Source: Candidatus Magnetomicrobium cryptolimnococcus | GTDB taxonomy: Bacteria; Nitrospirota; Thermodesulfovibrionia; Thermodesulfovibrionales; Magnetobacteriaceae | Length of the DNA stretch: 52,983 bases | Direction: 5' to 3' | Assembly: GCA_018606805.1 (NCBI GenBank) | Contig: JAGYWI010000021.1 | Coordinates: 1-52,983, forward strand | Part shown: in pieces, positions 1-52,983 of the stretch | Layout: every line of letters starts with the position of its first letter | Numbering within the stretch: the first letter of the stretch is position 1 | The notes under the pieces: model-generated | What the model was told of the DNA's origin: nothing | What the model saw: the letters and a program-made list of their open reading frames with translations, nothing else | The model's database searches: none | Program-made: the position numbers and the translations under genes

Positions 1-2942
1 TGACCAACAAATTCCTTTTCCTCCTTACCGGTTTCAACATCCCACAGCTTCAACGTCTTGTCATATGAGCCGGACAACACTTTCTTCCCATCCGGCGAAT
101 AACTACAACTTCTTACCGCATATTTATGACCAACAAATTCCTTTTCCTCCTTACCGGTTTCAACATCCCACAGCTTCAACGTCTTGTCCGATGAGCCGGA
201 CAACACTTTCTTCCCATCCGGCGAATATGCCACACAAATTACGGCATATGAATGTTTAAAATTAGGCGAACCATAAAAACCTTTTAATGAACTGCCAATC
301 GCTCTTTTATAATAATTAAAATTTTTATCATTGTAGTTATACGCTGTTGAATCTATAGTAAGTAATGACTCATATTTTTTTAATTTTATATCCTCACCTT
401 CATGTTTAATCCTAATTCTATTTCTTTTAATGTCTTCATCAAATAGTACTTCAAGTAATTGCTCCCTTGCCGCTTTTAAATCAGATGCCACATCATACCA
501 ATTGTCATCAAGGTATTCATCAATAAAAACTTCCCTGCAAAGTGGCACCATCAAAGTTTCTGACAATATCTTATGATATTTGCCTATTTTCTCTCTATCT
601 GCACTATTAACTACTGAGGCTAAAAGCGCATAAACCCACTTAAAACTATCTATATTGTTATTCCTAACGGTTTCTACAGTTTGACGCATTATTGTTGTTT
701 TATATTTATCCAATATTCTTTTTTCTGCCCCTTCCATTTCAGCAATACAGCGAATGGGAAACCCTGTTACTTCTTCATATTCTTCATACATTAGTTTAAT
801 AAAGTTAATAATTTTATATGCCTCTTTATAATCATAACCACAGGCAATAGATATAGTTTCTAAATTTTCATAACTGCTATCAAGTACTGCTTGTGCCTTA
901 TTACAATTATCATTAAAAATATTAATAAAATGTTTTGCTGCCAAATATTCCTGCACTGTGAAATGTATAAAAATATATTCATCTACTCCACTTGATAAAA
1001 ATATATGTTCCGACTTTAGGCTATCAAACCATTCTTTAGATTTATTATCGTCGAAATTCAAGCAAAATTGAGTATATCGTTGTATCTCATTTTTATCTAA
1101 AATATCAGGCTTCATGCTTATACAAATAAAATTAGTTAACTCCTCTTTTGTAAAAGTCTTTTCTGCTTTTCCAGAATGAGCACCATACATAAGTTCAAAC
1201 GCAAACGCAGCAAGAAGCTTATATTGAAAGTAAACCTCATATTCATTCTCTGAGTATTCATCTTTTTTTAACTGGTCTAATAAAAACTTCATTTCTGTAT
1301 TAGACCGTGTTATATCTTGTTTTTTAATCCTCTCCCATACATGCATCAAGACAAATTTAATAAGCAAATCATAAGTCAAAAACCTTCCCTCAAATTTCCT
1401 ATATATTTTATAATAAAAAATCAACAGTAACGCAGTCAGTGGAGTTCCTGCTATTTTTTGAATATACGAGTAGCGCCAACTATTATCATAAAATTCATCA
1501 TATAATATTTTATCATCCTTGTATAATATTTTTGCCATATCACGCATTTGTTCCTTTGACATAGGGTTAACTTTAAATATTGGCGCATATGACTTATCAA
1601 AAGTTGCCACTAATCCTTCAGATGAACGAGATGTTATAAAACACTTATTGTCCTTATTACTGCCATCTTCTACTAGCTCTGCATCTTTTATATTTCTCAT
1701 TAATTCTTTACAATATTGAACTATTGTCATTTTTATACTGTCAGTAGGTGATTCATCTAAGGCATCTATTAATATCAACATACTTTTGTTATACCATGCT
1801 ATTTTTAACGCTCTAACAGTGTTGGTTATAGTAAGTTCCATATCTGTCCAAAATTCACCCTTGTGTTGCGGATATAAGAAAAACCGTGCTAAATTCAATA
1901 AAATAAATTCAACAGTATAGTTATTTGTTGTTTGTAAATATTCGGCTTGCAAATCCCTACAATTTACAAATAATATATTTTTAGTATTGGTATTATCTTT
2001 AAGAACTTTGTATGCTAAGTGTTTTAATATAGTAGTTTTACCAGAGCCGGGAAGTCCTATTATAAATCCTTTATTAAACCCTTCAAGCAGCTTATCTGCA
2101 GAAAACATATTATAATTTTTACGCAATTTGAGCCTATCCATTTCCTCATACAGCTTGTCTGTCAGTGCAAGTCTGTCATAATCATGTATCTTTGTGTAAT
2201 CCCTACCACCATCCATTTCAAGCGTCAATTTTATAAAATCATCTTCCATGCGTATTGGGTCATAAAGATTTCCAAATACTGGAATTGTACTGCAAAAGTC
2301 TAATAATTCGTCTCTGCGGTTTTTATACCAACCAGGCAACATATTATTCGGATTAGCATTGTTCATTGGTGGATAAAGCCGATATAAGACTATTTTTCCT
2401 AACTCTTCACGACCCTTTAAAGGTTCGCTCTCATCTGGCTTTATTATTCCATACTCAAGTTTAAAGGTAAATCCAAAGTCATTAACATACTTTTTCAGTG
2501 GATAAAACAGAGGCTCTGTAACAAGGAGTTGATCTTGGTTAGCCTTTTTCTCAAGCCTAAACACCTTAATACACTCATCACCGTGGGGATCAACTATCTT
2601 TCTCACTTCACTATCAATTAAAAAATCAAACCAAGCACTATGAGCAACAACTCTAAAGATATAATTAAACCGCTCATTAGCAGGTATCATTTCATCAACA
2701 AAAATGTCTTTTACAAACTTAAGAAAACTCTCAGGAGAGCTGCCAAACACTACTACAGCATCCCCCTGATCAGTTATATACTCCATCCCATACTTTACAA
2801 TTAACTCTTTTACCTTACTATAAAACGTCAATCTTATTTTCTTTGACGTCTCTTGGTCTATTTGAACCATTTGCGGCGTGTAATTAACTATATCAATGAT
2901 AGCAAGTATACCAAAAGCGCCTTTGGTTACTATTGCTTCCAT
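1..2942 (-). CDS. STAND NTPase: cyclase-like domain + NACHT + WD40 (C-terminus cut by window edge)
   Basis: The reading frame is open from the ATG at 2942 to the window edge (980 codons), with a GGGGGGAG ribosome site just upstream. Residues 10-150 resemble a class III nucleotidyl cyclase domain: AIIDIVNYT (metal Asp D17), QGDAVVVF (D61) and GDECIKVFRLE. The transition-state Asn is Ile and the base-selecting Lys position is Thr, so catalysis is doubtful. A NACHT/STAND ATPase core follows, with Walker A GLPGSGKT (296-303) and Walker B LILIDALDE (389-397). A helical region leads to WD40 repeats from about residue 895 (SPDGKKVLSGS, KLWDVETGKE). Such proteins oligomerise after the sensor arm detects a ligand and then activate the N-terminal effector; many are antiviral or signalling proteins. 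Here the effector would be the cyclase-like domain (inference). It lies 35 bp after folK on the same strand. Confidence 0.85.
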   Translation of the reverse strand, partial: MEAIVTKGAFGILAIIDIVNYTPQMVQIDQETSKKIRLTFYSKVKELIVKYGMEYITDQGDAVVVFGSSPESFLKFVKDIFVDEMIPANERFNYIFRVVAHSAWFDFLIDSEVRKIVDPHGDECIKVFRLEKKANQDQLLVTEPLFYPLKKYVNDFGFTFKLEYGIIKPDESEPLKGREELGKIVLYRLYPPMNNANPNNMLPGWYKNRRDELLDFCSTIPVFGNLYDPIRMEDDFIKLTLEMDGGRDYTKIHDYDRLALTDKLYEEMDRLKLRKNYNMFSADKLLEGFNKGFIIGLPGSGKTTILKHLAYKVLKDNTNTKNILFVNCRDLQAEYLQTTNNYTVEFILLNLARFFLYPQHKGEFWTDMELTITNTVRALKIAWYNKSMLILIDALDESPTDSIKMTIVQYCKELMRNIKDAELVEDGSNKDNKCFITSRSSEGLVATFDKSYAPIFKVNPMSKEQMRDMAKILYKDDKILYDEFYDNSWRYSYIQKIAGTPLTALLLIFYYKIYRKFEGRFLTYDLLIKFVLMHVWERIKKQDITRSNTEMKFLLDQLKKDEYSENEYEVYFQYKLLAAFAFELMYGAHSGKAEKTFTKEELTNFICISMKPDILDKNEIQRYTQFCLNFDDNKSKEWFDSLKSEHIFLSSGVDEYIFIHFTVQEYLAAKHFINIFNDNCNKAQAVLDSSYENLETISIACGYDYKEAYKIINFIKLMYEEYEEVTGFPIRCIAEMEGAEKRILDKYKTTIMRQTVETVRNNNIDSFKWVYALLASVVNSADREKIGKYHKILSETLMVPLCREVFIDEYLDDNWYDVASDLKAAREQLLEVLFDEDIKRNRIRIKHEGEDIKLKKYESLLTIDSTAYNYNDKNFNYYKRAIGSSLKGFYGSPNFKHSYAVICVAYSPDGKKVLSGSSDKTLKLWDVETGKEEKEFVGHKYAVRSCSYSPDGKKVLSGSYDKTLKLWDVETGKEEKEFVG
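2..227 (-). repeat. Near-identical tandem WD40-coding repeats, 126-bp period
   Basis: Bases from 2 to about 107 recur from 128 to about 227 with only a few differences. The period is exactly 126 bp, or 42 codons, one WD40 blade. Both copies encode SPDGKKVLSGS followed by DKTLKLWDVETGKE. Near identity at the DNA level points to recent duplication or conversion, so blade number probably varies between strains. The array continues past the window edge. Confidence 0.9.
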
Positions 2943-2977
2943 ACAGACTCCCCCCAGTTGTTAAATTTACAACAATT

Positions 2978-3433
2978 TTAATATCGTGATTTTATAATAT
3001 TAATTATACTTTTTTGAACAACTGGATATAAAGCATTTGGGGCTATTTCTATGAGGGGTTTTAGGACAAAATCTCTTTCTAACATATAAGGGTGAGGGAT
3101 TATAAGGTCAAGCTCATTTATTACAAGCATTCCATACAACAAAATATCTATGTCAACAACCCTTGGTCCCCACCTGTAGGTTTCAACTCTGCCGATTTGC
3201 CTTTCTATATCCTTAATTATATGAAGAAGTTTGCGGGGAGGTAGACTAATTTCAACACCAACACACATGTTTATAAAATCCGGCTGCCCTTCCACTCCCC
3301 AAGCCTTTGTTTCATACATTGAGGATATGGTTGTTACTTTAATCCCCATATCCTCTAACATATGAATAGCCTTCAGACAATTATTCTCTCTCTCTCCCAT
3401 ATTGGAGCCTATGCCAAGATAAGCTGTCTCCAT
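2978..3433 (-). CDS. folK: 2-amino-4-hydroxy-6-hydroxymethyldihydropteridine diphosphokinase (HPPK)
   Basis: This folate-pathway enzyme transfers pyrophosphate from ATP to 6-hydroxymethyl-7,8-dihydropterin in the cytoplasm. The 151-aa length is normal for a stand-alone HPPK. Family signatures are AYLGIGSNMGERENN at the N-terminus, ETKAWGVEGQPDFINMC, and the RWGPRVVDIDILLYG metal/ATP-binding segment, followed by IPHPYMLERDFVLKPL. METAYLG is the natural start, but no good Shine-Dalgarno lies upstream. The upstream side is the end of a repeat element (3448-3483), so the original leader may have been replaced by an insertion. The stop is 35 bp before the STAND gene, which suggests co-transcription. 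Confidence 0.96.
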   Translation of the reverse strand: METAYLGIGSNMGERENNCLKAIHMLEDMGIKVTTISSMYETKAWGVEGQPDFINMCVGVEISLPPRKLLHIIKDIERQIGRVETYRWGPRVVDIDILLYGMLVINELDLIIPHPYMLERDFVLKPLIEIAPNALYPVVQKSIINIIKSRY

Positions 3434-3447
3434 CTTTATGATAAAAG

Positions 3448-3483
3448 GTAATAGTTCAGCCCACCTGTCTCGTCATTACGAGG
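3448..3483. repeat. Left terminal repeat of the PIN cassette (partial copy of the 5482-5623 element)
   Basis: GTAATAGTTCAGCCC (3448-3462) is the exact inverse of bases 5609-5623. A CGTCATTACGAGG block (3471-3483) corresponds to the CTCGCAATGAC block at 5591-5601. Order and spacing match one end of the full element at 5482-5623. The last codons and the TAA of the PIN gene (YSS, stop) lie inside this repeat. Confidence 0.8.
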
Positions 3484-4348
3484 AATAGGTTTCAAATTTT
3501 TTGTTTATTGCCTCACAAATAGGTTGAAAGTGTCTTGCGTTCTTACTTATAACAGACGCTTGCTGTGGTGCCACAACACAGTGAATTGCGTCACTGCAAG
3601 ATAAACACAATTTATGAGCCTCGTGGTTGTTAAATGGTTTATTATATGGTAATATTTCCTGTAAAATTTCTTTTAATGCTCTTATTCTTTTTTCTGTTTC
3701 TTTGTCTATTGCAGAACTTGATGGACATACTAATTTAGCAGATATGACATCAAAATAATCTTTATTATGCTCAAAAAAATCTCTAATGTTACATTTATTC
3801 TCCGCTTTTTTACAACCAATAGTCCTCTTCTTAAATAGACCGTTTTTAAGACTCGGCTTATTTATCTCAACACATTCCATAGGATTAAGAATCTCATACT
3901 CAATAGCATCAATATTTTTTAAAAATAATTTAATACGCATACAACAATAATCCCTTATATCATTTAGAAGGAGTTGAGATAGAGGTGGTTCATCTAATGT
4001 TGTATCTCTATTATAAAACCGTAACTCAGATGGACGTTTTTTTTCTACTGCTTTAATATATTCTTTAAAGATTTCTATTGCTGCACCTAAGTGATACTTT
4101 CTATGTATATTTAAATTACCAAGATAAGAAATTACATCTGACAAACATTCAGCACCAACAAGTCTATTGTAAATTAAAACAAGATAATTAAGAAAACCTT
4201 TATTTATCTCCATTTTAACATATTGGGACGTATATACCAAATCAAACTCATCAATAATTTTTTTCAGCGTTTGATTTTTCTTAAATATCAAATCTATTAT
4301 TGCTGTTGTTTCTAAATAAACCTTTCTATCCAAGCACATTAGCCCCAT
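3476..4348 (-). CDS. PIN-like domain nuclease, second gene of the cassette
   Basis: About 290 aa. The N-terminus (KVYLETTAIIDLIFKK, then LVYTSQYVKMEINKG) has the strand-acidic-helix pattern of PIN domains. The C-terminus (LCLSCSDAIHCVVAPQQASVISKNARHF) matches the usual PIN ending, with an acidic residue before IH and a KNxRHF segment. PIN domains are Mg-dependent RNases, often toxins. Between these ends sits a roughly 170-aa helical insert unlike typical VapC. Candidate starts are TTG 4351, ATG 4348 and ATG 4339 (GGGG just upstream). All overlap the preceding gene, which implies translational coupling. RNase activity is inferred and the substrate is unknown. Confidence 0.6.
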   Translation of the reverse strand: MGLMCLDRKVYLETTAIIDLIFKKNQTLKKIIDEFDLVYTSQYVKMEINKGFLNYLVLIYNRLVGAECLSDVISYLGNLNIHRKYHLGAAIEIFKEYIKAVEKKRPSELRFYNRDTTLDEPPLSQLLLNDIRDYCCMRIKLFLKNIDAIEYEILNPMECVEINKPSLKNGLFKKRTIGCKKAENKCNIRDFFEHNKDYFDVISAKLVCPSSSAIDKETEKRIRALKEILQEILPYNKPFNNHEAHKLCLSCSDAIHCVVAPQQASVISKNARHFQPICEAINKKFETYSS

Positions 4349-5306
4349 CAAATGGATATTGCAGGTTGAAATCCTTATCGAGCAACCCTATTATCTCGTC
4401 TAATACCTCATCACACATTACTATATTACTCTTAGCTAAATCCATTACATTTTTCAAATTAATAAGTTGTTGTTTCTCAAAATGTTCAGTAAACTTAGAA
4501 AAAATAGCTGTTTTTAAAGCAACCCTAAATACCCCAAAATTCGGAATACTATTTGTATCTATAATATAATCAAGCTTATATATTATTCTTTTATAATAGC
4601 CTATCTCATCTTCATATGCCTTGAGATCTCCTGCCTCTAAATACTTTAAAGCATCATCCAGATGTTTACCGTATTCATTTAAAAAATATTGCACATCAGA
4701 TACTAATTCAGAATGTTTGTCTGTAGCAGATTTAGAAAAACATGCATCACTTGATTTTTTCAATATTGCCTTTGAAGGTGATGGATATTGAATATTAAAG
4801 TTATTATCAAACAAAAATTTTACCTCTTTTAATACTAAATCAGGTATTGTTATATTATTTTCAGCTAACTCCATAACATCTTTTAAAGTAAGAATCTGTT
4901 TTTTATCAAACGGTTTTGCAAAATTAGAAGAAAAAACTACTTTCAATGTTTCTTTTAATTCACCCCAATTAGGAATAATATTCTCTATATGCATCTCATC
5001 AAGCGCATAAATTATTCTTGTATAATAGACCATCTCATTTTCAGATGAAATAATATCATCTTCTTCCAGATACTCCAAGGCATTATATAAATATTTGTTA
5101 TATTCCTTTAGTAAACACCTTACAGAAGATACTCTACTAGACCAGTTATCTATGTTTGCAAATTTATTATATTTATTATGACCACTATAAACATCTATGT
5201 TAACAATCTCATGCGATCGTTTCTCGTTTGTTGACCTATCTCCTCCACCATCACTGACTACCCCCTTTGCACTTTCACTATCATTTGTTAATTCTGTTAT
5301 CTCCAT
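4326..5306 (-). CDS. Uncharacterised protein with an internal tandem duplication, first gene of the cassette
   Basis: 326 aa, not recognised as a named family. After a low-complexity head (residues 1-55) the protein holds two related halves of about 115 residues. Each follows the same order: a leader such as LLKEYNKYLYNALEYLEEDD or FLNEYGKHLDDALKYLEAGD, then YYxRIIYxLD, an IPNxG segment, FxKxQxxxLKxVMxLAxxNI, and a closing FNxQYP. Predicted to be mainly helical, with no signal peptide or membrane segment. Its 3' end overlaps the PIN gene by about 23 bp, so the two are probably made together. By analogy with toxin-antitoxin pairs it could be the PIN protein's partner or inhibitor, but this is inference from arrangement alone. 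Confidence 0.65.
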   Translation of the reverse strand: MEITELTNDSESAKGVVSDGGGDRSTNEKRSHEIVNIDVYSGHNKYNKFANIDNWSSRVSSVRCLLKEYNKYLYNALEYLEEDDIISSENEMVYYTRIIYALDEMHIENIIPNWGELKETLKVVFSSNFAKPFDKKQILTLKDVMELAENNITIPDLVLKEVKFLFDNNFNIQYPSPSKAILKKSSDACFSKSATDKHSELVSDVQYFLNEYGKHLDDALKYLEAGDLKAYEDEIGYYKRIIYKLDYIIDTNSIPNFGVFRVALKTAIFSKFTEHFEKQQLINLKNVMDLAKSNIVMCDEVLDEIIGLLDKDFNLQYPFDGANVLG

Positions 5307-5481
5307 AATCCCTTTTTGAACTCCTAAGTAGTTTTCCCCAAAATAAATACTATAGCTCCCATATAAAAGAAATTATAATCCTATAAAGTAAATATATATT
5401 GACTCTCTTAAGCTGATTTATGATAACAAATTATAAATAATTTTGTAAATATCGAGTTAAAGTCTAAAAATATTTTTTTTG

Positions 5482-5623
5482 TATAGTTCAGTCTCCCTGC
5501 ATCGTCATTGCGAGGAGCGCAAGCGACGAAGCAATCCCGTATTTTATGGAGAGAGATTGCAGGGAGGTGCGCCTCCGCACCTTCGCTACGCTCGCAATGA
5601 CAAAGTAGGGGCTGAACTATTAC
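5482..5623. repeat. Palindromic small repeat element (TCATTGCGAG family), right border of the PIN cassette
   Basis: The outer ends TATAGTTCAG (5482-5491) and CTGAACTATTAC (5612-5623) face each other. Inside them GTCATTGCGAG and CTCGCAATGAC (5591-5601) also face each other, and a further hairpin GGTGCGCCTCCGCACC lies within. The element carries no gene and ends 8 bp from the dapL stop. A related right half occurs at 52037-52087 and a left end at 3448-3483. This looks like a non-autonomous mobile element or REP-like sequence. Confidence 0.75.
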
Positions 5624-5631
5624 GATAAAAG

Positions 5632-6801
5632 CTATATAACCTTTTTAATTCTCTCTATTGCCTCTTGTAACCTTTCAATCCCCACGGTAAGTGCAAATCT
5701 AATATATCCCTCACCCGGTACCCCAAAACCATTGCCGGGTGTTACTATAATTGCGGCTTTTTCTATTAGGTGCATTGCAAAGCTTTCAGAGGTAAACCCA
5801 GCCGGCACCTTTGCCCACATATAAAACGTAGCCTTTGGTTTATTTACCTCTATACCGATTTTGCTTAAACCATCGTATAGTGCATCCCTTCTAACTTGAT
5901 ATATCTTTCTATTTGCCTCAAGAATAGCCTCATCGGTATTTAACGCCGTAATAGCCGTTTCCTGTATAGCCTGAAAAACGCCTGAATCCAGATTAGTTTT
6001 AACCTTTCCAAGCCCACCAACAGCATCTTTATTACCCACAGCAAAACCTATCCGCCACCCTGTCATATTATAAGTCTTTGATAGCGAATGCACCTCAAGT
6101 CCCACCTCTTTAGCTCCATCCATTTCCATAAAACTAATAGGCCTTTTCCCGTCATAGTACATCTCCGTGTAAGCTGCATCATGACAGATGATTATGTTAT
6201 ATTTAAAAGCAAGCTCAATAGCCCGCTTAAAATCCTCTTCCGTACAAGTGGCGCTCGTTGGATTATTTGGATAGTTTAAAAACATAATCTTTGCCCTTTT
6301 TAAAACCGCCGCCGGTATAGCAGCAAAATCTGGGAAAAAACTGTTTTCATCTTTAAGCGGCATAAGATAAGGAATCCCACTAGCAAAAATCGTACCGATT
6401 TCATAAACCGGATACCCCGGTGATGGACAAAGCACCACATCCCCGTCATCTACAAATGCAAGCGGTAAATGACCAATTCCCTCTTTTGAACCTATTAGAG
6501 AAAGCACCTCTGTGGCGGGATCAAGTGTAACGTTAAAGCGCCGCTTATACCAATTAGCAACCTCCACCCTATAAGACCACATACCTTCATAAGATGGGTA
6601 GCGGTGATGTTCGGGGTTTTCTACAGCAACCTTCATAGCCTCCACTATGTGCTTTGGCGTAGGCATATCCGGGTCCCCTATACCAATGTCTATAATATCA
6701 GCACCTTTATCCCTTGCGTTTTTTTTAATCTTATCTATCCTTGCAAAGATATAGGGGGGCAGGTCTTTCACTCGTTTAGACAGTTCTATATTTATAGCCA
6801 T
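5632..6801 (-). CDS. dapL: LL-diaminopimelate aminotransferase
   Basis: This PLP enzyme (fold type I) converts tetrahydrodipicolinate to LL-diaminopimelate in one step for lysine and peptidoglycan synthesis. The ATG at 6801 (MAINIELSKRVKDLPPY) is chosen because GGAGG lies 6 bases upstream; an in-frame ATG at 6843 lacks this. From that start the protein has 389 aa, normal for the family. IGIGDPDMPTP is the substrate-loop region, N180 and D208/Y211 hold the cofactor, SLSKTYNMTGWRIGF gives the PLP Lys K242, and R250 binds the carboxylate. The sequence fits DapL better than an aspartate or alanine aminotransferase, although subclass assignment from sequence alone is not absolute. Confidence 0.88.
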   Translation of the reverse strand: MAINIELSKRVKDLPPYIFARIDKIKKNARDKGADIIDIGIGDPDMPTPKHIVEAMKVAVENPEHHRYPSYEGMWSYRVEVANWYKRRFNVTLDPATEVLSLIGSKEGIGHLPLAFVDDGDVVLCPSPGYPVYEIGTIFASGIPYLMPLKDENSFFPDFAAIPAAVLKRAKIMFLNYPNNPTSATCTEEDFKRAIELAFKYNIIICHDAAYTEMYYDGKRPISFMEMDGAKEVGLEVHSLSKTYNMTGWRIGFAVGNKDAVGGLGKVKTNLDSGVFQAIQETAITALNTDEAILEANRKIYQVRRDALYDGLSKIGIEVNKPKATFYMWAKVPAGFTSESFAMHLIEKAAIIVTPGNGFGVPGEGYIRFALTVGIERLQEAIERIKKVI

Positions 6802-6899
6802 CAACAACCTCCATGATTCATAATAATATTTAGCAGCAAACATTATATAAAAAAACCTACCTCACAAACAACGTAAAACTTTAAAAATAATATAATAGT

Positions 6900-9056
6900 T
6901 TAAGCCCCTTCTTCTAAAGCCGCTACATAAGTGTGCCGTTCACCACAAGCACTACAATATATTGCACTACTTGCAATTTTTGCCCTATCAATCAGGTGAA
7001 TAGGCAGTCGAAATATTTCACTACAAGCCTTACACCTTAACTCAACAGGTAAAATTGTCCCACAAAAGGCACAGTACTTACCACCACTATACGCACTACC
7101 ACACACTATACAGTGGTTTTCCCGTATAGTTGAAATAGCACTTGCCTTTTCTTGCTTACGATAGTCGCTCACCTTGTTTATAAAATCATTCAGTTCTCTT
7201 ACTGCTTCACTAAGATAAGAAAATAGCCTCTGTGTACGATTTTTAATGTTGATGCAGGTTCTTTTATGCTCATCACTATCTTCAATAACACTTGCACTTT
7301 TAAGCTCCATTGAAATTACATCTACCTGCGTTACAGCCTTTTGTACTGCCTCTTTTTGTTCTTTAATAATAGCACCTCTTTCCATCACAATTGACACATC
7401 ATTAGAATAACTTAAAAGCTCTTCCACTTCACTAATAGCAAGTCTTGCATCATCACTTAAAAGTAACAAACCCCTAACGCCATCTTCCACTTCAGCTTCC
7501 ACCTGCTTACGATTATTTTTAATTTCTTTTTTTAATTTTGTTAACTCAGAAAGCATATCATTGACTCTTTTATACATATTAGTAAACTCTGCACTTTTAA
7601 GCTTTAATTCATCATAAAAATCATCATAACCAGAAGTCAGTTTATTAAATTCATTCGTTAAACTTTCACAGCTATTAGCATAATTTTTTAAATCTATAAT
7701 TTCTTTTTTAATCTTATAAATAAGCCCTTTATATTCACTAAAAGTACTTTCATCTAAATGCTCATCAGCCTTTGCAATCAACTTTCCACTTGCCTTACAT
7801 TCATTACTAAATGTTGTTAGTAACGCCTCAGTTTGCAATTTTTTCTTCATTAAGTCATTATTATATTTCAAACTTTTTCTATACTCATCCCTACCAGTAG
7901 CCCATGCTTTATAAGTTATTGTAACATATGCAAGCGTCAATACTGCACTGCCAATATAAATGTATTTTCTAGCACTACCTCCATATACACCGGAAACTAC
8001 AATAATAATTGTAAATACTGTAAGCGGTAAAACATACTTTAATGCAAAACCTATATTAAAAATCCTTGACACATGAAGCATTAGAAGTGGAATAGAAAAC
8101 ACAGCTGATACGGTGATAAGCACCCAAAACTCTACCTCTCCTTTAAACCCAAGTGTTGTGAATATGAAAAAAAAAGCCGAATACGTTAATGCAAGCAACA
8201 AAAAATGAGCCCAGCGAAAATTATCTAATCTACCCGGCCATCTCTTTTCGCTCATATACCAAAAACCAGCCCCAAAAAGTAATACACCAAAACCAGCCAG
8301 CTTGCAAAGCAATATTACACGCCCTATGGGACTAATAGCCCCCGGCAACTCCACTACAATAGCCCTATCCGTAACCAAGTTATCAAACGCCCATGCAATA
8401 TAACCGGGTTTCATTGTTGTAGGCTGCAACGCTGTATCTGGTATATACTCTGTTTCTATTCCTTGAAGCTCAAGCGCTATACGCACCTTTTCGGCAAGAC
8501 CAACGCCCGGTATTTTATAGGTAAATATATCATGCCCTTGAGCACCATAGGTAACCTCAACTTTTACAGTGTCGCCCTTTGGCGCTTTGCCCTTCCATTT
8601 AATACCATTTAGGCTATACTCAACCCCATCAGGCTTTACAAAAACGCCGTCTGCGTTTTCAATCTTTAATGAAACACCACGAGCATCAACCGTACCTTCT
8701 GGAAATGGAAACTCAAGCATTATAAATTCCTGCTCTTTAGTTTTGTTTGCAAGCTCAAATTTACTTACAAAATATACATCGTAGTGTGAATATACCTTAA
8801 TACCATAAAGATGTTGACTTGCTTTCAGTGATACCTTAACATCTGCGGATTTAATTGAAGAAAGCGGCATTATTGGTGCACCCTTTTTAGACTCAGACGG
8901 CACAGCTTTCTGCCTCCCCATTTTACTTTTTGAAAGACTACCCAAAAATGCTGGTATCATTATAGCTGAAAATATACCTACTATTACAACAACTACCAAT
9001 AGTTCAACTAAAGTAAAGCCGCTTTTTCCCTTAAAAACATTACCGTAGTACCTCAT
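6900..9056 (-). CDS. Prepilin-headed polytopic membrane protein with coiled coil and C-terminal zinc ribbons
   Basis: 718 aa with unusual architecture. Residues 1-40 form a class III (type IV pilin-like) signal: KGKSG then FTLVELLVVVVIVGIF, with G13/F14 as the expected PilD cleavage site and E18 as the +5 Glu. Residues 70-240 look like a beta-rich extracytoplasmic domain. About five membrane spans follow (roughly 245-266, 283-303, 309-328, 338-358, 364-381), weakly reminiscent of CreD-type proteins. Residues 395-640 are charged and heptad-rich, so a cytoplasmic coiled coil is likely. The end carries paired CxxC motifs at C649/C652, C662/C665, C675/C678 and C701/C704, a double zinc ribbon. Function is unknown; a prepilin-peptidase substrate linked to the pilus operon at 46-52 kb is conceivable. 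Confidence 0.8.
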   Translation of the reverse strand: MRYYGNVFKGKSGFTLVELLVVVVIVGIFSAIMIPAFLGSLSKSKMGRQKAVPSESKKGAPIMPLSSIKSADVKVSLKASQHLYGIKVYSHYDVYFVSKFELANKTKEQEFIMLEFPFPEGTVDARGVSLKIENADGVFVKPDGVEYSLNGIKWKGKAPKGDTVKVEVTYGAQGHDIFTYKIPGVGLAEKVRIALELQGIETEYIPDTALQPTTMKPGYIAWAFDNLVTDRAIVVELPGAISPIGRVILLCKLAGFGVLLFGAGFWYMSEKRWPGRLDNFRWAHFLLLALTYSAFFFIFTTLGFKGEVEFWVLITVSAVFSIPLLMLHVSRIFNIGFALKYVLPLTVFTIIIVVSGVYGGSARKYIYIGSAVLTLAYVTITYKAWATGRDEYRKSLKYNNDLMKKKLQTEALLTTFSNECKASGKLIAKADEHLDESTFSEYKGLIYKIKKEIIDLKNYANSCESLTNEFNKLTSGYDDFYDELKLKSAEFTNMYKRVNDMLSELTKLKKEIKNNRKQVEAEVEDGVRGLLLLSDDARLAISEVEELLSYSNDVSIVMERGAIIKEQKEAVQKAVTQVDVISMELKSASVIEDSDEHKRTCINIKNRTQRLFSYLSEAVRELNDFINKVSDYRKQEKASAISTIRENHCIVCGSAYSGGKYCAFCGTILPVELRCKACSEIFRLPIHLIDRAKIASSAIYCSACGERHTYVAALEEGA

Positions 9057-9147
9057 CTGTCCTCCCTAAGTTCATTTTATTTATTAACAAAGTATAAAAC
9101 ACCATATTATAAAAAATCACAATAAATATTTAGGAAGGCAAATACTG

Positions 9148-9190
9148 TAAAAAAAACAATAAGGAAAGGGCATACAAAACCCCTCCCTTA
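9148..9190 (-). terminator. Intrinsic terminator of the small secreted-protein cluster
   Basis: Read on the minus strand, AAGGGAGGGG pairs imperfectly with CCCTTTCCTT across a short loop. A T-rich tract (TTATTGTTTTTTTT) follows. It lies just beyond the stop codon at 9209, which suits transcription of the three upstream small genes ending here. Confidence 0.55.
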
Positions 9191-9208
9191 ATAAAAAACC
9201 TGTCTTAG

Positions 9209-9520
9209 CTAATTACAGTTACACACGCTTGGCATATTACACCTGCAAGCAGGTGGTCTATTGCAGGGACACGCTGCTGGCTGTACATTTTGTCCCATCA
9301 TACAAGGAGGCATAGCCTGTCCCTGCCCCATCATCATATAGCAGCCCTGTCCACCCATAGTTCCGCCGCTGTTAGTTGTTGCATTTCCACTACCTTGCTC
9401 CATCTTGTTTGTAGAGCCATAATTCATAGTATTCTTCATGCCTTCAGTTGGCATCTGTGCATAAGCCATTGTCGCCAACAAAAATACTGTCAACACTGCC
9501 GCTATAATTACCTGTTTCAT
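9209..9520 (-). CDS. Small secreted Met/Cys-rich protein
   Basis: 103 aa. A clear Sec signal peptide (MKQVIIAAVLTVFLLATMAYA, cleavage near AYA-Q) precedes a low-complexity mature region. The mature part is rich in Met, Gly, Gln and Asn, then ends in a Cys-Pro-rich tail with CPC, CRC and CNC pairs. This composition suggests periplasmic metal binding (copper or another soft metal) or a structural role; neither is shown. AGGAGG sits about 10 bases before the ATG. It is the last of three consecutive small secreted-protein genes with matching signal peptides, followed by a terminator. Confidence 0.75.
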   Translation of the reverse strand: MKQVIIAAVLTVFLLATMAYAQMPTEGMKNTMNYGSTNKMEQGSGNATTNSGGTMGGQGCYMMMGQGQAMPPCMMGQNVQPAACPCNRPPACRCNMPSVCNCN

Positions 9521-9556
9521 TTACTATTTACTCCTCCTTGATTAAACTACTTAGGT

Positions 9557-9793
9557 TTAGAAATTTAGAAAATGCATAGCATTTGTACTACCTGGCACAT
9601 TATGATTACCATAACCCATAGTGTTACCACCACCATGATTCATCGTATTGCCACCACCATGTTGAGTCATATGTGTACCACTACTACCGCTGCCGCCACC
9701 ACCATGATGTCCTTTTCCCATTGACATTTGCGCATATGATACCGTAGCTATCATAAAAATTACCACTATAACTGTTCCAATAAAACGCAGCAT
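9557..9793 (-). CDS. Small secreted His/Gly/Met-rich protein
   Basis: About 78 aa from the ATG at 9793, chosen because GGAGG stands 9 bases upstream; the in-frame ATG at 9859 would overlap the previous gene. A signal peptide (MLRFIGTVIVVIFMIATVSYA, then Q) leads to a mature region of repeated HGGGNTM-type units plus GKGHHGGGG. The alternating His and Met with Gly recalls metal-buffering periplasmic peptides; the specific function is unknown. It is flanked on both sides by related small secreted genes. Confidence 0.72.
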   Translation of the reverse strand: MLRFIGTVIVVIFMIATVSYAQMSMGKGHHGGGGSGSSGTHMTQHGGGNTMNHGGGNTMGYGNHNVPGSTNAMHFLNF

Positions 9794-9834
9794 TTTCGTA
9801 TTCCTCCTAAAGTTTTTCTTAAATAAATTACCAT

Positions 9835-10131
9835 TCACCATGGATATGCCATCATACATCGCCCTTGGCTTGCCAAATATCCACGTCCCTGACTATACCC
9901 ATAACCCTGCCTTACAACAGCCGACCGCCTACAGCCAAAGCCAGGCACTTGCCTTTGACCTGTTAGCAAACATTGCCCCGGAGTCCAATAAGCATTTCCA
10001 CCACTAGTTCCTGCTGTCGTCGTAACGTAGCGCGTTGTTTGTGGAGTAGTATTTGTCGTTGTCGTTTGTGCATATCCACTCGTTACCAATAATAATATAG
10101 CCATAACAATCACTATCGTTACACGTTTCAT
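9835..10131 (-). CDS. Small secreted Thr-rich / Gly-Tyr protein
   Basis: 98 aa with signal peptide MKRVTIVIVMAILLLVTSGYA and cleavage before Q, as in the two genes that follow. The mature part starts Thr/Asn-rich (TTTTNTTPQTTRY), then has GNAYWTPGQC, GFGC and a Gly/Tyr/Gln-rich stretch ending RCMMAYPW. Three Cys are present (mature C53, C66, C92 approximately). GGAGG lies six bases before the ATG. Not recognised as a known family. It is the first gene of the three-gene cluster. Confidence 0.7.
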   Translation of the reverse strand: MKRVTIVIVMAILLLVTSGYAQTTTTNTTPQTTRYVTTTAGTSGGNAYWTPGQCLLTGQRQVPGFGCRRSAVVRQGYGYSQGRGYLASQGRCMMAYPW

Positions 10132-10268
10132 TGCTTCCTCCTTTTTTAAATATTAATTATTCACCTCCTTTATTTTTATTTCTCCGTCTCTTGATTTTAT
10201 TAAACACCGAAAGTATGAAATAAATTTGAAGGTTATAAATAAATATTTTGGAAAAAAGGGAAACAACA

Positions 10269-10400
10269 GGCTAAAAGTTTTAGGCAGTGCGTAGGCGCAC
10301 TCCCGTAAGGTGCGTAGGCGCACTGCCGTAAGGGGGTGTGCGGGGTTTGGGAGTGCGCCTACGCACCTTTTGCCTAAAAGGGTTTTCCCCCACATCCTCT
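10269..10400. repeat. Hairpin repeat element (GTGCGTAGGCGCAC family), copy 1
   Basis: The left arm CTAAAAGTTTTAGGCAGTGC and the right arm running to GCCTAAAAGGGTTTTCCCCC form a long imperfect inverted repeat. Within the left arm are two 23-bp tandem units (10286-10308 and 10309-10331), each with the self-complementary core GTGCG-TAGG-CGCAC. Short open frames across it are artefacts of the repeat. Related copies lie at 45860-45990 and, more degraded, at 34055-34110, 35505-35545 and 42893-42975. A long pyrimidine tract (10401-10448) follows. Confidence 0.8.
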
Positions 10401-10452
10401 AATCTTTTTCTTTCTTTTCCTTTTTTTTCTTTCTCTTTTTTTTTCTTTGTTT

Positions 10453-11391
10453 TTAAGCGAAAATGGTTTGTCTTACTGCTTGTATATCCTCTTCAGATAT
10501 ATTAAACTTAGTAGCTTCAATAGCAGCCTTCATATTCTCTATTTTTGTTGTACCAACTATTGCTGTTGTAATACCCAGCTGTGATATTGTCCAGTTTATA
10601 ACAAATGAGCTAAATGGGGCATCATATGAGCTGGCAATTTCTCTTATTTTTTGTACTTGTTCAATCTGTCTATCTGTCAATGCGTTGAGTATCCAATCAA
10701 TAGCCAACTGGCCGGAATCCCTCATTGCCTCAACAGTTTTATCAGTGAGAATACCTCTATGAAGCGGAGAGTAGGCTTGTACGCCTATTTCGTTTGAGAT
10801 ACAGTACTGAAGCTCGCCGCCTTTTTCAAGTTTAGTATTAAGCATGCTGTACTGGGATTGGACTCCGGAGATAATTGCACCTTTAAGTTGTGCTTCCTCC
10901 AGTTGTTTAAGCGAAAAATTAGAAAAGCCGTAAAAACGAATCTTGCCGCTTCTTTGCAGCTCGTAAAAAGCTTCTAAGGTTTCCTCTATTGGTGTTGATT
11001 CATCTGGCCAATGCACAAGGTACAAATCAATATAATCTGTATTAAGCCGTCTAAGGCTTTGTTCCGCCTCCTTTAAGACCGATTCCTTAGAGGCATGTTT
11101 GTATACACTATTAAAAGTTTCATCTTTCCACTGCAACCCGCACTTGGTAGAGATGATTGCCTTTGTCCTTACGTTATGCAGCGCCTTTCCGACATATTCT
11201 TCAGAACGCCCAAAACCATAAACCGGTGCTGTATCAAAAAAATTAACGCCAAGGTCGTAGCACCCTTCTATTAGCCTAACAGCGTCTTTTTCTTCCATAA
11301 ACGAAAAAAAAGGTGGACCTCCCACTTGCCAAGCACCAAAAACCACTGGCATTACGTATAATGCAGTTACTCCAAACTGTCTAAGCTCCAT
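10453..11391 (-). CDS. Aldo/keto reductase family oxidoreductase
   Basis: This 312-aa NAD(P)H-dependent reductase of carbonyl compounds has a TIM-barrel fold and is cytoplasmic. The catalytic tetrad is in place: D53 and Y58 (FFDTAPVYG), K83 (ISTKCG) and H127 (LYLVHWPD). The GSxR-type start is reduced, but GRSEEYVGKAL and the C-terminal AIVGTTKIENMKAA cofactor segment are typical of the YhdN/Tas-like branch. The physiological substrate cannot be told from sequence. GGAGG is 8 bases before the ATG. It is divergent from the amidohydrolase gene, with about 75 bp between them. Confidence 0.9.
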   Translation of the reverse strand: MELRQFGVTALYVMPVVFGAWQVGGPPFFSFMEEKDAVRLIEGCYDLGVNFFDTAPVYGFGRSEEYVGKALHNVRTKAIISTKCGLQWKDETFNSVYKHASKESVLKEAEQSLRRLNTDYIDLYLVHWPDESTPIEETLEAFYELQRSGKIRFYGFSNFSLKQLEEAQLKGAIISGVQSQYSMLNTKLEKGGELQYCISNEIGVQAYSPLHRGILTDKTVEAMRDSGQLAIDWILNALTDRQIEQVQKIREIASSYDAPFSSFVINWTISQLGITTAIVGTTKIENMKAAIEATKFNISEEDIQAVRQTIFA

Positions 11392-11466
11392 ACGTCTTAC
11401 CTCCTTACAGGTATTTTTTGCAAATATGTTGTTTTTTCCTCTATTTTCAGCATATATTAATTATAT

Positions 11467-12444
11467 ATGATAAAATTATTAAAACCATCAGGTTATAATA
11501 TCATAAAATCAAACTTAATACATAATGGAGTATTAAGCGAAAAATACATAGTAGTTGATAATGGAATCATTAAAGATATAAAAGATAGCGCTACAGGTTT
11601 TCTTGATTTAAGTGACTATATAATGAGCGCTCCATTTTGCGACTATCACGTGCATTTTACAAGGGCAATTTCTCCTGCTGATGTTTATAGTAAGTTTTTA
11701 AGATATGGGATTAACAGCGTATGGGATGGTGGCGATAGGCATTTATCGGGAGTTATAGCTAAGAAAGAACTGGCTGCTTTTATGGATATTAAAACCTCTG
11801 GCTATGCCATTTATAAGGAAAACGGCTATGGTGGCTACATAGGCAAGGCCATAAAAACCCCAAAGGAGATAATACCAGTACTTGAGTTGGGGATAGATTT
11901 CATAAAGATAGTCAACTCCGGCATATTTATGCCAAAAACTGCCAAAATATCAAAAGGTGGATTTACATTTTCAGAGTTAAAAGAAACAGTGGCGTTGTGT
12001 AAAGGTGCGGGGTTTGCGGTTCATTGCCACGCAAATGGTGATAATGCCGTCAAAGATGCTGTAGTTGCCGGTGTTTCAACAATTATACACGGATTTTTTA
12101 TTACCGGTGATACAATAAAGTTGATGGCACAAAAAGGGGTTTCTATAATCCCAACAGTAAATGCGCTAATGTCCATTCCTGAGACGGATAACAAGAAAAA
12201 TATATTAGAAGCGGTAAAGCTGCACCTTGAAGTCATCAATAAATGTGTAGAAGAAGGGGTTAAGGTACTTGTCGGAAGCGATTCAGGTGCGTCTTTCTTA
12301 CCATATGGAGAGGCATTTATTAATGAGTTAAAGCTATTAGCCAAAGCTGGGCTTTCAGTAGAACAAGTGCTGCATGGGGCAACAGTTATGGATTTAAAGG
12401 CTACTATGAAGGCTGATTTTATTTTACTGGAAAAGACATGGTAG
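11467..12444 (+). CDS. Imidazolonepropionase-like metal-dependent amidohydrolase
   Basis: 325 aa with an amidohydrolase (TIM-barrel metal hydrolase) layout. The first beta-sandwich strands are followed by DYHVHF (H61, H63), a candidate metal-bridging Lys in FIKIVNSG (K147), HCHANGD (H186/H188), IIHGF (H208) and GSDSGA (D272). All metal-ligand positions of the superfamily are therefore visible. The closing region LHGATVMDLKATMKADFILLE is shorter than the usual GSLEVGKDADLVVLD block. The substrate is unknown; cyclic amides or dipeptides are typical. The stop overlaps the start of the next gene by 7 bases. Confidence 0.85.
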   Translation: MIKLLKPSGYNIIKSNLIHNGVLSEKYIVVDNGIIKDIKDSATGFLDLSDYIMSAPFCDYHVHFTRAISPADVYSKFLRYGINSVWDGGDRHLSGVIAKKELAAFMDIKTSGYAIYKENGYGGYIGKAIKTPKEIIPVLELGIDFIKIVNSGIFMPKTAKISKGGFTFSELKETVALCKGAGFAVHCHANGDNAVKDAVVAGVSTIIHGFFITGDTIKLMAQKGVSIIPTVNALMSIPETDNKKNILEAVKLHLEVINKCVEEGVKVLVGSDSGASFLPYGEAFINELKLLAKAGLSVEQVLHGATVMDLKATMKADFILLEKTW

Positions 12445-12800
12445 AATTTGCCGTAACACCGGAAAAAAACCGCCAGCTTATTCAACGCTTTGAAGAACTA
12501 AATATAAAGGAAGAGGACATAGAGGAAAAGTTTATAAGGGGTAGTGGGCACGGCGGACAAAAGATAAATAAGACTTCATCTACCGTGTATCTAAAACATA
12601 TCCCTACTGGTATTGAAGTTAAGTGTTCAAAGGAAAGGAGCCAATCAGTTAATAGGTTTTTAGCAAGGCGGCTGCTTGCGGAAAAAATCGAATGCCTACT
12701 CTACAAAAAGGAATCATCTAAGGAAAAGGCTATAAGTAAAATCAGGAAACAAAAACAAAAAAGAAAAAAAAGGGGTAAATTGCAAGTAGAAAATCTTTAA
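12438..12800 (+). CDS. Peptide chain release factor-like (GGQ) protein
   Basis: 120 aa containing only the class I release-factor catalytic domain: GSGHGGQKINKTSSTVYL carries the GGQ motif (residues 39-41), and a Lys/Arg-rich tail (KKESSKEKAISKIRKQKQ) follows. Small GGQ proteins of this kind (ArfB/YaeJ, RFH, mitochondrial C12orf65 type) hydrolyse peptidyl-tRNA on stalled ribosomes, using the basic tail to enter the mRNA channel. The codon-recognition domains of RF1/RF2 are absent. It is translationally coupled to the upstream amidohydrolase gene. Ribosome rescue is the likely role, inferred from domain content. Confidence 0.85.
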   Translation: MVEFAVTPEKNRQLIQRFEELNIKEEDIEEKFIRGSGHGGQKINKTSSTVYLKHIPTGIEVKCSKERSQSVNRFLARRLLAEKIECLLYKKESSKEKAISKIRKQKQKRKKRGKLQVENL

Positions 12801-12818
12801 AATTCTACTTAATCTATT

Positions 12819-12988
12819 TATACCAAAAGAAATATGGTTTGCAAAACTTTATATCAAAGAATAAGGACTAAAGAGTGAGGGCGCTGCCCTCAAACTCCCG
12901 CCAAAGGGACACGTCCCTTTGGAATCCCCTATCTGGACATCCATACTTTACTCATTATTTTTCTGCAAACCTAATTTATTTGAGTATA
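12819..12988. mobile_element. MITE-like element with about 28-bp terminal inverted repeats
   Basis: The left end TATACCAAAAGAAATATGG plus TTTGCA matches the inverse of the right end, which reads TATACTCAAATAAATTAGG plus TTTGCA. The 170-bp interior holds no gene but two clean hairpins: GAGGGC-GCT-GCCCTC and CCAAAGGGAC-AC-GTCCCTTTGG. The same ends occur at 27636-27847 (complete) and singly at 23202, 35408 and 52141. This is a non-autonomous transposon-like element. TA-rich flanks suggest an IS630/Tc1-type mobiliser (inference). Confidence 0.75.
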
Positions 12989-13031
12989 CTATTTATATGA
13001 CACAGGGGAAAACTTTTGTCTACGCTAATTA

Positions 13032-13202
13032 TTATTTACTTTTAAATTTCAAACACTGCTGACCGGAGGCACGAAACACCTCAAAGGAAGGCATAACCTT
13101 CGTCTTAAAACCCATCCCTTTACAACCGTAAGGGAAATGCTTATCCCATGTGATAAAAAAATGCACGCACTTAAAACAATCTATCCGTTTGCCCTTATTC
13201 AT
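13032..13202 (-). CDS. Small conserved Cys4 (zinc-ribbon-like) protein, 56 aa
   Basis: The frame starts at ATG 13202, preceded in frame by a stop, and ends at TAA 13032. It has the pattern CFKCVHFFITWD, then FPYGCKGMGF, then MPSFEVFRASGQQC, with Cys at 9, 12, 27 and 50. This matches from memory a family of roughly 50-70 aa proteins in Geobacter-like and related bacteria with C-x2-C, TWD, P-x-x-C and SG-x-x-C. Some of these are loosely labelled as uracil-DNA-glycosylase-like without basis. The Cys4 arrangement suggests a bound metal. It is divergent from selB, with 105 bp between the starts. The ribosome site is weak; function unknown. Confidence 0.72.
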   Translation of the reverse strand: MNKGKRIDCFKCVHFFITWDKHFPYGCKGMGFKTKVMPSFEVFRASGQQCLKFKSK

Positions 13203-13307
13203 AATCTGCCATTAATTTTTATAATAGTGTACAATAACTATAAATTATGATATTATTATCTACTAAAACCTTTAAAACAGTCAATCGTTCATTATCGTGA
13301 TAATATA

Positions 13308-15200
13308 ATGAGACATATTATACTTGGAACGGCAGGGCACATTGACCACGGCAAAAGCACGCTGGTAAAAGCACTAACAGGTACCGATCCGGACAGATTA
13401 AAAGAGGAAAAAGAGCGTGGCATTACCATAGACCTTGGGTTTGCTAATATGAGCTATGATGGCTTGACGGTAGGCATTGTGGATGTACCGGGACATGAAA
13501 AGCTGATAAAAAATATGTTAGCTGGTGCTGGCGGCATTGATATGGTACTTTTGACAATAGCGGCAGATGAAGGCATCATGCCGCAGACTCGTGAACATCT
13601 TGCTATTTGTAATCTTTTAGGAATTGAAGCAGGGTTAACGGTAATTACAAAGATGGACCTTGTGGATGACGAATTTTTAGAAATAGTAATTGAAGAAGCG
13701 AGGGAGTTTGTAAAAGGGTCTTTTTTACAAAATAGCGAAATAATCCCAATATCAGCCAAAACCACTCAAAATATGGATTTACTGCGTGAAAAAATCAAGC
13801 AAACAGCAATGGCAACTACACAAAAATCAAGCGGTGGGGCTTTTCGTTTGCCAGTTGACAGGGTTTTTACATTAAAAGGGTTTGGTACGGTTGTTACGGG
13901 TACGGCACTTTCTGGCACTATTAATATAGATGAAATAATGGAGATACTACCTTCAGGGCTAAAGGCTAAAGTAAGGGGACTTCATAGCCACGGCAGTCAC
14001 ATAAAACAAGGGGCAGCAGGCCAAAGAATAGCTATTAATTTACAGGGAATTGATAAAAATGCACTTAAGCGAGGTGATTGTGTAGTCAAAGAAAAAACCT
14101 TTAAGCCAACCCAGAAGGTCAACGTACTATTAAAACTATTAAAAACGGCACAAGCACTAAAAACTGGCACAGTCGTACACTTCCACTTAGGCACGTCTGA
14201 AACAACAGCACGCTTAGTGCTCTATGAAACCCCCAAGCTTTTACCGGGGGAAACGGCGTTTTGCCAACTTAGACTAAAAGACCCAGTTGTAGCAGTAAAT
14301 AAAGACAAATTCATAATAAGACGCCTCTCACCGCTTGAAACCATAGGTGGGGGTATATTACTAGACCCGCTACCGTCAAAGAAAAAACAGGCTGACGATA
14401 TAAAAAGCCTCAATATTTACTTAAATGGAAAGCTTACCGAAAAAATTATAGAAAAAATTAGACAAAGCAGCACTGACGGGATGACAATAAGTATGCTAAA
14501 GGGTTGGATAAATGAGGAGATTAAGGCAATAGAAAACACTGTTGCTGGGTTAATCTCATCTGGACAATTAACGGAATCCCATGAAACGCTTTTCCAAAAA
14601 CAAGTACTTGACAACATACAAAAGAAAATTATAGAGCATATGAGAGTATTCCACAAGAAAAATCCCCTGCGTTTAGGCATAGAAAAAGAGGAGTTAAAGG
14701 CTCAATTTAAACACATTGATAGTAGGTTATTGTTAATGCTCCTTGCCGATACTAATAATTTTATTATAGAAAAAGAACTTTTAAGATTAAGGGAATTTAA
14801 GCCAAAGTTAACATCTATAGATGAATCACTAAAAACTAAAATACTTACCATATTAAAAGATGCGGCGTTTCTACCGCCGCCAAAACAAGAGATAACAAAA
14901 AGTCTTTCAATAAAAGAAAGCCAAACAGACGACCTTTTAAGATTTCTTATAAAAGAAGGCAGTGTGATTCGTATTAACGACGCTATTTATTTACTAAAAG
15001 AGCTATACAATGAAATGATTAAAAAACTAAAGGAATATCACAATAAAAATACAGACGTAATAACAGTTGGAGAGTTCCGTGATATGATAAACACCTCAAG
15101 AAAATACGCCCTACCCTACCTTGAGTACCTTGATAGCCAAAAAATTACATTACGTATTGGCGATAAACGAAAAATAATGCCTGTTTTATTTAAAGTTTAA
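13308..15200 (+). CDS. selB: Selenocysteine-specific elongation factor SelB
   Basis: This 630-aa translational GTPase delivers Sec-tRNA(Sec) to UGA codons marked by a SECIS hairpin. The GTPase domain comes first: [14 protein letters not shown] (P-loop G10-S17), [10 protein letters not shown] (switch I), [12 protein letters not shown] (G3) and TKMDL (G4). Beta-barrel domains II and III follow ([27 protein letters not shown]). The C-terminal half holds winged-helix repeats ending in [21 protein letters not shown], which bind the SECIS RNA. It implies selA, selD and tRNA-Sec elsewhere in the genome, since none is seen here. Transcription converges with the Panacea gene. Confidence 0.97.
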
Positions 15201-15283
15201 AAGTATTAAATATATGTGATTTTATTTCTATTTCTTAAGTAGTGTCTGAACGAAAATGGCCAACTTAATAGGTAAATCCAATA

Positions 15284-15853
15284 TTAATCACCCAATCCCG
15301 TGAAGATATTTATAGACTCCTGAACATGTTCTTTAGGCATACCTAAAAGATCATCTTTTATTAAAGAAAAGAGATCTAAAGTATCTATTTTTTTCCTTCC
15401 ATTACCATTGCTTAATGAATTTTTTTGTTGTTGCCACTCAGGATATTGGTGCGTATATTCTGTAATATCCAATGTACTTCTACAGCCAAATTTATCAATA
15501 ACAAAATCAAGTGCTTCAATATCAGTTTCAGATAGCATATCAAATTCAAAGTTATTCTCTTGAAGCTCATTTACCTTAAATGTGTACTTACCTACTGGTC
15601 CGAATAATTGCAAAGCATAATCAAGTTCTTTATCTAATAAATTGAGTGTAGACAAACTAAGAATATCTGTTGTCTTTAAACCTACTGGCCCATACTCCAT
15701 AACATAATAGTCATCATCTGTTATTGTTCTTCCATAGTGTATTGCATGATATTTATCTGCCAGATATAATAACTTAATTATCTTAATCTTATCAGCCTCT
15801 TTAATCTTTCGTAATATATAATAAATAGCCTCTATAATTGTTAAAGCTTTCAT
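15284..15853 (-). CDS. Panacea (SocA-like, DUF4065) domain protein, orphan
   Basis: 189 aa. The N-terminal half carries the Panacea/SocA-like pattern: KIKIIKLLYLADKYHAIHYGRTITDDDYYVMEYGPVGL region (residues 22-58). This domain is the antitoxin part of many hybrid toxin-antitoxin pairs and of the SocAB proteolytic-adaptor system. The C-terminal half (LSETDIEALDFVIDKFG, ITEYTHQYPEWQQ) matches the usual end of the family. GGAGG lies 8 bases before the ATG. No toxin gene adjoins: selB converges downstream and about 350 bp of non-coding DNA lies upstream. It may be an adaptor, a solo antitoxin or a remnant. Confidence 0.85.
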   Translation of the reverse strand: MKALTIIEAIYYILRKIKEADKIKIIKLLYLADKYHAIHYGRTITDDDYYVMEYGPVGLKTTDILSLSTLNLLDKELDYALQLFGPVGKYTFKVNELQENNFEFDMLSETDIEALDFVIDKFGCRSTLDITEYTHQYPEWQQQKNSLSNGNGRKKIDTLDLFSLIKDDLLGMPKEHVQESINIFTGLGD

Positions 15854-16204
15854 TTCTAATCCTCCTTACCAATATCAATGACAACGATAAATTATATACT
15901 TATATTATAGTTTTATGTAAACAACAAATCAATTCATATTTTTGCTGATATATACACAAATGAAGCAAATTTATAGATTACTCCACAAACCTATCCTTTT
16001 TATATTTATTGCCATTTTCAATGACTTACATATTTATCCTAACCCATTAATTTATAAGGTAAAATTAAAACAAGTTTGTGCTACGCTCACGATTAATGTG
16101 TTATTTACTTTTTCCTTACAATTAAGTTAGGATTAACTATATACCTTTATATTTGAGGTGTACTTATTATAATTATTTTAATTGTTGTAATTAATTGAGA
16201 AGAA
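15854..16204. other. Non-coding interval between the divergent Panacea and GGDEF genes
   Basis: About 350 bp of AT-rich sequence. A 62-codon frame at 15942-16130 has no ribosome site and hydrophobic, unstructured content, so it is not taken as a gene. It presumably holds divergent promoters; a TATAAT-like box lies around 16169, with no convincing -35. No repeats are recognised. Confidence 0.5.
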
Positions 16205-18469
16205 ATGTTGAAAAAAAACGGCGGCGCTACAACATTAAAGGAAATGCCTTATGAATCGGCAGAGAGTCTCTCTGCAATTCTAAATTGCATAGATGGCGCT
16301 GATATTTATGTATCAGACCTCGGCACATATGAAATAGTCTTTATAAACAAAAGCCTGCTCGATAAGTATGGAAATATTACAGGGAAACGTTGTTTTGAAT
16401 CAATATATACCGGTCAGAACGTTCCATGCTCCTTTTGTACTAACAAACTGTTTTTATCAGAAAACGCTAAAATCGGCAAAAAAAAAACTTGGACTTTTAA
16501 AAATGAAGTTAATAATAAATGGTACGAGAGGCAAGATATATTTACTATATGGGAAAATCAACGCACAGTTAAAGTAAGCATACTTAATGAAATTAAAAAT
16601 ACAATAGAGTTTGAAACATCTATTGCCTATGAACTTAAAATAGAGCGGTTACTTTACAATATAACAAAAAGATTTATAAACGTTTGTACAGATAAAATAG
16701 ATGAATGTATCACTCTATCAATCAGAGAAATCGGTGAATATTTAAAGGCTTCCAATGGATATGTTTACCTTCTTTTTGATAATGATACCAAAATAGAGCA
16801 AACACACGCGTGGTGTACCAATAATATTAAGCCTATAAGCAGTTTTACAAAGGAGTTGCCAATTAACGATTTTTATTGGTTATTACAGCTTTTGTGCAAA
16901 GGGGAGGTGTTTTCAACTTATGATGTAAGTACAATGTCTAACGTCAAACCATATTTAGTCAAATTTGGGAAAAAACCACCGTTTAACTCAATACTATACG
17001 GTGATACTGTCCTAGCTCCCATAGATTATGAAAACCGCCTTATAGGGTTTACCGGCTATAGTTTGATTGGCAATAAACAGTTAACCCCATTTATGGTGAA
17101 GTCAACAGTAAGGAGAATGGGTGAAATATTTGCCCATGTACTAGTCAAAAAAATCATCTCAAGACAAATAGAGCATTTGGCACACTATGACCAGCTAACT
17201 AATCTGCCAAACCGAACGCTTTTTAGTGACCGTCTAAGTAATGCAATAAACCATTCAAAACGTAATGGCTGGACAACAGCATTATTATTTTTAGACCTTG
17301 ATGGTTTCAAAAAGGTAAATGATATGTATGGACATGATTTTGGCGATATAGTACTACGACAGGCGGCTGAACGAATCAAAAACTGCCTTAGAGAATCCGA
17401 CACGGTAGGACGCCTAGGCGGTGATGAATTTACTATAATAATTGCAAATCTGGCAAAACGACAAGATATGGCATCCATTTGCCAAAAAATCATTGAAAAC
17501 GTCTCCATGCCATACAATATTAATGGCACAAGCTGTTGTATAGGGGCAAGTATTGGAGTTAGTATATATCCGGATAACGGTCAAACTAATGAAAATCTCC
17601 TTAAATGTGCAGATATAGCCATGTATCAAGCCAAAATGCTTGGAAAAAACAATTATCAATTTTATAACCCTACAAATAAAGTAGATACTTTTAAAGAAAT
17701 TAACAACAAACGCAGACTCCAAAGGGCTCTGGATACAGATGAATTTATAGTCCACTACCAGCCACAGTTTGACATAAAAACAGGTAGAATAAAGGGTGTG
17801 GAGGCTTTAATAAGATGGTACCATCCGGAACTTGGCGTTGTTTTTCCGTCTAACTTCTTAAAAGAGGCGATAGAGGCTGGCTTAATGTTTAATATAGATG
17901 AATGGATAATAAGGCACGTATGCTGTCAAATTCGCCAATGGCAAGCCGACGGTCTTCCACATATAAGCGTAAATGTCAACATATCTTATCAAAACACAAA
18001 TGAACGCAAAATAATAAATGCTATAGAAAGGGCTTTAATGGATGCCAGCATTACTGCCGAACACTTAAATATCGAATTTACTGAAAGCTCCATTATACTA
18101 AAAGACAAGGCAACCGTTATAATGTTAAACCGCCTAAAAGAAACAGGTATAAAACTGTCTGTTGATGGCTTTAGTGCTGACTATACTTCATTGCACAAAT
18201 TTAAAAACCTACCAATTGATACAATAAAAGTCTCTCCTCAATTTATACAAAAAAGTACCATAAACACTAGTGAGGCCACACTTGCAAGGGCACTTTTTGC
18301 TATGGCACATAATTATGGTCTACAAGTAATAGCCGTTGGTGTTGAAACAGAAGAACAGTTTGAATTTATAAGACAACTTAAATGTGATATGGTGCAGGGA
18401 TACCTATTCAGTAATCCAATGACAGCTGATAAATTCAGACAATTTATGGCAACAAGATATACCATTTAA
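16205..18469 (+). CDS. PAS-GAF-GGDEF-EAL protein, likely diguanylate cyclase with degenerate EAL
   Basis: 754 aa. The N-terminal PAS-like domain (about 25-130) contains CFESIYTGQNVPCSFC, a Cys-bearing sensor segment. A GAF-like domain follows (about 145-310). The GGDEF domain has an intact GRLGGDEF motif (405-409) and an upstream RESD inhibitory site, so c-di-GMP synthesis with product inhibition is expected. The EAL domain keeps EALIRW, NVN and EFTES. However, the DDFGTG loop reads D654-G655-F-S-A-D, the Lys-Ile-Asp motif reads KVS, and the catalytic AEGVE reads AVGVE (V711). Phosphodiesterase activity is therefore probably lost and the domain may only bind c-di-GMP. Not predicted to be membrane-anchored. 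The start has GAGAAG close upstream. Confidence 0.9.
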   Translation: MLKKNGGATTLKEMPYESAESLSAILNCIDGADIYVSDLGTYEIVFINKSLLDKYGNITGKRCFESIYTGQNVPCSFCTNKLFLSENAKIGKKKTWTFKNEVNNKWYERQDIFTIWENQRTVKVSILNEIKNTIEFETSIAYELKIERLLYNITKRFINVCTDKIDECITLSIREIGEYLKASNGYVYLLFDNDTKIEQTHAWCTNNIKPISSFTKELPINDFYWLLQLLCKGEVFSTYDVSTMSNVKPYLVKFGKKPPFNSILYGDTVLAPIDYENRLIGFTGYSLIGNKQLTPFMVKSTVRRMGEIFAHVLVKKIISRQIEHLAHYDQLTNLPNRTLFSDRLSNAINHSKRNGWTTALLFLDLDGFKKVNDMYGHDFGDIVLRQAAERIKNCLRESDTVGRLGGDEFTIIIANLAKRQDMASICQKIIENVSMPYNINGTSCCIGASIGVSIYPDNGQTNENLLKCADIAMYQAKMLGKNNYQFYNPTNKVDTFKEINNKRRLQRALDTDEFIVHYQPQFDIKTGRIKGVEALIRWYHPELGVVFPSNFLKEAIEAGLMFNIDEWIIRHVCCQIRQWQADGLPHISVNVNISYQNTNERKIINAIERALMDASITAEHLNIEFTESSIILKDKATVIMLNRLKETGIKLSVDGFSADYTSLHKFKNLPIDTIKVSPQFIQKSTINTSEATLARALFAMAHNYGLQVIAVGVETEEQFEFIRQLKCDMVQGYLFSNPMTADKFRQFMATRYTI

Positions 18470-18477
18470 GAGAACTA

Positions 18478-21462
18478 TCATTCTACAATATTTACAGTAA
18501 CACTATCATAATACAATTCATCCCAATCAAGATTGCTATTCATGTTTAAATCAACACCAAAGTAAAACGTGTGCTCCCCAGTGCCTAACGTACTTGTACT
18601 ATACACAGTATATGAGTTTAAATCTATAAGTGAACCCATTAACGTATAAGATAGCCCTTCTTTCCATGAAAAAGTACTACCTAAAACATCAAAATAAAAC
18701 AACTGACCGTTACGCTCCTCAACAACCCACCAATCGGCATTATCGTATAGATAATCCCCTGAGTTAAGCGACAAAGATATTGAAACCGTACCATCTTTTT
18801 TAATATTTACGTGGTCATTTGCCCCGTTTGCAGTTATACTAACAACCGGCTTATAACCTTTTTTATAATTAACAAGTACTGTCCCATAATTTCCACTTAC
18901 CACAAACATATTATTTCCATAGGCAATTGAACTCAAGCAACTAACAGTGTGCGTGTTTTCAATGTTTTGCCACGTTTTACCATCCTCAGAATATATCAAA
19001 ACGCCGTTACACCCACCAACTAAAAACACACCATCTCCATAAGACACACTGTACAAATCATTATCAGTAGTTGAGCTACCAGTTGCCCATGTATTACCAT
19101 CTATCGAAGTTAAAAGCGTACCCTTCTGACCCACAGCAACAAACACACTACTGCCATATGCCACATCGTTTAGATTTGCCGTAACAGTAGACTTGCTGCT
19201 ATCTGTCCAGTTGCTACCATCGTTAGATGTTAGTATTGCCCCCATATCGCCAACTGCAATATAAGTAGCATTACCATATGTAACACCATTAAGTGTGTTT
19301 ATGACAGTTGTGCTTTGTTCTGTCCATTTAGAACCATCCACGCTTGTTACCACACGCCCATTATCACCAACTCCTACAAATAAATTATTCCCCCAAATAA
19401 CATCCAAAAGCCCTAAACTATTTCCCACAGAAATATAATCCCAGCTTACACCATCCGATGATACCAACACCTTACCATTATACCCTACCGTTAAGAACTT
19501 CCCATCACCATAAGTAACACTATTAGGAGGCCCGTTACTGCCATATACGCTATCATACCAACTCCTACCATTAGTAGAACTATAGATCATACCGTTATTA
19601 TCAACAACTGCATATTTTCCCTCACCATAGGCTACACCATTTAAAAAAACCGTATCATATATCGTGTAAAGCGTCCATGTTTTATTATCATCAGAAGACA
19701 TAGCAAAAACTCCATGCTTGTCAAAAGTCTCACCAATTGCTACAAAAAAGTCATCCACATAAAAAACCCCTGAAAAACTACTAACATTACTAACTTCCAC
19801 AGTTTCCCACTCTCCATCTCCTGCACTTATCACTGTAAGCCCATAGTAACCAACCGCAACTAAAGCATCATCACTATAGGCAATTGCATACAACGGCATA
19901 TCCACTTCACCTTCCAATGTCCACAGTCCCGCACCATCACTACTATACACAACCCCACGGCTACCATCACTACTGCTACCAACAGCATAAAACTTCCCAC
20001 CCTTAAAGGTAACAGCCCGCAAAGAAGCATCAACCGTAGCAACCTCTTCCCACTTAACACCATCTGAAGATAAAAACACACTTCCACCATTACCAATAGC
20101 CAGATACTTATCATTTCCATAAGTAACACTAATGAGCTCACCGTTATAACCCGAAGTCCCCTTACTCCAGCTCACACCATTATCGGAAGATACCAAAACC
20201 ACTCCATTATGCCCAACTGCCACAAATTTGCTGCCTCCATATACTACACTATTTAACCACTTAGCACTCATACCTCTCCTGTACACCCAGTTATCACCAT
20301 CTAAAGAGGTAACTATCATATCTCCAACTGCCACAAATGTACCGTTTCCATAGGTTACACCTTTCAGCATATATGGATTTGTTAAAACAACTTCATTCCA
20401 TGTAAAACCATCATTAGAGGTATAAATACTATCATGTCCATTAAATCCAGTAACTGCAAACAACCCATTACCATAGGCAAGTCCTGTAAACATAGTAGAA
20501 TTTGAGGTAGTACCGGCAAAATCTATAAAATGATTATCCGACAGTAATATACCATTATCCCCTACCACTACAAACATACCATTGCCATAAGCTACAGCAT
20601 TATAAGAAATACTTGGATACATGTAAAAAGTATAAGGTACCTGCAAATCCCATGACGTACCATTATTTTGTGAAACCAAAATAGTACCATTTTCCTTACC
20701 AACAACCACAAAACTACTGTTACCATAAATAACATCCGTAAATGTATCAACAACATCAACACCGACCGTAGACCAGTTAGTACCATTAGTTGAACGCAAA
20801 ATAGCCTTATCACCAACTGCTATAAAAGTATTACCTCCAAAGGCTACACTGTAAAATCCATTATCCGTAACATCATTTTCTATATCCCAACTTACACCAT
20901 TATTTTTTGATACTGCTATAATCCCACCATCACCAACTGCTATAAATATCCCATTACCATATGTAACACTACGAAGGCTTGCAGCGATACTTGATACTTC
21001 CTGCTTCCAACTCGTACCATTTGTTGAGCTTAACACAACCCCATTATCACCGACTGCTATATAAATACCATTACCATATGCTAACCCATAAATACTATTG
21101 GTATCTGTTGTTGCAGCTTTAGTCCAAGTAACAGCATCTTTAGATGTAAGGATTAAACCATTATACCCACCAGCAATAAAAATCCCATCTCCATATACCA
21201 CACTGTATATACTATTATAAGAACCAGCCCCAGCCATAACATTTAACCAGTTTCGTCCATCTTCAGAGATTAATATGGCATCTTCCTTACTTGATGCCAC
21301 ATACTTACCTTGCCCATAAGTTACATCCGTTAAATAATGTTTATCGGATAACACATTTATCCAATGCCACTTTTCCTGAATATCAGCAAAACTTTCTACT
21401 GATATTAGACACATAAATATAATAATTAGTAAATTTTTCATAACTATAAAAAAAAATAGCAT
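18478..21462 (-). CDS. Secreted multi-propeller repeat protein (21 repeats)
   Basis: 994 aa with a signal peptide (KNLLIIIFMCLISVESFA, cleavage about residue 26). The body is built from about 40-residue repeats of the form VxYGNGxFVAVGxxGxxLxS followed by xDGxxW. I count 21 copies by the YGxGxFxAVG-like core, which would fit three seven-bladed beta-propellers. The repeats resemble BNR/HCF136/sortilin-type propellers rather than WD40. The last about 110 residues form a separate domain with ADWWVVEE, GSTFSWKEGL and LNMNSNLDWDELYYDSV, probably beta-sandwich. It is likely exported and binds a partner or surface polymer. It abuts the kinase gene upstream with no gap, so they are co-transcribed. 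Confidence 0.85.
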   Translation of the reverse strand: MLFFFIVMKNLLIIIFMCLISVESFADIQEKWHWINVLSDKHYLTDVTYGQGKYVASSKEDAILISEDGRNWLNVMAGAGSYNSIYSVVYGDGIFIAGGYNGLILTSKDAVTWTKAATTDTNSIYGLAYGNGIYIAVGDNGVVLSSTNGTSWKQEVSSIAASLRSVTYGNGIFIAVGDGGIIAVSKNNGVSWDIENDVTDNGFYSVAFGGNTFIAVGDKAILRSTNGTNWSTVGVDVVDTFTDVIYGNSSFVVVGKENGTILVSQNNGTSWDLQVPYTFYMYPSISYNAVAYGNGMFVVVGDNGILLSDNHFIDFAGTTSNSTMFTGLAYGNGLFAVTGFNGHDSIYTSNDGFTWNEVVLTNPYMLKGVTYGNGTFVAVGDMIVTSLDGDNWVYRRGMSAKWLNSVVYGGSKFVAVGHNGVVLVSSDNGVSWSKGTSGYNGELISVTYGNDKYLAIGNGGSVFLSSDGVKWEEVATVDASLRAVTFKGGKFYAVGSSSDGSRGVVYSSDGAGLWTLEGEVDMPLYAIAYSDDALVAVGYYGLTVISAGDGEWETVEVSNVSSFSGVFYVDDFFVAIGETFDKHGVFAMSSDDNKTWTLYTIYDTVFLNGVAYGEGKYAVVDNNGMIYSSTNGRSWYDSVYGSNGPPNSVTYGDGKFLTVGYNGKVLVSSDGVSWDYISVGNSLGLLDVIWGNNLFVGVGDNGRVVTSVDGSKWTEQSTTVINTLNGVTYGNATYIAVGDMGAILTSNDGSNWTDSSKSTVTANLNDVAYGSSVFVAVGQKGTLLTSIDGNTWATGSSTTDNDLYSVSYGDGVFLVGGCNGVLIYSEDGKTWQNIENTHTVSCLSSIAYGNNMFVVSGNYGTVLVNYKKGYKPVVSITANGANDHVNIKKDGTVSISLSLNSGDYLYDNADWWVVEERNGQLFYFDVLGSTFSWKEGLSYTLMGSLIDLNSYTVYSTSTLGTGEHTFYFGVDLNMNSNLDWDELYYDSVTVNIVE

Positions 21463-22380
21463 TTATCTATTTACTTTTCCAACATCATCAAAATATATTT
21501 TAAATGCTGTTCCTCCATTTCTTATAATTTCACACCTGCCCAAAAGCTGCTGTTCAACAATACCATAGATTAAATTAAACCCCAAAGAATCAGTCTTAGT
21601 AACATCTATAGATGCAGGTAACCCTATACCATTATCTTTAACTATAAGCAAATATCCAGCCTCTCCCAAATTAGTAAAGGAAATTTCAACCGTACCATCA
21701 TTATCAGAAGGAAAGGCATACTTCATAGCATTAGTTACTATCTCTGTTATAATAAGTCCACATAAAACCGACGTATCAATGCTTAATGATATATCACTCG
21801 TTTTTACAAAAATACTAACATTTGGTTTTCTATAAGTTTGCTGTATTGCCTCAACTAGCCTTGTTATATACTCAATAGTACCTACCCGAGATAGATTTTT
21901 GGATTTATACAATATCTCATGTACTAAACACATAGACTGTATACGGCTTACACTGTCATTAAAAATAGCCCTATCAGACTCAGTAGTAATATTTTTAACA
22001 TTTAACATCAATAAACTACGTATAACCATTAAATTATTCTTTACCCTATGATGAATCTCTTTTAAAAGTACGGCTTTTTCCTCATCAGCCCGTTTTATTT
22101 TTAAAAACAACGGTGTTATCTTCAATGTTCCTAAAAAAATCGTTACAGAAATGATAAGCCCCATCAACTCAAAAAAGAATGAATCCTGATAACCATAGTC
22201 CCCAATCAATAAATAAAACAGACTTTCAAGCCTACGTAACGTCATTAAAGAAATGCCGATAGAAAGTAAAAGCCACCCAGTCCTTTCCCCCGTAACCTTT
22301 ATAAGCCTAAATGCAAAAAAAGCTGCCATTAATTGGAAAAATACCGATAGGGATAATATTATAACCATTATATATAACAA
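21463..22380 (-). CDS. Membrane sensor histidine kinase, HisKA_2 type
   Basis: 305 aa. Three hydrophobic spans lie in the first 90 residues with no large sensor domain. A HisKA_2 dimerisation box follows (VLLKEIHHRVKNNLMVI, phospho-acceptor H110/H111). The HATPase domain has the N box TEIVTNAMKYAF and G boxes DNGIGLP and GFNLIYGIVEQQLLG. HisKA_2 kinases usually signal through stand-alone receivers. The TTG at 22380 has GGGGAG 8 bases upstream and is preferred to the ATG at 22368. The stop directly abuts the start of the 21-repeat propeller gene, suggesting that both serve one surface-sensing function (inference). Confidence 0.9.
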   Translation of the reverse strand: MLYIMVIILSLSVFFQLMAAFFAFRLIKVTGERTGWLLLSIGISLMTLRRLESLFYLLIGDYGYQDSFFFELMGLIISVTIFLGTLKITPLFLKIKRADEEKAVLLKEIHHRVKNNLMVIRSLLMLNVKNITTESDRAIFNDSVSRIQSMCLVHEILYKSKNLSRVGTIEYITRLVEAIQQTYRKPNVSIFVKTSDISLSIDTSVLCGLIITEIVTNAMKYAFPSDNDGTVEISFTNLGEAGYLLIVKDNGIGLPASIDVTKTDSLGFNLIYGIVEQQLLGRCEIIRNGGTAFKIYFDDVGKVNR

Positions 22381-22576
22381 TTAAAATTCTCCCCTTAATA
22401 TTAGAAAAACAAATAAATGTAAAGATGAAAGTACTACTACCCCCTAACAAAAACACTGCTCACTATATATGTTTACAGTTTTTATAATTTTTTGTCAATA
22501 ATAAGCGTGAAAATGGTCAGGGCAAAAGCCTCTTAACTATTGAGTTTTAACAGTAGCCTGCCTACTTTTACCACTT

Positions 22577-23191
22577 TTAAAAACGCACATACTTTTCCAC
22601 CACTTTACCAACTATTTGTAACGTTACGTTTAAGTCCCTGTCTAATAGATTGCTTGTTCTATTTATAGTAATTGGCAAAATATGTGGACTAAAGGGGATT
22701 AGTTGGACATTATTAAGGGTTAAGTGGATTTTAGCAATAGTAAGCACATCTTTGATATTTACGGCAACGATGTCTCCCGAAAGGACATCAGCGGTTGGGT
22801 CTACTATCGCTATTTCGTTTTTTTGGAATGTTGGCTCCATAGTATTATCTTTTATCAAAAACCCGAAGGCACTTGCACTGTAGCATTTAGTTGGTGCCCA
22901 GTCCTCCGTAGAGTCTTGGTTTAAAGTCGAAATTACTGGCACCATGTATGCTTTATTAGCTATTGATAATGCTTCTGCGATGTTTTTTTTATCATTAATA
23001 ATGTTTTCTATATCGTCTATGGTTATGTTAAACAAAAAGGCGAGCTGTTTTAGTGTGTTATGACCGGGGTTTCTATAGCCAGTAAACCATTGATTTATCT
23101 GTCCTATTGATTTTCCTAAGTGTTTGGCAAGGTCTTTTCTTTTCCAGCCTTTTTGAGCCATCAGCGTTTGCATAAGTTCTTTATAGGTCAT
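22577..23191 (-). CDS. LexA/CI-like repressor with altered S24 active site
   Basis: 204 aa. An N-terminal helix-turn-helix (KRKDLAKHLGKSIGQINQWFTGYRNPG, residues 17-43) is joined to a C-terminal S24 peptidase-like domain. In that domain the usual G-D-S-M-E-P reads D-N-T-M-E-P, placing Thr117 at the nucleophile. The general-base Lys is present (K154, TIAKIH). No Ala-Gly or Cys-Gly cleavage pair is seen between the domains. It may bind DNA without RecA-induced autocleavage, or cleave using Thr. It stands alone, and its promoter region is replaced by a MITE end (from 23202). Typical of prophage repressors, though no phage genes are nearby. Confidence 0.88.
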   Translation of the reverse strand: MTYKELMQTLMAQKGWKRKDLAKHLGKSIGQINQWFTGYRNPGHNTLKQLAFLFNITIDDIENIINDKKNIAEALSIANKAYMVPVISTLNQDSTEDWAPTKCYSASAFGFLIKDNTMEPTFQKNEIAIVDPTADVLSGDIVAVNIKDVLTIAKIHLTLNNVQLIPFSPHILPITINRTSNLLDRDLNVTLQIVGKVVEKYVRF

Positions 23192-23195
23192 ATGT

Positions 23196-23256
23196 ATAGT
23201 GTATACTAAAATAAATTAGGTTTGCAAAAAATGCAGGGTTTTCCCACGCCATCTTT
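23196..23256. repeat. Solo MITE end at the repressor promoter
   Basis: TAGTGTATACTAAAATAAAT then TAGGTTTGCA is the same terminal sequence as the right end at 12988 and the end at 35408. It sits 5-30 bp upstream of the repressor start. It is followed by GGGTTTTCCCACGCC, the tail motif of the hairpin-repeat family, so this looks like an internally deleted copy. The AGTGTATACT palindrome could act as an operator (inference). Confidence 0.65.
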
Positions 23257-23261
23257 TTTCC

Positions 23262-24461
23262 TTAACTTAATGGCATTTGTTCCTTTTGTATTTTTTTCAA
23301 TGCAAGCGGTAGCTCAATTGTAAACATAACACCATTTCCAATATTTTCAGCATATAATAATCCCCCCATGTGTTCTTCTATAATTATTTTAGAGACATAA
23401 AGCCCCATCCCTATACCTTTACCCTGCTCCTTTGTCGTAAAATATGGGTCAAATATCCTGCCAAGTATTTCCTCACTTATATTTCCACCGTTATCTGTTA
23501 TTAATACAATACACATATCCTCAAACTTATATACATCTTCACAGATAATGCCTTTTTTGTCTTTAGGGTCAAACCCTGACATCTGTTTTTCAACAATAGC
23601 ATCTTTTGCATTATTTAATATATGTAAAAACACCTGATTAATTTCCAGCTCATATCCAATAATCTTTATATCATCGTGTATATTCAGTATGCATTCAATA
23701 TTCAAATGTTCTAGGGATTTACAGAAAAGTTCCAGTGTCTTTTTTAGAGATTGCCCAATATCAAACTCCATCATAGTTGATTCAGGTTGAAAATAGTTAC
23801 TAAACTGCGTTATAGTACTTGACATACTAGAGATGATACTTAACGTACTACTAACAGATTCTGATAAATAATTCTCATCAAGTTCATCGAATTTATAAGC
23901 CTCTTCAAGGTCTTGTATAATGAGTCCAACTTGGTTTAATGGTTGCCGCCAATTATGGGCAATAGATGTAATAAGCTCTCCCATTGCTATTATTCGACTT
24001 TTTTGCAACAATAATTGCTCTACCTTTTTCCTTTTTTCGACTTCTTGTTTATACATAATTTCACTAGAAATTTTATAAAGTACACTCATCAGGTATTGTT
24101 CTTTTATTGGTTTTAACAAAAAGCTATCTATCCCAATATTAATTAAATCAATCAGATAATGTGAATCATCATGTGCCGAAACAACTATCACCGCTTGTTT
24201 TTCATTTTTTGCCTTTATCTTCTTAACCATATCTACACCGTTTAAAACAGGCATACAAATATCACTGATAATTATATCATACTCACCTGTTTCATATTGA
24301 ATAAGCCCTTCTTCACCGTTTTCAGCCGTATCAACAACCTTAAAAAATCTAAATAGAAGCCGCCTTGTAGCCTCCCTTAAGACCTTTTCATCTTCAACAT
24401 AAAGTACCTTCATCTTACTGCCACATTCGGCAAGCCTTCTTATCTCCTCAACATTTACCAT
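23262..24461 (-). CDS. Response regulator-histidine kinase hybrid (REC-HisKA-HATPase)
   Basis: 399 aa, soluble. An N-terminal receiver domain has YVEDEK and phospho-acceptor D67 (IISDICMP) plus K117 (LLKPIK). A coiled-coil linker leads to a HisKA box, SIAHNWRQPLN (H169), then HATPase motifs LNNAKDAI, TDNGGNI, GIGMGLYVSK and a final GVMFTIELPL. This receiver-then-kinase order lets an upstream kinase control a second kinase. It is co-directional with the 906-aa kinase, which ends 7 bp before this start, so the two probably form a relay. No DNA-binding output domain is present. Confidence 0.92.
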   Translation of the reverse strand: MVNVEEIRRLAECGSKMKVLYVEDEKVLREATRRLLFRFFKVVDTAENGEEGLIQYETGEYDIIISDICMPVLNGVDMVKKIKAKNEKQAVIVVSAHDDSHYLIDLINIGIDSFLLKPIKEQYLMSVLYKISSEIMYKQEVEKRKKVEQLLLQKSRIIAMGELITSIAHNWRQPLNQVGLIIQDLEEAYKFDELDENYLSESVSSTLSIISSMSSTITQFSNYFQPESTMMEFDIGQSLKKTLELFCKSLEHLNIECILNIHDDIKIIGYELEINQVFLHILNNAKDAIVEKQMSGFDPKDKKGIICEDVYKFEDMCIVLITDNGGNISEEILGRIFDPYFTTKEQGKGIGMGLYVSKIIIEEHMGGLLYAENIGNGVMFTIELPLALKKIQKEQMPLS

Positions 24462-24468
24462 ACACTTT

Positions 24469-27189
24469 TCACCTATATTGATTTATAGTGGTAGTAATTG
24501 GTAGCTTTACGGTAAAGCAAGCCCCTTGACGCGTATTTCTGAAGGATAGTTCCCCTTCACAGTGTTTTTCCACTATCATTTTTGACATATAAAGCCCAAG
24601 CCCTGTGCCTACTTTTTCCCCTTTAGTTGTAAAATATGGCTCAAATATTTTATCCTTTATTTCATTAGTAATACCGCCACCATTATCCATCATATCAATA
24701 ACATAGTAAAATGGGTCAACTTTACCCTTGATATAAATTCTACCATTTTCAACATGTTTACTATGTATAACATCTTGTGCATTTTTTAAAATATTTATAA
24801 ACACCTGTATTAGTTCGTTTGGATATTTATCTTCAGAGGCTGAGAAATCATAGTCGGTATCAATAGTAATCCCCTTTGAACTAATGGATTTTCCAACTAA
24901 AGAAATGGCTTTATCTATGACTTCATTTAAAGAAAGGATATTTTTTTGTGTTGATGGTCTAAAGAAATTTCTAAAGTCATCTATTGTCTTAGACAAAAAT
25001 TGTATGTTTTCCTCTATTTCATCAAATAGACCTGCAATTGTGCTATTTGCAAAATTATTAAGTGCAAGTTCTATTTTTAGGTCAAGATTCAGGGTACTTA
25101 ACGTTGACAGGGGTTGTCGCCACTGATGAGAGATCATACTTAACATCTCCCCCATAACAGCCAGTTTAGACTGCTGTATGAGTAGTTTTTCTTTTTCAAG
25201 GCCACTTTTAATTTCTGCCTGAATAGTTTCTTCTAAGTTTTGAGTAAGTTGTTCAAGCTCTATAGTTTTATTTGTAAGTTCTATTTCAGTTTTTTTTCTT
25301 GCCGTTATATCCCGCGCTATCAATAGTGCTGCCTCTGTACCATCGTATCTTATAAGCACAGAGTATGTTTCCACATAAGTTTCCTTACCGTCGAAGCGCT
25401 TAATCCGGTACTCATAAGGGGCGACATTTTCACCATTAAATAAACTTATAAGACTATTTACGACACCCGGCTTATCCTCTGGTAATATAAAATCTAAAAG
25501 CGGTTTGCCTATTAAGTCATCTTCACTTTTAACGCCAAATAACTTAGCCCCGTTGGTGTTAATAAAGGCTATCTGCTCATCAATTAGTAAAACCACAACA
25601 TCCGGTGAAAGCTCAACAAATGTACGATAGCGCTGTTCACTTTCTCTTAATGCTTCCTCTGCCCTATCCCGCTCATTTAATATACGGATAGAAACTATTC
25701 CATAAGTAAGATTTGTAGATATTTTAAGTAAAAGATTCACTTCCTTTTCATTAAAAACATCTGGTTCTTTCGATATTATGTTTAATACCCCAAGCACATT
25801 AGCATTTAAGGTTAACGGTATACTTATAATTGAGCCGTAACCCCTTGACAAGGCTTCATCTTTCCATAGTGCAGATGTTGGGTCTTCAGATATATTTTTT
25901 ATTATACAAGGTTTTTTCTCACTAACTGCCATACCGGCAAAGTCCATAGCACTTTTATTTTTACTATCCCAAGTAAAGGTAATTTTACTAAGATAACCAT
26001 CCTCAAAACCATATTGCTCAACAGGCCTTATTGTCTTTTTTTCGTCATATATTTTAAAACCAACCCATGCCATCATATACCCGGCTATTTCAACAACTAT
26101 CTTACAGATTTCCTTTAGAAGCATGTTTTCATTTCTAATGTGTATTACGGCTTCATTACAAGCACTAAGCGCCGATTGTACCCTATTTATCCTGTTGATT
26201 TCCGTCTCAGCTCTTATCCATTGGATAGCCAAGGCATAAAAACTTGCTATTTGACTGGCTATGTTCATCTCATAGTCGGTATAATCTGTCTCCGAGTTAG
26301 CAAGTGCAATCTGTCCGACAATCTCATCACCTATCATAACAGGCACGCACAAAAAACGTTTAATAGGGATATGCCCCACAGGAGTCCCTGATGAACGGCT
26401 ATCGTGTTGTGGATCATTCGTTAGTAGCGGTTTTTTATTTTTTAAAACCCATCCCCACAGACCAACAAAATTTTTAAATACATAGGTTTTTTTTTCCACG
26501 TCGTATGTCTGCCAAATATCTTGTGTTATCGTGGGGCTTATTAGAAAACCAGTGCTTTTATCAATATATCCTGCATAACCAAATTTACTTCTTGTTAAAC
26601 GTAAAGAAAAATCTAAAATAATATTAGGCACATCTTCCATGCTTGCAGGCTTCATAGAGAGTAATTTTTGTGCCAACTCAGACATTTTAGCGTCAACTTG
26701 GGATTGTATTAGTATCATAAGCTCCCAGTTTTTTCTTTCAGTAACATCTTTTGCTATACCCATATAACCAATAGGAGCGCCTTTTTTGTCTCGCAAAATA
26801 GAGGCAGACAGAAAAACATATAAGGTGTCGCCATTTTTCTTTTGTACCATAACCTCGCCAATATAGCTGCCAGTATCTGCTATAAAATCAACTATATAGT
26901 CAAACTGGGTTTGGTCGCAAAATAACATCTCAATAGCCTCTCCAAACACCTCTTCCTTACGGTAGCCAAGCATTTTTTCAAATGCCCTGTTAAATTCAAT
27001 AATTTTATTGTCATTATTAACAGCAAACACCATATCAAGAGAGCTGTCTATAATGTTTTGCGCATATTCGTATGCGTCTTCTACACTATCAGACAAATCT
27101 ACAGACTCACAGGGATTAGTGCTGTATCTGGGGTTTTTATTAGATTTAATGTTTCTTCTTCTGTATAAGCGCTTAGAAAGGTTAAACAT
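24469..27189 (-). CDS. Multi-sensor histidine kinase PAS-GAF-GAF-PAS-HisKA-HATPase
   Basis: 906 aa, with no membrane segment. PAS1 spans about 40-155 (NIIDSSLDMVFAVNNDNKIIEFN, GYMGIAKDVTERK). GAF1 lies about 170-325 (FVGLWGWVLKNKKPLLTND), GAF2 about 345-505, and PAS2 about 515-640 (TYVETYSVLIRYDG, IARDITARKK). A coiled coil precedes the HisKA box MISHQWRQPL (H688) and the HATPase domain (INILKNAQDV, DNGGGI, GTGLGLYMSK). The sensors are cytoplasmic, so small-molecule, redox or light input is likely. The ribosome site before the ATG at 27189 is weak. The gene lies between a small secreted-protein gene and the REC-kinase on the same strand. Confidence 0.92.
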   Translation of the reverse strand: MFNLSKRLYRRRNIKSNKNPRYSTNPCESVDLSDSVEDAYEYAQNIIDSSLDMVFAVNNDNKIIEFNRAFEKMLGYRKEEVFGEAIEMLFCDQTQFDYIVDFIADTGSYIGEVMVQKKNGDTLYVFLSASILRDKKGAPIGYMGIAKDVTERKNWELMILIQSQVDAKMSELAQKLLSMKPASMEDVPNIILDFSLRLTRSKFGYAGYIDKSTGFLISPTITQDIWQTYDVEKKTYVFKNFVGLWGWVLKNKKPLLTNDPQHDSRSSGTPVGHIPIKRFLCVPVMIGDEIVGQIALANSETDYTDYEMNIASQIASFYALAIQWIRAETEINRINRVQSALSACNEAVIHIRNENMLLKEICKIVVEIAGYMMAWVGFKIYDEKKTIRPVEQYGFEDGYLSKITFTWDSKNKSAMDFAGMAVSEKKPCIIKNISEDPTSALWKDEALSRGYGSIISIPLTLNANVLGVLNIISKEPDVFNEKEVNLLLKISTNLTYGIVSIRILNERDRAEEALRESEQRYRTFVELSPDVVVLLIDEQIAFINTNGAKLFGVKSEDDLIGKPLLDFILPEDKPGVVNSLISLFNGENVAPYEYRIKRFDGKETYVETYSVLIRYDGTEAALLIARDITARKKTEIELTNKTIELEQLTQNLEETIQAEIKSGLEKEKLLIQQSKLAVMGEMLSMISHQWRQPLSTLSTLNLDLKIELALNNFANSTIAGLFDEIEENIQFLSKTIDDFRNFFRPSTQKNILSLNEVIDKAISLVGKSISSKGITIDTDYDFSASEDKYPNELIQVFINILKNAQDVIHSKHVENGRIYIKGKVDPFYYVIDMMDNGGGITNEIKDKIFEPYFTTKGEKVGTGLGLYMSKMIVEKHCEGELSFRNTRQGACFTVKLPITTTINQYR

Positions 27190-27362
27190 TGTTTTAGAGT
27201 AAATAACTCCGAAAGTGTTATTAAAATATTATCATGTACATAATTAATAGTATCTGCTATGATGATTTTATACTTTTCATCACAAATAGCAGGTACCTCA
27301 AGGTAAATGTCATTGTTAATAGAAGCACTATCCATAAATGCAACATACCCATCAAATACATT

Positions 27363-27599
27363 CTAATGAGTTGTAACTGCTTTAACTGCATTTTTAATTA
27401 TACTTTTAATAGTGTTTTGTGAGCTTTTAATCTCATTATCAGTTTTTACATTATTTTCAGTATTAGCAGCACCTTGTAACTGTTCAACTGCAGGCTTTTC
27501 TGTTGCTGGTTTCTTAACATCCTCTGCTTTAAGTGTAACAGTCGAAATAAGCAACACAATAAACACCAACCCACCAATTATAAATTTTTTGTTAAACAT
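27363..27599 (-). CDS. Small exported or membrane-anchored protein
   Basis: 78 aa. A hydrophobic leader (FIIGGLVFIVLLISTVTLKA) works as a signal peptide, cleaved near KAE, or as an N-terminal anchor. The short mature part is Lys/Glu/Asn/Thr-rich with KKPATEKPAVEQ, then a possible amphipathic helix, NTIKSIIKNAVKAV. AGGAGG stands 6 bases before the ATG, strongly supporting translation. Not recognised. It ends in TAG; the frame stays open beyond it for a further 87 codons (to 27099), overlapping the kinase start. Confidence 0.65.
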   Translation of the reverse strand: MFNKKFIIGGLVFIVLLISTVTLKAEDVKKPATEKPAVEQLQGAANTENNVKTDNEIKSSQNTIKSIIKNAVKAVTTH

Positions 27600-27635
27600 A
27601 TCTTACCTCCTCAATACTTTACTTCTAAAGTATTA

Positions 27636-27847
27636 TATACCAAAATAAAAATGGTTTGCCAAAAATAATAATTATGTTTTTATCATTAACTCATGAACGA
27701 TATTTTTTTTGGGGTTCAAGGGTGTGAAGGCACACCTCCCTGTGCGCCTTCGCACCTTTGGCGGAAGTGTGAGGGCAACGCCCTCACTATGTATTTGTTT
27801 CCTTATTCTTAGGAATATGTCTTGCAAAGCTGATTTGTTTTGGTATA
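27636..27847. mobile_element. MITE-like element, second complete copy
   Basis: The left end TATACCAAAATAAAAATGG plus TTTGCC faces the right end, which read inversely is TATACCAAAACAAATCAGC plus TTTGCA. The 212-bp interior includes GGTGTGAAGGCACACC and GAGGGC-AAC-GCCCTC hairpins, and a CTATGTATTTGTTTCC stretch also present at 35480-35494. No coding potential. It lies between the small exported-protein gene and uvrA. Flanking TATA repeats suggest TA-target insertion. Confidence 0.75.
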
Positions 27848-27935
27848 TATGACCACTACCCATTCAGGACTACCTTAATTTTTTATCTTTATATTTTTTC
27901 AAAACGTTTTAACTTTGAATAAGTTATATTATCTT

Positions 27936-30491
27936 ATGCAAGATTATATTGTCATAAAAGGAGCAAGAGAGCACAATTTAAAAAACTTGGCTATAAAGCT
28001 GCCAAGAAATCAAACGATAGTGTTAACCGGTCCATCAGGTTCCGGTAAATCCACTTTGGCTATAGACACGATATATGCAGAGGGGCAGAGACGGTATGTT
28101 GAAAGCCTATCGGTTTATGCTAGACAGTTTTTGGGAGAAATGCAAAGACCTGATGTGGATTATATCGAGGGACTTTCACCTTCGATAGCTATTGAGCAAA
28201 AGACGATTTCAAAAAGTCCGCGTTCTACCGTTGGTACGTTAACTGAAATTTATGACTATTTACGAGTGCTTTATACAAGAATTGGACGGCCTTTTTGTAG
28301 GCAATGTGGCAAACTAATAACTGAGCAAAACGCCTCAACAATAATAGATATGGTTAAGACACTTCCTATTGGAACAAAAATTCAGGTATTGTCACCAATA
28401 GTTAAAGAAAGAAAGGGACATCACAACAAAGAACTGCAGATGATGAAAAGAGAGGGGTTTGTTAGGGCAAGAATAGATGGAGTTATGCAGGATTTAACGG
28501 AGGATATAGAGTTAAACAAAAACAAGCGGCACACCATTGAAATAGTCATAGACAGGTTAGTGATAAAACCACAGATTGAAAAAAAACTGGATGATGCCAT
28601 AAATAATGCCTTGAGGTTCAATAACATAGTTGTAATAAATCTGCTTGATAGTAATAAAGACATAGTTATGAGTAAGACTATGGCTTGTCCGCAGTGTCGG
28701 ATAAGTATACCAGAGATAACACCAATGTTTTTTTCATTTAACAGCAATCTTGGAGCTTGTGATCGGTGTAAGGGGCTTGGTTATGAAAATGTGGTGGAAG
28801 AAACGGTTAGAGAAGGGCATGATACGGATTTAAAAAAATGTACGAAATGTAATGGTATGCGATTAAACGATGATGCTTTAAGTATTAAGATAGGTGGGTT
28901 CAACATTGCAGAGGTGGCTGGTATGCAGGTGTCTGGGGTGCTCCAGTTTTTTAATAATCTAATGCTTGATGAGCGTGAAAGCTACATAGCACGTAGGATA
29001 TTAAAAGAAATAACAGACCGACTTGGTTTTTTGCAAAAGATAGGACTTGAGTATTTAACAGTAGACCGACTTGCCTCAACCTTATCCGGTGGTGAGGCTC
29101 AGCGTATGCGCCTTGCAACACAAATAGGCTCAGCCCTCTCCGGCGTCCTCTATATACTAGATGAGCCAAGCATCGGCCTGCATGCAAGCGACTGTAGTAG
29201 GCTCATCCATACACTTAAAGAAATCAAAGACAATGGCAACACCATCATCGTTGTTGAACACGACGAGGAAACAATCATCTCAAGCGATTATGTTGTGGAC
29301 ATGGGGCCTGGGGCTGGCACTAAGGGTGGATGGGTTATTGCATCGGGTACACCGGTTGATATTATTAATAATGAGAATTCATTAACAGGAAAATATATTA
29401 GCGGTAAATTTCAAATACCAGTACCTGAGATAAGGCGCTTACCGAATGGATTTATTACGATAACCGGGGCATGTGAAAACAACCTTAAAAACCTCGACGT
29501 ATCTATTCCATTAGGTATTTTCACTGCTGTTACTGGGGTATCGGGTTCGGGAAAAAGTACTCTGATTATAGATACTCTTTATAGGGCTATGATGAACATT
29601 GTATATAAAAGTAACCTAAAGGTTGGTGAGCACACCGGTATTTATGGCGTTGAGACTATAACAAGGATAATTTCCGTTGATCAGTCGCCGATAGGGAAAA
29701 CCCCCCGCTCTAATCCAGCAACTTATGTTGGATTATTTACAGCGGTAAGAGAGCTATTTGCAGCTCTTCTTGAGTCAAGGGCTAAGGGGTACACAAGCTC
29801 ACGTTTTAGCTTTAACATGAAAGGTGGTAGGTGCGAAGAATGCAAAGGGGCTGGTATTAAAAAATATGAGATGCACTTCCTTCCTGATGCTTACGTTTTG
29901 TGCGATTCATGTGCAGGTAAGAGGTTTAATACGGAAACGCTTTATGTGAAATATAAAGGTAAAAATATCTCAGAGGTCCTTGATATGACAGTAAGCGAGG
30001 CAAAAGAGTTTTTTTCGTCTTCCTTGCCCCTTTGGGATAAACTGAACCTGCTTGAAGAGACAGGACTTGGATACATTAGGCTTGGTCAGTCGGCAAGAAC
30101 TCTTTCAGGCGGTGAGGCTCAAAGACTTAAGCTTTCCAAGGAGCTTGCTAAAAAATCCACTGGCACTACCATTTATATTTTAGATGAGCCAACTACGGGG
30201 CTTCATTTTGTTGATATTGAAAAGCTCTTGACCATCCTACACCGTTTAACCGACCTTGGTAATACTGTTATTGTTATTGAACATAACTTGGACATTATTA
30301 AATCGGCAGATTATGTAATTGATATGGGGCCAAAGGGTGGTGAGGCTGGTGGCTATATATTAGCACAGGGAACACCGCAAGAGATTTCTGCAAACAAGCA
30401 ATCGTTAACGGGACAATACTTGGTGGCTAAGATTGGATGCGCTATTGCGACACCGCCCCCTAATCATTCTTCTGTAAACCAAGAAGGCTAA
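27936..30491 (+). CDS. uvrA: Excinuclease ABC subunit A, shortened (insertion domain largely missing)
   Basis: This DNA-damage recognition ATPase of nucleotide excision repair has two ABC modules. About 851 aa from the ATG at 27936 (MQDYIVIKGAREHNLKNL), against roughly 940 in most bacteria. Walker A I is GPSGSGKST (32-40) and Walker A II is GVSGSGKST (534-542). ABC signatures are LSGGEAQRMRL and LSGGEAQRLKL, and Walker B motifs are LYILDEPSIGLH and IYILDEPTTGLH. Zinc modules include CRQCG, CPQC, CDRCKGLG with CTKCNG, and CEECKGAG with CDSCAGKR. The UvrB-binding region is retained. The roughly 100-residue insertion domain expected between CDRCKGLG and CTKCNG is only about 25 residues. The 3' end overlaps the converging regulator gene by 32 bp. 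Confidence 0.95.
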   Translation: MQDYIVIKGAREHNLKNLAIKLPRNQTIVLTGPSGSGKSTLAIDTIYAEGQRRYVESLSVYARQFLGEMQRPDVDYIEGLSPSIAIEQKTISKSPRSTVGTLTEIYDYLRVLYTRIGRPFCRQCGKLITEQNASTIIDMVKTLPIGTKIQVLSPIVKERKGHHNKELQMMKREGFVRARIDGVMQDLTEDIELNKNKRHTIEIVIDRLVIKPQIEKKLDDAINNALRFNNIVVINLLDSNKDIVMSKTMACPQCRISIPEITPMFFSFNSNLGACDRCKGLGYENVVEETVREGHDTDLKKCTKCNGMRLNDDALSIKIGGFNIAEVAGMQVSGVLQFFNNLMLDERESYIARRILKEITDRLGFLQKIGLEYLTVDRLASTLSGGEAQRMRLATQIGSALSGVLYILDEPSIGLHASDCSRLIHTLKEIKDNGNTIIVVEHDEETIISSDYVVDMGPGAGTKGGWVIASGTPVDIINNENSLTGKYISGKFQIPVPEIRRLPNGFITITGACENNLKNLDVSIPLGIFTAVTGVSGSGKSTLIIDTLYRAMMNIVYKSNLKVGEHTGIYGVETITRIISVDQSPIGKTPRSNPATYVGLFTAVRELFAALLESRAKGYTSSRFSFNMKGGRCEECKGAGIKKYEMHFLPDAYVLCDSCAGKRFNTETLYVKYKGKNISEVLDMTVSEAKEFFSSSLPLWDKLNLLEETGLGYIRLGQSARTLSGGEAQRLKLSKELAKKSTGTTIYILDEPTTGLHFVDIEKLLTILHRLTDLGNTVIVIEHNLDIIKSADYVIDMGPKGGEAGGYILAQGTPQEISANKQSLTGQYLVAKIGCAIATPPPNHSSVNQEG

Positions 30492-31269
30492 TTACATCTG
30501 ATGCCGCCTCTTCAATAGATTTGGCTGTCATATCTAACATAGGCCAATCCGGTCGGCGTTCAAGTAGTTCATACGCATAAGCTAACTCTCTTTTTATAGC
30601 CTCTATGCTAACATAGCTTGTAGCGGTAGTACCCAAATGTGTAGAGCGCGTCTGCCGCAGTGCTGCTAAACGCTCCGGCTGTAGCGTTAACATCACAACA
30701 CGTCTTCTGGGTAAGGTAAAAAGTTCCTCGGGCGGGTTTATACCAGCTACAATTGGTATGTTTGCTACGCGCCAGCCTTGGTTAGCTAAGTATATACTTA
30801 GTGGCGTTTTAGAGGTACGAGAAACCCCCACAAGCACTATATCAGCCATAGATAACTCTTCCGTACTAAGCCCATCATCATGACTTACAACAAATTCCAT
30901 CGCTTCCACACGGCGTAAGTATGCACTGTCAAAGGGTTTATAGAGACCGGGTTCAAACAGTGGTTCCGTCTCTAGTAGCTCCGTTAAGCGAACCAAAAGA
31001 GGTCCAAACAGATCAAACGTAGACACTCCATAGTTACGTCCCTCCGTAAACATCAATTGACGTAACTGTGGCAACACTATTGTATATACTATAAAGGCAT
31101 TAGCGCTAAAGGCCTCCTTTACTACTTTATGAATACCCTCTGTGTCTTTTATGTTATTATAAACGACAAACTCTACCTCTTTACCATGAAACTGACTCAT
31201 AGCTGCCTCCACTACCTGTTTTGCCGTCGTGCCAGTTGAATCTGATACAATAAATATTTTTTTTATCAT
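30460..31269 (-). CDS. ppsR: PEP synthase / pyruvate,phosphate dikinase regulatory protein
   Basis: This 269-aa bifunctional ADP-dependent kinase and Pi-dependent phosphorylase switches PEP synthase or PPDK off and on by Thr phosphorylation. Family marks are FIVSDSTGTTAKQVVEAAMSQF at the N-terminus (split here as residues 6-27), GVSRTSKTPLSIYLANQG with the P-loop-like GVSRTSKT (148-155), and IPIVAGINPPEELF. The length is normal. Which target enzyme is used cannot be told from here. The gene converges on uvrA with a 32-bp overlap of coding sequences, so each transcript is partly antisense to the other. Confidence 0.93.
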   Translation of the reverse strand: MIKKIFIVSDSTGTTAKQVVEAAMSQFHGKEVEFVVYNNIKDTEGIHKVVKEAFSANAFIVYTIVLPQLRQLMFTEGRNYGVSTFDLFGPLLVRLTELLETEPLFEPGLYKPFDSAYLRRVEAMEFVVSHDDGLSTEELSMADIVLVGVSRTSKTPLSIYLANQGWRVANIPIVAGINPPEELFTLPRRRVVMLTLQPERLAALRQTRSTHLGTTATSYVSIEAIKRELAYAYELLERRPDWPMLDMTAKSIEEAASDVISLLGLQKND

Positions 31270-31287
31270 ATTGTAAGCCCCGCTTTT

Positions 31288-32484
31288 TTATTTTACAAGT
31301 TTTGTAAATAAATAGATAAATAACTCTGCTATAAACGGCATAGGGTCATTTAAAGATAAAACATCGTAATATACGTTTTCATCAAAAAAATCCATAATTA
31401 ATGATTTTATGGTTGAAAACCGTTTAGGGAACTGTCCCGGAAATTCTTTAGGTTTACCTTTAAGCACCTTTCTAAGATGACGCAAATCTCCAATTACCCA
31501 ACGGCACTTTACGTTTATTTTATATGGTGATTGCTCTGGTATCTTTGTGCCAGCAATTGATTGACAAAGTAGAACTGGAAAATTGACCCCTGAATAAATT
31601 GCAAGTGGTAAGGAGTTCCAAAATCTACCGTTTACTTCCATAAGCTTATATAAACCACTATTCTCATCCTTTTTAAATTCCACCATAGCTACACCATTCC
31701 AACCAATAGCACTTAGTAGTTTTTCACTATAGGTTTTAAGCTCTGGAATTAAATCAATACTTTGACGAAAAGAGCTACCACTTCCAGTTGGGTTTGTATC
31801 ACGTATCCTCTTATGGGCAAACCACGTTATAGGTTTATTATCTTTAAATAATGTAAATACTCCATATCCTGTACCAGAGACAAACTCTTGAATTAACAAT
31901 GGAAACGCACAGTTATTTATATTTTCTATCATTTTTATCACTTCAACTGGTGTATTTGCATAATACGAACTGCCAGTATTTACAACTTTGCCATCAGCTA
32001 TATTCGTACTGCTATTTGCCTTCACAACAACAGGGAAGTTTAACTCCTCCAACACCTGATTGACATCAGTACGACTATATAGTATATGCGTGTTAGGAAT
32101 TGGGATTTGATGTTCTTGAGCTATACCTATTGTTTTTTGTTTATTAAATGTTTTTAATAACATTTCATGTTCAGGCAAAGCTAAACAGGTGTTTTTGGGT
32201 AATTTATTTCTAAAAATTGATAGTGGGAGCACAGTTTTATCTGATATAGGTATAACTATATCATAATAGTTACTATCTAACTCTTTAGAAATATCATTAA
32301 TAAAAGAGTGTATATCTAAGGAAGGAGCTGCATAGATAATCCGTCTAGTACAATGTTTAGAATAAAAAGATTTATCAAACCTCCCTGTACCAGCACAGGT
32401 AACAGAAAAACCATACTCTGATAAACTCCTCGTTACTGCTAATGCGGCGTTTAACTCAGCATCTAAGACTAAGGCTCTCATCAT
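31288..32484 (-). CDS. ATP-grasp family protein, likely cell-surface polysaccharide related
   Basis: 398 aa. An N-terminal Rossmann-like part (ALVLDAELNAALAVTRSLSEYG) precedes an ATP-grasp fold: FPVVVKANSSTNIADGK binds ATP, PLLIQEFVSGTGYGVFTL follows, and the metal site is VAMVEFKKDE with LMEVNGRFWNSL. Such carboxylate-amine ligases are common in polysaccharide clusters, where they add amino acids or modify sugars; the substrate is unknown. Start and stop overlap by four bases with the flippase gene (ATGA), which indicates translational coupling. Confidence 0.8.
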   Translation of the reverse strand: MMRALVLDAELNAALAVTRSLSEYGFSVTCAGTGRFDKSFYSKHCTRRIIYAAPSLDIHSFINDISKELDSNYYDIVIPISDKTVLPLSIFRNKLPKNTCLALPEHEMLLKTFNKQKTIGIAQEHQIPIPNTHILYSRTDVNQVLEELNFPVVVKANSSTNIADGKVVNTGSSYYANTPVEVIKMIENINNCAFPLLIQEFVSGTGYGVFTLFKDNKPITWFAHKRIRDTNPTGSGSSFRQSIDLIPELKTYSEKLLSAIGWNGVAMVEFKKDENSGLYKLMEVNGRFWNSLPLAIYSGVNFPVLLCQSIAGTKIPEQSPYKINVKCRWVIGDLRHLRKVLKGKPKEFPGQFPKRFSTIKSLIMDFFDENVYYDVLSLNDPMPFIAELFIYLFTKLVK

Positions 32485-33983
32485 CTTTTAAATTTTTTTA
32501 AATATTTATTTAGATTTAAATTAAGATTTAACTGTTGTTTTTTATGTGCATACAATATCGTCATTAATGTAATAGTAATAAATAGACATAATTTTATAAA
32601 AATAATTATATATTCATTTAAAAATTCAGAATTTTTAAAAATATAATTCATATAGTTAAGTGAATAAATATTCAAACACATTACCGTAAAAGGTATAAGC
32701 AAATATATTACTTTTGGGCTAATTGCTGTTAAAAAATATTTAGATTTTCTACTTATGTATATAAATGAAAATAGAGTTAAAAGCAAAAAAGCAACACTAC
32801 ACCCAAAGGCAACACCATTTATACCAAAGCCAGTTTTAATAAAGACAATACTGAGTGATATATTGACTAATAGCGGTATGCTCATAACAGGGATTGCTTG
32901 ATTTTGCCATTTATTGGCAATAATAATACCTCTAAACGTATAAGAAAGCGCTAAAAAGTATGAACCAATTAATAAAATCTGAGCAGGTGCTATGCTTTGT
33001 ATGTATTTTGGAAAAAATATATTTATAAAAAAAGGCAGCACAAGAAATGCAGGTCCAATTAAAAATGGCATTAGATATGCGCTTGTCATTAATGGCTTAA
33101 TAAAAAATTCATCAATATTACGCTCTGTGGAAGAGTTGGCAATTTGCTCCATAAGCTTAGGCTCTATAACTTCCCTTGAAATAGACGGTATATTTAAAAT
33201 AGGCGTTAATATAGCTACTGCCAAACCATACAGCCCAAGCTGTTTATTATCTAAAAGATATGATATTATCAACTTATCACAGGTAAGTAGCAACACTGTA
33301 ATAATATTGAAAACAAAAATAAAAAATCCCATCTTAACGTTTTCTATAAACACAGCCATATTAAAACTATGGTGTTTTTCAATAACCTGTTGCAGCTTTA
33401 AATATAAAGTACTTGTTATAAGAGCCAAAACTACACTAAATAAAGCCCCATATATTCCAAATAGATAAATAAATATAATACTAAAAACAAAAGATGCCGT
33501 CGTACGTATAAGATTTGCCTTACTTATAAGGATAAAGTTCTGATAACCTCTAAGGAGGTTTATATAATGCTCATTGTACCATGTAATCAAGACAATTAAA
33601 CTTGTTATTAAAAAACCAAACCTTGTAGTTAAGTCCAATCCGGGCTTAAAAGAATATGCAATAATAAAGACTATAAATATTAAATTCATACAAAAAGTAC
33701 TATAATAAATAGTTCCCTTTAGTGTTTCAACTTCTTTTCTTTTATTTTGAGATTCGTAATATGGGAGTAAATATCTTATAGGTGAGCGCGTACCAAGGTG
33801 CGTGTATGAACCATAGGTAATAAATACATTTAATAGATTCCAAAGCCCAAACATCTCAGGTCCTAAAAGCCTCGGCCTTATAAAGCTATTTAGTAAAGAC
33901 ATAACCTGAACATACAAATTACTTGTTGAGTATACAACGATACTCTTTGCAATAGAGTGCTTTTTACTATCTCTTGACAACAT
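32481..33983 (-). CDS. Wzx-like polysaccharide flippase (MOP/PST superfamily)
   Basis: About 500 aa with roughly 12-14 hydrophobic segments. The N-terminal motif VYSTSNLYVQVMSLLNSF followed by RPRLLGPEMFGLWNLLN is typical of Wzx/RfbX-type flippases, which move lipid-linked oligosaccharide repeat units across the inner membrane. The C-terminal helices LSIVFIKTGFGINGVAFG and following spans also fit. ATG 33983 is preferred to TTG 33989 (GAG lies 8 bases before it). No glycosyltransferases or polymerase lie alongside, so the main surface-polysaccharide locus must be elsewhere or reduced. Confidence 0.87.
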   Translation of the reverse strand: MLSRDSKKHSIAKSIVVYSTSNLYVQVMSLLNSFIRPRLLGPEMFGLWNLLNVFITYGSYTHLGTRSPIRYLLPYYESQNKRKEVETLKGTIYYSTFCMNLIFIVFIIAYSFKPGLDLTTRFGFLITSLIVLITWYNEHYINLLRGYQNFILISKANLIRTTASFVFSIIFIYLFGIYGALFSVVLALITSTLYLKLQQVIEKHHSFNMAVFIENVKMGFFIFVFNIITVLLLTCDKLIISYLLDNKQLGLYGLAVAILTPILNIPSISREVIEPKLMEQIANSSTERNIDEFFIKPLMTSAYLMPFLIGPAFLVLPFFINIFFPKYIQSIAPAQILLIGSYFLALSYTFRGIIIANKWQNQAIPVMSIPLLVNISLSIVFIKTGFGINGVAFGCSVAFLLLTLFSFIYISRKSKYFLTAISPKVIYLLIPFTVMCLNIYSLNYMNYIFKNSEFLNEYIIIFIKLCLFITITLMTILYAHKKQQLNLNLNLNKYLKKFKR

Positions 33984-33989
33984 ATTCAA

Positions 33990-34249
33990 TACTCAAATGA
34001 ATTTCATTGTAACATAGAATTAACAATTAAAGCTATTTATAAAAAAGCCACTTGAAAAAGTGTAGGGGAAAACCCTTTTAGGCACAAGGGGTACAAAGGC
34101 ACAATTACAGTAGAGTCTGAAATATGAGCCAGAGGAATTACAATGCTTAAGAATTTTACATTCTCCATGTTGTATAATTTATAACTTAGCTGCAGACAGT
34201 AAGTTTTTATTGATTATGTAAAGCTTAACAACAACCGGAGGTATTTAAA
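33990..34249. other. Non-coding interval between divergent genes with a degraded hairpin repeat
   Basis: Bases 34055-34110 (GTAGGGGAAAACCCTTTTAG then GCACAAGG) are the inverse of the right arm of the 10269-10400 repeat. The rest is AT-rich, with no recognisable gene, and must hold the promoters of the flippase and DUF4013-like genes. Confidence 0.55.
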
Positions 34250-35410
34250 ATGGAAGGCGAAAGGGCACAGTACAAAGGGCAAAAAGATAAATTCTACAAT
34301 ATAGTAATGACTGGTGATGTAATCAAGGGCAAAGACATTAATGAATGCAAAACTAAGCTATCATCAGTTTTCCACATACCAGTTAGTAAGGTTGAATCAT
34401 ACTGTAGGGGTGAAAGAAAGGTTGTAAAAAAACATTTAGATATTGATAAAGCTAAAAAATACAAACAAGTGCTTATCGCCATTGGATTTCAGTGCACTAT
34501 TGAACCAGTTAAAGAAAAAGCCTTGTTAACAAAACCTATGATTAAAGCAAAGCAACAGGACTTTCAAAGGGATAAGCATAAAGAAATACCAATGGCAATT
34601 GAAGACAAAGCAAAAGAAGAGGCACAAGAGGAACAATTAGAGGAAGAACCCGAAAGAGTACGTGTCATACACGAGGAATTTCCACAAATCCACATACCAA
34701 CCCCCAAAAAAGACGAGACACCGCCTCCTCCGTTTTTTTCACAAATTGCCAAGGTTTTCATCTATCCATTTATTGGAAATGGCAAACTGCTATTAATAGC
34801 AGGAACTTTGACGTTTTTTGTACTAAGCCACATACCATTTACCAAACTTTACGGCCAACTACTTGTTAGTGGTTATATGATTGCATATATGATGAAAATA
34901 ATCACAAGTTCAGCAAAAGGCGAAAAAGAATTACCCGATTGGCCTGATTTTACAGATATAACAGATGATATAATAAGACCAATATTTATGATGATTGCAG
35001 CCATAGTTGTAAGTAATATCCCAACTATTGCATATGCTGCATATAAATATAATGTTTCTTCAATCCAAATAAACGACCCCATATTATTAACATTACCATT
35101 TATAGGAACATTATATTTCCCAATGTCCCTTATTACAATGTCCATATCTAATTCAATAAAGGGCTTAAACCCTGTGCTTGTTATAAAATCCATATTTAGC
35201 GTGCCAGTTGAGTATTTTTTTACACTATTATTCCTATTTATCATCGTAGGCATTGGTCTTGCGGAACAAATATTTATTGCTTATATAAAAATCCCATACG
35301 TTACGCCTATCATAAGCACGTTTCTGTCCATTTATTTTGCCACAGTGGAGATGAGACTACTTGGGCTTTTAATATATTGCAATAGGGAGAGATTTGATTG
35401 GTCTGTATAG
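34250..35410 (+). CDS. DUF4013-like membrane protein with N-terminal regulatory domain
   Basis: 386 aa. Residues 15-88 form a small alpha/beta domain (FYNIVMTGDVIKGKDINECKTKL region, KVVKKHLDIDKAKKYKQVLIAIG). This domain is found at the N-terminus of assorted proteobacterial envelope proteins and has the GxxxxGxD and IKKxLDxxxAxKY pattern. A Glu/Pro-rich linker (90-165) follows. The C-terminal half has about six membrane spans resembling DUF4013 (FIYPFIGNGKLLLIAG, GEKELPDWPDF, FPMSLITMSIS). Function unknown. GGAGG is 8 bases before the ATG. Its TAG stop lies inside the first bases of a MITE end. Confidence 0.75.
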   Translation: MEGERAQYKGQKDKFYNIVMTGDVIKGKDINECKTKLSSVFHIPVSKVESYCRGERKVVKKHLDIDKAKKYKQVLIAIGFQCTIEPVKEKALLTKPMIKAKQQDFQRDKHKEIPMAIEDKAKEEAQEEQLEEEPERVRVIHEEFPQIHIPTPKKDETPPPPFFSQIAKVFIYPFIGNGKLLLIAGTLTFFVLSHIPFTKLYGQLLVSGYMIAYMMKIITSSAKGEKELPDWPDFTDITDDIIRPIFMMIAAIVVSNIPTIAYAAYKYNVSSIQINDPILLTLPFIGTLYFPMSLITMSISNSIKGLNPVLVIKSIFSVPVEYFFTLLFLFIIVGIGLAEQIFIAYIKIPYVTPIISTFLSIYFATVEMRLLGLLIYCNRERFDWSV

Positions 35411-35545
35411 TATACCCAAACAAATTAGGTTTACAAACCACTATTAAGAAACAAATACACAGTGAGGGCAGAGCCCTCACTGTGTATTTGTTTCCTTATT
35501 ATTTCTTACGCACTTTTTTTGTCAAAAAAGGTTTTCCCCCATGCC
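35404..35545. repeat. MITE end, 22-bp-arm perfect palindrome and hairpin-family tail
   Basis: TAGTATACCCAAACAAAT then TAGGTTTACA (from 35408) is the MITE terminus. A palindrome follows with 22-base perfect arms at 35448-35469 and 35473-35494 around AGA (GAAACAAATACACAGTGAGG and its complement). Then comes GGTTTTCCCCCATGCC, the tail of the hairpin family. No second MITE terminus is evident. A pyrimidine-rich tract (35546-35585) follows. Confidence 0.7.
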
Positions 35546-35590
35546 TCTTCTTTTTCTTTTGTCTTTTTTTTATTTTTCTTTTCTTTACAC

Positions 35591-35622
35591 TTGCCCTTTA
35601 GTACCAATATCTGTTATATAAT
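35591..35622 (+). promoter_or_regulatory. Candidate sigma-70-type promoter of a small RNA
   Basis: TTGCCC (35591-35596) and TATAAT (35617-35622) stand 20 bp apart; an alternative -10, TTATAT (35614-35619), gives 17 bp. No coding region begins nearby. Start of transcription is expected near 35629. Confidence 0.45.
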
Positions 35623-35628
35623 ATATGA

Positions 35629-35795
35629 AAGGGCAAATTGCCTGCCCTGCTGGTGATTGGAATAGAAAAACTGATTCTATAATTAGGTTTCAGGGTGTCT
35701 GGGTAAGGTATATAATGCAGGCCGGCACCTATGTGTGTTGGAAGCAGCGTATTTCTTTAGGACCCCATACTAGAAAAATGGGATCTAATTTTTTT
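35629..35795 (+). ncRNA. Candidate structured small RNA upstream of rarA
   Basis: A promoter-like element precedes it and a hairpin plus T tract closes it, giving about 165 nt. Internal pairing includes ATAGAA with TTCTAT around a 7-nt loop, and GGTGTCTGG with CCGGCACC (one bulge). CTGCT near the 5' side pairs weakly with AGCAG near the 3' side and would enclose both. No good protein frame with a ribosome site is present. Size and location next to rarA recall 6S RNA of some bacteria, but the long rod with central bubble is not clear, so identity is open. It could alternatively be a long rarA leader. Confidence 0.4.
35761..35795 (+). terminator. Intrinsic terminator of the candidate small RNA
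   Basis: GACCCCAT and ATGGGATC form an 8-bp stem (one weak pair) around a 9-base loop, followed within a few bases by a run of seven T. A second, weaker hairpin with five T follows at 35796-35820 (CGCC with GGCG). Confidence 0.6.
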
Positions 35796-35949
35796 CGCCA
35801 CACCGCAAGGGCGGGTTTTTAATATAAATGACGGAAGGCTTTTGTAATTCAATTACATTACGGTTAGCATACCGGGATTTTATGACATAAAATTGGGAGT
35901 GTGTCTTTCAGTTACGGTTACAAAAGGGCCTGAGGAAGGATGATTATCG

Positions 35950-37209
35950 TTGGAATTATTTATAAAGGAAAGAAGTGGAGTGCCTCTGGCGTGGAGGATG
36001 AGGCCAAAGAGTATTGCAGAGGTTGTTGGTCAGAAACATATACTTGGAAAGGGAAAGTCTCTTTACAATCTTATAGAAAATGATAAAATAGTATCGGTGA
36101 TTTTTTATGGTCCACCGGGCAGTGGTAAGACTGCTGTTGCGCATATAATTGCAAAAAAGACAAAGGCTCTTTTTATTGAGATAAACGCCGTTACAAGTGG
36201 CATCAAGGAGATAAGAAGTGCTGTTGACAAGGCAAAGTATGGTAAAACTATTGTTTTTATAGATGAAATACATAGGTTCAACAAGACCCAGCAAGATGCC
36301 CTTTTGCCACATATAGAAAAGGGGGAAATAATATTAATAGGTGCCTCGACGGAAAACCCGTATTTTGCATTAACGCCGGCGCTTTCATCAAGAACTACTG
36401 TTTTTCAATTCAATACCTTAGAAGATGAATCTTTAAGGCAGATTTTAAAAAATGCACTTACTACTAACAATTACCAAGTTGTTTTTAGTGACGATGCCAT
36501 TGATTACATAATACACATTTCTTCAGGAGACGCTAGAAAGGCTTTAAACACGCTTGAATTAGTTATTTTATGCTATAAAGAAAGTGCTGTTCATTTGGAA
36601 ATCATAAGCAAAGAACACGTAATGGATATAACGCAGGATAAGGCGTTGTACTATGATGAATCTACTCATTATGACACGATTTCAGCTTTTATAAAAAGTG
36701 TAAGGGGCTCTCATCCTGATGCAGCCTTATATTGGCTTGCCTGTATGATAGAATGCGGTGAAGACCCGCTATTTATAGCTAGAAGGCTTATCATACTGGC
36801 TTCGGAGGATATTGGAAATGCCGACCCCTATGCCCTTACTATGGCTGTAGCAACACATCAGGCTATTGAACGAATAGGCATGCCTGAGGGCAAATTGGTT
36901 TTAGCTCAAACCACAGTGTATTTATCGCAAGCGCCAAAAAGTAATTCTGCTGTGATTGCCATAGAGTCTGCATTATCTGCGGTTAGGGATTTTCCTGTAC
37001 AGAAAGTACCATTGCATTTACGGGATTGTCATTATAAAGGCGCTAAAAATTTAGGTGTTGGTGGATATAAGTATCCACACGATTATGCTGGACATTATGT
37101 TGAGCAGGATTACATGGAAGAGGCGATGTCTTTTTACAAACCTACTTCAGAGGGATTTGAAAAGGAAATTAAAAAACGATTAGACGGGAGGCTAAAGAAA
37201 GATGTATAG
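35950..37209 (+). CDS. rarA: Replication-associated recombination protein A (MgsA/RarA) AAA ATPase
   Basis: This 419-aa clamp-loader-like AAA+ ATPase acts at stalled replication forks. Opening motifs [22 protein letters not shown], Walker A GPPGSGKT (54-61), Walker B with DEIHRFNK (105-112), the [17 protein letters not shown] sensor region and the C-terminal [17 protein letters not shown] are all family marks. The start is TTG at 35950 with AAGGA about 10 bases upstream; the ATG at 35940 is out of frame. The 3' end overlaps rny by 8 bases. It leads the plus-strand run that extends to oppC. Confidence 0.95.
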
Positions 37210-38764
37210 TTTTATATATGCAATTTTGTTTTTAATTGCAGGGGCAGCCGCTGGTGTTGGCATATCCTTGTATTTTAAAAATCAGTACAATAAAAAATAC
37301 CTTGAATTAGAAGAAAAAAACAAGGAAAAAATCAAAGACGCTGAAAAAGAGGCTGAAAGAATTAAAAAAGATGCCTATTTGGAATCTAAAGATATTCGTT
37401 ATCAGGCCAAATCAGAGGTAGAAAAGGAGCTTAAAGAAAAGCGCCATGAAATAAATCAGATTGAAAAAAGGCTTCGCCACAAGGAAGAAATACTTGAGCG
37501 TAAGTTAGACCAGTTTGAAAAGCGAGAAAATGAACTTGGACGACGAGAAAAGGACTTTGTACGAAAGGAAAACTCCATAAGCGAAAAAGAAAAGGAGTAC
37601 GACCAATTAGTTTTACAGGCAAAGGAAAGGCTTGAGCGCCTCTCTGGTATAACTCAAGAAGAAGCTAAGGCTATGCTTTTAAAGGCTGTTGAAGATGAAA
37701 TACGTTTTGATAAGGGAAAATTAATAAAGCAAATAGAACAAGATACCAAAGAAGAGGCAGAAAAGAAGGCACACGACATAATAAGTCTTGCCGTACAGCG
37801 TTATGCAAGTGAGTACGTCTCAGATGTAACGGTAACGGCAGTAACACTACCAAATGATGAGATGAAGGGGCGTATTATAGGCAGAGAAGGACGTAATATT
37901 CGGGCTTTAGAGGCGGCTACTGGTGTGGATTTTATTATTGATGACACGCCAGAGGCGGTAACTCTTTCCGGGTTTGACCCTGTAAGGAGAGAAATAGCGC
38001 GTATAGCCCTTGAGCGCTTAATAGCAGATGGTAGAATACACCCAGCTCGTATAGAGGAAATAGTTGAAAAGGCTAAAAAAGAGGTTAATCAGACAATGCG
38101 TGAAGAAGGTGAGCGGGCTGTGTTTGACCTTGGGCTTACTGGCGTGCATCCGGAGTTTATAAAGCTGCTTGGCAGGCTTAAGTATAGGACATCGTATGGG
38201 CAAAACGTGTTACAGCACTCAAGGGAAGTGGCATATTTATCAGGTATGATGGCCTCGGAGCTTAAGGCAGATGTTAAGTTAGCAAAACGTGCCGGGCTTT
38301 TACATGATATTGGAAAGGCCGTAGACCATGAAGTGGAAGGTGCACATCATGAAATAGGGGCTGTTATTGCTAAGAAATTAAATGAAGACGAGCGGGTCAT
38401 TAATGCAATGCTTGTACACCATGGGGATGGCGACCCTACATGTATAGAGTCAGCGCTTGTTACGGCTGCCGATGCCCTTTCAGCAGCACGCCCTGGGGTT
38501 AGACGTGAAAGTATCGAAAACTATATTAAACGCCTTGAAAAACTTGAAGATATTGCTATGTCCTACACTGGGGTTGAAAAATGTTATGCTATTCAAGCAG
38601 GAAGAGAGATACGTATCATAGTTAAACCGGATGATACTACCGATGAAATGTCTTATTTGATGTCAAGGGAAATAGCTAAGAAAATAGAATCAGAGATGAC
38701 CTATCCCGGCCAGATTAAGATTACTGTTATCAGAGAATCCCGTTTCGTTGATTATGCGAAATAA
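37202..38764 (+). CDS. rny: Ribonuclease Y
   Basis: This 520-aa membrane-anchored endoribonuclease initiates mRNA decay. An N-terminal membrane span ([18 protein letters not shown]) precedes a long Lys/Glu coiled coil (about 28-190). The KH domain follows ([39 protein letters not shown] region). The HD domain has [25 protein letters not shown] and the LVHHGDGDP segment. The length is exactly typical of the family. Its overlap with rarA and 15-bp gap to ymdB indicate one transcript. Confidence 0.97.
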
Positions 38765-38779
38765 GCGGTCTGAATACTT

Positions 38780-39568
38780 ATGAATATACTTTTTATAGGT
38801 GATATAATAGGCCTTGGCGGTAGAAATGCGCTAAAAGCCCATATGCGGTCAATAGTGGAAAAGGAAGCAATTGAATTTATAATAGTAAATGGCGAAAACG
38901 CTGCTGGTGGGTTTGGAATAACGGAGCAGATAGCGCGTGAGCTTTTTGATTATGGTGTGCACGTCATTACAACAGGTAATCACGTTTGGGATAAAAAAGA
39001 AATTATTGGCTACGTTACTCAAAATGATAGGCTGCTTCGGCCATTGAATTATCCACCGGGTGTGCCCGGTTTCGGCAGTGTCATATATTATTTGAAAAAT
39101 GGGGTAAAGATTGGGGTAATAAATCTAATGGGTAGAATATTTATGGCGCCTGTTGACTGTCCATTCCGCACTTCAATTCCAGAGATAGAACGTATTCAAA
39201 ATGAAACAAATGTCATAATAGTGGATTTTCATGCCGAGGCTACTTCTGAAAAGATAGCCTATGCCCACTATGTTAACGGGAAAGTAAGCGCCGTATGTGG
39301 AACACATACGCATGTACAAACGGCAGATGAGCGGATTTTGTCAAAGGGAACTGCATTTATAACGGATGTTGGTATGACTGGACCGTATGACTCTATTATT
39401 GGGATAAAGGAAGAACAAATTATAGAGAGATTTCTAACATTTATGCCAAATAAATATGATGTTGCTAAGGGAAGGACTATTTTTTCGGCTGTTGTTTTAG
39501 ATGTAGACCATAATACAGGCAAGACATACTCTATAAAGAGGATAATGCTTGTTAGTGAGCAAAAATAA
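38780..39568 (+). CDS. ymdB: YmdB-family metallophosphoesterase (2',3'-cyclic nucleotide phosphodiesterase)
   Basis: 262 aa. The calcineurin-like metal ligands of the family are present: D8 (IGDIIG), E39 and N40 (NGENAAGG), N67 and H68 (TGNHVW), H151 (VDFHAEATSEK), and H176 and H178 (GTHTHVQTAD). YmdB proteins hydrolyse 2',3'-cyclic nucleotides and influence mRNA levels together with RNase Y in Bacillus. The conserved rny-ymdB order is kept here. Cytoplasmic. OsmC-like follows after 19 bp. Confidence 0.94.
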   Translation: MNILFIGDIIGLGGRNALKAHMRSIVEKEAIEFIIVNGENAAGGFGITEQIARELFDYGVHVITTGNHVWDKKEIIGYVTQNDRLLRPLNYPPGVPGFGSVIYYLKNGVKIGVINLMGRIFMAPVDCPFRTSIPEIERIQNETNVIIVDFHAEATSEKIAYAHYVNGKVSAVCGTHTHVQTADERILSKGTAFITDVGMTGPYDSIIGIKEEQIIERFLTFMPNKYDVAKGRTIFSAVVLDVDHNTGKTYSIKRIMLVSEQK

Positions 39569-39587
39569 AAAACTTTAAGGAGGTATT

Positions 39588-40022
39588 ATGGATGCAAAGG
39601 TAAAGTTTGTTGAGGGCATGCAGTTTGTTGGTTACGCCTCATCAGGGCACGCTATTGTAATGGACGGAGACCATGAAGTAGGTGGCAATGATACAGGGTC
39701 AAGACCGTCGGAGCTTTTGCTGATTGCTATTGGCGGGTGTACTGGTATGGATGTTATTTCAATACTAAGAAAGAAAAAACAAGATGTTACCAGTTTTGAG
39801 ATAAACGTTCACGGCGATAAGGCAGGAAATCACCCTAAGAAGTTTGAAACCATGACGCTTGAGTATGTTTTCAAGGGACACAACTTATCTGAGGAGGCTG
39901 TTAAACGGGCTTGTGAGCTTTCTTTTGAGAAATACTGTACGGTGCGGGCTTCTTTAGCTCCGGGGGTTAATATTACCTATACATATAAAATAATTGAGGA
40001 TGTTGAAAATACAGCCCTATAA
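39588..40022 (+). CDS. OsmC/Ohr family peroxiredoxin-like protein
   Basis: 144 aa. The fold is signalled by SRPSELLLIAIGGCTGMDVISIL with C51, and SFEKYCTVRASL with C117. These are the two redox Cys used by OsmC/Ohr proteins to reduce organic hydroperoxides. It belongs to the YhfA-like branch, whose substrate is less certain. AAGGAGG stands 9 bases before the ATG, an excellent ribosome site. The 3' end overlaps the pgpA start by about 23 bases. Confidence 0.92.
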   Translation: MDAKVKFVEGMQFVGYASSGHAIVMDGDHEVGGNDTGSRPSELLLIAIGGCTGMDVISILRKKKQDVTSFEINVHGDKAGNHPKKFETMTLEYVFKGHNLSEEAVKRACELSFEKYCTVRASLAPGVNITYTYKIIEDVENTAL

Positions 40023-40482
40023 GACATTTATAAGGCTATTATTTAAATATATAGCGTCCCTTGGCTTTATAGGTTTTTTACCTATAGCGCCTGGGACGTG
40101 GGGAACGTTAGCCGGTTTTGTTTTTTTATGGTTAGTGCAAGTAGATGGCTTTTATCTACTTATTTTAAGTTTAATAGTGTTGGTTATCGGTGTTTTTGCT
40201 GCCCAGATAGCAGAAGAGGAGTTTAATAAAAAAGATAGCGGACACATTATTATAGATGAGCTATGTGGGTATTTTGTAAGTGTGGTTTTTATAGAGCAAT
40301 CTATGTCGGTGTTAATAGCGGGATTTTTTTTATTTAGATTTTTCGATATTGTAAAACCACAACCGGTAAGACTATGTGAAAAACTGCCAGGTGGCTTTGG
40401 CGTAATGCTTGATGACGTTATGGCTGGCATATATGCAAATATTGTCATACAGATAGTAATATTAACTGGATTATGGAAATAA
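40000..40482 (+). CDS. pgpA: Phosphatidylglycerophosphatase A
   Basis: About 160 aa, with inner-membrane helices. It dephosphorylates phosphatidylglycerol phosphate. Family signatures are FIGFLPIAPGTWGTLAGF, GHIIIDELCGYFVSV (acidic metal site) and FRFFDIVKPQPVRLCEKLPGGFGVMLDDVMAG. The start at ATG 40000 follows GAGG closely; a TTG at 39994 is also in frame. It overlaps the OsmC-like gene upstream and the thpR gene downstream, so the genes are translationally coupled. Confidence 0.95.
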   Translation: MLKIQPYKTFIRLLFKYIASLGFIGFLPIAPGTWGTLAGFVFLWLVQVDGFYLLILSLIVLVIGVFAAQIAEEEFNKKDSGHIIIDELCGYFVSVVFIEQSMSVLIAGFFLFRFFDIVKPQPVRLCEKLPGGFGVMLDDVMAGIYANIVIQIVILTGLWK

Positions 40483-41030
40483 GGTCTTTTATATCAATAA
40501 ATCTGCCAATTGCCCTTAAAACTACAATAGATAACACTATTACGGAGCTTAAGGCTTTTGGACGGGACGTTAAGTGGATAAAAGGTGAAGCCCTGCACAT
40601 CACTATGAAGTTTCTTGGCAATATCAACGTGGAAAGACTTGCTTTGTTTGAAGAGGTGTTAACGGAAACATCAACAATGCACAGCCCGTTTGATTTGAAG
40701 TTTTCAGGGCTTGGATTTTTTCCAAACCAAAGATACCCAAAAATTGTGTGGATAGCTGTAAATACCTCACCTGCTTTAAATAAGCTGCAGGCGGAAATAG
40801 ATGATAAATTTGAAAAACTTGGATTTAGTAAGGAAAAACGCAAGTTTTCCCCCCACCTGACCATTGGGAGGATAAAAGATGATGCAAATACAAGGACACT
40901 TACAGAAAAAGTGCTGTCTATGGGTAATACCTATTTTGGAACATTTACGGTCAATTCGTTTTTTTTAATGAAGAGTGATTTACAAAAAGATGGCGCTAAG
41001 TACACGGTAATTAAGGAATTTCCTCTATGA
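40473..41030 (+). CDS. thpR: RNA 2',3'-cyclic phosphodiesterase (2H family, LigT-like)
   Basis: 185 aa with two HxTx motifs, H42-I-T44 ([10 protein letters not shown]) and H128-L-T130 ([10 protein letters not shown]), that form the 2H phosphoesterase active site. FISINLP and the [15 protein letters not shown] stretch are typical of ThpR. It hydrolyses 2',3'-cyclic phosphates on RNA ends and has ligase activity in vitro in homologues. The presence of rny, ymdB and thpR in one operon groups three functions of RNA end or cyclic-phosphate processing. Four-base overlap with the permease gene downstream. Confidence 0.93.
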
Positions 41031-42010
41031 AAGGCATAGTAGCTTATTTATTTAGTAAAGGCTTTGAGTTAATAATAACCTTTATTGGTATAACTATTAT
41101 AAGTTTTTTAATAATTCATCTTGCCCCCGGTAAGCCTACAGATATGCTAACGGAGTTAAACCCAAAAATAACGCCAGAGACACGGATAAAACTTGAACAA
41201 TACTATGGGCTGGATAAGCCCCTTTATATGCAGTATAAAATGTGGCTTAAACGTGTAATACACCTTGATTTTGGAAACTCCTTTTCTTCCGATCATCGCC
41301 TTGTCTGGGATAAAATTAAAGAGAAATTGCCTGCAACTATCTCTATAAACGTACTATCACTTTTGCTAATTTTAATTATATCAATACCAATAGGGATTAC
41401 ATCAGCGACCCATCAGTATTCTCTATACGATAAGCTAATGACAGTGATTGTCTTTGTTGGCTTTGCTATGCCGGCTTTTTGGTTAGCACTTTTATTAATG
41501 ATGTTTTTTGGTATATATTTAAATATACTACCTATATCAGGTCTAAAGTCAATAAACTATGATGAACTTCAAACCGTAGAAAAGGTCATAGACATTGGTA
41601 AACATCTGTTGCTACCGGTATTTATATCAGCCTTTGGCGGTATTGCAGGTATATCACGTTATATGAGAAGCAGTATGCTTGAGGTGATACGTCAAGATTA
41701 TATAACAACAGCAGTGGCTAAAGGGTTAAAGAGCTCAAGGGTAATCTATATACACGGGCTAAGAAATGCACTGTTGCCAGTTGTAACCATACTTGGTCTA
41801 TCAGTACCCGGTTTAATTGGAGGAAGTGTTATTTTTGAGCAGGTTTTTGGCATACCGGGGATGGGACAACTGTTTTATATGGCAGTAATGACAAGAGATT
41901 ATCCGTTAATAATGGGGATTTTGACTATTGGAGCGGTATTAACTATTGCAGGAAATATGCTTGCTGATATTGGCTATGCCATTGTAGACCCAAGGGTAAG
42001 GAAGGCATAA
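41027..42010 (+). CDS. Opp/Dpp-type ABC transporter permease (DppB-like)
   Basis: 327 aa with six membrane spans. [18 protein letters not shown] and [18 protein letters not shown] are hallmarks of the B-type permease of peptide/nickel importers. The EAA loop is [24 protein letters not shown], and [15 protein letters not shown] follows. It pairs with the next gene as a heterodimer. No binding protein or ATPase subunit lies adjacent, so those must be encoded elsewhere. Substrate class (peptides, nickel or others) is undetermined. Confidence 0.93.
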
Positions 42011-42014
42011 AGCT

Positions 42015-42857
42015 ATGAAAGATAATTGGTGGGAAAGACTTAAAACTAATAAAATGGCGATAGCCGGTGGTCTTATAGTACTTTTTATGTTCATTATTTC
42101 TATATTTGCACCTATGATAACCCCCTACAAACCAAACATAATAGATAGGTATAACATACTATCCCCACCGGATACGAGACATTTATTTGGTACTGATGAC
42201 CTAGGGCGTGATGTCTTTAGCCGCATGCTCTACGGTGCGCGTGTATCGTTATCAGTGGGCTTTGTCGCCGTTGGACTTTCAACGGCAATTGGTGTTATTT
42301 TTGGTGCTATTGCCGGCTACTATGGTGGAATTGTAGATAGAATCATTATGCGATTTGTGGATATTATGCTTGCCATACCGACATTTTTTCTTATTTTAGC
42401 CGTAATAGCTTTTTTAGAGCCGGGCATTAGAAATATAATGATAGTTATAGGGTTAACCTCGTGGATGGGAGTAGCAAGGTTAATACGTGCAGAGTTTATC
42501 TCACTTAGAAATCGTGAGTTTGTGCTTGCATCAAAAAGCACTGGGGCTTCTGATTTGATGATAATAGTGCGCCATCTGCTGCCAAACAGTATGTCCCCTG
42601 TAATAGTGTCTGCCGTACTTGGCATAGCTGGAGCTGTGCTTTTGGAATCAGCCCTTAGCTTTCTTGGACTTGGCGTACAGCCGCCAACACCAAGTTGGGG
42701 CAATATTCTTACTATTGGTAAGGATAATATTGAAATAGCATGGTGGTTGTCGGTTTTTCCCGGTGTCGCTATATTAATAACTGTTCTTGGATACAATTTA
42801 TTTGGTGAAGGGCTGCGAGATGTATTTGACCCTCGTATCTGGGAGCGAAATGATTAA
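42015..42857 (+). CDS. Opp/Dpp-type ABC transporter permease (DppC-like)
   Basis: 280 aa. An N-terminal span (MAIAGGLIVLFMFIISIFAP) is followed by HLFGTDDLGRDVFSRMLYGARVSL, the signature of C-type permeases. The EAA loop is ASKSTGASDLMIIVRHLLPNSMSP. LLESALSFLGLGVQPPTPSWG and GEGLRDVFDPR close the family pattern. It begins 4 bp after the DppB-like gene. The following 125 bp contain repeat-family sequence and no gene. Confidence 0.94.
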   Translation: MKDNWWERLKTNKMAIAGGLIVLFMFIISIFAPMITPYKPNIIDRYNILSPPDTRHLFGTDDLGRDVFSRMLYGARVSLSVGFVAVGLSTAIGVIFGAIAGYYGGIVDRIIMRFVDIMLAIPTFFLILAVIAFLEPGIRNIMIVIGLTSWMGVARLIRAEFISLRNREFVLASKSTGASDLMIIVRHLLPNSMSPVIVSAVLGIAGAVLLESALSFLGLGVQPPTPSWGNILTIGKDNIEIAWWLSVFPGVAILITVLGYNLFGEGLRDVFDPRIWERND

Positions 42858-42892
42858 AAAGATAAGAATAAAGAAAAAGAAAAAAAGATTTG

Positions 42893-42975
42893 CGATGGAA
42901 ACCTTTTTTGACAAAAATGGGGTGGCAGCACACCTCCTTCCCACTTTCCAAAAACTTTTAACTTGCTGGCTAGTA
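42893..42975. repeat. Degraded hairpin-family repeat between oppC-like and glnE
   Basis: AACCTTTTTTGACAAAAATG is the inverse of the sequence near 35512-35532. CTTTCCAAAAACTTTTAACT is the inverse of the left arm seen at 45863-45880. The central GTGCGTAGG units are missing, leaving a relic of the family also found at 10269 and 45860. Confidence 0.55.
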
Positions 42976-42982
42976 CCCACAA

Positions 42983-45760
42983 ATGTATAAATCCCCTAAA
43001 GAACTAGCCTACGATACACCAGACTACGAAAGGGCATTTAATAATCTAACGGCATTTAAAGAAAAAGAGCCAGAAGTATTTTCTGTTTTTTCAGCCAATG
43101 AGCTTAGTCTAATTGCCCTATTATTTTCATATAGCCAATTCCTTGCAACATACGCTATAAATAATCCTACCATTTTAGTTGATGCTATAAAAGAAATAAA
43201 TACACCTGTTACAAGAGAGTTTATGGAAGTAAAGGGCACTTCTATAGATAGTGCTAAAAAGGTCAGCATAGAGGCTTTTTATAAAATAATACGTGTCTTG
43301 AAAAAAAACTTTCTGCTTTTAATAACCCTTCGTTACATAGCTAAGAAAACGGACACCCAACAAAGCATGGTTGAGTTAAGTAATCTTGCTGATTTTTTAA
43401 TTGAATGTGCCTATCGGCGCATTGTAAATGATTTAGCCCAAAAACACGGCCTACCGGGCAATTTTGCCACGTCCGTAGTAGCACTTGGTAAGCTTGGTGC
43501 AAGGGAGCTTAACTATAGTTCAGATGTGGATATAATCTTTATTTATGGAACAGACAGTACCGACACCGACGGGATATTAACCGTGCAGGGGATACGACAA
43601 GGGAGGCTCACAGCACATGAGTTTTACTGCAAGGTTGTAGAGGAAATGAATAAGGTACTTTCTGCAAATACGGCCGATGGGTTTGTTTATCGGGTGGATT
43701 TAAGGCTTAGACCACAAGGGCAAAGGGGACAATTAGCCCTGCCACTTTCTGGGTACGAACTTTATTATGAGTCTTGGGGGCGGGAGTGGGAACGGCTAGC
43801 GCTTGTGCGGGCTAGACATGTAGCTGGAGATACCCTGCTTGGGCGAGAGTTTATTGACATTGTTAAGCCCTTTGTTTATAGAAAATACATAGACCTGACC
43901 TCACTTAATGAAATAGGGCTTTTGAAAAAAAAGATAGATAAGACACATAATTCAAGAGATATTAAACGCGGCTTTGGCGGCATCAGGGAAATAGAGTTTT
44001 TTACACAAGCCCTACAGATTGTTTATGGTGGAAAAGAGCCTATTCTAAGAGAGAGAAACCTGCTTATAGCACTTCACCGCCTCCAGCAAAAAAACCTTAT
44101 TGGACTTGACGATTACTCTATTTTATCTGAAAATTACCTATTTTTGCGAAAACTTGAAAACCTGATTCAAATGGTAAACGATATTCAAACCCACATATTG
44201 CCAAACGACAACAAAAGTCTATTAGCACTTGCAAAAAAAATGGGCTATACCGACACATCATCTTTTATAAATGAACTAAGTAACTATAGGGCAGATATTA
44301 AGAATATTTTTAATAGCCTCTTTCAACCATCAAACAGCCGGAAATCTTGTGATAGCTTGGAAGATACACCTCTTTACATGCAAAACGGTGAACTTGAGGC
44401 TTTTTTACAAACTAAAAATACATCCAACTTGGATAAGTTACTCTATTATATAAAAAAGATAAGAGAATCTATAGGTTCATTTCAAACGTTAAGAAGCCGT
44501 AAGCTTCAGGAATGCGTAATACCACGATTTGTCAATGCTGCACTTGATATGAAAAACCCAGAAACAGTGCTTAATAATGTCTTGCGGTTTGTTGATATTT
44601 TAAAAAACAATGCCTCGTATCTTGAAACTTTTTATGGCTCAGTTAACCTAATTGATGCAGTTATAAAGGTGTTTTCTGCAAGCCCATATCTATCTTCAAT
44701 CATAATGGGACACACTAGGTACGTTGATATGCTTTCATCAGACACTACGGTGCGCAAAACCCTACAAACAAGAGTTCATGAGATACAAGAAATACTTAAT
44801 AACAATTACTCACCAGGAGAGACCTTTTCCATCTACAGAAAATCGGAAGAGCTGCGGCTTGGTATGTTATATTTAAATAAGGTAATATCTTTATTTTATT
44901 TAATAAAGGGGCTTACTAAAAATGCTGATGCCGTACTTCACAGCTGTCATAAATATGTATCAACCGAGGATATACTAATAGTTGGATTTGGCAAGCTCGG
45001 CGGTAGGGAAATAACGTTTCATTCGGATTTAGATATAGTATTTCTGTCAACGGATGAAAGCAGTGCACAACTAAATAAGGATGCTGAAAAAATCATGAGG
45101 GTACTATCCTCCTATACAAAGGAAGGTATAGTGTATAAACTTGATACAAGACTACGCCCGGAAGGCATCAAGGGACCTTTAGTTGCAACACTTGCAGGCC
45201 TTAGAAAATATTATCTTGACAAGGCAATGCTTTGGGAGATACAAGCACTCCTGCGTGCTCGTCCAATTTCTGGCACTAAGTGCTTACGCAAAGATTTTCT
45301 CGCTATAAAACAAGAAGTTATCTCCATAAGAGGACGTGAGTTTACGCCAAACGACATAAGGCAAATGAGGCTGCGGATTAAAAAAACACATATTAAGTCT
45401 AAAACTGTACTGGATATAAAACTTGAAGATGGTGGTATTGAAGATATTGAATTTTTAGTTCAATACCTACAAATTAAACATTCTATTATTACACAAAGTA
45501 CTATTGTTACCTTAAAAATGCTTTTTAAACATGGAGTTTTATCTGAATCACATTACAAATTATTGCTTAATAATTACGTTTTTTATCGAAATGTGGAGAC
45601 TTTCTTAAGGTTACAAGGTGAAAAAACGCTTTCAAATAAGCCGGATTTAATTGAATCGTTGTGCTATTTTCTAGATTTTAAGGCTGATATACCTTTTATA
45701 GAGTACGTTAAACAGTGTATGGAGCAAACAACTAATTGCATATTAAATATAATGGACTAG
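42983..45760 (+). CDS. glnE: Glutamine synthetase adenylyltransferase / adenylyl-removing enzyme
   Basis: This 925-aa two-headed nucleotidyltransferase adds and removes AMP on glutamine synthetase in response to PII and glutamine. The N-terminal head has LGKLGARELNYSSDVDIIF (D181, D183) and YRVDLRLRPQGQRG. The C-terminal head has FGKLGGREITFHSDLDIVF (D682, D684) and YKLDTRLRPEGIKG. Each is followed by its helical GlnD-type C-domain (RGFGGIREIEFFTQALQI; EDGGIEDIEFLVQYLQI). Both active sites look intact and the length is normal. It implies a nitrogen-control circuit with a PII protein and an adenylylatable GlnA elsewhere. Confidence 0.95.
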   Translation: MYKSPKELAYDTPDYERAFNNLTAFKEKEPEVFSVFSANELSLIALLFSYSQFLATYAINNPTILVDAIKEINTPVTREFMEVKGTSIDSAKKVSIEAFYKIIRVLKKNFLLLITLRYIAKKTDTQQSMVELSNLADFLIECAYRRIVNDLAQKHGLPGNFATSVVALGKLGARELNYSSDVDIIFIYGTDSTDTDGILTVQGIRQGRLTAHEFYCKVVEEMNKVLSANTADGFVYRVDLRLRPQGQRGQLALPLSGYELYYESWGREWERLALVRARHVAGDTLLGREFIDIVKPFVYRKYIDLTSLNEIGLLKKKIDKTHNSRDIKRGFGGIREIEFFTQALQIVYGGKEPILRERNLLIALHRLQQKNLIGLDDYSILSENYLFLRKLENLIQMVNDIQTHILPNDNKSLLALAKKMGYTDTSSFINELSNYRADIKNIFNSLFQPSNSRKSCDSLEDTPLYMQNGELEAFLQTKNTSNLDKLLYYIKKIRESIGSFQTLRSRKLQECVIPRFVNAALDMKNPETVLNNVLRFVDILKNNASYLETFYGSVNLIDAVIKVFSASPYLSSIIMGHTRYVDMLSSDTTVRKTLQTRVHEIQEILNNNYSPGETFSIYRKSEELRLGMLYLNKVISLFYLIKGLTKNADAVLHSCHKYVSTEDILIVGFGKLGGREITFHSDLDIVFLSTDESSAQLNKDAEKIMRVLSSYTKEGIVYKLDTRLRPEGIKGPLVATLAGLRKYYLDKAMLWEIQALLRARPISGTKCLRKDFLAIKQEVISIRGREFTPNDIRQMRLRIKKTHIKSKTVLDIKLEDGGIEDIEFLVQYLQIKHSIITQSTIVTLKMLFKHGVLSESHYKLLLNNYVFYRNVETFLRLQGEKTLSNKPDLIESLCYFLDFKADIPFIEYVKQCMEQTTNCILNIMD

Positions 45761-45854
45761 ATTTTGATTATAGAAACTATATTGCGAAAAACAATAAAAA
45801 AATAATTGTAGAATAATTGTAAAAGATAGAAGAAAAAGGGGGAAGGACTCTATA

Positions 45855-45990
45855 TGTAACAAGCTAAAAGTTTTTGGAAAGGTGCGTAGGCGCACTCCCG
45901 TAAGGTGCGTAGGCGCACTCCCGTAAGGTGCGTAGGCGCACTCCCGTAAGGTGCGTAGGCGCACTCCCTGTTCTTCCCCCACTCCTCTTT
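45855..45990. repeat. Hairpin repeat element with four 23-bp tandem units
   Basis: After the arm CTAAAAGTTTTTGGAAA the unit GGTGCGTAGGCGCACTCCCG plus TAA repeats at 45881, 45904 and 45927, with a truncated fourth copy at 45950. Each unit can fold as GTGCG-TAGG-CGCAC. The tail reads GTTCTTCCCCCACTCC. The element matches 10269-10400, which has only two units. The rest of the interval from 45761 to 46070 is AT-rich with no gene. Confidence 0.85.
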
Positions 45991-46070
45991 TTCTGTTTAT
46001 TTATCCCCCACAAAGATTTTCGAATAATATATAATATCACCAACTAAAAACGAACAAATGGAAGACAATT

Positions 46071-47816
46071 ATGAAAATAATCACCTTAATACTGTTAGCG
46101 CTAATGTTACTTGCATGTTCTCAAAACAAACAATACGTTAAAGAAGAAAAAACAAATCAAACACCACCTACAATAAATAAAAATTTCCCGCCACAACAAG
46201 AGCCACCACAATTTGAACCCATAGGGGAAGAGTTATCCCCGTTAAACCGTTCTTTTCCGTACATTTCAGTAAATAATGCACCATTAGGTGAAATCCTACA
46301 AATAATAGCTGAAGTAACAAACCTCAACATTGTAGTACAAAGAGGAGTTAATCTAAATGCGCCAATATCCATTGTACTAAAAGGGGTAACAACACAGGAG
46401 GCACTCAACATAATTTTTGCATCGGTAGGTTACTTTTACAAATTAGAAAAAAACATCTTAAAAGTAACGGCTATGGACACCAAAATGTTTGAGCTTTCTA
46501 TACCGACAGTTATACATAACTACAAGGTGGACATTGGCGGTGATATATTAGGCGCTTCAATCTCTGAAGGGGGCGGTCAAAGTGCATTAAAAGGGGGCGT
46601 TTCTTTGGAAACTAAGGCAGACCCAAGTACTTACAAAGTATGGGATAATATCGAAGAAACGTTAAATGTTATTTTAGGGCTAAAAGGTGGTCAGCCGGCT
46701 ACACAAGAATCCACGGCTACAATATCCCCATCAATTGAGCCACCTACCCCTACTCCACCATTACCAGCAGAGGTACTACAAGCCTGCTGCAGTGCCCACG
46801 GTGGGGCGTGCAATAATATGTGCTGTGATGGAACGCCATTTCCACCTCAATGCTCTCAAGGGGCATCAAACACACCAAAAATAACTAAAACACCAGACGT
46901 ACCACTTTCAGCATCCGTATTTACGCAAACAACAGTTGCAGACCAAGAGGCGCAACCAACGCTTACTATAAACAGAATAACTGGCACTGTCATTGTAACT
47001 GCATCAAAGGAAAAACTTGAAAGGGTTGAGGCTTTTCTTCATAAATTAAAGACAACTATGCAAAGACAGGTCATGATAGAGGCAAGAATTGTTGAAGTAA
47101 CCCTAAGCGACTCCTTGCAATACGGGATAAATTGGGATGACGTTATAAATGTAGTAGTGGGTAGGGTTAATAAAATAGGGGTTCAACTGAATAACTTTGC
47201 AAACGTGGTTGACACATCAGACCCACACTTTGCACTAACACTTGATGGAAAGGATTTTAGTGCAATAATGCGCGCATTGCAATCTCAAGGAAACGTTAAA
47301 ACCCTATCAAACCCAAAACTGAACCTATTAAACGGACAAAACGCTGTACTAACAGTGGGGCGTAAGGAAGACTACATTAAAAACGTTCAAACAACCACAA
47401 CCACCGCCAGCGGCACAAGCCAAGTATCCTTAACAGTAAACCCAAGCAGTATACTTTCAGGCATAATGCTTGGCATTGTACCACACATAGATGAGGACAA
47501 GAACGTTTCGCTTACGATAACGCCGATAATTTCAGACCTTGTTGATATACAACAAAAAACATTTGGTGAGGGATCTAGCAAGTTTGATATAGGTCTGCCC
47601 ACAATAGACCTGCGTGAATTAAGCACTACGGTTAAAGTAAAACACAACAATATTGTGGTACTTGGTGGCCTTATACAAACTAAAGAATCTTTAAAGGATA
47701 ATCAGGTTCCCTTCGTTGGCAACATACCAGTACTTGGGCTTCTATTTAAAAGCAGAGACCAGAAAAAGGAAAGGACTGAACTTGTAATAATGTTAAAACC
47801 TTACGTAGTGATGTGA
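46071..47816 (+). CDS. mshL: Outer-membrane secretin lipoprotein of an MSHA-type pilus (MshL-like)
   Basis: 581 aa forming the outer-membrane ring for a type IV-like pilus. The signal peptide ends in a lipobox (LMLLACS, C16). An STN/N0-like domain follows (PLGEILQIIAEVTNLNIVVQ, about 75-140), then a variable linker, an N1-type domain (ITGTVIVTASKEKLERVEAFL) and the secretin domain (NPKLNLLNGQNAVLTVG, GIMLGIVPHID, VVLGGLIQTKE, PFVGNIPVLGLLFKS). The linker contains a six-Cys cluster, CC-x6-C-x3-CC-x8-C (239-261), not usual for the family. It starts the pilus operon, with mshE following after 10 bp. Confidence 0.9.
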   Translation: MKIITLILLALMLLACSQNKQYVKEEKTNQTPPTINKNFPPQQEPPQFEPIGEELSPLNRSFPYISVNNAPLGEILQIIAEVTNLNIVVQRGVNLNAPISIVLKGVTTQEALNIIFASVGYFYKLEKNILKVTAMDTKMFELSIPTVIHNYKVDIGGDILGASISEGGGQSALKGGVSLETKADPSTYKVWDNIEETLNVILGLKGGQPATQESTATISPSIEPPTPTPPLPAEVLQACCSAHGGACNNMCCDGTPFPPQCSQGASNTPKITKTPDVPLSASVFTQTTVADQEAQPTLTINRITGTVIVTASKEKLERVEAFLHKLKTTMQRQVMIEARIVEVTLSDSLQYGINWDDVINVVVGRVNKIGVQLNNFANVVDTSDPHFALTLDGKDFSAIMRALQSQGNVKTLSNPKLNLLNGQNAVLTVGRKEDYIKNVQTTTTTASGTSQVSLTVNPSSILSGIMLGIVPHIDEDKNVSLTITPIISDLVDIQQKTFGEGSSKFDIGLPTIDLRELSTTVKVKHNNIVVLGGLIQTKESLKDNQVPFVGNIPVLGLLFKSRDQKKERTELVIMLKPYVVM

Positions 47817-47826
47817 AAGGTAGACT

Positions 47827-49482
47827 ATGGCTAAGAAAAAATTAGGTGAAATCTTAAAAGAAAAGGGTTACGTAACTGACGAAAAATTTGAAGTAGCAAT
47901 GACCCAACAAAAAATAACAGGTGTACTCCTCGGTGAAACCCTGCAAAAGCTCGGCTTTGTCTCGGCTAAGGAGATGGCCCAAACCCTTGCCGAGCAATCC
48001 GACATGGAGTACTTAAACCTAAGTGAATACAGTATACCGTCGGATGTCTTGAAATTAGTGCCACAGGCGATGGCCCAGCGCTTTGAATTCATACCAATTA
48101 ATAAAGATAACGGATACTTTAAAATAGGCATTATAAACCCCGGCAACGTTGTTGCCATTGATGCTGCTACTAAAACGGTAAACATGCAGGTTAAGCCGGT
48201 TATGGTGGATAAGGATAGTTATCTTGATAAAGTGGAAAAGGCATATTATTTTCTTGAGCATCCGATAGTAAAACAGATAGACTCCACAATAAAGGAAATA
48301 TCGGAAACCCCAACCCCCCAGCCTGCCACAATAACCAGACTAACAGACCTTATACTACAAGATGGCATCAGACGAAATGCAACCGACATACACATAAATC
48401 CGGCAGAAGACGTGGTAAATGTCTTTTATAGAGTTGATGGGGTTTTACAGCTTGGTATGTGTTTTACAAGAACAGCCCAAAACGGCGTTATCTCACGCAT
48501 AAAGATACTGTCAAGCCTCGATATAGCCGAGCAAAGGCTACCACAAGACGGTTATTTTAGCTACACGTTTTTACGCAAAAGCTACGAAATGAGGGTATCC
48601 ACCGTGCCAAGCATATACGGAGAAAACACCGTCCTTCGTGTTTTAAGCGGCTCAGGTACTTTAATGAGATTTGAAACACTTGGCTTTGATGCAACAGATA
48701 CTAAGAAATTAAAAAATATATTTAAAAACCCCTATGGCATTATCCTAATAACAGGCCCAACAGGCAGCGGTAAAACCACCACCTTATACTCCGCCCTACG
48801 CGAGGTAAACCTTCTTCAAAAAAACGTCCTAACCGTTGAAGACCCCGTCGAGTACCGCCTAAGCTTCGTAAAACAAACCCAAGTAAATATGAAAGCAGGC
48901 TACGACTTTGCCCTTGCCGGCAGAAACTTCATGCGCCAAGACCCGGACGTCATGCTACTTGGTGAAATAAGAGATGAAAAAACAGCCACCATCGCCGTAC
49001 GCGCTGCTATCACTGGACACTTGGTGCTCTCCACACTCCATACAAATGACGCTATAACGGCAATCCCACGTCTCATTGATATGGGTGTTGATAGGTTTAA
49101 CGTGGCAGCATCCGTAGCCGGCATCGTAGCCCAACGCCTGCTACGTAAACTATGTGTACACTGCAAAAAAACATACGAGCTACCGCCGTATGAAATCGAA
49201 TACCTAAAACTCTGCGGCTTAAAAGGTGAGCTTCCGACAACCGGTGTAACCAGCTCCGGCTGCCACGCATGCAATAACACCGGCTACATGGGGCGTACCG
49301 TTATTGGTGAAATACTTATTATAGATGACGACCTACGGGAACTCATATCATCCAGTGCATCATTTGTACATATGAAAAAAGTCGCCATAGAAAAAGGCAT
49401 GGTAACTATGCAATTAAATGCTATTAGTAAATTCCTGCTTGGTATCACATCAATAGAGGAAATCCAAAGGGTAGCAGGCTAA
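47827..49482 (+). CDS. mshE: Pilus assembly ATPase, GspE/PilB/MshE family
   Basis: 551 aa. The N-terminal MshEN-type domain (LGEILKEKGYVTDEKFEVAM; LGETLQKLGFVSAKEMAQTL), which in MshE binds c-di-GMP, is followed by the hexameric ATPase core. Walker A is GPTGSGKTTTLYSAL (310-324). The Asp box is EDPVEYRLSFVKQTQVN, Walker B is MLLGEIRDEKTA, and the His box is TGHLVLSTLHTND. A tetracysteine zinc site, C443/C446 and C479/C482, is present as in GspE. It powers pilin extrusion at the inner membrane. c-di-GMP control is plausible given the GGDEF gene at 16-18 kb (inference). Confidence 0.93.
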   Translation: MAKKKLGEILKEKGYVTDEKFEVAMTQQKITGVLLGETLQKLGFVSAKEMAQTLAEQSDMEYLNLSEYSIPSDVLKLVPQAMAQRFEFIPINKDNGYFKIGIINPGNVVAIDAATKTVNMQVKPVMVDKDSYLDKVEKAYYFLEHPIVKQIDSTIKEISETPTPQPATITRLTDLILQDGIRRNATDIHINPAEDVVNVFYRVDGVLQLGMCFTRTAQNGVISRIKILSSLDIAEQRLPQDGYFSYTFLRKSYEMRVSTVPSIYGENTVLRVLSGSGTLMRFETLGFDATDTKKLKNIFKNPYGIILITGPTGSGKTTTLYSALREVNLLQKNVLTVEDPVEYRLSFVKQTQVNMKAGYDFALAGRNFMRQDPDVMLLGEIRDEKTATIAVRAAITGHLVLSTLHTNDAITAIPRLIDMGVDRFNVAASVAGIVAQRLLRKLCVHCKKTYELPPYEIEYLKLCGLKGELPTTGVTSSGCHACNNTGYMGRTVIGEILIIDDDLRELISSSASFVHMKKVAIEKGMVTMQLNAISKFLLGITSIEEIQRVAG

Positions 49483-49496
49483 CCTAGGGTTTAAAA

Positions 49497-50714
49497 ATGC
49501 CTATATACTTTTATAAAGCAATAGATTCAGATGGGAATATGTTTACAAGCTCAATGGAGGCTGACAACATCAAGGCGTTTTACGAACAGGCAAATAGCTC
49601 TAACATTAACGTTATAAACGTAAAGGAAAGTAATACGCTAACTGCAAAGTTAGTATCCGGCTACGGCTTTGGCACAGTCAGGAGAATAGAGATAATAGAG
49701 TTTGCAAGAAATCTCGCAATAATGCTTAAAGCCGGCATGCCCATCCTAACCGCACTTGAAGACATTGGCTTAACTACAACTAACAAATTCTTTAAAAACA
49801 TCATAGGAAACGTCAGGCTACAAATTAACCAAGGTGCAAGCCTATCCCATGCCCTTGAAAATACCAAAAGGGTATTTCCAGATATATTTAAAAGACTCGT
49901 CAAAGTAGGCGAGGAAACAGGTAACTTGGAAAAAAGCCTAAACGATATAGCCGACCACCTTCAGCGCATGGCAGACCTCATAGCTGCCATAAAACGAGCC
50001 CTGCTTTATCCAATATTTGCCTTTGTAGCGACAACCGGAGCGCTCCTTTTTTGGCTTATATATGTCCTACCAAAAATCATCGTTATCTTTAAGGATTTAG
50101 GCGTTGCACTGCCCCCTATAACAGTTTTCTTAATTGCAGCAAGTGATTTTACAGTAAATTATTGGTACATAATACTTATATCACCGTTAATTATTTACTG
50201 CCTATACAAACTTGCACGGAAACATCCAGCAGCAACATATAAAATAGACTTAGCAATGATTAAAATGCCCATAATAAAACTCATCGTATATAATAAACTA
50301 TTAGCGCTATTTGCAGAACAGATGCGTATTCTCATAACCGCCGGCATTCCAATAAACCGAAGTCTTGAACTCATACAAGAAACAATTGGTAATGAGGTGT
50401 TCCGCAAAAGCCTAAAGCAAATCCACTTTAACATAATGGCAGGCTCTGGCCTTTCTGAATCAATAAAGGAACACAAAATCTTTCCCATACTTATAATAAG
50501 AATGATAGCCGTCGGTGAGATAAGCGGTACACTTGAAACACAATTTAATTTCCTATCAGAACACTACCTTAAAATAGTTGATGATATATCAGATAAAATG
50601 GGTAAAATTATAGAACCAGTGGTTTTGTTATTTGTAGGAGCGATGTTTGCCTTAATAATTTCAGGATTAATGCTACCTATATATGATTTGGTAACCAAAA
50701 TAGGCAGCGTATAA
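49497..50714 (+). CDS. mshG: Pilus platform protein, GspF/PilC/MshG family
   Basis: 405-aa polytopic inner-membrane protein linking the ATPase to the growing pilus. The family pattern is complete: FARNLAIMLKAGMPILTAL, a first T2SF domain with PDIFKRLVKVGEETGNLEKSL, a membrane span near residue 180 (LLFWLIYVLPKIIVIF), then the duplicate domain (FAEQMRILITAGIPINRSLE; PILIIRMIAVGEISGTLE) and a final span (FVGAMFALIISGLMLPIYDLV). It lies 14 bp after mshE and 10 bp before the ExeA-like gene. Confidence 0.94.
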   Translation: MPIYFYKAIDSDGNMFTSSMEADNIKAFYEQANSSNINVINVKESNTLTAKLVSGYGFGTVRRIEIIEFARNLAIMLKAGMPILTALEDIGLTTTNKFFKNIIGNVRLQINQGASLSHALENTKRVFPDIFKRLVKVGEETGNLEKSLNDIADHLQRMADLIAAIKRALLYPIFAFVATTGALLFWLIYVLPKIIVIFKDLGVALPPITVFLIAASDFTVNYWYIILISPLIIYCLYKLARKHPAATYKIDLAMIKMPIIKLIVYNKLLALFAEQMRILITAGIPINRSLELIQETIGNEVFRKSLKQIHFNIMAGSGLSESIKEHKIFPILIIRMIAVGEISGTLETQFNFLSEHYLKIVDDISDKMGKIIEPVVLLFVGAMFALIISGLMLPIYDLVTKIGSV

Positions 50715-50724
50715 TTACAATAAT

Positions 50725-51900
50725 ATGGATATACTGGAATATTACGGCTTTCAAGAAGACCCTTTTAAGTTCACCCCCGACCCGTCATACTACTTCCAAT
50801 CTGTAACCCATCAAAGGTGCTATAGTAGCCTTGAATACTCAGTAAAACAACGAGAAGGCTTTACGGTAATAACAGGTGAACCCGGTACCGGTAAGACAAT
50901 GCTCCTTAAGGTCTTTATGAATAACTGGAAAGATAAAGCCGAAATCGCCTTAATAATGATACCACGACTTTCACCTAATGAGTTCCTGATGACACTTCTT
51001 GAGGACTTTGGTATTGATTACTCTCAAAAAACAAATAAGGTAAACATTTTTCAAGACTTTCTATTAGAAAAGGCAACAAAAGATAAAATCGTTATAATCA
51101 TAGTGGATGAAGCCCAAAATCTGCCAAACGAAACCATAGAAGAACTGAGGCTTTTATCCAATCTTGAAACCCATGACCACAAACTACTACACATTATACT
51201 CTTTGGACAACCTGAGCTTAACATAAAACTAAATAGCCCGGACTTAAGACAACTGGCCCAACGTATAATGACCCGATGCACCCTCTCTCCACTAAATGAA
51301 AACGATACCCAGGACTACATCAAATCACGGATTTTCCGAGCATCAAGTAATTCAAATTTACGGTTAAGCAGAGCTGCCCTCAAAACACTCTATAAACACT
51401 CAAACGGTATACCAAGAATAATAAACTCCATCACATCAAGAGCACTCATGGCAACATACTTAGATGAATCTAAACTAATGGAAAAACACCACGTCAAGCA
51501 CGGTCTTAAAAGCCTCGGACTTTCTGAAGTATCAAAAAAACCTATACAATTCAATTTTACATTTTTTATGATTTCAGTAGCAATTCTACTTATATTTGTT
51601 ACTTATTATGATAGCCCTTTACTAAATAAACCCACGCCTGTAACCCTATCCCCCACTTCTACTCCAACCCCCTCCCCTACCCCAACAAATCAACTAAAGC
51701 CTATAACAAAACACGTTATAGCCGACTGGGCAAACGTAAGACAAAATCCAGCTTTAAACTCTGAAATTTTAACCTCATATCCAAAAGGCAAAACTCTACA
51801 AACTATAAATTCTACAGTAGACGATAATAATAGAGTATGGTATAAAGTATATATTGACAAAACTAATTATGGCTGGATATCAGCAAATGTCCTTGATTAA
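50725..51900 (+). CDS. ExeA/MshM-like AAA ATPase with C-terminal SH3 domain
   Basis: 391 aa. The AAA part (1-265) opens with YYGFQEDPFKFTPDPSYYF, Walker A GEPGTGKT (51-58) and Walker B IIIVDEAQNLP (D128, E129); HNGIPR-type sensor II reads HSNGIPRIIN. One membrane span follows (FFMISVAILLIFVTYY). A Thr/Pro-rich linker leads to a bacterial SH3 domain (ADWANVRQNPALNSEILTSY region, WYKVYIDKTNYGWISANVL). ExeA and MshM help secretin assembly by binding peptidoglycan; the SH3 domain here likely does that job in place of the usual PG-binding domain (inference). Last gene of the pilus operon in the window. Confidence 0.88.
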   Translation: MDILEYYGFQEDPFKFTPDPSYYFQSVTHQRCYSSLEYSVKQREGFTVITGEPGTGKTMLLKVFMNNWKDKAEIALIMIPRLSPNEFLMTLLEDFGIDYSQKTNKVNIFQDFLLEKATKDKIVIIIVDEAQNLPNETIEELRLLSNLETHDHKLLHIILFGQPELNIKLNSPDLRQLAQRIMTRCTLSPLNENDTQDYIKSRIFRASSNSNLRLSRAALKTLYKHSNGIPRIINSITSRALMATYLDESKLMEKHHVKHGLKSLGLSEVSKKPIQFNFTFFMISVAILLIFVTYYDSPLLNKPTPVTLSPTSTPTPSPTPTNQLKPITKHVIADWANVRQNPALNSEILTSYPKGKTLQTINSTVDDNNRVWYKVYIDKTNYGWISANVLD

Positions 51901-52478
51901 GGCAAAAAAAAATTAGAAAAAACATCAAATAAGCCACTTATAGCGCATTTCGATTTGATAAGGACACATAAAAACAGGGAAGTCTCATAGGTCTGCCTCT
52001 ACGAGGTACGTATTTTGTAGGGGCGAACCTATGTGGGAGAGGTGCGCCTCCACACCCTTCGTCGCTTACGCTGCGCTCGCAATGACAAATTGTTATCTAA
52101 CACTATCTATTCAGGACTACCCAATATTTTATATCTATACTTTATACCAAAATAGCGCCTTACCATTAATAATACCACACTATATACAATAATGCAACAA
52201 TAAAAAATATCAAATCACCTAAATTATATTTTTAACTAAGGCATTGTTTATTAAACTTTTTTAATTTTGAGACCCCATAAAACTCCAAAAATCCCATCAT
52301 TTTTATATTATTTTCAATGAATTATGACATTTCAACCTTTGGTAATAACAACTATGGCAAAATGCCATGAAATGAGTATCAAAATACATATTTACAATAG
52401 TTTTTGTTACATTAAATCATGTTTTTTTATAGCAGTAAATCTAAAATCTGGTATAATAGTATTATGAGGAGCTAAAAA
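51901..52478. other. Non-coding interval with degraded repeat copies
   Basis: Nothing resembling a gene is seen in these 578 bp. Bases 52037-52087 (GAGGTGCGCCTCCACACCCT, then CGCTCGCAATGACAAA) match the right half of the 5482-5623 element. ATTCAGGACTACC at 52108-52120 also follows the MITE at 27847. A single MITE-type end (TATACCAAAATA) begins at 52142. The remainder is AT-rich. Confidence 0.6.
52446..52457 (+). promoter_or_regulatory. Extended -10 promoter of the Rpn-type gene
   Basis: TCTGGTATAAT gives an extended -10 (TG, one base, TATAAT at 52452-52457). It sits about 21 bp before the ATG, with only a poor T-rich -35. GAGGAG, 7 bases before the ATG, is the ribosome site. Confidence 0.55.
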
Positions 52479-52983
52479 ATGTCAAAAGAATACGACAAGG
52501 TTATTAAAGAGCTGTTAAAAGATACGGTAGCTGTATTGCTTGAAAAGATTACAGGTGTAGATATAAGCAAGGCTGAGTTAATAGAGTCGAAGATGCAAAT
52601 TACGGATGAACGGGAAGCCGATTTTATACTCAAGGCGCAACTTAAGGATGGCAGCCAAGAGATTTATCACATAGAATTTCAAGCCACAAACGATAACAAC
52701 ATGGGGTATCGGGAGCTGCGCTACTGGGTTTACCTAAGGCAGGTTTATAAGCTGCCTGTTAAGCAATATGTGGTTTATATAGGTAAGGAGCCTTTAAAGA
52801 TGAAAAGTAACCTTGAAGAAGACAGCACAACCCACAGCTACACCATAATAGACATGAGGACTGTTGATTGTGAAAAATTCTTATACGCAGATAAACCAGA
52901 GGAGGTCATTATTTCTATATTGTGCGATTATAAGGGTAGAGATGTTCGAATGTTTATAAGGGAGATACTTGAGAGGATAAAGG
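52479..52983 (+). CDS. Rpn-family PD-(D/E)XK nuclease / transposase-like protein (3' end cut)
   Basis: The first 168 codons are visible. The nuclease core is seen as EADFIL (D48) and YHIEFQ (E66-x-Q68), the acidic-strand pattern of the PDDEXK_2 / Rpn (recombination-promoting nuclease) family. The GYRELRYWVYLRQVYKLPVKQYVVYIG stretch (residues 76-102, key Y and R) follows as usual. These proteins are multi-copy in many genomes and are linked to RecA-independent gene transfer. It is unrelated to the pilus operon in function. It lies in a repeat-rich gap, consistent with a mobile origin. Confidence 0.85.
   Translation, partial: MSKEYDKVIKELLKDTVAVLLEKITGVDISKAELIESKMQITDEREADFILKAQLKDGSQEIYHIEFQATNDNNMGYRELRYWVYLRQVYKLPVKQYVVYIGKEPLKMKSNLEEDSTTHSYTIIDMRTVDCEKFLYADKPEEVIISILCDYKGRDVRMFIREILERIK

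Follow-up and report, generated by a model that had tools for sequence, protein, structure and literature searches.

6S RNA is small and well known; by mimicking an open promoter, it parks RNA polymerase once growth slows. For B. subtilis 6S-1, it has been described that pRNA synthesis starts with G at C40, that a hairpin forms in the 3' bubble and that, as in Aquifex, a helix of the collapse type is formed (PMC8876501); the part of that report drawn on here offers no covariation evidence for the collapse helix. The amount and length of B. subtilis 6S-1 pRNA rise with NTP concentration, and above all with that of the initiating GTP, according to the part of PMC12005410 used here. In the corresponding part of PMC8414754, a GG at pRNA positions 4/5 or 5/6 is given as a conserved feature of 6S RNAs from LAB and reference species, and rarA is placed upstream of the LAB 6S gene.

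The window studied here, i.e. the whole stretch of 52,983 nucleotides from Candidatus Magnetomicrobium cryptolimnococcus that was analysed, carries a locus which we take, with a probability of about 97%, to be the single 6S RNA gene (ssrS / 6S-1 type) of the genome. Its RNA resembles RF00013 (ssrS) over the whole model, in the rod made of closing stem, central bubble and apical arm, in predicted length and in the conserved closing-stem block, and differs from it in a low score (49.2 bits) and in the template near the pRNA start, which is UC and not CC. Compared with B. subtilis 6S-1 as described in the portion of PMC8876501 drawn on, the pRNA is predicted to start with A opposite U35680 rather than with G, and the 3'-bubble hairpin is disfavoured in the fold (0.0). 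With the LAB 6S RNAs, as far as the account in PMC8414754 was used, the gene shares its position next to rarA, yet here rarA lies downstream on the same strand. Altogether, the 6S gene near rarA is a slightly divergent, otherwise ordinary member of RF00013.

The identity of the locus is established by covariance-model searches, a check proposed in the initial annotation of this DNA. The Rfam 6S model (RF00013) matches 35636-35821 on the predicted (+) strand and spans model positions 1-187 of 187. The score of 49.2 bits exceeds the gathering score of 46.4 by just 2.8 bits, this match is the sole one above gathering in the whole window (Rfam release 15), and 42 of the 51 Rfam 6S pairs are standard pairs in the window. 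A covariance model built on 16 same-family relatives, with the window left out (R2), places the gene at 35628-35822 with 105.4 bits (E 1.3e-29) in a search of the whole genome (3.59-Mb assembly), where the runner-up place reaches 13.1 bits. A model with the window included (R1) likewise finds this place alone in the genome, by construction, and neither the R1 nor the R2 search detected a second 6S copy there. Furthermore, 58 of 60 searched genomes, our own included, contain a 6S match (56 above the cut-off), and so do 17 of the 19 genomes of the own family; the two misses are the same in both counts and are 79% and 75% complete. Rfam 6S scores elsewhere in the family are mostly 55-76 bits. Three weak additional Rfam 6S hits in one genome (G005) had no R1 match at E 0.05 and were thus treated as chance. 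The list of ORFs has none of 80 aa or more within the RNA. The initial annotation was right to see, upstream of rarA, a gene that encodes no protein and has a promoter-like element as well as a closing hairpin plus T tract. The features of the locus are collected in Table 1.

Table 1. Predicted features of the 6S RNA locus and its surroundings (positions within the window).
Feature	Position	Strand	Basis
Predicted sigma-A-type promoter: TTGCCC 35591-35596, N18, extended -10 TGT-TATATA 35615-35620	35591..35622	+	sequence
6S RNA, predicted transcript of ~195 nt	35628..35822	+	RF00013 match and R2; ends inferred from promoter and T tract
Closing stem P1, 5' strand (CCTGCCCTGCTGGT)	35641..35654	+	pair probability 0.94-1.0
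Helix P2, 5' strand (partner 35781-35785)	35673..35677	+	pair probability 0.98
Predicted template base for pRNA start (pRNA 5'-AUAGAAUCAG)	35680..35680	+	family alignment; inferred
5' central-bubble strand; collapse helix with 35779-35790 once P2 is open	35681..35692	+	fold, covariation
Apical arm	35693..35766	+	listed pairs at probability 0.96-1.0; covariation
3' strand common to P2 and collapse helix; runs into seven T (35789-35795)	35779..35790	+	
P1 3' strand and T tract 35816-35820	35802..35820	+	sequence, fold, covariation
rarA (MgsA family AAA+ ATPase), neighbour outside the RNA	35950..37209	+	Pfam MgsA_C 6.8e-65

The MFE fold of 35625-35830 has -65.1 kcal/mol (z = -2.73; equally stable shuffles 1/200) and forms one long rod, although the expected long rod had initially been judged not evident. 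Two internal helices that had been read from the letters do not appear in this structure: ATAGAA/TTCTAT (35662-35667/35675-35680) is present in the DNA, yet has a predicted pair probability of 0.01, and instead of GGTGTCTGG with CCGGCACC, the fold pairs GGGTGTCTGG with 35753-35766 and CCGGC with 35737-35741. From the double terminator that had been proposed, the second hairpin, formed by the closing-stem 3' strand and followed by its T tract, is indeed predicted to end the gene, whereas the first, with seven T at 35789-35795, is internal to the RNA, its GGATC (35781-35785) being the 3' strand of P2 at a probability of 0.98.

The rod is also conserved among relatives. Our alignment comprises 43 of the 51 available 6S loci, window included; L004, L008, L015, L020, L021, L049, L050 and L051 were omitted by eye, with no formal rule, some being near copies, one carrying a long insert and two being divergent. 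The RNAalifold consensus on the 43 sequences has 42 pairs, 27 of which have changed on both sides, so that comparative folding in relatives, another of the checks proposed, revealed conservation with compensatory changes. In the consensus rod 92.4% of cells pair, compared to 81.1% in shuffled and 41-49% in slid alignments, and the covariation score is 0.414 versus 0.203 shuffled (0/500 as high) and 0.087-0.132 slid. Within the closing stem P1, 98.1% of cells are paired over 12 counted pairs, nine of them invariant in the 43 sequences. The rod trait of RF00013, namely closing stem, central bubble and apical arm kept by compensatory changes, is present here. In the omitted L049, the 6S match (2001-2249, 249 bases, 37-39 bits) lies next to rarA and has an apparent insert of ~60 bases in the apical arm.

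The predicted promoter scores 9.5, which is weak taken alone, as 6 of 50 shuffles equal it, and a scan that scores strict hexamers does not contain it; a second -10 candidate, TATAAT at 35617-35622, overlaps TATATA. The layout TTGC...TG-n-TATAAA is repeated upstream of many 6S homologues. A perfect 9-base inverted repeat, TTGCCCTTT / AAAGGGCAA (35591-35599 and 35628-35636), flanks the -10 region; its right arm is like the closing-stem 3' strand and may be able to pair with the 5' GCCTGCCC of the same RNA. At the place of the repeat, several family members have GGGCAA stretches, in tandem copies in L035. Further upstream, a perfect 20-pair hairpin (35448-35494) lies between a DUF4013 gene (34250-35410) and the 6S promoter and is probably the terminator of that gene; sub-threshold hits of other Rfam models at 35400-35600 centre on it.

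The 3' strand around GGGATCTAATT has two alternative partners, the 5' strand that precedes the pRNA start, giving P2, or the bubble strand that follows this start, giving the collapse helix. In the window, the collapse helix consists of 12 contiguous predicted pairs, 35681-35692 with 35779-35790, and ranks among the longest of the 43 sequences. Its score is 18.85 within sequences versus 15.94 (sd 0.47) between them, that of P2 13.65 versus 12.04 (sd 0.25), and in both cases 0/5000 permutations are as high, a result obtained on 40 distinct rows and inflated by shared ancestry. Paired changes are seen in L006 (ACUUGAAUCU with GGGUUCAAGU) and in L010 (GUUAUAUCU with GGAUAUAAC). When the 8-14 bases that the pRNA would cover are blocked in the window fold, the probability of P2 drops from 0.98 to 0 and that of the collapse helix rises from 0.01 to 0.95-0.97; with the bubble strand shuffled 200 times, the 11.6 pairs of the window are never reached. 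As in the B. subtilis type, the P2 3' strand can re-pair in the predicted fold with the distal 5' bubble strand once P2 has been opened. At least six collapse-helix pairs form in 31 of the 43 sequences after the pRNA block compared to 2 before. The 12 sequences in which they do not form are ten from the same-family genera g2 and g4, plus L036 and L010; the ten are all members of these genera in the alignment, hence the switch is not universal even within the family. Altogether, both P2 and the collapse helix are supported by covariation and folding.

At the predicted start column, the pRNA base is G in 41 of the 43 sequences, A in the window and U in L036, the latter being counted by column and an alignment matter, as the next column would be C (pRNA G). 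Likewise, 41 of 43 sequences carry CC as the template dinucleotide, the exceptions being the window with UC and L048 with CU. The predicted pRNA of the window begins 5'-AUAGAAUC and has GA at 4/5; a GG at 4/5 or 5/6 is absent from it, whereas the LAB pRNAs, in the part of PMC8414754 drawn on, keep GG at 5/6. This GG is a reported conserved trait and not a defining one, and L048 is without CC too. Since the B. subtilis 6S-1 pRNA tracks the initiating GTP, the A start, which comes from one assembly and could reflect a sequencing error, is a testable departure. A tentative and rather unlikely reading is that 6S release has been retuned in this lineage, such that the complete 12-pair zip-up of the bubble would offset the weaker hybrid between an A-start GA pRNA and its template; with the A start and GA in place of GG, release would then follow ATP, not GTP.

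The gene rarA begins 129 nt downstream of the 6S RNA on the same strand. Of 16 further 6S loci from the family, 8 show the same arrangement, while in the other 8 rarA was not found within 3-4 kb downstream; across the order it is found in 8 of 34 other loci (flanks mostly 1.5 kb). Conversely, a search of 80 other rarA loci at E 0.05 gave 10 with a match to the 6S model that lies upstream of rarA and on its strand. With rarA next to only part of the 6S loci, the neighbourhood is common, not universal, and judged from such sequence matches it appears to extend past Firmicutes. The adjacency in the family, in LAB (as given in the part of PMC8414754 used) and at other rarA loci indicates that the link is known and broad. 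A 6S-model match just upstream of rarA is also seen in L057, L081, L098 and L106, whose records read Nitrospira, Lentisphaerae, Verrucomicrobia and Kiritimatiellia.

The initial annotation had left three options, a divergent 6S RNA, a rarA leader or a new RNA, and it is the divergent 6S RNA that RF00013, R2 and covariation bear out. As a cis-acting leader, the RNA would form the rarA 5' untranslated region and control the gene by attenuation, which would suit the same-strand rarA so close downstream and the two T tracts after stems that could serve as attenuators. However, the structure is that of a complete 6S RNA and the first T tract is part of the rod; because half of the other family loci (8/16) have a 6S RNA of the same structure with no rarA found in the 3-4 kb downstream, a leader is hardly credible. 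The idea of a novel class of RNA with no relation to 6S drew on nothing but the impression that no rod was visible, and is for practical purposes excluded by the 6S family match, with 6S RNA in 58 of 60 genomes, covariation and the 105.4 bits of R2 pointing the same way.

A homologous 6S gene that has decayed and no longer works would explain both the low Rfam score (49.2 bits, where others of the family mostly have 55-76) and the changed pRNA start, with UC and not CC at the template. Yet in the predicted fold pairing is retained in the closing stem, P2, the collapse helix and the apical arm, the collapse helix is one of the longest in the alignment, and the gene is the only 6S copy of its genome, with a 6S gene kept in nearly all relatives. 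We consider decay very improbable.

For the working 6S RNA that we favour, the model we regard as most likely combines open-promoter mimicry, a pRNA started at U35680 and release by a switch from P2 to the collapse helix. By analogy with the family, the rod with its central bubble would mimic an open promoter and capture the housekeeping sigma-A RNA polymerase as growth slows. Upon nutrient resupply, the polymerase would copy a short pRNA from the bubble, starting opposite U35680, and this pRNA would open P2 and free the 3' strand 35779-35790. The freed strand would zip onto the 12 bases between pRNA start and apical arm (35681-35692) and so close the bubble, which may help to eject the polymerase, as is known for B. 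subtilis.

In summary, our analysis settles the identity of the locus as 6S RNA and sets right two misread features. The compensatory changes in 43 sequences provide comparative support for the collapse helix, which has been described from probing in B. subtilis. As a natural variant of the pRNA start, this RNA could be used to examine if release is set by the initiating nucleotide.
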